A stretch of DNA of 31,796 bases from a virus. The first letter of the stretch is position 1. The number at the start of each line of letters is the position of its first letter. The DNA is taken from IMG/VR virus record IMGVR_UViG_3300037961_000677, positions 1 to 31,796 of that record, one strand, 5' to 3'. Both the position numbers and the translations under genes were made by a program. The notes under the pieces are model-generated. The model was not told the origin of the DNA. It did no database searches and worked only from the letters and a program-made list of their open reading frames with translations. Shown here one piece after another: positions 1 through 31,796 of the stretch.

Positions 1-1047
1 CCTGTTACTATGCAACACGATACAAAATTAGCTGAATATGCTGAACAATTAGTCGATGGTAAATTATTTAAAGGAGAAGCTTTTAAAGGTATACAAGAAC
101 AACTAATTCAGGCTAAAATAGCTAACTACGATGCTGACGAAAAAATAGCACTTAGAGAAAATTCTATTATAAAAGTAGCAGTAGATCAAGGTTTTAAAGA
201 ATTAGGTGCAGGTGAAGAGGGTATAGAAAAAGCTATAGAAATAGCAGAAGAACAATTAGACAGGGAGCTAAATCCTACAGAAATAGATGAAATAAAAGTT
301 ACCTTTGCAAATAAAAACGATACTTTAGTTAAAGGTCTAGAAACAAGTTTAGAAGAAACAAATGTTATCAGAAATAGTCTACAAGGTTTTAGAGACAGGT
401 TAGCTTCGGGTCAAGATAATTTTAATTCTGAAAGTTATCGTCAAGCTATTTTAACTCTAAAAGAAAATTATCAAAGTGAAGAAGCTAAAGCATTAATAGA
501 TACTTTACAGAAAAAGATAGAAGGTGACTTTTATGTTAATATGACTTCTGATCAATTAGATAATATACAAAAAGGTATAGTTGGTAGATTTAAAACTCAT
601 ATAGCAAATAACGAAAAGGCTGATTATAAATATGGTTTTGGAACAGAATTAGATAGTTATATAGCTTTGATAGAAAACAGGTTAGATTCTTATCTTCTTC
701 AAAACTTACCTGCTGATGCAGACGAAGAAAAAGTTATTGAAACAGCTAATAAGTTTTTTAAAGAAGATTTTTATGCACAGGCAACTAGATCAATAATGGG
801 TAATGAACAACAAGTATATCAAGATACCATACATCCTGATGTAGAAGCAAAAAAATTAGAATTAGAAAAACAAAATAGAATAGCAATAGAAAATCAAAAG
901 GTTTTAAAAGAACAGCAAAAGAAAGAAGCAATCCAACAAGAACTTACAAATTATTATATATCTATGATAGATGATGCAAACAATACAGTTACTGTAGGTA
1001 ACGAAGCTAATACTTACATTGTAACAGAAAATGTCACAACTAACTAG
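1..1047 (+). CDS. Internal virion protein, C-terminal part (T7 gp15-like position)
   Basis: The reading frame is open from base 1 and no ribosome binding site precedes the ATG at 10, so the gene probably starts outside the window and only about the last 348 residues are seen. The protein is hydrophilic and rich in Glu, Lys, Gln and Ala, with long helical, coiled-coil-like stretches, especially near residues 275-310 where Lys/Glu/Gln dominate. I see no enzyme motif. It lies 11 bases upstream of a very large protein that occupies the T7 gp16 position, which fits a gp15-like internal core protein ejected with the DNA. The assignment rests on gene order and composition, not on a recognisable motif. 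Confidence 0.55.
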   Translation, partial: PVTMQHDTKLAEYAEQLVDGKLFKGEAFKGIQEQLIQAKIANYDADEKIALRENSIIKVAVDQGFKELGAGEEGIEKAIEIAEEQLDRELNPTEIDEIKVTFANKNDTLVKGLETSLEETNVIRNSLQGFRDRLASGQDNFNSESYRQAILTLKENYQSEEAKALIDTLQKKIEGDFYVNMTSDQLDNIQKGIVGRFKTHIANNEKADYKYGFGTELDSYIALIENRLDSYLLQNLPADADEEKVIETANKFFKEDFYAQATRSIMGNEQQVYQDTIHPDVEAKKLELEKQNRIAIENQKVLKEQQKKEAIQQELTNYYISMIDDANNTVTVGNEANTYIVTENVTTN

Positions 1048-1058
1048 AGAGTAAAAAA

Positions 1059-4000
1059 ATGGCAGATTTATATACTTATGAGTTTGGTGGTAGGAAGTAT
1101 AAAACTCCTAATAAACTAAGCCCAGCAGACCAATCGAGGTTGGTTAAAGAGTACGATGAAGCAGGACTGTTAAACCCTGAGGGGATAGCACAAGAAGAAG
1201 CTTCATATTCTGATAATTTACAAAATCAAGCTTTACTAAATGCTACAAGATTATATGCTAATAATAAAGAAGGAGCTATAAGAGAAGATTTATTAAACGA
1301 TGATAGAAAAACTCTTGATTATTTCTATGAAGAAATGCGTGACTTAACATTAAATACAAGTTCCGTTATGTCTTTAGGTATGAAGTTAAGAGGAGACCAG
1401 TTTAGCGAAGAAGAAAGACAAGCTATTGGTCTTATGTATAATGTTTGGGATTCAACAGTACCTTTTTATAGAGAACAGAGTAATAAGTTTACTGCTATTA
1501 TGGATTTTGGTGAAGCTGTAGTTACAGACTGGTTTAACTGGGCAGGACTTCTTACAGGCGGTTATGGTACATTATCTGGACAAGCAGCTAAACAAGTGGC
1601 ACAAGCAGGTATACGTAAAGCGGTAGCTGCATATGCTGGAAAAGGTTTTAAGTGGGGTGCTTTTGAAGGAGCTACAATAGGTGCAGCTCACGGACATTTT
1701 GATGCAGAAGCTAAAGAACAAATAGGTATAGGAGAAGGCTCTAGTATAGGGCATATAGCTAAATCTGCTGCAATTGGTGGTATAGGTGGTAGTATTTTTG
1801 GTGGTGGTGCTGGTGCTTTAACTGGTCTTAGTAAGGGTATTGCAGCCAAAAAAGCAGCTCCTGATGCACAATTAGGTGAGGCAGCTATAACAGCACAGCC
1901 TAATACTAAAACAGGTGATAGTAGAACTAGAGGTGTTACTACAGAAGAACAAGCTAAAACAAACGTAAATGCTTTAGAAAATCGTATAGCTTCTAGGTTA
2001 GACGGACAAACAGCAAGGCAAGAAGGTCTACAGAAATTTAAAAATGAAGTAGTAGGTAATTTAGCAGTACAGATATCTAAGAATGAAGTACCTAAAGGTA
2101 GTGCTGTAACAATAATGGAAAAAGATTTTCAAAGTCTAGCTAAACATTTTGAAAAAGAAAAGTTAGTAGAATCAGCAAAAGATTTAGATTTAGATACATT
2201 TGTAGCTGCTATAGGTAATAATAAAACAATACCTTCATCACTTACAGGTACAACTCATGGTGTTGCTAATTATATAAACTTTCTTAAAACTGCTGAAACA
2301 TATGCTTGGCAAAATTTTAAGAAAGCTGAAACTATAGATAAAGATTCTTTTATATACAGATATAGAGAATTAGAAAATATAACAGCTCAAATAGAAAGAT
2401 TAGGTAGTAAATCAGGTAGAGAACTACAGGCTTTAAAAGGTCGCTTAGATGTAGAATTAGCTTCTGATAAATTAAATGTTTACGAAAGAGCAGCTTTATT
2501 TCAAAAGTTAGCTCAAACATCTGATGCAGATGCTGGAATACAAGTTATAAAAAATATGCAAAATATAAAAGTAAGTCCTTTTACAAAAGGAGTAGCTATA
2601 GCAAACGATATTTTTGTACATAACATTCTAGGTGCTTGGTCTACTATAGCAGTAAACACTGTTTCTTCGGCAGCTCACCAACAATATAGAATACTACAAA
2701 GACTTGCTGGAGGTGTAGTAGCTGGAGATGCTAAAGCTTTTCGTAATGCTGTAATAGAAGAAATATTATTATTAAAACATTTCCAAGCTTCTTTACGATA
2801 TTTTGTACACGCACTTAATACGTCAAGAGGTTCTATAGCTCCTTACCGTACTGCTTTTGATGCTTTTGATGGTAAAGCAGGTAATGGTGTAGTAGTAGGA
2901 AACCGTGATATGTCTGTTGGAACTTTAGGCAGACAAGAAGGTGAAAGTGTCGGTATGTATACTGCTAACATTTTTGGTAACCTTAATCGTTTACTAGGTA
3001 GACGTTTAATGATAAGCTCTGACGAATTTATGAAACAAGGAGCTTTTAGAGCTACTGTTGATAGAAAATTAATTAATCGTTACTTAGACGAAGGTGACGA
3101 TTTCAGCACTGCTTGGAAAAAAGCAGACGAGCAAGGTTCTTTTATTATACAAAAACATATTGAAGATATGGCTAATAATGTACAACCTGTAAGAGGTTCT
3201 ATTGCAGAAGAGGCTTTAGAAGAAGCTAATATAGTTACATTCCAAAATCAAATGTCTGATGATATATTTGGATTCTTTGGTAAGCTAGGTCAAAGAGCTA
3301 GAAATCATTCTCCTATTTTAACACAATTACTTCCGTTTGTTAGAACACCGACAAACCTTATGACATTTGTAGGAGATAGAACTCCTGTTTTACAAGCGTT
3401 TTCAAAAGATTTAAGAGCTAGATTAAATTCACCTAACCCTCAAATAGCTGCTGAAGCAAATGCAGCTCTTGGTATAGGTACTATGTTATGGGCTGGTGCG
3501 TTTATGATGGCTGGTTCAGGTATGATACAAGGTGGAGGTTCTACTGATCGAAACCGATCTAATGTAGAAAATATGTCTGATGAGTATCTTCCTTACAGTG
3601 TAAATGGTGTTGCAGTCAGAAGGTTAGACCCTGCTGCTAGATTTATAATGGTTGCAGGAGCTATTAGTGATACATTAAAATATGGAACTGATCAAGAAAT
3701 TAAAGCTAGTTTTGGTAAGCACGTTTTTGCAGCAACTAAAACAATTCTTGAGATACCTACTTTACAAGGTTTAAAATCTATATCTGATGTAATTAATCCT
3801 CCAGCAGGAAGAGTAGATCAAGCAGGTCAAAGAGCAATTAAAGGTGCTTTAAAACATCTTCAAGGTTATATGCCTTACTATCGTTTAATTGAAGAAATAC
3901 ATTTTTCACAAGGTAACGATATATTTACTGTAGAAAATAGAGATATTATGAGTTCTTTAAAAGGTAAGCCTCACTTATTTAATTTTAACAATACAGAATA

Positions 4001-4592
4001 TCAAGGTAAAACTGACCTAAGAAGAAATGTACTTGACGGTAAACCAGTAAACAAGCCACCAGCAATATGGGGTTATACTGGACTTAACAAAAAACAAAGT
4101 AAAAGAGAAGAAGAGTACGAAGGAAAGTTCCAAGAAGTTGTTGATGAAATGAGAAGAATAGGACTTGAGTTATCAATGCCTGTAGCTAAACAAAGTGCTT
4201 GGATGGGTTTAAACATTAAAAGATTAGAGTTTACAGAAGGTACTCCATCAAAAGGCACTATCTGGCAAAAAGGTAGAAGTTACTATGACTACTATCAAGA
4301 ATTAATAGGAACTATAAAAAATCCTAAATATAATGATAAAACTTTAGTTGAAACTTTACATACAGCTATTAATGATAATAGATACTTTGAAATAAGAGAC
4401 CCAGTTCATTCTGTAGAATTTACAGATACTGACACAAAAGCCACTTTGTTAAAGTCTATTATAACAGAATATAGAACTTTAGCTGCTCAAAAAGTTTCTA
4501 ATATGTTACAAGGGCATCCAGAGTTTGAAAAGCAAAGATTACATCATGCCCATCGTACAGAAGAAATAGATATGTTTTTTAATCAAGAGTAA
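1059..4592 (+). CDS. Large internal virion protein (T7 gp16-like)
   Basis: A 1177-residue protein between the preceding core protein and the tail fibre, the place and size expected of the T7 gp16 internal core protein (about 1,300 residues in T7), which is ejected into the cell and helps form the DNA channel. A Gly/Ala-rich hydrophobic stretch lies at about residues 230-260 and another (Gly/Met-rich) at about 802-826; either could insert into membrane. The rest is helical and charged. I see no convincing lytic transglycosylase motif at the N-terminus, unlike T7 gp16, so that activity may sit elsewhere or be absent. The start is preceded by a GAGAG stretch and A-rich spacer. The role is inferred from position and length. 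Confidence 0.7.
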   Translation: MADLYTYEFGGRKYKTPNKLSPADQSRLVKEYDEAGLLNPEGIAQEEASYSDNLQNQALLNATRLYANNKEGAIREDLLNDDRKTLDYFYEEMRDLTLNTSSVMSLGMKLRGDQFSEEERQAIGLMYNVWDSTVPFYREQSNKFTAIMDFGEAVVTDWFNWAGLLTGGYGTLSGQAAKQVAQAGIRKAVAAYAGKGFKWGAFEGATIGAAHGHFDAEAKEQIGIGEGSSIGHIAKSAAIGGIGGSIFGGGAGALTGLSKGIAAKKAAPDAQLGEAAITAQPNTKTGDSRTRGVTTEEQAKTNVNALENRIASRLDGQTARQEGLQKFKNEVVGNLAVQISKNEVPKGSAVTIMEKDFQSLAKHFEKEKLVESAKDLDLDTFVAAIGNNKTIPSSLTGTTHGVANYINFLKTAETYAWQNFKKAETIDKDSFIYRYRELENITAQIERLGSKSGRELQALKGRLDVELASDKLNVYERAALFQKLAQTSDADAGIQVIKNMQNIKVSPFTKGVAIANDIFVHNILGAWSTIAVNTVSSAAHQQYRILQRLAGGVVAGDAKAFRNAVIEEILLLKHFQASLRYFVHALNTSRGSIAPYRTAFDAFDGKAGNGVVVGNRDMSVGTLGRQEGESVGMYTANIFGNLNRLLGRRLMISSDEFMKQGAFRATVDRKLINRYLDEGDDFSTAWKKADEQGSFIIQKHIEDMANNVQPVRGSIAEEALEEANIVTFQNQMSDDIFGFFGKLGQRARNHSPILTQLLPFVRTPTNLMTFVGDRTPVLQAFSKDLRARLNSPNPQIAAEANAALGIGTMLWAGAFMMAGSGMIQGGGSTDRNRSNVENMSDEYLPYSVNGVAVRRLDPAARFIMVAGAISDTLKYGTDQEIKASFGKHVFAATKTILEIPTLQGLKSISDVINPPAGRVDQAGQRAIKGALKHLQGYMPYYRLIEEIHFSQGNDIFTVENRDIMSSLKGKPHLFNFNNTEYQGKTDLRRNVLDGKPVNKPPAIWGYTGLNKKQSKREEEYEGKFQEVVDEMRRIGLELSMPVAKQSAWMGLNIKRLEFTEGTPSKGTIWQKGRSYYDYYQELIGTIKNPKYNDKTLVETLHTAINDNRYFEIRDPVHSVEFTDTDTKATLLKSIITEYRTLAAQKVSNMLQGHPEFEKQRLHHAHRTEEIDMFFNQE

Positions 4593-4606
4593 GGAGCTAT
4601 AATATA

Positions 4607-6013
4607 ATGCCTTTTTCATATACGGAAAGTGTTGGTGACGGCACGGTCACAACTTTTACAGCTCCACCACACTTAGACAGTAGTCATTTAACTGTATCAG
4701 TAGATGGTGCAGTTAAAACTATAACAACTGATTATGTGGTTTCAGGAACTCAAGTAACATTTACTGTAAGTCATGGAGCACCTGCTAACAATGCTAAAGT
4801 ATTAATACAAAGAAATTCTAGTAGAAGTACTAGATTAACAGATTATTCTGATTCTTCAGTCTTAACTGCTGATGCACTAGATAAAGATGCTAATCAAATA
4901 TTTTATATAGCACAAGAATCTTTTGATTCTTCTGCTTTAGATTCTGCTCAAATAGTGCTTAATACGGCAGCTATAGCTACTAAAGCTAATGATAATGAAG
5001 TAGTAAAACTTACAGGTGATCAAACAATTAGTGGTAACAAAACATTTAGTAGCGATAGTCTTTTAATACCATCTAGCTCTGTAATACAACTTGGAGATAA
5101 CCAAACTAGCCAAATAGGAGAGTTTTCTACACTAGGTTTAAACAATAATGCTACAACATTAACTGATAGTTTAAAGGTAGGTTCTGATAATATAGTACTT
5201 CATTCAGGAAAAACGTATTTTACTTCTGGTAGTAATTCTGATGTTAATTTAGAGGTTGATAATACAGGTATAGACGTAACTGGAAACATAACGGTATCTG
5301 GAACTGTAGATGGTGTAGATATTGCTGCACTCAATACAACTGTATCGGGTAAAGCTAATATTGCTTCTCCTACGTTTACTGGTACTATAACTGCTGATGG
5401 TTTAACTCTAGGTGATAATGAATCTATTAATCTTAATACAGATTTAGAGATAAAATCTTCTGGTGGTGTATCTGAGATAATTGAAACTGGTTCTGGAAAC
5501 CTTGTTGTTAAGGCAGCTGATTTATCATTAAATGACAGCAATAATTTTAGACGAGTTTATTGTACTGATGGTTCGTCTGGTTCGGTTAAATTATATTATG
5601 GTGACACAAGTAATACTGGATCAAAACTCAATACAACTAATACAGGTGTAAACATAACAGGCACATTAAATGCTGATGCTATAACTTCAACACCTACTAC
5701 AGAAGTTGTAAGTACAAACACTGTACCTACAGTAGCAGTAAATAAAAAGTATATAAACACTTACAGTAGTGGTGTGAACGCTTATACATTACCTACTGGT
5801 ACAGCAGGGCAAATGATTACGTTTGTAAATGCTTCTACACAAAATATTACGTTAGCTAGAAATACTAACAGTATAACTCTAAGTAAAGTTATTGCTGGTA
5901 ATGATCCTGCTAATGTTACTGACAACACAATTACAGTAGGTAAAAGTGGTACAGTAGAAGTTGTTTATACAGGAACAAACACAGCCGTTATCTTTGGTTC
6001 TGGTTTATCATAA
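4607..6013 (+). CDS. Tail fibre protein, T7 gp17-type N-terminus
   Basis: A 468-residue protein. The N-terminal ~110 residues (MPFSYTESVGDGTVTTF..., then a VLIQRNS block, then an LTADALDKDANQIFYIAQE-type end) match the T7 tail fibre N-terminal domain that anchors the fibre to the tail. The remainder is Ser/Thr/Asn/Gly/Asp-rich with repeated beta-strand phrases such as GDQTISGNKTFSS and ITVSGTVDG, typical of a trimeric fibre shaft. The C-terminal ~100 residues form a distinct block ending in VEVVYTGTNTAVIFGSGLS and probably a tip domain. It binds the host surface. The fibre is shorter than T7 gp17 (553 residues), and the following small genes may add to it. Confidence 0.88.
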   Translation: MPFSYTESVGDGTVTTFTAPPHLDSSHLTVSVDGAVKTITTDYVVSGTQVTFTVSHGAPANNAKVLIQRNSSRSTRLTDYSDSSVLTADALDKDANQIFYIAQESFDSSALDSAQIVLNTAAIATKANDNEVVKLTGDQTISGNKTFSSDSLLIPSSSVIQLGDNQTSQIGEFSTLGLNNNATTLTDSLKVGSDNIVLHSGKTYFTSGSNSDVNLEVDNTGIDVTGNITVSGTVDGVDIAALNTTVSGKANIASPTFTGTITADGLTLGDNESINLNTDLEIKSSGGVSEIIETGSGNLVVKAADLSLNDSNNFRRVYCTDGSSGSVKLYYGDTSNTGSKLNTTNTGVNITGTLNADAITSTPTTEVVSTNTVPTVAVNKKYINTYSSGVNAYTLPTGTAGQMITFVNASTQNITLARNTNSITLSKVIAGNDPANVTDNTITVGKSGTVEVVYTGTNTAVIFGSGLS

Positions 6014-6022
6014 GGAGGGAAT

Positions 6023-6514
6023 ATGTTTAGCTCAGGTGTTATAGCATCTTCTATTCCTTCAGGATATAGTGCAGACTTTACTGTTGGCTCATTTACAGAC
6101 AAGTTTGGTAGTTCATATGGATTCCAAGCTGACCCTAATAGTTCTCCTGCTTGGCAACAACAAGGTTCAAGCACATCTACAACAACAATGTATGGAGCAC
6201 TTGATCCAGTAATATACACAACAGGTGGTACAGATTATCAAATAGTAACTTTTAGAGAAAGAGCTGGAGAAATAAGAATAGAGATTCTACATCCAGACCA
6301 ATCAAGTACAACTCATTTAGGTGCTTTATTTAGTAGTATAACTACTTCTGTAGGAACTATTACGTATTCTGATGTTATAGGTGTAGGTGTACAAAACAAA
6401 GGTAATGCTAATTATAAAGTAAGTTTTTGGAGATGGACTACACAAAGCAATGCTAATCAAGTTACTAATATAATAGGTACTTCTGGAAACACAACATTAA
6501 CTATAGAGGAGTAG
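6023..6514 (+). CDS. Putative tail-fibre-associated protein
   Basis: A 163-residue protein with a good GGAGG site 5 bases before the ATG, directly after the fibre gene. It is Ser/Thr/Gly-rich, low in Lys, and beta-strand-like, without signal peptide or membrane segment. A short block around residues 25-55 (FTDKFGSSYGFQADPNSSPAW) and a WRWTT phrase near the C-terminus are distinctive. I do not recognise a family. Its composition and place between the fibre and lysis genes suggest a virion or fibre accessory protein, such as a receptor-binding tip or fibre chaperone; this is inference from context only. Confidence 0.6.
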   Translation: MFSSGVIASSIPSGYSADFTVGSFTDKFGSSYGFQADPNSSPAWQQQGSSTSTTTMYGALDPVIYTTGGTDYQIVTFRERAGEIRIEILHPDQSSTTHLGALFSSITTSVGTITYSDVIGVGVQNKGNANYKVSFWRWTTQSNANQVTNIIGTSGNTTLTIEE

Positions 6515-6516
6515 AG

Positions 6517-6978
6517 ATGATTGTAGAAAGAATAACAGAAATTAATAATACAGTATTCGATACAATCTACGATGCAAACTCTGCTTCTATTATAGAAAAT
6601 ACTGGCTATGATGACAAAGAAAACTTACGTAAAACATTTAGCAGTGAAGCAGACAACTTTTATCTTTTTAGTTTTACTAAAGAAGCAACTGAAATGAGAG
6701 CTGCTGAAGTTACAGGGTATGTGCAAGCATTTGGAAAAGGTGATGAAATAACTGTTTACAATAGTGTTACTAAATCAACAAGTGTTTTAATAGAAGCTGT
6801 ATCAGGTAGTAATGTACTATTAAAATCATTAGGATTTACATATTTAAATGTAGACTGTGTTAAAGATACATCAATGTATAATTATATAAAGGCTGCTTGT
6901 AATAGGTTAGATTTATTTGAATATATAAGTGAACAAGAAAGAGAAGATGATATTATAATTAAATTGAGGTTATTATGA
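6517..6978 (+). CDS. Hypothetical protein in tail/lysis region
   Basis: A 153-residue acidic protein starting two bases after the preceding stop, with GAGGAGTAG just before the ATG. It is a mixed alpha/beta sequence with no signal peptide or hydrophobic membrane segment. The central phrase YVQAFGKGDEITVYNSVTKS followed by VLIEAVSGSNVLLKSLGF looks like a compact beta-rich fold. The C-terminus overlaps the next gene by four bases (ATGA). I do not recognise it. Position suggests a structural or fibre-assembly accessory role, which is unproven. Confidence 0.6.
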   Translation: MIVERITEINNTVFDTIYDANSASIIENTGYDDKENLRKTFSSEADNFYLFSFTKEATEMRAAEVTGYVQAFGKGDEITVYNSVTKSTSVLIEAVSGSNVLLKSLGFTYLNVDCVKDTSMYNYIKAACNRLDLFEYISEQEREDDIIIKLRLL

Positions 6979-7178
6979 GCGAAAGAATTACTGCTAAAGA
7001 TGTATTAGCTAGAATGGAAAAGCATGAGTCTGAGTGTACAATACGATGGCAAAATGTAGAAAGACAATTAGAAAAAGGTGCAGAAAAAATGCAACGTCTT
7101 GAAAATAGAATATATGGATTTAATGCAATACTACTTACAGGTATTGTAACAATATTAGTTAAATTAATAGGTGCATAA
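6975..7178 (+). CDS. Small membrane protein, coiled coil plus one TM (holin/XhlA-like)
   Basis: A 67-residue protein: residues 1-45 are highly charged and helical (a coiled coil around LARMEKHESECTIRWQNVERQLEK) and residues about 48-65 form one hydrophobic segment (FNAILLTGIVTILVKLIG). This layout resembles XhlA-type haemolysin-like and class III holin-like proteins found beside phage lysins. It overlaps its upstream neighbour through ATGA, and its last A is the first base of the next ATG. The second holin candidate and the endopeptidase lie within 1.2 kb, supporting a lysis role. Not decisive. Confidence 0.55.
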   Translation: MSERITAKDVLARMEKHESECTIRWQNVERQLEKGAEKMQRLENRIYGFNAILLTGIVTILVKLIGA

Positions 7179-7540
7179 TGGGAACAGCAATTAAACGAGA
7201 CCCTAAAAAATGGGCAGCAGCTAAAGCTAGAGCACGAGCTAGATTGGGTGGTAAACATTCAGCTAGAGCTATGCAACTTGCTGTTAAATATTACAAAGCA
7301 TCTGGCGGTACTTATGCTGGTACAAAAAAATCTACTAATAAATTAGCTAAGTGGTCTAAACAAGACTGGGGATATACTGGTAGAAAAGGTTCTAGGTATC
7401 TTCCTAAGAAAGCTAGACAGTCTTTAACAATAGCAGAGAAAAGAGCAACTAACGCAAAGAAAAGAGCAGATACAGCAGCAGGTAGACAGTATTCTAGTCA
7501 GCCTGAAAATGTAGCTAAGAAAACGTCAAGATATACATAG
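7178..7540 (+). CDS. Small basic phage protein (DUF5872-like)
   Basis: A 120-residue protein very rich in Lys, Arg and Ala. The phrases AMQLAVKYYKASGGTY, KWSKQDWGYTG, SRYLPKKARQSLT and then a RATNAKK...AAGRQYSSQPENVAKKTS tail resemble proteins annotated as DUF5872, common in marine phage tail/lysis regions and of unknown function. It has no membrane segment. The strong positive charge suggests nucleic acid or virion binding. It begins one base inside the preceding stop codon, so translation is probably coupled. The family name comes from memory of sequence patterns. Confidence 0.6.
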   Translation: MGTAIKRDPKKWAAAKARARARLGGKHSARAMQLAVKYYKASGGTYAGTKKSTNKLAKWSKQDWGYTGRKGSRYLPKKARQSLTIAEKRATNAKKRADTAAGRQYSSQPENVAKKTSRYT

Positions 7541-7549
7541 GAGATAAAG

Positions 7550-7666
7550 ATGCCTTACGGTAAAGGAACATATGGAAAACAGGTTGGTAGACCTTCTAAT
7601 AACCAAAAAGCAACAGTAAAACCTAAAGTAAAATTAAAATCAAAAAAGACAAAATATCATAAGTAG
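7550..7666 (+). CDS. 38-residue basic peptide MPYGKGTYGKQVGRPS...
   Basis: This ORF is short but well supported: TAGGAGATAAAG precedes the ATG, it fills the gap between two other small basic genes, and its composition (a third Lys, Gly-rich N-terminus MPYGKGTYGKQVGRPS) is the same type as its neighbours. Short proteins beginning MPxGKGTYG are frequent in environmental phage genomes. Function is unknown; a virion-associated or DNA-binding role would fit the charge but is inference. Confidence 0.6.
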   Translation: MPYGKGTYGKQVGRPSNNQKATVKPKVKLKSKKTKYHK

Positions 7667-7674
7667 GTAATAAT

Positions 7675-7947
7675 ATGCGAAAAGAACATAAAAGTAAAAC
7701 AGGTGGTCTTACAGCAGCAGGTAGAAAATATTTTAAAAACAAAGAAGGTTCTAATTTAAAACCTGCCGTAGGTTCTGGTACTAATCCAAGACGAGTTTCT
7801 TTTGCTGCTAGATTTGCAGGTATGAAAGCTCCTATGAAGAAACCTAATGGAGAACCTACAAGATACGCTTTAGCATTAAGAAAATGGGGATTCCGTTCTC
7901 CTGAATCAGCTAGAAATTTTGCAGCAAGGCATAAAAGGACGGCTTAA
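7675..7947 (+). CDS. Small basic phage protein (DUF6321-like)
   Basis: A 90-residue Lys/Arg/Ala-rich protein. The order GGLTAAGRKYFKNKEGSNLKPAV, then RRVSFAARFAGM, then PMKKPNGEPTRYALALRKWGF, resembles a family annotated DUF6321 in phages (recognised from pattern memory). It has no membrane segment or signal peptide. It belongs to a run of three small basic genes (7178-7947) ahead of the holin. Function is unknown. Confidence 0.6.
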   Translation: MRKEHKSKTGGLTAAGRKYFKNKEGSNLKPAVGSGTNPRRVSFAARFAGMKAPMKKPNGEPTRYALALRKWGFRSPESARNFAARHKRTA

Positions 7948-7948
7948 A

Positions 7949-8320
7949 ATGATAGAACAATTAATAGCTCCTGTAACTGGACTGTTAGACAAATTTATAC
8001 CAGATGCAGATGTAAAACAAAAGATAGCACACGAGATTGCTACAATGTCTGAGAAGCACGTACACGAGATTGCTAAAGCTCAGATAGAAGTAAATAAATT
8101 AGATGCAAAAGGTAATTGGTTTCAATCATCATGGAGACCAGCAACAGCTTGGGTGTGTGTTGGTGGATTTACAATAAATTTTTTAATTAGCCCTCTAGCA
8201 GCACCCTTTGGTGTGGTAGTTCCCCAAGCGGATACGAGCGTTATGATGCCTGTACTTATGGGTATGCTCGGTCTAGGTGGCTTACGTTCATTTGAAAAAG
8301 TAAAAGGAGTCAATAAGTGA
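7949..8320 (+). CDS. Putative holin (3TM-type)
   Basis: A 123-residue protein from the ATG at 7949; a longer start at 7919 lies inside the preceding gene and is less likely. An amphipathic helix (MIEQLIAPVTGLLDKFIPDADVKQKIAHEIA) is followed by a WFQSSWRPATAWVCVGGFTINFLI membrane segment and a second hydrophobic stretch (VMMPVLMGMLGLGGLRSFEK). The WRP motif before the first membrane helix and GGLRSxEK at the end are typical of the small '3TM holin' proteins found in phages and gene transfer agents. It directly precedes the endopeptidase and overlaps its start by four bases, as lysis genes often do. Confidence 0.72.
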   Translation: MIEQLIAPVTGLLDKFIPDADVKQKIAHEIATMSEKHVHEIAKAQIEVNKLDAKGNWFQSSWRPATAWVCVGGFTINFLISPLAAPFGVVVPQADTSVMMPVLMGMLGLGGLRSFEKVKGVNK

Positions 8321-8664
8321 GCTTTAAATATTTTAAGTTAGAAGAGTTTGATTGTCAAGAAACTGGCAAAAACAATATGAGCGAAGGCTTTATACATAAA
8401 CTAGATGAACTTCGTGAGGCTTGTGGTTTTCCTTTTACAATTACATCAGGTTATCGTGACCCTTCTCATAGTGTTGAAAAAAGTAAAAAGAAAGGTGGTC
8501 AACATACACTAGGTATTGCAGCAGATATTCGCATACACAGTGGTGACGATAGGTACACGATAGTACAAAAAGCAATGGAGTTGGGATTTACAGGCATCGG
8601 CATTGCTAAAACTTTTGTCCATGTGGACTTGAGAGTAACAACACCTGTAATATGGACTTACTAA
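8317..8664 (+). CDS. Endolysin: M15A-type zinc D-Ala endopeptidase
   Basis: A 115-residue single-domain peptidase of the M15A type, which cleaves peptide cross-links of peptidoglycan. The zinc site is visible: H63 and D70 in QHTLGIAAD (H-x6-D) and H102 with D104 in FVHVD. The substrate-binding SGYRDP motif lies at residues 44-49. The start is GTG, overlapping the holin stop (GTGA) with AAGGAG upstream. There is no signal peptide, so export would need the holin. A lysin of this kind replaces the amidase/lysozyme gp3.5 of T7, which I do not see in the window. Confidence 0.88.
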   Translation: MSFKYFKLEEFDCQETGKNNMSEGFIHKLDELREACGFPFTITSGYRDPSHSVEKSKKKGGQHTLGIAADIRIHSGDDRYTIVQKAMELGFTGIGIAKTFVHVDLRVTTPVIWTY

Positions 8665-8665
8665 T

Positions 8666-8869
8666 ATGAAAAATAAATTAGATGAATTGCATGAAGTAGT
8701 TACTGAAGAGTTGCTTGCTAGAGTACGTTCTGGAGAAGCAACGTCAGCAGAACTGTCGGTTGCTGTAAAGTTCCTAAAAGATAACGGAGCAAGTAACGAT
8801 ATTATAACTGCTGAATCACCATTAGCAAACTTATTAAATGAATTACCGTTTGAAGAGGTTTCGCATTAA
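8666..8869 (+). CDS. terS: Terminase small subunit (T7 gp18-like)
   Basis: A 67-residue helical acidic protein (LDELHEVVTEELLARVRSGEATSAELSVAVKFLKDNGA). This helix pattern with R-SGEAT-AEL-AA-KFLKDNG is characteristic of the short small terminases (DNA maturase A) of T7-like phages, which recognise concatemer DNA and recruit the large subunit. It lies just upstream of the large subunit, separated only by a small HNH gene. Its last base is the first base of the next ATG. Confidence 0.75.
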   Translation: MKNKLDELHEVVTEELLARVRSGEATSAELSVAVKFLKDNGASNDIITAESPLANLLNELPFEEVSH

Positions 8870-9108
8870 TGAATTTATCAAGAAAAGAACAATATAAAAG
8901 ATATCAAAGTAAGCCTGAGCAACGTAGACGAAATGATGCTCGTAAACAAGCAAGAAGAGAAATGGTAAAAAGATATGGCAAAGCTCGTCTTGCAGGTAAA
9001 GATATAGATCATATAGATCGTAATCCTAGAAACAACTCACCAAGTAATCTTCGCATATCTAGTGTGAAGAAAAACAGGAGTAGAAATGGACATTCCAGAA
9101 CAGCTTAA
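8869..9108 (+). CDS. HNH endonuclease
   Basis: A 79-residue basic protein. The C-terminal half carries the HNH core DIDHIDRNPRNNSPSNLRISSVKKNRSRNG: the DH pair, N in NPRNNSPSNLR, and a final HNH-type helix. The N-terminal half is an Arg/Lys/Gln-rich helix that could bind DNA. It sits between the small and large terminase genes and overlaps the latter by 23 bases. HNH proteins next to terminases can assist genome cutting in some phages, while others are homing enzymes; the sequence does not tell which. No zinc-binding cysteines are present. Confidence 0.8.
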   Translation: MNLSRKEQYKRYQSKPEQRRRNDARKQARREMVKRYGKARLAGKDIDHIDRNPRNNSPSNLRISSVKKNRSRNGHSRTA

Positions 9109-10753
9109 AGATTTTAGAAACTTCTTATTTATAGTTTGGAAGCACTTAAATCTACCAGAACCTACTCCAGTACAGTACGATATGGCTGATTATATACAAA
9201 ACAGCCCTCGAAGAGCCATTATTGAAGCATTTCGGGGTGTAGGTAAGTCGTATATTACAGCAGCTTTTGTTGTACACCAATTATTATTAGACCCTCAAAA
9301 GAAATTTATGGTTGTCTCAGCATCTAAACAACGTGCTGATGACTTCTCTACATTTACACAAAGGCTAATACTTGAACTCCCAATGTGTCAACATCTTATA
9401 GCAAGCGAAGGACAAAGGTGGAGTAAGATAGCTTTTGACGTAAGACCTGCACTGGCTAGTGGTAGCCCTTCTGTTAAATCAGTCGGTATTACTGGTCAGT
9501 TGACAGGCAGTCGTGCAGATATAATCATTGCTGATGACATCGAAGTACCTAACAACTCTATGACACAAATGATGCGTGAAAAACTAGGAGAAGCAGTTAA
9601 AGAATTTGATGCGGTACTAAAACCAGACGGTAAAATATTATATCTGGGTACACCTCAGTGTGAAATGAGTTTATATAACACTCTGACTGAACGTGGTTAC
9701 GAAATGAGGGTCTGGACAGCTAGATATCCTAGCGTAGAAGGCTCTCAGAAAGCGTATGGGACACGTTTAGCACCTATGCTGTGGGATGCTATAACCTCAG
9801 CTAAAACACCCTTAGATGGCAAACCAGTAGACCCTGATAGGTTTGATGATGATGACTTATTAGAGCGTGAATTGTCATATGGTCGCTCAGGATTTGCCTT
9901 ACAATTTATGTTAGACACTAGCTTGTCTGATACTGATAGATATCCACTTAAATTGTCAGATTTAATGATAATGTCTGTAGATACAGATAAAGCACCTGAA
10001 AAACTTGTGTATGGTGTAATGAAAGAAATTAAAGATTTGCCTAATGTAGGACTGTCAGGCGATAAGTATTACGCTCCAGAAGCTGTAGTAGGAGATTACG
10101 TAAATTATACAGGATCAGTATTAGTTATCGACCCTTCTGGTAGAGGTCGAGATGAAACTGCTTATGCTGTAGTTAAGATGCTTAATGGTTTCTTATACGT
10201 TCCTGAGTGTAATGGTTTGGAAGGTGGATATAGTGATGCTACTTTAACTAAATTAGCAAATATAGCTAAAGAACATAAAGTCAACATGGTTCTTATAGAA
10301 AGTAACTTTGGTGATGGTATGTTTAATGAGCTAATAAAACCATATCTAAGAAAGATATACCCTGTAACAATGGAGGAAGTAAGACACAATATCCAAAAGG
10401 AAAAGCGAATTATTGATACACTTGAGCCAGTTATGAACCAGCACAGGTTAATCATTGATCCTAAAGTTATACAACACGACTTTGATAGTGTCCAACACAG
10501 ACCTCCTGAACAAGCCTCTAGATATATGCTTACATATCAAATGTCTCGTATAACTAGGTGGAAAGGTTCTTTAGCTCACGATGATAGATTAGATGCTCTA
10601 GCAATGGGAGTAGCTTATTGGGTAGAACAGATGGCTGCTGACGTAGATAGAGAAATAAGAGATAGAAAAGAACAACTATTAATGGATGAACTAGATAAAT
10701 TTGTTAATGGTTATAATATAAACTCATCCCCAAGGAAAGCTTCATGGATATGA
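9086..10753 (+). CDS. terL: Terminase large subunit (T7 gp19-like)
   Basis: A 555-residue packaging motor with ATPase and nuclease domains. The Walker A motif is FRGVGKS at residues 49-55 (K54), and Walker B is ADIIIADDIE with acidic residues at about 150-151. The RNase H-like nuclease follows: D349 in VIDPSGRGRDE, an acidic IESNFGDG motif near residue 400, and D499/D500/D503 in HDDRLDA. The FRGVGKS form is typical of the T7/SP6 gp19 group. It cuts concatemers and pumps DNA through the portal. The start ATG overlaps the HNH gene; the C-terminus overlaps the next gene by ten bases. Confidence 0.95.
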   Translation: MDIPEQLKDFRNFLFIVWKHLNLPEPTPVQYDMADYIQNSPRRAIIEAFRGVGKSYITAAFVVHQLLLDPQKKFMVVSASKQRADDFSTFTQRLILELPMCQHLIASEGQRWSKIAFDVRPALASGSPSVKSVGITGQLTGSRADIIIADDIEVPNNSMTQMMREKLGEAVKEFDAVLKPDGKILYLGTPQCEMSLYNTLTERGYEMRVWTARYPSVEGSQKAYGTRLAPMLWDAITSAKTPLDGKPVDPDRFDDDDLLERELSYGRSGFALQFMLDTSLSDTDRYPLKLSDLMIMSVDTDKAPEKLVYGVMKEIKDLPNVGLSGDKYYAPEAVVGDYVNYTGSVLVIDPSGRGRDETAYAVVKMLNGFLYVPECNGLEGGYSDATLTKLANIAKEHKVNMVLIESNFGDGMFNELIKPYLRKIYPVTMEEVRHNIQKEKRIIDTLEPVMNQHRLIIDPKVIQHDFDSVQHRPPEQASRYMLTYQMSRITRWKGSLAHDDRLDALAMGVAYWVEQMAADVDREIRDRKEQLLMDELDKFVNGYNINSSPRKASWI

Positions 10754-11055
10754 AAGATATACCAATGGTAAGGCTAACATGGTTAGATGCTCAAGACTCT
10801 GATGGTAACTGGGCAAGCATTGATGATATTTTAAATCACCAATGTGCAGTTGCTCAAGAGGTTGGCTGGTTAGTTATGAATGGTCAAGACCATGTTATCG
10901 TTATGCGTTCTCGTATTGTAGAAGATACTTTACAAGAAGGGGGTGCATATATAGCAATTCCACAATCGTGGATAATAAAAATAGAAGAGTTAATTGTAAA
11001 TGAAGAGACTACTGTTAATTTTAACCCTGCTGGCTCAACAATCACTAGCCAGTGA
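10744..11055 (+). CDS. Hypothetical protein downstream of terminase
   Basis: A 103-residue acidic protein with no signal peptide. The phrases VRLTWLDAQDSDGNWASIDDILNHQC and GGAYIAIPQSWIIKIEEL suggest a small beta-rich domain, of a kind often found beside terminase genes in marine podoviruses (inference from pattern memory). It overlaps the terminase by ten bases and the following exported protein by 56 bases. Function is unknown. Confidence 0.6.
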   Translation: MDMKDIPMVRLTWLDAQDSDGNWASIDDILNHQCAVAQEVGWLVMNGQDHVIVMRSRIVEDTLQEGGAYIAIPQSWIIKIEELIVNEETTVNFNPAGSTITSQ

Positions 11056-11578
11056 AGCTGTCGTAGGAGACTTTGGTACAAACCAACAGGCTGAAACTAT
11101 AACTACAACGTCAGAAACGACGGTCAACCAAGAAGGTATGCCTGTTACCACGGCAGTTAGTCCATCAACACCAACATATCAAGCAGATACTTGTATCGTT
11201 ACTTCAGGTGCAGGTATGCAAACTTTACAGATAGGTTTTTCTGCATCTAAGATGAAGGTTGATGAGAACTGTGAAAGACTGAAACTAAGCAGACAACTAA
11301 GTCAACTAGGACTTAAAGTGGCTGCCACAAGTGTGCTTTGCGAAGACCCACGAGTTTGGTGGGCAATGCGTAATGCCTCAACACCCTGCCCAATCAAAGG
11401 ATTAATAGGAGAAGATGCAATTGAATTTTATGTCAAAAACCCCCAATATGTTCCTAAGCGTATTGTTGTTGATCACGAGCCTTTGCCTAAGTCAGAAAGT
11501 AAATGCGAGCGAAAACGCTTACGATATGACAGAATTACAAGACGCTACATCTATGATGAACAATGTGATAAACAATAG
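11000..11578 (+). CDS. Exported Cys-rich protein with signal peptide
   Basis: A 192-residue protein beginning with a clear signal peptide (MKRLLLILTLLAQQSLA, predicted cleavage before SEA). After a Thr/Ser-rich linker (residues about 25-60) comes a domain with six or more Cys residues (near TCIVTSGAG, ENCERLKLSR, VLCEDPR, STPCPIKG, SKCERKR and DEQCDK), which suggests disulfides in the periplasm. Function is unknown. Lysis/spanin or superinfection roles are possible, but there is no lipobox. Its signal peptide is encoded within the preceding gene and its C-terminal 55 codons overlap the next gene in another frame. Confidence 0.65.
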   Translation: MKRLLLILTLLAQQSLASEAVVGDFGTNQQAETITTTSETTVNQEGMPVTTAVSPSTPTYQADTCIVTSGAGMQTLQIGFSASKMKVDENCERLKLSRQLSQLGLKVAATSVLCEDPRVWWAMRNASTPCPIKGLIGEDAIEFYVKNPQYVPKRIVVDHEPLPKSESKCERKRLRYDRITRRYIYDEQCDKQ

Positions 11579-12230
11579 GATGCAAGAATACATCCAATGG
11601 ACTACACAGTCTATGGAGGATGGCAACACTATAATTTATAACAATGATGATGGTACTAGCTACGAACTAACAGCAGAACAGATGGATATATTCAATCAGG
11701 CTTATGCTGATGGTTTAGTGAACAGCACTCCAGAGGCTCTCTCGCTCGTTCTATTGAACGATATGATTGACCTAGAGCAGGAGACCTATGATGAAGAGAA
11801 AGAGACTCTAATCGAAGCTGCAAGCGAAATAGCAGCCGTTACAGAACTAGCTGATAAGATTGCTACAGGAGACCAAGAGACTAAGATAAATGCAGAAGCA
11901 TATGCAACTGAAAATGATCTTAGAGCAATAAAAGAGTCTAGCAGACAGAAGTTCAACACAAGTATTGATGGTATGCTTGAGGCTAGTATGACTAAAAATA
12001 TGATTGAAAGCTACGCTCAAGACGCATACGTTATAGACACTATAGCTCATGCTTTTATGTCTACAAATACTATTATGGATTTCTTTACAAATACTGCTGT
12101 GTCTATTGATGAATTAATACCCACCCAGCTTAACCTTGACTGGAACAATGCTGCTGTGGGTGTAGAGAGTGCAATGTATTATATGTATGCAAATGAACCA
12201 GAACAAAACTTGGAGATGATATTACGATGA
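11415..12230 (+). CDS. Exported helical protein with signal peptide
   Basis: A 271-residue protein. The ATG at 11415 has AGGAG immediately upstream; an ATG at 11430 is an alternative. The N-terminus is a signal peptide (FLSVLLLITSLCLSQKVNA, cleavage before SENA). The mature part is acidic, helical and rich in Glu, Ala, Met and Asn, with a long coiled-coil-like section around EETYDEEKETLIEAASEIAAVTELADKIA. I recognise no family. Its first 164 bases lie inside the previous exported protein in a different frame, and its end overlaps the next gene through ATGA, so the set is probably made together. A periplasmic or envelope role is likely. Confidence 0.62.
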   Translation: MQLNFMSKTPNMFLSVLLLITSLCLSQKVNASENAYDMTELQDATSMMNNVINNRMQEYIQWTTQSMEDGNTIIYNNDDGTSYELTAEQMDIFNQAYADGLVNSTPEALSLVLLNDMIDLEQETYDEEKETLIEAASEIAAVTELADKIATGDQETKINAEAYATENDLRAIKESSRQKFNTSIDGMLEASMTKNMIESYAQDAYVIDTIAHAFMSTNTIMDFFTNTAVSIDELIPTQLNLDWNNAAVGVESAMYYMYANEPEQNLEMILR

Positions 12231-12589
12231 AGCCACAAGACGTTGCATTATGGATTGGTATAGCCAGTTCTATTGGAGGTGTAGCTGTAGGATATGGCAC
12301 ACTTAATGAGAAAGTAAATCAGTTAGAATTAGATACTGATGCTACACATCTTGAACAAAGATTAACCACACTAGAGGTAAGAGTAAATGATAACGATATT
12401 GGACATATTGGTAAAGAAATTGAAACAGTTAGAGGCTCTATTGCTGTCCTTGAAGGAAAAGTTGAAGGCATTGATATCCCAGATACAAGCAAAACTGACT
12501 CAGAAGTACGAGTCATTCAAGAGCAAATTAGCAGCCTTAAAGAAGAAATTAGGCGAATAAAGAACAAGCCTGAGAACCCTTTGTTGTAG
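12227..12589 (+). CDS. Membrane-anchored coiled-coil protein (spanin-like?)
   Basis: A 120-residue protein with an N-terminal hydrophobic segment (VALWIGIASSIGGVAVGYG, residues about 6-24) followed by long heptad-type coiled coil to the C-terminus (LEQRLTTLEVRVND..., then IQEQISSLKEEIRRIKNK). This N-in, coiled-coil-out layout resembles an inner-membrane spanin (Rz type), although no matching lipoprotein partner is obvious. It is the last gene before the large intergenic region; a phage promoter begins 2 bases after its stop codon. Confidence 0.62.
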   Translation: MKPQDVALWIGIASSIGGVAVGYGTLNEKVNQLELDTDATHLEQRLTTLEVRVNDNDIGHIGKEIETVRGSIAVLEGKVEGIDIPDTSKTDSEVRVIQEQISSLKEEIRRIKNKPENPLL

Positions 12590-12590
12590 T

Positions 12591-12607
12591 CAAAAGGTGA
12601 CCTATAA
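12591..12607 (+). promoter_or_regulatory. Phage RNA polymerase promoter, copy 1
   Basis: AAAAGGTGACCTATA here is identical over 15 bases to the copy at 21829 and differs by one base from that at 30040. It resembles the SP6 phage promoter (AGGTGACACTATAG). By alignment the start site would be A12607, whereas the other two have G. It lies right after the last late gene and upstream of the presumed genome ends, the place of the T7 phi-OR promoter used in late transcription and replication. It would also transcribe the riboswitch and small peptide. Confidence 0.75.
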
Positions 12608-12621
12608 GAGAGACCCCCCTG

Positions 12622-12635
12622 TATACTATAGTATA
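12622..12635. repeat. Perfect 14-bp palindrome after promoter 1
   Basis: TATACTATAGTATA is a perfect palindrome, extending to 22 bases with two mismatches (12619-12640). It starts about 15 bases downstream of the promoter start site. It could be a protein-binding site or a DNA-unwinding element close to a replication origin; the sequence alone does not say. Confidence 0.5.
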
Positions 12636-12703
12636 TAGGTATCTTATTAGCCTGTTAAATATCCAGATTAGAAGCAGATGTATACATTATTCATACATTT
12701 AAC

Positions 12704-12752
12704 ATCGTTCATCCTATAATGGACGGAAGTAGGCATCAGCCGAAGGAACGCA
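12704..12752 (+). promoter_or_regulatory. Glutamine riboswitch (Downstream-peptide/glnA type)
   Basis: The core matches the known glutamine-binding aptamer: CGTTCATCC, then GGACGGAAGTAGG, then CCGAAGGAACGC. Three stems can be drawn: P1 CGTTC (12706-12710) with GAACG (12746-12750), P2 TCC (12712-12714) with GGA (12721-12723), and P3 GGC (12732-12734) with GCC (12739-12741). The conserved purine-rich junction ACGGAAGTA and CGAAG lies between the stems. The 'Downstream-peptide' version of this motif is known from marine picocyanobacteria and a cyanophage, and precedes short ORFs, as here. Glutamine binding would be expected to alter translation or transcription of the peptide 27 bases downstream. 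Confidence 0.85.
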
Positions 12753-12778
12753 TCTCAATTAACATTCGGAGGTGTAAT

Positions 12779-12883
12779 ATGACTAAACGTATATATCGTG
12801 GAATTGAAGTTAGTACAAAAAACAAACGTAAAAGATTAACTAAAAGTAAACCTAAGCGTGTCTATCGTGGGATAGCTGCTTAA
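12779..12883 (+). CDS. Riboswitch-controlled 34-residue YRG peptide
   Basis: A 34-residue, strongly basic peptide with GGAGGTG four bases before the ATG. It starts MTKRIYRGIEV and ends KPKRVYRGIAA, so the tripeptide YRG with a following hydrophobic residue occurs twice in near-symmetric positions. MTK-x-YRG peptides resemble the DUF4278 type found downstream of glutamine riboswitches in cyanobacteria and their phages. Function of such peptides is not established; the riboswitch suggests a role tied to nitrogen status (for example binding a host enzyme), which is inference. Confidence 0.75.
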   Translation: MTKRIYRGIEVSTKNKRKRLTKSKPKRVYRGIAA

Positions 12884-12913
12884 ACACACTTACATCTGCT
12901 TTTATATACCCCT

Positions 12914-12924
12914 AGGAGGTGATC
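12914..12924 (+). other. Orphan strong Shine-Dalgarno sequence
   Basis: AGGAGGTGATC is perfectly complementary over 11 bases to the 3' end of bacterial 16S rRNA (GATCACCTCCT), but no ATG, GTG or TTG follows within 20 bases and the frame-independent scan shows no ORF. It directly precedes the hairpin at 12926. Confidence 0.45.
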
Positions 12925-12925
12925 T

Positions 12926-12998
12926 AAGCCTTTCTAAGACACTTTAAGTATTCGTTATCTCTATCGCTACCTTAATATTTGAGTGTCTTAGAGGGCTT
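12926..12998 (+). repeat. Hairpin with 10-bp stem
   Basis: CTAAGACACT (12934-12943) is the exact reverse complement of AGTGTCTTAG (12982-12991). An outer pair AAGCC (12926-12930) with GGCTT (12994-12998) extends the stem. The 38-base loop is AT-rich. No T-run follows, so it is not a typical terminator. Confidence 0.6.
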
Positions 12999-13047
12999 CT
13001 TAGACGTATTTTGACAGAAAAATCTGAGGTGGTTATCGTATGTGCGG

Positions 13048-13082
13048 TGGCTGGTAGTCCCCCTTGTGCCCTCCCAGCCACT
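13048..13082 (+). repeat. Hairpin GTGGCTGG/CCAGCCAC
   Basis: An 8-bp GC-rich stem with a C-rich loop; the left arm overlaps the end of the MCGGW mini-ORF. It is followed by five A residues and then the next hairpin. Confidence 0.5.
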
Positions 13083-13083
13083 A

Positions 13084-13115
13084 AAAAGTCCTTGCCGAAA
13101 CTCGGGACGGCTTTT
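13084..13115 (+). terminator. Terminator-like hairpin
   Basis: AAAAG at 13084-13088 pairs with CTTTT at 13111-13115, with an inner CCG/CGG stem and loop. A-run before and T-run after suggest a weak, possibly bidirectional, factor-independent terminator that could end late transcription before the early region. Confidence 0.4.
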
Positions 13116-13121
13116 AAAAAT

Positions 13122-13200
13122 TACACTTAAAAACACTTTAGTGTCCTCAGGGTTTTGTCATAGATGATGACAAAAGATTCTTTAGTGTTTCTTAAGTGTA
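13122..13200 (+). repeat. Long three-part hairpin (79 nt)
   Basis: Three nested exact stems: TACACTTAA (13122-13130) with TTAAGTGTA (13192-13200); ACACT (13133-13137) with AGTGT (13184-13188); TTTTGTCAT (13153-13161) with ATGACAAAA (13167-13175), loop of 5. The two strands share 23 paired positions. In T7 a hairpin end can form during concatemer processing; this could play that part, or be a structured RNA. The assignment is a hypothesis. Confidence 0.6.
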
Positions 13201-13269
13201 GGATTTTTATTTACGTGTTTGTTTGTTCTTATCTGTTTTTATTTTTACACTTTAAATACTTTTAAATTC

Positions 13270-13284
13270 CTCGGACATTCCGAG
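13270..13284 (+). repeat. Early-region palindrome, copy 1
   Basis: CTCGGACATTCCGAG: 6-bp inverted arms CTCGGA/TCCGAG around CAT. First of 13 exact copies; 7 bases from copy 2 in a tandem AATTCCTCGG... arrangement upstream of early promoter 1. Confidence 0.95.
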
Positions 13285-13291
13285 ACAATTC

Positions 13292-13306
13292 CTCGGACAT
13301 TCCGAG
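13292..13306 (+). repeat. Early-region palindrome, copy 2
   Basis: Exact copy, 22 bases after copy 1 (start to start), with the same right flank ACAAT. It ends 22 bases before the -35 box of early promoter 1. Confidence 0.95.
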
Positions 13307-13328
13307 ACAATCCAAGGATTCAATATTG

Positions 13329-13357
13329 TTGACTTGATCAGGGTTATTTCATATAAT
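13329..13357 (+). promoter_or_regulatory. Early host (sigma70) promoter 1
   Basis: TTGACT (13329-13334), 17-base spacer, TATAAT (13352-13357). Near-perfect consensus. It is the first promoter of the early region and drives the 197-residue protein at 13448. Palindrome copies flank it on both sides (two upstream, one at 13401). Confidence 0.85.
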
Positions 13358-13400
13358 TGGTTTATTGGTTGGAAATTCTAGCCAATGATTAAATTAATTC

Positions 13401-13415
13401 CTCGGACATTCCGAG
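13401..13415 (+). repeat. Early-region palindrome, copy 3
   Basis: Exact copy in the predicted 5' leader of the first early transcript, 32 bases before the start codon at 13448. Confidence 0.95.
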
Positions 13416-13447
13416 ACTAACTAAACTTTAAAATAGGAATTTAAAAA

Positions 13448-14041
13448 ATGAAAAAATCAAATTTAAATAAATTAAAATTAGCCCTTGATAATATCCAAGG
13501 TATCTATTCACATACTGAAAAGTTAATCTTAGATGCTACAGATAATTTATTAAAAGAAAGTAAATCAAGCCAACAGACTATTTTAGACATATTACTAGCC
13601 GATGGTTTGAAAGCTTGTAAAGATGCAACAGAGTATAGATCTTATATGAAATCGGTAATCTGTTCGTTGACTGGTGGCAAGTTTGATACTGTTAATGCTT
13701 ACCACACTGAAAAGCTTGCAGGTCACCAAGTCTTAAGGGATTTAAATACGTGGCTTGGAAAGAATTTTAAAAACACTAAAAACCCGATTGACTTAACAAA
13801 AAAAGATAGTGCAAAATTATTATCAAGTGAGTACAAAAAACGCTCAACTAAAACAGGTGCAAAAAGTGGTAATAATTCACAATCTAGAAAAGCTGTTCAA
13901 TTGGTTAGATCAGAAATAAAAGCTATTAACGATTTAACCCTGAAGCTAGAGCAATATTATAAAGATGATAAAGCACTATATAAAACAATTATGACCGCTA
14001 TGACAAAAGCAGAAAAAAGCAAAACTAAAAAAGCATCATAA
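13448..14041 (+). CDS. First early protein, unknown function
   Basis: A 197-residue, Lys-rich (basic), helical protein without cysteine-pair or enzyme motifs, signal peptide or membrane segment. It contains a central loop KKRSTKTGAKSGNNSQSRKA rich in Lys, Ser and Asn, between two helical halves. It has its own promoter upstream and its own terminator 15 bases downstream, so it forms a single-gene transcription unit, the first to enter and be expressed. T7 phages place host-takeover genes (for example gp0.3 anti-restriction) at this position. No family is recognised; DNA or host-protein binding is plausible from charge. Confidence 0.72.
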   Translation: MKKSNLNKLKLALDNIQGIYSHTEKLILDATDNLLKESKSSQQTILDILLADGLKACKDATEYRSYMKSVICSLTGGKFDTVNAYHTEKLAGHQVLRDLNTWLGKNFKNTKNPIDLTKKDSAKLLSSEYKKRSTKTGAKSGNNSQSRKAVQLVRSEIKAINDLTLKLEQYYKDDKALYKTIMTAMTKAEKSKTKKAS

Positions 14042-14055
14042 CCAAAAATAAAAAC

Positions 14056-14080
14056 AGCCCTCTTCGGAGGGCTTTTTTTT
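14056..14080 (+). terminator. Factor-independent terminator 1
   Basis: AGCCCTC (14056-14062), TTCG tetraloop, GAGGGCT (14067-14073), then a run of 7 T. It ends the first early unit. The same stem with a different tetraloop is found at 15472. Confidence 0.92.
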
Positions 14081-14099
14081 GTCTTGAAGAAATGCAATC

Positions 14100-14114
14100 C
14101 TCGGACATTCCGAG
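14100..14114 (+). repeat. Early-region palindrome, copy 4
   Basis: Exact copy, 19 bases after the T-run of terminator 1 and upstream of the GTCCATAGTT repeats. Confidence 0.95.
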
Positions 14115-14123
14115 ATGATACAA

Positions 14124-14140
14124 GCTCTCAGCTCGAGAGC
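14124..14140 (+). repeat. Small inverted repeat
   Basis: GCTCTC (14124-14129) pairs with GAGAGC (14135-14140). It lies between palindrome copy 4 and the GTCCATAGTT repeats of promoter module 2; role unknown. Confidence 0.4.
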
Positions 14141-14144
14141 CATT

Positions 14145-14203
14145 GTCCATAGTTTGTCCATAGTTTGCGTTGGCTGGTGGCTCTGCAATTGGTGTCCATA
14201 GTT
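14145..14203 (+). repeat. GTCCATAGTT repeats, module 2
   Basis: GTCCATAGTT occurs at 14145, 14156 and 14194, interspersed with GCGTTGGCT-like and GGTTGG words, just upstream of early promoter 2. The same word occurs twice upstream of promoter 3 (15514, 15526). The clusters look like upstream activator or repressor sites, or a remnant of module duplication. Confidence 0.7.
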
Positions 14204-14237
14204 TTGCGTTGGCTATTGTCTTGGCGGTTGGTATATA

Positions 14238-14266
14238 TTGACTTGGAAGGTGATTTGCGAGATAAT
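14238..14266 (+). promoter_or_regulatory. Early host (sigma70) promoter 2
   Basis: TTGACT (14238-14243), 17-base spacer, GATAAT (14261-14266). The block around -10 (GAGATAATACTAAAGCT) is nearly identical to that of promoter 3 (15609), showing common origin. It transcribes the four small genes from 14333 to 15424, up to terminator 2. Confidence 0.82.
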
Positions 14267-14299
14267 ACTAAAGCTAGTAAAAGTAATTTTTTATTAACC

Positions 14300-14314
14300 C
14301 TCGGACATTCCGAG
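14300..14314 (+). repeat. Early-region palindrome, copy 5
   Basis: Exact copy in the leader of transcript 2, 6 bases before the GGAG site of the gene at 14333. Confidence 0.95.
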
Positions 14315-14332
14315 AAATACGGAGAAATCATT

Positions 14333-14551
14333 ATGAAAATATTAAAAGGTGATATATTCGATCTACACCTAGATAATCAGATGCCTAGGATTGGGTCGGG
14401 TTTCAGAATTGTGGAGGTTGTTAGCTTTGGTTGGAAGTGGGTAAAAGTTAAGACTATTCACCCAGATGAAAGGCTAGTATTTAAACAAAGAGTATCCAGA
14501 AAAGTATGGGATAAAATCAAAAAGTCTCGGACATTCCGAGGGGAGAAGTAA
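14333..14551 (+). CDS. Small early protein A
   Basis: A 72-residue protein from the ATG at 14333, which has CGGAGA nine bases upstream. A longer open frame beginning at 14165 would run through promoter 2, so it is rejected. The protein is basic, with a beta-like middle (GFRIVEVVSFGWKWVKVKTIHPDERLVFKQRVS) suggesting a small SH3-like or Tudor-like barrel, and no family is recognised. Its last residues (SRTFRGEK) are encoded by palindrome copy 6. Confidence 0.6.
   Translation: MKILKGDIFDLHLDNQMPRIGSGFRIVEVVSFGWKWVKVKTIHPDERLVFKQRVSRKVWDKIKKSRTFRGEK
14526..14540 (+). repeat. Early-region palindrome, copy 6
   Basis: Exact copy that encodes the C-terminus (S-R-T-F-R-G) of the 72-residue protein and is followed directly by GGGAG, the ribosome binding site of the next gene. 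Confidence 0.95.
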
Positions 14552-14552
14552 A

Positions 14553-14993
14553 ATGAAAATATTTTTTAATAGTAAATTAATTAGCCTTAAATTTGGTGAT
14601 AGAGTATCTTGGTTAGAATTATTTAACAGTAGAATATGCTATTATAAAACAGGTCGTGATTGGTCATTACATTTTAAATTTAATAAAAAATATAAGTTTA
14701 TTAGAAATAGTGATCTAGACGTTAAGCGTATACAATTTAGGGAATGGTGGCAAGATACCAAATTAAAATTGTATCCTTTTTCTGTTTACTATGAATTTCA
14801 TTCAATGGATTGTGATAATTGCGAGTCTTGGCGAGCATATAAATTTAAAAATGGTCGTAAAGCTCTAAAATATATGCAAGATTCATTCGAGTGGGCAGAG
14901 GGTTTTACGTATTGGAATAGGCTCACAAAAAAAGAGTATGAGGAATATAAGAGCTATACAAGAGATCATAGAGCCGAATACTATAACTACTAA
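14553..14993 (+). CDS. Early protein B, aromatic-rich, unknown
   Basis: A 146-residue protein very rich in Lys, Phe, Tyr and Trp (for example FREWWQDTKLKLYPFSVYYEFHSMDCDNCESWRAYKF). Two cysteines lie three apart in DCDNCESW. There is no signal peptide or membrane segment. It starts one base after the preceding stop and uses GGGGAG from the palindrome junction. The C-terminus is Tyr/Glu/Arg-rich. I do not recognise a family; it is one of the small host-directed early genes by position. Confidence 0.65.
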   Translation: MKIFFNSKLISLKFGDRVSWLELFNSRICYYKTGRDWSLHFKFNKKYKFIRNSDLDVKRIQFREWWQDTKLKLYPFSVYYEFHSMDCDNCESWRAYKFKNGRKALKYMQDSFEWAEGFTYWNRLTKKEYEEYKSYTRDHRAEYYNY

Positions 14994-14995
14994 GT

Positions 14996-15010
14996 CTCGG
15001 ACATTCCGAG
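14996..15010 (+). repeat. Early-region palindrome, copy 7
   Basis: Exact copy three bases after the stop at 14993. Like copies 6 and 10 it is preceded by AGT or GT and followed by GGGGAG, giving the longer junction block GTCTCGGACATTCCGAGGGG. Confidence 0.95.
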
Positions 15011-15024
15011 GGGAGATTGATATC

Positions 15025-15204
15025 GTGGAGATGAGTAAAGTATTAAATAAAATCTGTTTGGAATTAGAATCTGTAATTTACTATCGTAGACAATTGCAAA
15101 GTGAAAATTCATCTTGTAATGAGGGGAAGCCCGACGAAATACTTGAATTTTCACAATGTTTATTGAATGATATTGAAAAATGGAAGGAGGCTAATTATGA
15201 GTAG
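15025..15204 (+). CDS. Small early protein C
   Basis: A 59-residue acidic, helical protein. The chosen start is GTG at 15025, nine bases after the GGGGAG that ends palindrome copy 7; ATG at 15031 in the same frame is the alternative (57 residues). A longer frame starting at 14938 would read through the palindrome and lies inside the previous gene, so it is unlikely. The C-terminus (LLNDIEKWKEANYE) overlaps the next start. No family recognised. Confidence 0.5.
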   Translation: MEMSKVLNKICLELESVIYYRRQLQSENSSCNEGKPDEILEFSQCLLNDIEKWKEANYE

Positions 15205-15424
15205 AAGCAGGTTAGAAACTAACTTGATTAATACTTGTATTCTTTTGCGAAAGAGAGAGAAACAATTAGAAATCTATAACGAGCAGGAGTATGCTTACGA
15301 TCAAGCCATGGGTGAAGAATATCGCTTTGCGAAAGCAGTTATTCAGCACATTATTGGTCGCAAGCTTACACCTTTAAACAGTACACTAGATGAAATTAAA
15401 CTTGAAAGGAAAGATTACTTATAG
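15197..15424 (+). CDS. Small early protein D
   Basis: A 75-residue helical protein beginning MSRSRLETNLINTCILLRKREKQLEIYNEQE. The ATG at 15197 has AAGGAGG six bases upstream, better than a longer frame from 15167. The first half is a charged helix that could be a coiled coil. It overlaps the preceding gene by 8 bases. It is the last gene of transcript 2, followed by a palindrome and a terminator. Function unknown. Confidence 0.65.
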   Translation: MSRSRLETNLINTCILLRKREKQLEIYNEQEYAYDQAMGEEYRFAKAVIQHIIGRKLTPLNSTLDEIKLERKDYL

Positions 15425-15429
15425 GTTGC

Positions 15430-15444
15430 CTCGGACATTCCGAG
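15430..15444 (+). repeat. Early-region palindrome, copy 8
   Basis: Exact copy between the stop at 15424 and terminator 2; here the stem extends to 7 bp (CCTCGGA/TCCGAGG). Confidence 0.95.
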
Positions 15445-15471
15445 GAATTACTAAATAATTACTCCGTACTT

Positions 15472-15496
15472 AGCCCTCGAAAGAGGGCTTTTTTTT
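15472..15496 (+). terminator. Factor-independent terminator 2
   Basis: AGCCCTC (15472-15478), GAAA tetraloop, GAGGGCT (15483-15489), then a T-run. The stem is identical to terminator 1, showing that the terminator-promoter module has been duplicated. Confidence 0.92.
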
Positions 15497-15513
15497 GCCT
15501 TGAAAAAAGGGGT

Positions 15514-15535
15514 GTCCATAGTTTTGTCCATAGTT
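15514..15535 (+). repeat. GTCCATAGTT repeats, module 3
   Basis: Two copies at 15514 and 15526, matching those ahead of promoter 2. Confidence 0.7.
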
Positions 15536-15580
15536 TTGTGGTGGTTGGTATTGTGGTGGTTGGTATTGTGGTGGTTGGCA
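15536..15580 (+). repeat. Three tandem 15-bp repeats
   Basis: TTGTGGTGGTTGGTA repeated exactly twice (15536-15550, 15551-15565) and a third time with one change (15566-15580, C for T near the end). It ends five bases before the -35 box of promoter 3. Related GGTTGG words lie ahead of promoter 2. G-rich spacing suggests repeated regulator sites or a G-quadruplex-like element. Confidence 0.85.
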
Positions 15581-15585
15581 AAGTA

Positions 15586-15614
15586 TTGACATGGCAGTTG
15601 ACTTTTGAGATAAT
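15586..15614 (+). promoter_or_regulatory. Early host (sigma70) promoter 3
   Basis: TTGACA (15586-15591), 17-base spacer, GATAAT (15609-15614). It is the strongest-looking early promoter and the only one upstream of the RNA polymerase genes without a visible terminator between, so it probably drives all genes from 15696 to the polymerase. Confidence 0.85.
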
Positions 15615-15654
15615 ACTAAAAGCTGGAGTTAATTGTTTAGGCTACCAGCAATTC

Positions 15655-15669
15655 CTCGGACATTCCGAG
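15655..15669 (+). repeat. Early-region palindrome, copy 9
   Basis: Exact copy in the leader of transcript 3, 26 bases before the start at 15696. Confidence 0.95.
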
Positions 15670-15695
15670 ATAACTTTAACTTAGAGGACATTCAA

Positions 15696-15968
15696 ATGAC
15701 TAAATTTAGATATATGAAACACGTTGATAGCAAAACAAAATTTAAGGTTTACAAGCACGTCATTACTAAAAACTTCTGGGAGTTTTATTTAGGTAAGCCA
15801 GATGCAAATGGTATATCAGATGCTTTTGTCATGGGCTTTGAGAATGAGTTTGGCTCTGTTGATTACAATGAGATTAAACCTTATATTGTCAGTGAAGTTA
15901 GCGGAGATGCTTTGAAAGAACCTGCACCTGCTGTAGGTTTTCATTGGGTAGGAGGTGTTCAACAATGA
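15696..15968 (+). CDS. Small early protein E
   Basis: A 90-residue protein from ATG 15696 with AGAGGACA upstream; a longer frame from 15633 runs through palindrome copy 9 and is rejected. The sequence MTKFRYMKHVDSKTKFKVYKHVITKNFWEFYLG suggests a compact beta-rich domain, ending in an acidic/Pro-containing tail (ALKEPAPAVGFHWVGG). First gene of the transcript 3 operon; its stop overlaps the next ATG (ATGA). No family is recognised. Confidence 0.62.
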   Translation: MTKFRYMKHVDSKTKFKVYKHVITKNFWEFYLGKPDANGISDAFVMGFENEFGSVDYNEIKPYIVSEVSGDALKEPAPAVGFHWVGGVQQ

Positions 15969-16204
15969 GTAATATAATAAAGCGTATTCATGTAAACCAG
16001 CACAATGTTAGAGCAAACAACAAAGGTGAAAACCTTCCTGTGATTACTGTTAAGTGCTATAATGGCAATCATAAAGTAAATGAAGTTATATTTAATAAAG
16101 GTGTGTTGAAATACAGTCCAGATAACCCTTTGGCTTGTGGTGCAAAGGTATGGCTTGAAACCACTGATGATGTTTATTTACCAGAGTTACAATTAACTAT
16201 TTAG
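15965..16204 (+). CDS. Small early protein F
   Basis: A 79-residue protein beginning at the ATG that overlaps the previous stop; TAGGAGGTG lies 8 bases upstream. Beta-strand-like throughout (LPVITVKCYNGNHKVNEVIFNKGVLKYSPDNPLACGAKVWLETTDDVYL), suggesting a small barrel. No signal peptide and no known motif. Palindrome copy 10 begins one base after its stop codon. Confidence 0.62.
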   Translation: MSNIIKRIHVNQHNVRANNKGENLPVITVKCYNGNHKVNEVIFNKGVLKYSPDNPLACGAKVWLETTDDVYLPELQLTI

Positions 16205-16205
16205 T

Positions 16206-16220
16206 CTCGGACATTCCGAG
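16206..16220 (+). repeat. Early-region palindrome, copy 10
   Basis: Exact copy in the junction form GTCTCGGACATTCCGAGGGG, followed by GGAGGTGACAA and the ATG at 16233. Confidence 0.95.
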
Positions 16221-16232
16221 GGGAGGTGACAA

Positions 16233-16844
16233 ATGTTTCAGCGAGATTGTACTAGGGTGCAAAAGTTTGCACAAGAAAGTCCCTACAAAATGGGATTGGT
16301 TATAACAATGGTATCCTTGTCGATACAACAAAATTGGAAAGGTGTTGGTATGCAAATGGCTTCGGTCATTGGGCAAGGGTCTAAATCAAAGTTCTTATGG
16401 GGTAGTAAAGCTAAGTTGTATGCTTATCTCGAGGAACACATGGAAGAGATTTATACTGATGTTATGGAGGTTATCAGCAGTAACAAATTAGATGATGACA
16501 AAGCCGAGGATTTGATGCAGATATTCTTACGCATTGATGGTCTCGGTCTACCTAAGGCTGGGTTTTGTTGTCAGCTAATAGCAGGTTTGGTTGGGTGTAT
16601 GGACGTTCACAATATCAAGAGGCTTGGGATTGAACCTAAGGCACTTACCTTAGCTAGTAACCCTAAGGGTGATAAGGCTAAGGCAACTAATCTTAGGAAG
16701 CTCCGAGACTATATTCGATTGTGTCATCAGTACGGCACAGAGCGTTTATGGAATGATTGGTGTGAAAACCTTGCATCTAATTCAAAAGTGTGGGATAATG
16801 GTTGTCAAGTTAGTGAGGTACATTACTCCTACTTAATTCACTAA
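16233..16844 (+). CDS. Helix-hairpin-helix (glycosylase-like) early protein
   Basis: A 203-residue protein with a strong GGGAGGTG site. Residues 101-128 (IDGLGLPKAGFCCQLIAGLVGCMDVHNIKRL) match the helix-hairpin-helix plus catalytic Asp layout of the HhH-GPD DNA glycosylases (endonuclease III: L-P-G-V-G-x-x-x-A ... V-D-T-H). D124 in MDVHN is in the place of the catalytic Asp, and GLGLPKA is the hairpin. The iron-sulfur cysteine cluster of endonuclease III is not seen. It may repair phage DNA, act on host DNA, or be a non-enzymatic DNA binder. Confidence in the fold is moderate. Confidence 0.62.
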   Translation: MFQRDCTRVQKFAQESPYKMGLVITMVSLSIQQNWKGVGMQMASVIGQGSKSKFLWGSKAKLYAYLEEHMEEIYTDVMEVISSNKLDDDKAEDLMQIFLRIDGLGLPKAGFCCQLIAGLVGCMDVHNIKRLGIEPKALTLASNPKGDKAKATNLRKLRDYIRLCHQYGTERLWNDWCENLASNSKVWDNGCQVSEVHYSYLIH

Positions 16845-16867
16845 AACTTCAATATGAGGAAATTATT

Positions 16868-17311
16868 ATGTTATTATCAATGATAGGTAGTTCACGCAGA
16901 TTGTCTGCACTTACTGTTCAGACACTAGCAAAGCTTGCACCACTTTTCGGGTTTGATGTTACACCAGATACCAAAAAAATTCGACTCAAGAATCAAGATG
17001 GTACATGGCAGGTAAACAAGAAAACAGGTAAGGGTGTATACAAACGAGTGGGTATTGTTGACAATCGTTTCTTTCTTGCTCGCAAGGTAGGTCTCAGACC
17101 TTCTAGGTTTGATTTTCTCAACGATATGTATATACTTACAGCTCGTAAGAGAAAAGTTCGTCAAAAAGAAAATAAAGTAGGTACTACCTACACATCTTAT
17201 CATCGTGGTCTCTTGACTATTGCTCGTGAGAACTTGTATGGTGAGAGGCATATGCACGATGTTCAAAACCGTGATATTAAAGATATCATTGCTCGGACAT
17301 TCCGAGACTAA
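16868..17311 (+). CDS. Early basic protein, unknown
   Basis: A 147-residue strongly basic protein with AGGAAATT before the ATG. An N-terminal helix (SSRRLSALTVQTLAKLAPLFGFDVT) is followed by a lysine-rich stretch (KKIRLKNQDGTWQVNKKTGKGVYKRVG) and an Arg/Lys-rich C-terminal half, as expected for a nucleic acid binder. Its final residues (ARTFRD) are encoded by palindrome copy 11, whose ATTCCGAGAC continues into the stop codon. No family is recognised. Confidence 0.62.
   Translation: MLLSMIGSSRRLSALTVQTLAKLAPLFGFDVTPDTKKIRLKNQDGTWQVNKKTGKGVYKRVGIVDNRFFLARKVGLRPSRFDFLNDMYILTARKRKVRQKENKVGTTYTSYHRGLLTIARENLYGERHMHDVQNRDIKDIIARTFRD
17292..17306 (+). repeat. Early-region palindrome, copy 11
   Basis: Exact copy inside the 3' end of the preceding gene, giving the C-terminal residues A-R-T-F-R-D. 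GAGACTAA on its right is the same flank as copy 3. Confidence 0.95.
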
Positions 17312-17389
17312 CATAGGAGGGTAGACTTATTTTGGGATTGCCTCATGTTTAAAGTCGTTAAACTTAAAACTAAAATTGCATGGCTCTTT

Positions 17390-17419
17390 GGTAGTTTAAG
17401 CCTTGAAACCGAAACTACC
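17390..17419 (+). repeat. Intergenic hairpin GGTAGTTT/AAACTACC
   Basis: An exact 8-bp stem (17390-17397 with 17412-17419) in the 135-base gap before the next gene. CTTTCATTAATTT follows, so it could be a weak terminator or a leader structure. The gap holds no convincing gene; a 29-codon frame from 17345 lacks a good ribosome site. Confidence 0.5.
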
Positions 17420-17446
17420 CTTTCATTAATTTAATTGGAGATTGAC

Positions 17447-17743
17447 ATGACTAGAAAAACTTACACACAGACTTTACATAAAAGAGATAAAAATAGGTTA
17501 TCAGATTATGTTACAGTTGGAGATATAATTAATGGTAAACCTATCACAGAAATATGGACTACAAGTTATGGTAATGTTAGGTATGAAATAGGTGGGGTTT
17601 CTTATGACTTCGCTGATGTACTGAAAGAACTAAAAAAACAAGAGGAAGAAGAGCAACAAGATGACGAGTATTGGGAAGGTGTCATGGCTGAGGATCAGTA
17701 TGAAACAATGAGACAAATTGAAATGGATAATGGAGGACTATAA
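17447..17743 (+). CDS. Small early protein G
   Basis: A 98-residue protein from ATG 17447, with TTGGAGATT seven bases before it; the TTG at 17435 is a weaker in-frame alternative. The N-terminal half is basic and beta-like (SDYVTVGDIINGKPITEIWTTSYGNVRYEIGGVSYDFADVLKEL); the C-terminal half is very acidic (KKQEEEEQQDDEYWEGVMAEDQYE), such an acidic tail being reminiscent of DNA-mimic proteins. First of a chain of ten very small overlapping genes that leads to the RNA polymerase. Function unknown. Confidence 0.65.
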   Translation: MTRKTYTQTLHKRDKNRLSDYVTVGDIINGKPITEIWTTSYGNVRYEIGGVSYDFADVLKELKKQEEEEQQDDEYWEGVMAEDQYETMRQIEMDNGGL

Positions 17744-17880
17744 TGGAAGAGCGTTATCATATATACGAAGAGGGTGTTTGTGTAACTGAGAACCCAGTGA
17801 GTCGTGAGGAAGCTTATTACCGCAAAGGTCGGTGTGATTACTTTTCAATTGATTGTGAAATCGTGGAGGTGAAAGAATGA
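17743..17880 (+). CDS. 45-residue acidic early peptide
   Basis: Starts at the A of the previous stop (TAATG) with GGAGGACT upstream and overlaps the following gene by ATGA. Sequence starts MEERYHIYEEGVCVTENPVSREEAYYRKG. It is acidic and without known motif. The overlapping starts on both sides and good ribosome site support that it is real. Confidence 0.6.
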   Translation: MEERYHIYEEGVCVTENPVSREEAYYRKGRCDYFSIDCEIVEVKE

Positions 17881-18068
17881 AAGATGATTTTAAAGCAATG
17901 ATGTTATTAGCTAAGGTTGTTGATCAGCTTAAAGTTTGTATATCTGATTGTGAACAAGCATTGGAAGAAGATTTAACTGATGGTTCAGAGGATATCTTTG
18001 AGGGCAGAAAAGAGTTAGCAGAAAGTTTATTGAAGCTTATTGAAAGCGAGGAGGTTACTAATGCTTAA
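17877..18068 (+). CDS. 63-residue acidic early protein
   Basis: Starts ATGA on the previous stop, with GTGGAGGTGAA upstream. Helical, acidic (DCEQALEEDLTDGSEDIFEGRKELAESLLKLIESEEV). It overlaps the next gene by eight bases. No family is recognised. Confidence 0.6.
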   Translation: MKDDFKAMMLLAKVVDQLKVCISDCEQALEEDLTDGSEDIFEGRKELAESLLKLIESEEVTNA

Positions 18069-18216
18069 CATATTATATTTTCGTACAATGGAAGATTACA
18101 TCAAGGCTGTTCGTTATTGCCAAGCTATGAATTTATCTTTTGAGGGTATTCAAGCAAAAGATTCTAATAATGAAGTGCCTTATTCACTTCAGATATTGGG
18201 GGTGAATGATGAGTAA
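18061..18216 (+). CDS. 51-residue early protein
   Basis: ATG at 18061 with GAGGAGGTT eight bases upstream inside the previous gene; sequence begins MLNILYFRTMEDYIKAVRYCQAMN. It ends ...GVNDE*, its last codons overlapping the next gene (ATGAGTAA, 8 bases). Function unknown. Confidence 0.6.
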   Translation: MLNILYFRTMEDYIKAVRYCQAMNLSFEGIQAKDSNNEVPYSLQILGVNDE

Positions 18217-18343
18217 ATATATATTATGGGTTGGTGGTATTGATGATCATTACGACACTTACGAGGAGGCTTATAATGCCTCATTTGAGTGGCATGACAA
18301 AGGTTTTGACGATGTAACAATTGAGGAGGTAAGTGATGAGTAA
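18209..18343 (+). CDS. 44-residue acidic early protein
   Basis: GGGGGTGA then ATG at 18209. It begins MSKYILWVGGIDDHYDTYEEAYNASFEWHDKGFDD and ends VSDE*; the stop overlaps the next gene's start by 8 bases in the same way. Function unknown, acidic. Confidence 0.6.
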   Translation: MSKYILWVGGIDDHYDTYEEAYNASFEWHDKGFDDVTIEEVSDE

Positions 18344-18563
18344 AGAAGTAGATTTTATATGTGAAATTTTTAGAGACCCAGATGATACTTATTTTTTACA
18401 AGACCTTTATGAACTTACAGTCGAGCAAGGTGTTAAAGATTACTTTAGAATCATGCGAGCAAAGCATAGGGGTAGGAGTGAAGAAGAAATATTAGAGTAC
18501 CTTGTTGGGGAAATAGAAAGTAAATTTAATGCAGGATTTATAGGAGAGATTAGTGATGAGTAA
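18336..18563 (+). CDS. 75-residue acidic early protein
   Basis: ATG at 18336 (a GTG three bases earlier is possible), with GAGGAGGTAAG just upstream. Helical and acidic (EIFRDPDDTYFLQDLYELTVEQGVKDYFRIM), with one basic patch (RAKHRGRS). Ends ISDE* through the 8-base overlap with the next gene. Function unknown. Confidence 0.62.
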   Translation: MSKEVDFICEIFRDPDDTYFLQDLYELTVEQGVKDYFRIMRAKHRGRSEEEILEYLVGEIESKFNAGFIGEISDE

Positions 18564-18723
18564 CAAAATAGATGATATGATATGCAATATGCTCGACATA
18601 AGGGCGATACTCAGAAAACATAATTTGTTAGATGAGCCAAAGGATAATGAGGGTACTGAGTGTACTGTAAGAATGATTGTAGATGATACAATAGAACACT
18701 TAGAAAATATTGGAGGTAATTGA
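18556..18723 (+). CDS. 55-residue acidic early protein
   Basis: ATG at 18556 with GGAGAGATT upstream. MSNKIDDMICNMLDIRAILRKHNLLDEPKDNEG...; the middle has Cys and an acidic stretch. Its TGA stop overlaps the next ATG by one base. Function unknown. Confidence 0.58.
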   Translation: MSNKIDDMICNMLDIRAILRKHNLLDEPKDNEGTECTVRMIVDDTIEHLENIGGN

Positions 18724-19010
18724 TGAGTAAAGGTAGTAAGCGTAGACCTACTAACGCTGAGTTATACAACAGAAACTTTGAGCGTATCTTTTGTAAAAAA
18801 GGTATGAACCCAACACTACAAGAACCAGAGGAAATAAATCATATGGATTATGGAACAAACACAAATTGGAGACCTGCCGATCAAGGAAGAGCCACACCAT
18901 TTGAGTGGGGAGGTAAGGAATATTTACTAATGCAAAACCTTGACACAGGTGAACACGCATATTACAATGCAACTGATGATAGGTTTGAACAAAACGTGGA
19001 GATGAACTGA
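18723..19010 (+). CDS. 95-residue early protein
   Basis: ATG at 18723 with GGAGGTAATT upstream. The N-terminus is basic (MSKGSKRRPTNAELYNRNFERIFCKKGMNP), resembling a phage-encoded DNA or RNA binding protein; the C-terminal part ATPFEWGGKEYLLMQNLDTGEHAYYNATDDRF is more neutral. No family is recognised. The stop (TGATG) overlaps the next start. Confidence 0.6.
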   Translation: MSKGSKRRPTNAELYNRNFERIFCKKGMNPTLQEPEEINHMDYGTNTNWRPADQGRATPFEWGGKEYLLMQNLDTGEHAYYNATDDRFEQNVEMN

Positions 19011-19180
19011 TGAGTTATATGAGATTTGAATTTACGAAAGAAACCATTGAGGGTGTTACTAGAAATTTTACTGCTGATGTCCGTTGTAGTCATAATGAGG
19101 ATGAAGTTAGGAAGTTTCATGGTGAGCTATTATCTGATAGTACTGTTAAGTCTATAAAGATGGAACGCATTGATGAATAA
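19010..19180 (+). CDS. 56-residue early protein
   Basis: Begins MSYMRFEFTKETIEGVTRNFTADVRCSHNEDEVRKF, with GTGGAGATGAACTG upstream. It looks like a small beta-alpha domain. It ends RIDE*, with the last 8 bases (ATGAATAA) overlapping the next gene. Function unknown. Confidence 0.58.
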   Translation: MSYMRFEFTKETIEGVTRNFTADVRCSHNEDEVRKFHGELLSDSTVKSIKMERIDE

Positions 19181-19352
19181 AATAGTCATACCTCAAAAAG
19201 CAATTGATGATTACAATAAAAGGTATGCAGATAAGATTGCTAAGTATAAGGCTAGTATTCCTTCTAACATACCTTACTATTTAGATGAAGATGCTATTTA
19301 TGAGCAGTACTTAAAAAATGTCAAAGCCTCGGAATGTCCGAGGAAGGAGTGA
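19173..19352 (+). CDS. 59-residue early protein
   Basis: ATG at 19173, overlapping the previous stop by eight bases; no strong ribosome site, suggesting coupled translation. Sequence is Lys/Tyr-rich (DDYNKRYADKIAKYKAS...PYYLDEDAIYEQYLKN). Its final residues ASECPRKE are encoded by palindrome copy 12 in the reverse orientation. It stops three bases before the RNA polymerase start. Function unknown. Confidence 0.58.
   Translation: MNKIVIPQKAIDDYNKRYADKIAKYKASIPSNIPYYLDEDAIYEQYLKNVKASECPRKE
19328..19342 (-). repeat. Early-region palindrome, copy 12 (reverse)
   Basis: CTCGGAATGTCCGAG, the reverse complement of the other 12. It overlaps the end of the preceding gene and is followed by AAGGAG, the ribosome site for the RNA polymerase N-terminal ORF. 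Confidence 0.95.
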
Positions 19353-19354
19353 AA

Positions 19355-20137
19355 ATGGCTACACTAGACGAACAGATTGAACTAGAACATAGAATGGTAC
19401 AATCTGGAATTGATAGATATATGAAACAAAAGAACACGCTTCAAGAAAAAAACTTAGAGTCTAAAACCAAGCATGGTAGATCAATCATAGCTGGTGTATG
19501 TGAGCCATTGACCAATGCGTTGGTCATTGCTTTGAAAAAACCTAGAGGTAACAACGATAGGGTTCACAAACTTATTAAAGATATAAACCCATCTTCTGCT
19601 AGTTTTCTTGCGTTGCTTTCTGTTATAGACAATGTGGCTTCACATTCAAGACTAGTCTCGGTTGCTCACTATGTTGGCAAGCAGTTAGAGACTCAAGATA
19701 GATTAGATAAGTGGATTAAGATTGACCCAGAAGTTGCAAGAAACTTAATTAAATTAGCTAATAAAAAATCTGATAAAGGTTTTGATCATAAAAGGCATGG
19801 GCTTAATCACAAAATGCACAGTGATGGTGTTGATATAACTGATTGGTCTAAAACAGATAGAATGAAAGTAGGTTTGTTTATGATTAATCTTATTATTGAA
19901 CATACAGGTATTGTAAAATTGAGGAAAAAATATGGTAGGAATAAAACCATAACATATCTTGACCCTACTCCTGATACTTTGGAGTGGATAAAAGCTTTTA
20001 ATAATACTCACATGAATAATTTACCTAGGTATTCTCCTTGTATTATTCAACCAAAAGAATGGAAATCATTTTATGGTGGTGGTTATTATTCTAAGCATAT
20101 AAACAGTAAACCATTTATGAGGATACATGGATTATGA
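19355..20137 (+). CDS. Phage RNA polymerase, N-terminal part (split gene)
   Basis: A 260-residue ORF from ATG 19355 with GAAGGAGTGAAA upstream. It aligns by eye with the N-terminal domain of T7 RNA polymerase: LALLSVIDNVASHSRLVSVAHYVGKQLETQ, IIEHTGIVKLRKK and the GGGYYSKHINSKPFMRIHG block match T7 ...GGGYWANGRRPLALVRTHS. In T7 this part recognises the promoter and the emerging RNA. The ORF stops right after RIHGL and the remainder of the enzyme is in the next ORF, which begins with an overlapping ATGA. Joining them would need one inserted base. Either the enzyme is truly split or there is a sequence error. Confidence 0.88.
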   Translation: MATLDEQIELEHRMVQSGIDRYMKQKNTLQEKNLESKTKHGRSIIAGVCEPLTNALVIALKKPRGNNDRVHKLIKDINPSSASFLALLSVIDNVASHSRLVSVAHYVGKQLETQDRLDKWIKIDPEVARNLIKLANKKSDKGFDHKRHGLNHKMHSDGVDITDWSKTDRMKVGLFMINLIIEHTGIVKLRKKYGRNKTITYLDPTPDTLEWIKAFNNTHMNNLPRYSPCIIQPKEWKSFYGGGYYSKHINSKPFMRIHGL

Positions 20138-21798
20138 GAAAAGATTTAAAACAATTTGTCGAGGATCACAACAATCGTGATAACTCCCTTGAGTATGAGT
20201 GTGTGAATACATTACAAAATACACCTTGGAGAGTGAACAAGTTTGTTTTGGAAACTATAAGAGCTTGTTGGGATAGTGGAGAACAGTGGGTTGGTTTACC
20301 TTCTCGTGATAATATACCACTTCCTAATTATCCTTTTAGCGTTGAGCCTAGACATTTAAACGATGAACAGAAAAAAGAGTTTAAAGACTTTAAGGCTTTA
20401 CGAAATACTATATACTCTGAGAATGCTAAGAATATGTCCAAGCGTATTCAAGTGGAGAGGACTTTACAGCTTGCAGAAGAATACGAAACTATGGACAACT
20501 TCTGGTTCGTGTGGCAATGCGACTTTCGTGGCAGGAAATATCCTGTTGAGTCGTTCCTCTCGCCACAGAATGCAGATTACTCTAAAGCATTATTGGAGTT
20601 TTCTCGTCCAGCTACCATTCTCAATGACGAAGATGCCAAGTGGTTAGCTATTCATGGTGCTAATGTGTTCGGAGTGGACAAGGTTAGCCTAGAAGATCGT
20701 GAGATGTGGGCTTATATAAATATAGAAAATGCTGTTAATGTTTATAATAATCCTTATGAATGTAAGTGGTGGCAGGAAGCCGACAAACCTTGGCAAGCAT
20801 TGGCATGGTGTAAAGAGTGGGCAGAATATAATGAGGTACGTCTGAGAGGCTTTGGAGAGCCGTATGAGACACATTTACCCTGTGCTAGTGATGGGAGCTG
20901 TAATGGATTACAACACCTCTCAGCAATGCTCAGGGACTCTGAGGGAGGTAAGGCAGTAAACCTCACCCCCAGCAACGAGCCAAGAGATATTTATGCTGAT
21001 GTAGCTAACAAAACAATATCTCTGTTAGAAAAAGAAAACACTACAATAGCTAAAGAATTATTAAAAATAGGTGTGTGTCGTAAGCTAACCAAAAGGTCAG
21101 TGATGATTGTCCCTTATAGTGGAACTAGACACGCTTGTAGAGAGTATATAATGGAAGCTTTAGAAGAAAAATGTAAGGGTAATAATCCTTGGAATGATGA
21201 TTTCTTTGAACCTTCTTTTTATCTTTCTGGTTTTGTATGGCAAGCTATAAGTGAGGTTATTGTGTCAGCTTTTAGTGCCATGAATTACATCAAGGAGATA
21301 GCTAAATTATATGTAGATAGTGGTAAGATATTTTCTTGGGTAACACCTACAAATTTACTTGTAAGGCAGGACTACAAAGAGAATAAAAAACGCAAGGTCA
21401 AGTCTCATATCAGTGGTTCGATAATACAACTGACTTATAATGAGGAGCAGGTCGATACAATTGATAGGAGAAAAGTATTATCTGGTGCTAGTCCAAATTT
21501 TGTACACTCACTAGATGCTTCGGCTTTGACATTTACTGTACATGAGTGTATAAAAGATGGTATAATAGACTTTGCAATGGTGCATGACTCTTATGCTACT
21601 CATAGCCCTAATATGCCTAAGTTAAACAAGAGGTTACGAGAGGCTTTTGTTAAGATGTATCAAGAGCATGATGTACTAGAAAATTTATTTACAAAAGCTG
21701 TTGCAGAACTGCCTGATGGCACTGATGTACCAAGACCTCCTGAGAAAGGAGACTTAGATTTAAACGATGTACTAAAGAGTGACTATTTCTTTGCCTGA
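20134..21798 (+). CDS. Phage RNA polymerase, catalytic part (split gene)
   Basis: A 554-residue ORF with all catalytic parts of the T7 enzyme. D253 in CASDGSCNGLQHLSAMLRD corresponds to T7 D537, K320 and Y328 in TKRSVMIVPYSG to K631 and Y639 (same spacing of 8), and D485 in MVHDSY to D812. The C-terminus (GDLDLNDVLKSDYFFA) has the terminal FxFA-like foot, ending in FFA (T7: FAFA). The segment between D253 and K320 is shorter than in T7. It starts with ATGA on the stop of the N-terminal ORF and has no strong independent ribosome site, so translation would depend on coupling. It transcribes from the three SP6-like promoters in this window. Confidence 0.95.
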   Translation: MRKDLKQFVEDHNNRDNSLEYECVNTLQNTPWRVNKFVLETIRACWDSGEQWVGLPSRDNIPLPNYPFSVEPRHLNDEQKKEFKDFKALRNTIYSENAKNMSKRIQVERTLQLAEEYETMDNFWFVWQCDFRGRKYPVESFLSPQNADYSKALLEFSRPATILNDEDAKWLAIHGANVFGVDKVSLEDREMWAYINIENAVNVYNNPYECKWWQEADKPWQALAWCKEWAEYNEVRLRGFGEPYETHLPCASDGSCNGLQHLSAMLRDSEGGKAVNLTPSNEPRDIYADVANKTISLLEKENTTIAKELLKIGVCRKLTKRSVMIVPYSGTRHACREYIMEALEEKCKGNNPWNDDFFEPSFYLSGFVWQAISEVIVSAFSAMNYIKEIAKLYVDSGKIFSWVTPTNLLVRQDYKENKKRKVKSHISGSIIQLTYNEEQVDTIDRRKVLSGASPNFVHSLDASALTFTVHECIKDGIIDFAMVHDSYATHSPNMPKLNKRLREAFVKMYQEHDVLENLFTKAVAELPDGTDVPRPPEKGDLDLNDVLKSDYFFA

Positions 21799-21801
21799 TT
21801 C

Positions 21802-21816
21802 CTCGGACATTCCGAG
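21802..21816 (+). repeat. Early-region palindrome, copy 13
   Basis: Exact copy 3 bases after the RNA polymerase stop and 12 bases before the phage promoter. It is the last copy in the window; none occurs in the replication or structural genes. Confidence 0.95.
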
Positions 21817-21828
21817 ACTGTTCGATTT

Positions 21829-21844
21829 AAAAGGTGACCTATAG
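21829..21844 (+). promoter_or_regulatory. Phage RNA polymerase promoter, copy 2
   Basis: AAAAGGTGACCTATAG, preceded by TTT, SP6-like. It lies just after the phage RNA polymerase and before the ssDNA-binding protein, so the polymerase would turn on the replication genes. By analogy the start site is G21844. Confidence 0.82.
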
Positions 21845-21884
21845 CCCTCTATCAATAAACTAAACTATATAAGGAAACTAAAGT

Positions 21885-22499
21885 ATGGCTAAAATGATAA
21901 AGAAACTTGCAGGAACTGCTATGTGGGCAAAAGTAACTGAGCCTGACACCAAGTTCAATCCAGATGGTGAATACTCAGTCAACTTACAAATGCCTGTAGC
22001 TGAGTCTGTTGAAATGTGTGAGCAACTAGAACAAATAGTTCAAGCGAAGTTTGATGAGGCAATTGAGAAAGACCCTCGTCTAAAAAACACGCTGACCACA
22101 CAACCTGTTTGTCAACCTGTGTACGATAGAGATACAGGAGATGATACAGGAAATGTTGAGTTTAAGTTCAAGCTCAAAGCTAAAGTAAGAAAGCGTGATG
22201 GTACATATTATGAACAAGTACCTGCTGTGTTTGATGCTAAAGTTAAACCAATGGATAAAAATGTTCTTATAGGTAATGGCTCTAAAGTTAAAGTAGCCTT
22301 TGAACCTGTCCCTTATGTCATGCCCAGCACTAAGAAAGTGGGTGTGTCTCTTCGTCTTAAAGCAGTACAAGTAATCGACTTAATCGAATACGGTAATTCA
22401 GCAGCATCTGTATTTGATGAAGAAGATGGATATGTTGCACCAACTAAAGCACCTGCTACTAATGACGAAGAGGTATTCGATGATGTCTCAGACTTCTAA
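21885..22499 (+). CDS. ssDNA-binding protein (T7 gp2.5-like)
   Basis: A 204-residue protein with a beta-rich OB-fold-like core (GTAMWAKVTEPDTKFNPDGEYSVNLQMP, later VKVAFEPVPYVMPSTKKVGVSLRLKAVQVIDLI) and an acidic tail (DEEDGY, then TNDEEVFDDVSDF) ending in Phe. The tail and the terminal aromatic residue are the marks of T7 gp2.5, through which it contacts DNA polymerase and the helicase. GGAAACTAAAGT precedes the ATG. It is the first gene downstream of phage promoter 2. The next gene starts within its last codons, in another frame. Confidence 0.9.
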   Translation: MAKMIKKLAGTAMWAKVTEPDTKFNPDGEYSVNLQMPVAESVEMCEQLEQIVQAKFDEAIEKDPRLKNTLTTQPVCQPVYDRDTGDDTGNVEFKFKLKAKVRKRDGTYYEQVPAVFDAKVKPMDKNVLIGNGSKVKVAFEPVPYVMPSTKKVGVSLRLKAVQVIDLIEYGNSAASVFDEEDGYVAPTKAPATNDEEVFDDVSDF

Positions 22500-22854
22500 A
22501 TCAACCTTAGAAGAACGAGTTCAATTAAACCTTGATAAGCGTGGGGTAGTTTATGAGTATGAACCTTGTAAGCTACCTTATGTAGTAGAAAGAAACTACG
22601 TACCTGATCTAAAGATTGGGGATATGTATATCGAGATCAAGGGTTACTTCCGACAAGATGCTCAACGAAAGATGAGAAGTATCAAGGAACAACACCCTGA
22701 ATTGGACATTCGATTTTTATTCCAAAAAAATTCTAGCACTGTTCAAGGTGCTAAAAGAAGAAAAGACGGCACTAAAATGACTTGTGCTGAATGGGCAGAG
22801 AGACATGGATTTATATATGCAGAAGAGATCATCCCAGATGAGTGGCTTAATTAA
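22483..22854 (+). CDS. Endonuclease I, Holliday junction resolvase (T7 gp3-like)
   Basis: A 123-residue protein from ATG 22483 (overlapping the ssDNA-binding protein by 17 bases). The catalytic set of T7 gp3 is seen: E11, D42 in VPDLKIG, E51 and K53 in YIEIKG. The phrases EQHPELDIRFLFQ and WAERHGF...IIPDEW match the T7 family closely. It resolves branched DNA and degrades host DNA to feed nucleotides to phage synthesis. A longer frame from 22414 lies in the preceding gene and is not needed. Confidence 0.92.
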   Translation: MSQTSKSTLEERVQLNLDKRGVVYEYEPCKLPYVVERNYVPDLKIGDMYIEIKGYFRQDAQRKMRSIKEQHPELDIRFLFQKNSSTVQGAKRRKDGTKMTCAEWAERHGFIYAEEIIPDEWLN

Positions 22855-23002
22855 ATCACCATGTATAAATGTGTGTGTACTTAAAGATAAATACTGTGTC
22901 GGCTGTGGTCGTAGTATTGATGACATTACACATTGGTCTACTTACACAAACGAACAAAAACGAAAAGTAATAGAGGATATAAATGGAAAAACAGGAGAGT
23001 GA
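22838..23002 (+). CDS. DUF1289 small Cys protein
   Basis: A 54-residue protein from ATG 22838. It has four cysteines in the pattern SPCINVCVLKDKYCVGCGRSIDDITHW, as in the DUF1289 family, with a charged helix after (YTNEQKRKVIEDI). The cysteines suggest metal binding. It overlaps the endonuclease I gene by 17 bases and the primase/helicase by 20, so the three are translated as a set. Function is unknown. Confidence 0.78.
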   Translation: MSGLIKSPCINVCVLKDKYCVGCGRSIDDITHWSTYTNEQKRKVIEDINGKTGE

Positions 23003-24554
23003 ATTTATAAGACACACTCCATGTGATAAGTGTGGTTCGTCTGATGCTAACAGTCTATATTCAGATGGTCATACCTATTGCTTTGCGTGTGAGACTTATG
23101 GGCAATCCCAAGAGGAGGCTAAAGTGGTAGAGTTGAAGCCCGACAATTTTTTAAATGGTAAGTATGTTCCGTTAATAAAACGAAAATTAAACCTTAGAAC
23201 TGTAGAGTTTTGGGACTATCAGACAGGTGAATTAAATGGTCAGACAACGCAGATTGCAAACCATAAAACCTCGCAAGGTAAAACAGTTGGTCAAAAAATT
23301 CGGACAGCAGGGAAGCAGTTCTCAGTACGAGGTAATATCAAAGAAGCTGGACTCTACGGACAGTGGTTGTGGAGAGACAGTGGTAAAACAGTAACAGTTG
23401 TCGAGGGTGAGCTAGATGCTCTCTCTTTGTCACAAGCCTTCGATCATAAGTGGGCTGTTGTTTCTGTAAAGACAGGAGCTGCTGGAGCAAAGCGTGATAT
23501 CAAACAAGCTATCGAATGGCTTGAGGGTTTTGATTCAGTAGTCTTTATGTTCGACAACGATGAGGTAGGTAGAAAAGCATCAATAGAATGTGCATCACTA
23601 CTATCACCTCGCAAAGCTAAGATTGCCAAACTACCATTGAAAGATGCTAGTGAAATGGTAATGGCAGGTCGTACCAAAGAACTAATAAATGCTTTCTGGG
23701 AAGCCAAGACTTTCCAACCAGATGGTATTATAAATGGTGCTGATCTATGGGAAGAAGTATCTACTGAAAAACAAGTACATTGTGTACCTTATCCTTACAA
23801 CAGTCTAAATAATAAAGTAGGTGGTTGTAGGTTAGGTGAGATAGTAACTGTAACAGCAGGGTCAGGTTTAGGTAAAAGTCAACTCACACGAGAGTTTGCA
23901 TATCATCTACTGAACGAGGGTGCTACCATAGGCTACGTTGCGTTAGAGGAATCTAGTAAACGCACAGCTCAGGGATTGATGTCTTTATACTTAAACAGGC
24001 TCGTACATTTAGAGACTGTTGATAAAGCTGAACTACGAAAAGCCTTTGATGCCACACTAGGAACTGGTCGTGTGTTTATGTATGACCATTGGGGTTCAAC
24101 TGAGTCAGATAATTTATTAAATAAAATACGTTATCTAGCTAGAGGTTGTGGTTGTCAATACATTATACTAGACCACATTAGTATTGTGGTTAGTGGCATG
24201 GATGGTGGAGACGAGCGTAGAACAATTGATACTTTAATGACAAGACTTCGTTCTATTACAGAGGAGTTAAACATTGGTATGATTGTAGTGTCTCACCTAA
24301 GGAGACCTAGTGGTGACAAAGGACATGAAGAGGGTGTGGTTACATCACTATCCCAACTTCGTGGTTCGGCTGCTATCGGACAGCTATCTGATATTGTTAT
24401 AGGATTAGAAAGAAACCAACAAGATGCTGATAACTCTGACGTAACTACCATAAGAGTATTAAAAAACAGATGGTCTGGTGAGACAGGTGTAGCAGGAGTC
24501 TTGACTTACTCAAGAGATACAGGTAGAATGTTGGAAGATGATGTGCAATTTTAG
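22983..24554 (+). CDS. Primase-helicase (T7 gp4-like)
   Basis: A 523-residue protein with the gp4 order of domains. The zinc-binding domain has C14, C17, C33 and C36. The primase core contains VVEGELDALSLSQ (about 139-151) and FMFDNDEVGRKA, the toprim acidic motifs. The DnaB-like helicase domain has Walker A GSGLGKS with K298, Walker B-like YIILDHI (about 391-397) and a VVSHLRRP motif. Its C-terminus (VLTYSRDTGRMLEDDVQF) ends acidic-aromatic, as in T7 gp4, for polymerase contact. It unwinds DNA and makes RNA primers at the fork. Confidence 0.95.
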   Translation: MEKQESEFIRHTPCDKCGSSDANSLYSDGHTYCFACETYGQSQEEAKVVELKPDNFLNGKYVPLIKRKLNLRTVEFWDYQTGELNGQTTQIANHKTSQGKTVGQKIRTAGKQFSVRGNIKEAGLYGQWLWRDSGKTVTVVEGELDALSLSQAFDHKWAVVSVKTGAAGAKRDIKQAIEWLEGFDSVVFMFDNDEVGRKASIECASLLSPRKAKIAKLPLKDASEMVMAGRTKELINAFWEAKTFQPDGIINGADLWEEVSTEKQVHCVPYPYNSLNNKVGGCRLGEIVTVTAGSGLGKSQLTREFAYHLLNEGATIGYVALEESSKRTAQGLMSLYLNRLVHLETVDKAELRKAFDATLGTGRVFMYDHWGSTESDNLLNKIRYLARGCGCQYIILDHISIVVSGMDGGDERRTIDTLMTRLRSITEELNIGMIVVSHLRRPSGDKGHEEGVVTSLSQLRGSAAIGQLSDIVIGLERNQQDADNSDVTTIRVLKNRWSGETGVAGVLTYSRDTGRMLEDDVQF

Positions 24555-24563
24555 GAGAGCTAT

Positions 24564-24728
24564 ATGAAGTTAGAAAAGTATGAGCAAGACAATGAGATAA
24601 AATTAATGGAGGCTTATAAAGTATTAAAGGAGTTGCTATCTTCTGCTGGTTTAGAAGAGATACCAACCTTTAAAGAATTTAAAGTTATCTATGAAGAAGA
24701 AAAAGCAGCACTAGCTACGAAACACTAA
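24564..24728 (+). CDS. Small acidic helical protein between helicase and polymerase
   Basis: A 54-residue ORF with TTAGGAGAGCTAT before the ATG. MKLEKYEQDNEIKLMEAYKVLKELLSSAGLEEIPTFKEFKVIYEEEKAALATKH is a charged, helical sequence. No family is recognised. The strong ribosome site and compact spacing (9 bases from the previous stop) support it being translated. Confidence 0.55.
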   Translation: MKLEKYEQDNEIKLMEAYKVLKELLSSAGLEEIPTFKEFKVIYEEEKAALATKH

Positions 24729-24751
24729 TCACTCCAGCGAGAGGATATATT

Positions 24752-24904
24752 ATGGAATGTTACAACTGTGGTACACATTTAATTTGGGGAGGAGATCACG
24801 ATTGTGAAGATAGTGAAGAGTTTGTAATGGAAACAAACTTATCATGCCCTAAATGTGGAACTCATGTTATAGTCTATACTCCAAGGAAAGGAGGTATAGA
24901 ATGA
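24752..24904 (+). CDS. Small zinc-ribbon protein
   Basis: A 50-residue ORF with GAGAGGATATATT upstream. It contains CYNCG near the start and CPKCG near residue 32, with another Cys and several His/Asp (DHDCED) between. This two-knuckle CxxC pattern is typical of a zinc ribbon. It overlaps the DNA polymerase start by four bases (ATGA). A DNA- or protein-binding role at the fork is possible; function unknown. Confidence 0.6.
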   Translation: MECYNCGTHLIWGGDHDCEDSEEFVMETNLSCPKCGTHVIVYTPRKGGIE

Positions 24905-26613
24905 TTATATTTGATATAGAAGCAGATCATTTATTACCTGATGTAACTAAAGTTCATTGTATGGTTTTAAAAAATCTAAGGACAGGTAATGTAGTTCGTA
25001 TTGAGCCTGACAACATACAAATGGGTTTAGGTATATTACAAGGTGCTAAGGCTATTGGTGGTCATAATATCATGGCATATGATTTACCTGTATTAAAAAA
25101 ATTATACAACTTTGAGTATAAAGGAAAAGTGTTTGATACTTTAGTAGCCTCACGCTTAATCTGGTCTAATCTAAAAGAAATAGATTTACTTAAACGAACA
25201 GTAGATAGTAATTTGATTGGGTCACATTCATTAAAAGCATGGGGTCAACGACTAAAATTTAACAAGGGAGATTATGGTGAGTACGAAGGTGCTTTTGATA
25301 AATACACACCTGAGATGCTAGACTATTGTGAACAGGACGTTCATCTAAATACTAAATTTTATGAGTTGATTCAATCTAAAGACTATCCCGAAAAGCCTAT
25401 GCAGTTAGAACACGAGATGAATAGGTTGTTATTACAACAAGAGAGAAATGGATTTCCTTTTGATGTAGATAAGGCAAGGGCTTTGTATGCTAAGTTGTCT
25501 CATAGAAAGCAAGAGATAGAAACAGAGTTGGTAAACAATCTTCCACCCACAGTAGTTGAGTTGAAAACGAAAACAAAAGTTATTCCATTCAACCCTGCAT
25601 CTCGTCAACAGATAGCAGATAGACTACAACAAAAAGGCTGGAAGCCTGAAGAGTTTACTCCATCAGGTGAACCAAAAGTTGACGAAAAAATTTTGGCAGG
25701 AATTGATATGCCAGAAGCTAAATTATTGACAGAATATTTAATGCTAAACAAAAGACTAGGACAGCTAGGAAATGGTAAGCAAGCTTGGCTTAAATTGGAA
25801 AGAGAAGGTCGCATTCATGGCAGGGTCAATCATATGGGGGCTGTCACTTCTCGCTGTACTCACAGTGATCCAAACGTCGCTCAAGTTCCCTCAATTGGAG
25901 CAGCATATGGGAAGGAATGTCGAGCGTTATTTCATGCGACAGAAGGCTTCTCGCTTCTCGGTGCAGATGCAAGTGGTCTTGAACTCAGGTGTCTCGCTCA
26001 CTATATGAATCGTTATGATGGTGGTGCATATGGTAAAGAAATACTTAGTGGTGATATCCATACAGCTAATCAAAAAGCTGCTGGATTAGAGACCAGACCT
26101 CAAGCCAAAACATTTATCTACGGATTCTTGTATGGTGCAGGTAATGAAAAGATAGGTCAGATAATTGGCAAAGGTGCTAGGGAAGGAGGTCAAATAAAGA
26201 AAAGGTTTTTGGCTAAAACCCCAGCTTTAAAGAAACTAACAGAAGCTCTAAAATATAGATTAGAACAGCAGAGTGGTGACAAATTTATTAATGGTTTAGA
26301 TGGTAGAAGAATACCTATCCGTCACCCTCATGCTGCTTTGAACACTCTACTTCAATCAGCAGGTGCTATCATATGTAAAAAGTGGTATGCAACTATAGAT
26401 AAAAAAATTAGAGAAAGAGGTTATAAAACTAATGATGTTTCAATAGTAGCCTTTGTTCACGATGAAGTTCAAATCTTAGTTAAGAAAGGGCTTGAGGATG
26501 AAATAGGTGCAATCACTAAAGAAGCCATTAAAGAAACAGAGCTGGAGTTCAACTTTAAATGCCCTCTCGACTCAGAATACCAAGTCGGAAGTAGTTGGGC
26601 AGAAACTCACTGA
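24901..26613 (+). CDS. DNA polymerase, family A (T7 gp5-like, compact)
   Basis: A 570-residue polymerase beginning at ATG 24901, with AAGGAGGT upstream (a longer frame from 24853 overlaps the zinc-ribbon gene). The 3'-5' exonuclease is at the N-terminus: D5/E7 in FDIEAD, NIMAYDLPVL, and CEQDVHLN. The polymerase motifs follow: A with D356 in DASGLELRC, B RPQAKTFIYGFLYG (R399, K403, Y407), and C HDE (D521). T7 gp5 has 704 residues; the difference is largely a missing insertion of about 75 residues between the thumb helices, the thioredoxin-binding domain of T7. Confidence 0.95.
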   Translation: MIIFDIEADHLLPDVTKVHCMVLKNLRTGNVVRIEPDNIQMGLGILQGAKAIGGHNIMAYDLPVLKKLYNFEYKGKVFDTLVASRLIWSNLKEIDLLKRTVDSNLIGSHSLKAWGQRLKFNKGDYGEYEGAFDKYTPEMLDYCEQDVHLNTKFYELIQSKDYPEKPMQLEHEMNRLLLQQERNGFPFDVDKARALYAKLSHRKQEIETELVNNLPPTVVELKTKTKVIPFNPASRQQIADRLQQKGWKPEEFTPSGEPKVDEKILAGIDMPEAKLLTEYLMLNKRLGQLGNGKQAWLKLEREGRIHGRVNHMGAVTSRCTHSDPNVAQVPSIGAAYGKECRALFHATEGFSLLGADASGLELRCLAHYMNRYDGGAYGKEILSGDIHTANQKAAGLETRPQAKTFIYGFLYGAGNEKIGQIIGKGAREGGQIKKRFLAKTPALKKLTEALKYRLEQQSGDKFINGLDGRRIPIRHPHAALNTLLQSAGAIICKKWYATIDKKIRERGYKTNDVSIVAFVHDEVQILVKKGLEDEIGAITKEAIKETELEFNFKCPLDSEYQVGSSWAETH

Positions 26614-26902
26614 CTCTAGCAGGATTGGAGACCTTGCAGAACATTATGCAATTACATGGTTATGGGACGAAGGTTTTGAAGTGTTTCATAATTGTGGGTG
26701 TACAGGAGCTATTGATATTGTAGCTATAAAAGATGGTGAGGTTTATTTATTTGATGTTAAAACCATGCAGTACAATAAGGATAAAGAATATTATACGATT
26801 AAAAAAGGTAGAACTGATCTGCAAAAAGAGATGGGTGTTCAGTTACTTAGTTTTAATCCTAGCAACAGGAAGTTGAGAATGGTTAAACACAGGAGTATCT
26901 AA
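26507..26902 (+). CDS. PD-(D/E)XK nuclease-like protein
   Basis: The frame is open from GTG 26507, but the true start is uncertain because the first 36 codons lie inside the polymerase gene; the conserved part starts near SSRIGDLAEHY at about codon 38. The core GDLAEHYAI, GAIDIVAIKDGEVYLFDVKT gives the E, D and D-V-K of the PD-(D/E)XK fold, as in PDDEXK_5 and resolvase-like proteins. It likely cuts branched or damaged DNA. No ATG occurs where the conserved sequence starts, so a non-ATG start is probable. Confidence 0.7.
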   Translation: MQSLKKPLKKQSWSSTLNALSTQNTKSEVVGQKLTDSSRIGDLAEHYAITWLWDEGFEVFHNCGCTGAIDIVAIKDGEVYLFDVKTMQYNKDKEYYTIKKGRTDLQKEMGVQLLSFNPSNRKLRMVKHRSI

Positions 26903-27084
26903 TGCAGAGTGATATGTTAAATATAATTTTAGTTTTTAGTTTTGCTTTTGTTAGTGTAGCCCTTGGTATTAGATGGATAAGCCAATCATGGATTGATTAC
27001 AAGTTAGCTAAATTAGGGCTGATAATAGAAAGATTAGACAAAGCAGAATATGAAAAAATGATGGGAGATAAAAGTGATGAGTAA
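26902..27084 (+). CDS. Small membrane protein
   Basis: A 60-residue protein. Residues about 6-25 (LNIILVFSFAFVSVALGIRW) form one membrane helix, followed by an amphipathic helix and a charged C-terminus (RLDKAEYEKMMGDKSDE). It starts one base within the previous stop and its last eight bases ATGAGTAA overlap the next gene. Function unknown. Confidence 0.62.
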   Translation: MQSDMLNIILVFSFAFVSVALGIRWISQSWIDYKLAKLGLIIERLDKAEYEKMMGDKSDE

Positions 27085-27796
27085 AACACTTTTAGTAGAT
27101 GGAGACATTGTAGCCTACAAAGCTGCCACGATAGCTGAGACTCCAATAGATTGGGGTGATGGTTTATGGACACTCCATGCACACGAGAAAGATGTAGTAG
27201 GTTCTATCGAAGAGTTTATGTCTAAAATAATAGAAGAATCTAAATGCGAGAAAGTTATTACTTGTTTAACAGGTACTTCTTTATATAGAAAAGATATAGC
27301 ACCTTACTACAAAGAGAATAGAAAAACTGTACGTAAACCTATGCTCCTAAATTTTGCCAAAAAATATTTGGCAGATGTGTACAATGGCAAAATTGAAAAT
27401 AAGCTAGAGGCAGATGACCTTCTTGGAATTTTAGGTAGTAGTAGTGACGATTACATTATATGGTCTGAGGATAAAGATTTACTAACTGTCCCTGCCAATC
27501 ATTTAGTTCATGGTCAAGTTGTACAAATAGATAACGAGCAAGCTGACTATAACTTTTTCTATCAAACTCTTGTAGGTGATTCAACTGATAACTATAAAGG
27601 TTGTCCTACAATAGGTGATAAAAAAGCAAATAAAATCTTGCAAGAAAAAGGTGCTACTTGGGAAACTGTAGTTGACACTTATGCTAAACAAAACCTAAGC
27701 GAAGAGGTTGCAATTGAAAACGCAAGACTTGCAAGGATACTTCGTGTAGGTGAGTATGATTTTGAAACTAAGGAGGTAAGTTTGTGGGCAGCATAG
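27077..27796 (+). CDS. 5'-3' exonuclease (T7 gp6-like)
   Basis: A 239-residue exonuclease of the 5'-3' (FEN/T5-exo) fold. It starts at ATG 27077 (a GTG three bases earlier is less likely). Metal ligands are visible: D8/D10 in VDGDIVAYKAA, the LEADDLLGIL pair, SEDKDL and LVGDSTDNYKGCPTIGDKKANKIL (helix-3-turn type). In T7 gp6 removes RNA primers, degrades host DNA and helps recombination. It follows the nuclease-like and membrane genes and precedes the DUF3310 gene. Confidence 0.88.
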   Translation: MSKTLLVDGDIVAYKAATIAETPIDWGDGLWTLHAHEKDVVGSIEEFMSKIIEESKCEKVITCLTGTSLYRKDIAPYYKENRKTVRKPMLLNFAKKYLADVYNGKIENKLEADDLLGILGSSSDDYIIWSEDKDLLTVPANHLVHGQVVQIDNEQADYNFFYQTLVGDSTDNYKGCPTIGDKKANKILQEKGATWETVVDTYAKQNLSEEVAIENARLARILRVGEYDFETKEVSLWAA

Positions 27797-28029
27797 ACCT
27801 AGTAAATGAACCTCCACATTACAACAAAGGTGATATTGAAACCATAGATTATATCGTTGATGTGTTAGGTGAGTATGAGGCTATCTCATATTGTCACGGC
27901 AATGTACTAAAGTACACAGGCTCAAGATTGTGGGAAAAAGGTAAGCCTATTGAGGATGCTAAAAAAGCAATCTGGTATCTAAACAAAATGATTGAATTAA
28001 TGGAAAAGACAAAAGGGGTAAATTGGTAA
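27784..28029 (+). CDS. DUF3310 small protein
   Basis: An 81-residue protein starting with GTG at 27784, with AAGGAGGTAAGTTT before it and 13 bases of overlap with the exonuclease. The family signature NEPPHYNKGDIETIDYI...YCHGNVLKYTGSRLWEKGKPIEDAKKAIWYLNKMIELM is clear. Members are common in T7-like and siphoviral genomes beside nucleotide metabolism genes; related domains occur in T7 gp1.7 (a nucleotide kinase). Exact role not established. It is followed directly by the ribonucleotide reductase. Confidence 0.85.
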   Translation: MGSIDLVNEPPHYNKGDIETIDYIVDVLGEYEAISYCHGNVLKYTGSRLWEKGKPIEDAKKAIWYLNKMIELMEKTKGVNW

Positions 28030-29937
28030 ATGGATTCATATCAACAATACATACACAAGTCAAGGTACGCTCGTTGGTTAGATAAAGAAGGTAGACGAGA
28101 GACTTGGGAAGAAACCGTAAGAAGATATACTGACTTCTGGGTAGAAAGAGGTCAGATAGATTATGAGACATCTGAAAGATTATACAAAGCGATTTATAAT
28201 CTCGATGTCATGCCTTCTATGCGTTGTCTTATGACAGCAGGGGAAGCACTAGCTAGAGATAACATGGCTGGTTTTAATTGTTCTTATATAGCAATAGATA
28301 ACATTAGAGCATTCGATGAAATACTTTATGTTCTTATGTGTGGAACAGGTGTAGGGTTTTCAGTAGAAAGACAAGAAGTTAAAAAGCTGCCAGAAGTTGC
28401 GGAGGAGTTCCATGAAACAGATACTACGATCATTGTTAGAGATTCTAAAATCGGTTGGGCAAAGGCTTATCGTGAGCTGGTTAGCCTTTTGTATTCGGGT
28501 CAGATACCTTCGTGGGATGTTAGCCGTCTACGTGAAAAAGGTGAAAGGCTTAAAACTTTCGGTGGAAGAAGCAGTGGGGCTGACCCTCTTGTTGCTTTGT
28601 TTCATTTCACTGTTGCCACTTTTAAAGCTGCTGCTGGGAGGAGGCTCACAAGCCTAGAGTGCCATGACATCGTATGTAAAATTGCAGAGATTGTTGTTGT
28701 TGGGGGTGTTAGGAGGTCTGCTCTTATCAGTCTGTCTAATCTTTCTGATGATAGGATGCGTCATGCTAAGTCTGGAAATTGGTGGGAAACTGATACGCAA
28801 AGGGCATTGGCTAATAACAGTGCTGTGTATGCAGATAAACCAGACTTTGAAACCTTTCTTGAAGAATGGGTATCGTTATATAAATCAAAAGCTGGAGAGC
28901 GTGGTATCTTCTCAAGGGCAGCATCGAAAAACCAAGCAGCAAGGAACGGACGAAGAGACATAGATCATAGCTTTGGTACTAACCCATGTTCAGAAATAAT
29001 ACTTAGGTCTGCACAAGTATGTAACCTTAGTGAAGTTGTTGTAAGGTCTACTGATGATCTAAGAGATTTAGAAGAGAAAGTAGAAATAGCTACAATACTA
29101 GGAACACTACAATCTACATTAACTGATTTTAGGTATGTACGATCTATCTGGAAAAAGAATACAGCAGAAGAATGTTTGCTTGGTGTATCAATGACAGGTA
29201 TTATGGATCACCCAATATTATCAGGTAAAACAGAAAAAGGCTCTTGGTTTGATCATCCTAACCAACCTAACTTACCAGAGATATTAGAAAGATTAAAACA
29301 AATATCTGTAGAAACAAATAAGAAGTGGGCTGAGTCTTTAGGTGTAAATCAATCAACAGCTATTACTTGTGTTAAACCATCAGGTACAGTTAGTCAGTTA
29401 GTAGATAGTGCATCTGGACTCCATGCTAGATTCTCACCTTACTATATAAGACGAGTAAGATCAGATGGTAAAGACCCTATCTCAGAGTTTCTAAAAGATG
29501 CTGGAGTACCTTGGGAAAAGGATGTAATGAATAATGAGAATTATGTATTCTCTTTTCCTATGAAAGCTCCTGAAGGTGCAACAACAGTAGAAGAGCTAGA
29601 TGTACAGCAACAGTTAGACTTGTGGGATACTTATCAAGAAAGCTGGTGTGAGCATAAACCTAGTGTGACTATTTATTACTCAGATGCAGAGTTTCTTGCA
29701 GCAGGTCAATGGGTGTGGGATAAACTAGATAGTTGTTCAGGTATTAGCTTCCTGCCTAGAACTGATCATGTATATCAGCAAGCACCCTATGAGGCTATTG
29801 ATGAAAAAACATACAAAACATTAGTTAAAGATATGCCTAAAGAAATTGATTGGAATAGATTAGGTGAGTTTGAGAAAGAAGACACAACGACAGGTACACA
29901 AGAATTAGCTTGTGTGGCAGGTGGTTGTGAAATATAG
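28030..29937 (+). CDS. nrdJ: Ribonucleotide reductase, class II (B12-dependent)
   Basis: A 635-residue single-chain reductase that makes deoxynucleotides from ribonucleotides with adenosylcobalamin. The catalytic residues N318, C320 and E322 in NPCSEI, the redox cysteine C84 in FNCSYIAI, the GTGVGFSVER loop, and the C-terminal redox pair CVAGGC (C628 and C633) fit the monomeric class II type. No activase or small subunit is needed or seen. The stop is followed by a hairpin and phage promoter 3. Class II enzymes are common in marine T7-like phages, whose hosts have B12 available. Confidence 0.94.
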   Translation: MDSYQQYIHKSRYARWLDKEGRRETWEETVRRYTDFWVERGQIDYETSERLYKAIYNLDVMPSMRCLMTAGEALARDNMAGFNCSYIAIDNIRAFDEILYVLMCGTGVGFSVERQEVKKLPEVAEEFHETDTTIIVRDSKIGWAKAYRELVSLLYSGQIPSWDVSRLREKGERLKTFGGRSSGADPLVALFHFTVATFKAAAGRRLTSLECHDIVCKIAEIVVVGGVRRSALISLSNLSDDRMRHAKSGNWWETDTQRALANNSAVYADKPDFETFLEEWVSLYKSKAGERGIFSRAASKNQAARNGRRDIDHSFGTNPCSEIILRSAQVCNLSEVVVRSTDDLRDLEEKVEIATILGTLQSTLTDFRYVRSIWKKNTAEECLLGVSMTGIMDHPILSGKTEKGSWFDHPNQPNLPEILERLKQISVETNKKWAESLGVNQSTAITCVKPSGTVSQLVDSASGLHARFSPYYIRRVRSDGKDPISEFLKDAGVPWEKDVMNNENYVFSFPMKAPEGATTVEELDVQQQLDLWDTYQESWCEHKPSVTIYYSDAEFLAAGQWVWDKLDSCSGISFLPRTDHVYQQAPYEAIDEKTYKTLVKDMPKEIDWNRLGEFEKEDTTTGTQELACVAGGCEI

Positions 29938-29941
29938 GAAA

Positions 29942-29985
29942 GCGATTGTGGTATTGGAGGTAGTAACCTGCCTCCATATCATCGC
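29942..29985 (+). repeat. Hairpin after RNR gene
   Basis: GCGAT (29942-29946) pairs with ATCGC (29981-29985), and inside it GGAGG (29956-29960) with CCTCC (29971-29975). No T-run follows, so this may be an RNA processing or pausing structure ahead of phage promoter 3 rather than a terminator. Confidence 0.5.
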
Positions 29986-30039
29986 AAATGTATGGTTAAA
30001 TTACCTTCCTGTAACTCCTTGATAAATATCAACCTTTTT

Positions 30040-30055
30040 AAAAGGTGTCCTATAG
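30040..30055 (+). promoter_or_regulatory. Phage RNA polymerase promoter, copy 3
   Basis: AAAAGGTGTCCTATAG, one base different from the other two (T for A). Start site G30055 by analogy. It lies ahead of the structural genes (small proteins, portal and beyond), the place of the strong class III promoters in T7. Confidence 0.8.
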
Positions 30056-30065
30056 AGAAATTACT

Positions 30066-30257
30066 ATGAAAACACTACTAAACAAAGCGGTCTTTATTAA
30101 CAAAGAGTTAGTAGATCACTTTAAATTACTTTTTCCAAACACCCTTCCAATGAAAAAGGGTATAACTCCAGAAGAAATAGCTTTTCTTCAAGGACAACAA
30201 TCAGTTATCGAAAGAATGACTTTTATATTAGATGACGATCTAACAGAAGAGAAATAA
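30066..30257 (+). CDS. Hypothetical protein, first of structural operon
   Basis: A 63-residue protein from ATG 30066, chosen because the longer frame from 30045 overlaps the promoter. Sequence MKTLLNKAVFINKELVDHFKLLFPNTLPMKKGITPEEIAFLQGQQSVIERMTFILDD ends in EEK. It has a helical region and a KKGITPEEIAFLQGQQSVIERM phrase seen in small phage proteins before portals. Function unknown. Confidence 0.6.
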   Translation: MKTLLNKAVFINKELVDHFKLLFPNTLPMKKGITPEEIAFLQGQQSVIERMTFILDDDLTEEK

Positions 30258-30261
30258 AATT

Positions 30262-30468
30262 ATGTGTATGAGAACCCCAAAAACACCAAAACCTGCTAAA
30301 GCACCTCCCATGGCTAATAGAAATGCTGAGGATTTAGAGATAGATGTAGATTCTACAGCTATGGCTCAACAAAAGAAAAAGTTAGGTTCTAAACAAAACA
30401 GACGTAGAAACCTAGGAATCCAAACACCTTCGGCTGCTGCTGGTTTAACAATTAATAGGACGGTATAA
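30262..30468 (+). CDS. Small Pro/Lys-rich protein before portal
   Basis: A 68-residue protein, MCMRTPKTPKPAKAPPMANRNAEDLEIDVDSTAMAQQKKKLGSKQNRRRNLGI. The start Met-Cys followed by a Pro/Lys stretch resembles small MC...PKxPK phage proteins placed beside portal genes and thought to be virion-associated (pattern memory). It is basic and has no membrane segment. Confidence 0.58.
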   Translation: MCMRTPKTPKPAKAPPMANRNAEDLEIDVDSTAMAQQKKKLGSKQNRRRNLGIQTPSAAAGLTINRTV

Positions 30469-30470
30469 TT

Positions 30471-30686
30471 ATGTGTACGTCATTAGGAATGGCAGCAGCA
30501 AGAACGTCTACTGCTAGAGATACATTAAAAGACCCTAAAAGATTTTTACCTGCTTTAAGTATAGCAGGAGCTGCTGGTTTAGGTGCAAAGAAAGCTCTTG
30601 ATAAAAGAAAGAAATCAAAACAACCTACAGCAGCCCCTAAAGTAGCTAAGGCTGCTACAACACAGAACACAAGTAACTACTCGTGA
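30471..30686 (+). CDS. Small Ala/Lys-rich protein before portal
   Basis: A 71-residue protein starting MCTSLGMAAARTSTARDTLKDPKRFLPALSIAGAAGLGAKKALDKRKKSKQPTAAPK. Like its neighbour it starts with Met-Cys. A hydrophobic stretch PALSIAGAAGLGA lies mid-protein, followed by a Lys-rich patch. Possibly a virion-associated protein; not recognised. Confidence 0.58.
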   Translation: MCTSLGMAAARTSTARDTLKDPKRFLPALSIAGAAGLGAKKALDKRKKSKQPTAAPKVAKAATTQNTSNYS

Positions 30687-30696
30687 GGAATAAAGC

Positions 30697-31796
30697 ATGA
30701 TGATTAACGATCAAGGTGTTGAAAAAGCCTATGAAAACATGACGGCTGACCGAGATGCGTTTCTAACTAGAGCAAGAAATTGTGCAGAATTAACTATTCC
30801 TACACTCATGCCTCCTGAAGGTCATGGAGGACATACTCAGTATCTTACACCTTATCAAGCTGTAGGAGCTAGAGGTGTTAATAATCTTGCTTCTAAACTT
30901 TTAATGACATTACTTCCTCCAAACTCACCTTTTTTTAGATTAACTATAGATGATTTTAATTTAGTAGAATTAGGTGCTGAAGGTAGAGGTAAAGCAGAAG
31001 AAGCTTTAGCACGAATTGAAAGAAGTGCTACTCAAGAAATAGAAACGAAAGCCATAAGAGTACCGACATACGAAGCTTTAAAACAGCTAATAGTTTGCGG
31101 AAATGCTTTAGTATATATGCCACAAGAAGGTGGTATGAAAGTATTTAGGTTAGATAGATATGTAGTCAAACGTGATACAATGGGTAACTTGTTAAAACTT
31201 ATTACCAAAGAAACAATAGCTTTTAGTGCATTACCTAAAATAGTTCAAGAAGCTTTACAAGATAATCCAGATTATCAAGTAGATGTCAATAAAAAAGAAT
31301 GTGACTTATATACTTGTGTCAGAAAAGAAGGTAAAAAATATGTAGTACATCAAGAAGTAAAAGGAGTACCTATTCCTAAATCTCAAGGTGTCTACCCTGA
31401 AGATAAACTACCTTGGTTACCTTTACGTTTTATTGCTGTCGATGGTAGTGATTATGGTCGCTCATATTGCGAAGAGATAATAGGTGATTTAAAATCTCTT
31501 GAAGCTCTAACTCGTGCTATTGTAGAAGGTAGTGCTGCAAGTGCTAAACTTTTATTTATGGTTAGACCAAACGGTACAACTAAGATACGAAATATAGCTG
31601 ATAGCCCTAACGGAGGTATTATCAGTGGTGATGCTAATGATGTAACAACTCTACAAGCAAATAAGTTTAATGACTTTAGAGTAGCACAAGAAACAATGAA
31701 TGGTATCACACAAAGATTATCTTATTCTTTCTTGCTAAATAGTTCAGTACAAAGACAAGCTGAACGAGTAACAGCAGAAGAAGTAAGGTTTATGGC
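30697..31796 (+). CDS. Portal / head-tail connector (T7 gp8-like), 3' truncated by window
   Basis: Translated from ATG 30697 the frame is open to the end of the window (366 codons seen of an expected ~520-540). GTGAGGAATAAAGC precedes the ATG. The N-terminal phrases RDAFLTRARNCAELTIPTLMP, GARGVNNLASKLLMTLLPPNSPFFRL, LIVCGNALVYMPQEGG, and VDGSDYGRSYCEEIIGDLKSLEALTRAIVEGSAASAKLLFMV are characteristic of the T7-type head-tail connector. It forms the ring through which DNA is packaged and ejected. Confidence 0.93.
   Translation, partial: MMINDQGVEKAYENMTADRDAFLTRARNCAELTIPTLMPPEGHGGHTQYLTPYQAVGARGVNNLASKLLMTLLPPNSPFFRLTIDDFNLVELGAEGRGKAEEALARIERSATQEIETKAIRVPTYEALKQLIVCGNALVYMPQEGGMKVFRLDRYVVKRDTMGNLLKLITKETIAFSALPKIVQEALQDNPDYQVDVNKKECDLYTCVRKEGKKYVVHQEVKGVPIPKSQGVYPEDKLPWLPLRFIAVDGSDYGRSYCEEIIGDLKSLEALTRAIVEGSAASAKLLFMVRPNGTTKIRNIADSPNGGIISGDANDVTTLQANKFNDFRVAQETMNGITQRLSYSFLLNSSVQRQAERVTAEEVRFM

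Follow-up and report, generated by a model that had tools for sequence, protein, structure and literature searches.

Why should a T7-like phage carry a glutamine riboswitch directly in front of a reading frame for a peptide of 34 residues? The locus at 12704–12883 of the window (the whole stretch of DNA analysed here, 31,796 nucleotides of a 41,534-base virus record) raises this question. We consider it rather probable that the locus is a cyanobacterial-type glutamine-sensing unit in a T7-like marine phage, in which glutamine would free the ribosome site and the DUF4278-like peptide would act on host nitrogen assimilation. The genes of the record include a T7-like RNA polymerase, DNA polymerase A, primase/helicase, ribonucleotide reductase, terminase and head-tail adaptor. 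The preliminary description, in which the phage was called T7-like, is supported.

Aptamer, peptide and promoter

According to the Rfam search (cmscan) of the whole window, one strong match to RF01739 (Glutamine) is present at 12704–12754 on the plus strand. The score is 63.9 bits against the gathering score of 35 (E = 4e-12), the match is full length (model positions 1–53 of 53), and the virus record holds no further match to RF01739. Helix P1 is formed by 12706–12710 and 12746–12750, and helix P3 by 12732–12734 and 12739–12741, all on the plus strand. The aptamer of a close relative, L062, scores 60.9 bits. Compared with the window, the first pair of P2 is changed from U-A to A-U in L062, and the first pair of P3 from G-C to A-U. 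Both changes are compensatory, and covariance support is therefore present. The preliminary description had proposed a phage-borne glutamine riboswitch of a known class, belonging to the Downstream-peptide family, with an Infernal search of the Downstream-peptide and glnA families as the check. The riboswitch is borne out by the RF01739 score, and its type is glnA. RF01704 (Downstream-peptide, now Glutamine-II) gave no match at E ≤ 1 when the Rfam library was compared with the window, and this family was rejected for the aptamer. These results indicate that 12704–12754 is a type I glutamine riboswitch, for which glutamine binding is predicted.

The open reading frame runs on the plus strand from ATG at 12779, 24 bases 3′ of the end of the aptamer match, to TAA at 12881–12883, and encodes the 34-aa peptide MTKRIYRGIEVSTKNKRKRLTKSKPKRVYRGIAA. 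This small protein 3′ of a glutamine riboswitch has a repeated YRG, 13 Lys/Arg residues and one Asp/Glu residue. The Shine-Dalgarno sequence GGAGG is located at 12768–12772, within a segment (12768–12775, plus strand) that also holds the 3′ arm of a predicted sequestering hairpin. The basic peptide with YRG at both ends and a strong ribosome site, as first described, is thus found again. The sole Pfam match of the peptide is DUF4278 (PF14105), with E = 0.015 and 16.1 bits against a cut-off of 25.3; several of its phage and picocyanobacterial relatives pass this cut-off. In PHROG, the peptide matches 5049 and 545, neither of which has a known function. When phage and cyanobacterial peptides were aligned, 17 of 17 matched DUF4278 and PHROG 5049. 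Only three residues follow the second YRG, and the peptide does not have the C-terminal inactivating-factor domain of IF17 (gifB). AlphaFold gave a low-confidence model (pLDDT 68, pTM 0.21), in which two short strands flank the first YRG. A search of solved structures with the peptide found no relative, and BLAST searches of phage records with the module and with the peptide were uninformative. The peptide is not without known affinities: it probably groups with the DUF4278/YRG proteins, which are linked to glutamine riboswitches in cyanobacteria. On its sequence we assign it tentatively to these proteins, and its translation is predicted. As part of the favoured explanation, it would probably be a DUF4278/YRG protein in its smallest form, the counterpart of the 33-aa double-YRG peptides that picocyanobacteria encode 3′ of type II glutamine riboswitches. 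PirA (PII-interacting) was also taken by us to be a candidate family for the peptide. PirA is reported to be missing from marine picocyanobacteria, and it was dropped because no link to DUF4278 was found in the literature examined.

The core of the T7 promoter is CACTATAGGG. The sequence AAAAGGTGNCCTATA resembles it in form, and occurs in the record as three exact copies (12592, 21829 and 30040), all on the plus strand, against none expected from shuffles of the window. A promoter of the phage's own had been placed at 12591. The motif is real, and the core AAAAGGTGACCTATA of this T7-like promoter for the phage RNA polymerase occupies 12592–12606. From its position, it would drive the riboswitch-peptide unit. 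Another relative, L058, carries AAAAGGTGCACTATA at the counterpart positions of the promoters. A hairpin identified by pattern scan and folding (CCTGTATACTATAGTATATAGG, 12618–12639, plus strand) lies near the 5′ end of the predicted transcript. Downstream of the unit, a long hairpin (12911–13005, plus strand, fold z −2.8) forms a putative boundary element. The NtcA-box-like motif GTAN8TAC is present just upstream of the type II host copies, whereas none is found within 12590–12704 of the phage, and matches in the window are at the chance level. NtcA control of the unit was rejected.

Conservation and distribution of the unit

Relatives were collected from viral contigs using the terminase and the RNA polymerase as anchors. 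L062 (terminase 94% identical) is the one relative with the same riboswitch-peptide unit that the terminase search found. Its peptide is 82% identical to that of the window, with seven synonymous and five nonsynonymous codon differences, and with indels in-frame only. The codon differences between L003 and L009 are four synonymous and 12 nonsynonymous, and purifying selection is not shown by this pair. L058 (DNA about 77% identical) does not have the unit: the homology ends near 12657 and restarts near 12912. According to this comparison, therefore, the unit was gained or lost as a cassette, flanked by the conserved promoter region and the conserved hairpin 12911–13005. The hairpin is kept in relatives with the unit (L062) and without it (L058), and is possibly a processing or genome-end element. 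Most of the terminase relatives have no recognisable unit, in a comparison where only 38 of the loci extend at least 2.3 kb downstream and few aptamer mismatches were allowed.

A strict type I aptamer pattern was compared with 2.9 million viral contigs, and 18 loci were obtained. Together with the window and L062, 20 phage type I aptamers are available, and a YRG-repeat reading frame follows directly 3′ in 18 of them. When near-identical loci are grouped (our own grouping), this is the case in six of seven groups, against a background of about 1% of reading frames with at least two YRG. Among the groups are T4-like phages (tail sheath, SbcC-type nuclease) and one psbA-bearing contig (L004). 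As a host marker, psbA is found on that contig only, and is absent from G000. A different short reading frame (MDSFTLYQFK...), with no YRG, follows the type I glutamine aptamers of L015 and L019. In cyanobacterial genomes, type II aptamers are followed by a double-YRG reading frame, mostly of 33–34 aa, at all 20 inspected loci (e.g. MTLIYRGQKYVQNKEAAKKQHNELTYRGKAYTS), and the two such frames tested are both over the DUF4278 cut-off. The type I aptamer often precedes three-repeat DUF4278 proteins there. Among the genomes examined, the pairing of aptamer and YRG is confined to cyanobacteria, besides phages.

The unit could have been a single oddity. It is not, because several phage groups that are unrelated to each other carry an equivalent, and Prochlorococcus phage P-TIM68 is among them. 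This occurrence is new, as is the position of the unit next to a T7-like phage promoter that has no more than three exact copies, with presence in L062 and absence in L058. Judged by sequence, the phage has a conserved cassette whose kind is known from cyanobacteria; the variant form here combines a type I aptamer, a double-YRG mini-peptide and a phage promoter. Since the cassette is gained or lost among close relatives and is present in several phage lineages, the peptide is presumably useful during infection. A wider reading, which we put forward only tentatively and rate somewhat below even, is that unrelated phage lineages repeatedly acquired the glutamine riboswitch with a minimal DUF4278 peptide as a portable effector of nitrogen status. 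Here it would have been rewired to the phage's own polymerase, possibly in a non-cyanobacterial host.

Switching and role of the peptide

In the proposed mechanism, the phage RNA polymerase would transcribe the unit from the promoter at 12592. Without glutamine, GCAUCUC, located 3′ of P1, would pair with GAGGUGU at the Shine-Dalgarno site, and translation would be blocked. Glutamine binding would stabilize P1, this pairing would be broken, and the peptide would be made. The proposed anti-Shine-Dalgarno strand is GCATCTC at 12750–12756 (plus strand), and both the minimum free energy and the centroid folds pair it with GAGGTGT at 12769–12775. L062, L012 and L016 are predicted to form this helix as well, and it is altered yet paired in L014 and L004; in L003, L007, L009 and L010, the predicted fold hides the start codon instead. 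The fold energy of the region is unremarkable (z −0.93). When linkers were shuffled, 31% of the shuffles were as good, and the hairpin is not significant for the window alone. Thus, the direction of the switch is taken mainly from the published behaviour of the hosts: both type 1 and type 2 cyanobacterial glutamine riboswitches are reported to activate expression on glutamine binding (PMC6316151). We infer that glutamine switches the peptide on. The opposite direction, in which glutamine represses the peptide, agrees with the folding model in that the Shine-Dalgarno site remains hidden when only P1 is forced. When the next base 3′ of P1 is also held unpaired, however, the site is predicted to become more accessible, with a value of 0.56 instead of 0.22. 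Considering this rise and the activating behaviour of both host types, an off switch seems improbable.

The peptide would be made when nitrogen is plentiful, and would contact the nitrogen-assimilation machinery of the host by protein–protein interaction. The most likely target would be glutamine synthetase or its regulators, given that DUF4278 proteins take part in nitrogen control. DUF4278 is the N-terminus of IF17, where it is stabilizing but dispensable for inhibition of glutamine synthetase (PMC6316151), and this dispensability counts against fixing the target. Another role is that of a decoy: the YRG-only fragment would compete with host DUF4278 proteins and keep nitrogen assimilation running in infection, instead of copying the host brake. 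Many host DUF4278 proteins have an arginine-rich C-terminal segment like that of the glutamine-synthetase inactivating factors, and the phage peptides are without it. However, picocyanobacteria also encode YRG-only 33-aa peptides behind glutamine riboswitches, so that the YRG-only form is a normal host form, and we regard the decoy as unlikely, though less so than the off switch. The reading frame could also be an unimportant leader, with the riboswitch governing the stability or processing of the downstream transcript into the long hairpin near a presumed genome end. The conserved hairpin does lie directly 3′ of the unit, and the site, following the terminase gene and preceding the early genes, would resemble the end of the T7 genome. 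Against this, L062 has kept the peptide, with in-frame indels and fewer nonsynonymous than synonymous differences, YRG reading frames recur in unrelated phages, and L058 keeps the hairpin without the riboswitch. A mere leader is thus highly improbable.

The pair of a glutamine riboswitch and a small DUF4278 protein is known from cyanobacteria, where the stand-alone peptides have no known function. The compact phage cassette is a small natural system for finding the target of the peptide. With it, nitrogen-status sensing would be added to the ways in which a T7-like phage tunes its own gene expression. If the wider reading given above is true, infection would also bring along a glutamine-gated control over the nitrogen assimilation of the host.

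Host and comparison with known systems

The host phylum is putatively cyanobacterial. The core genes of the phage are nearest to those of Roseobacter and Pelagibacter (SAR11) phages, not cyanophages, and this counts against the main explanation. The closest relatives of the terminase, DNA polymerase and reductase are in Roseobacter-group phages, and that of the RNA polymerase is in a Rhizobium phage, with identities of 41–62%. A heterotrophic host of the Roseobacter, SAR11 or SAR86 type, with the unit repurposed outside cyanobacteria, would account for these four genes being closest to alphaproteobacterial phages. RF01739 is present in SAR86 as well, and a glutamine riboswitch has been published in the OM43 phage Melnitz and the Pelagibacter (SAR11) phage Mosig (PMC9004378). 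However, aptamer and YRG are paired only in cyanobacteria and phages among the genomes examined, and in SAR86 the aptamers stand before gltB or another small reading frame. In addition, RF01739 exceeds the cut-off in 39 of the 194 cyanobacteria sampled versus one of 398 Pseudomonadota, this one being the SAR86 genome used as the search centre. The heterotrophic host is accordingly the less likely reading, but it carries more weight than the decoy, with a cyanobacterial host as the other candidate. The T7-like RNA polymerase at 19334–21798 is encoded by two reading frames (267 and 554 aa) with an ATGA overlap. The polymerase is also split in L056, L057, L058 and L059, and is a single frame in HTVC168P and Pasto.

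Glutamine riboswitches have been published for T4-like cyanophages. In the literature examined, no phage glutamine riboswitch is tied to a DUF4278/YRG peptide; the primary gifB riboswitch paper lay outside that scope. Melnitz and Mosig resemble the window in having a glnA-type glutamine aptamer in a marine phage. In Melnitz, however, the aptamer is linked with a tmRNA gene, and a YRG peptide is not described. In the SAR86-type loci L025, L035, L045, L030 and L031, type I aptamers precede gltB-like genes, or stand in tandem before a 54-aa reading frame (MTISKL...). P-TIM68, a cultured isolate, is like the window in that glutamine aptamers precede a double-YRG reading frame, AIR93631.1, which is over the DUF4278 cut-off and is annotated as a hypothetical protein; the riboswitches are unannotated. 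Unlike the window phage, P-TIM68 is T4-like, and its tandem aptamers are degenerate (RF01704-like, 28.8 bits; RF01739, 35.4 bits). They adjoin each other at 1000–1095 of L206, one type II-like and one type I-like.

In cyanobacteria, glutamine riboswitches are linked mainly to DUF4278 genes (PMC6316151). The type I riboswitches in front of gifB/IF17 or other DUF4278 genes have the aptamer family and the YRG-repeat N-terminal domain in common with the phage. The cyanobacterial DUF4278 proteins mostly have three YRG and often a C-terminal segment like an inactivating factor, whereas the phage peptide has two YRG and no such segment. The yfr6/Downstream-peptide units (RF01704) of Prochlorococcus and marine Synechococcus are like the window in their arrangement, a glutamine aptamer and then a reading frame of some 33 aa carrying YRG at either end. 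The phage differs from these hosts in its type I aptamer, the far more basic middle segment of its peptide and its phage-polymerase promoter.
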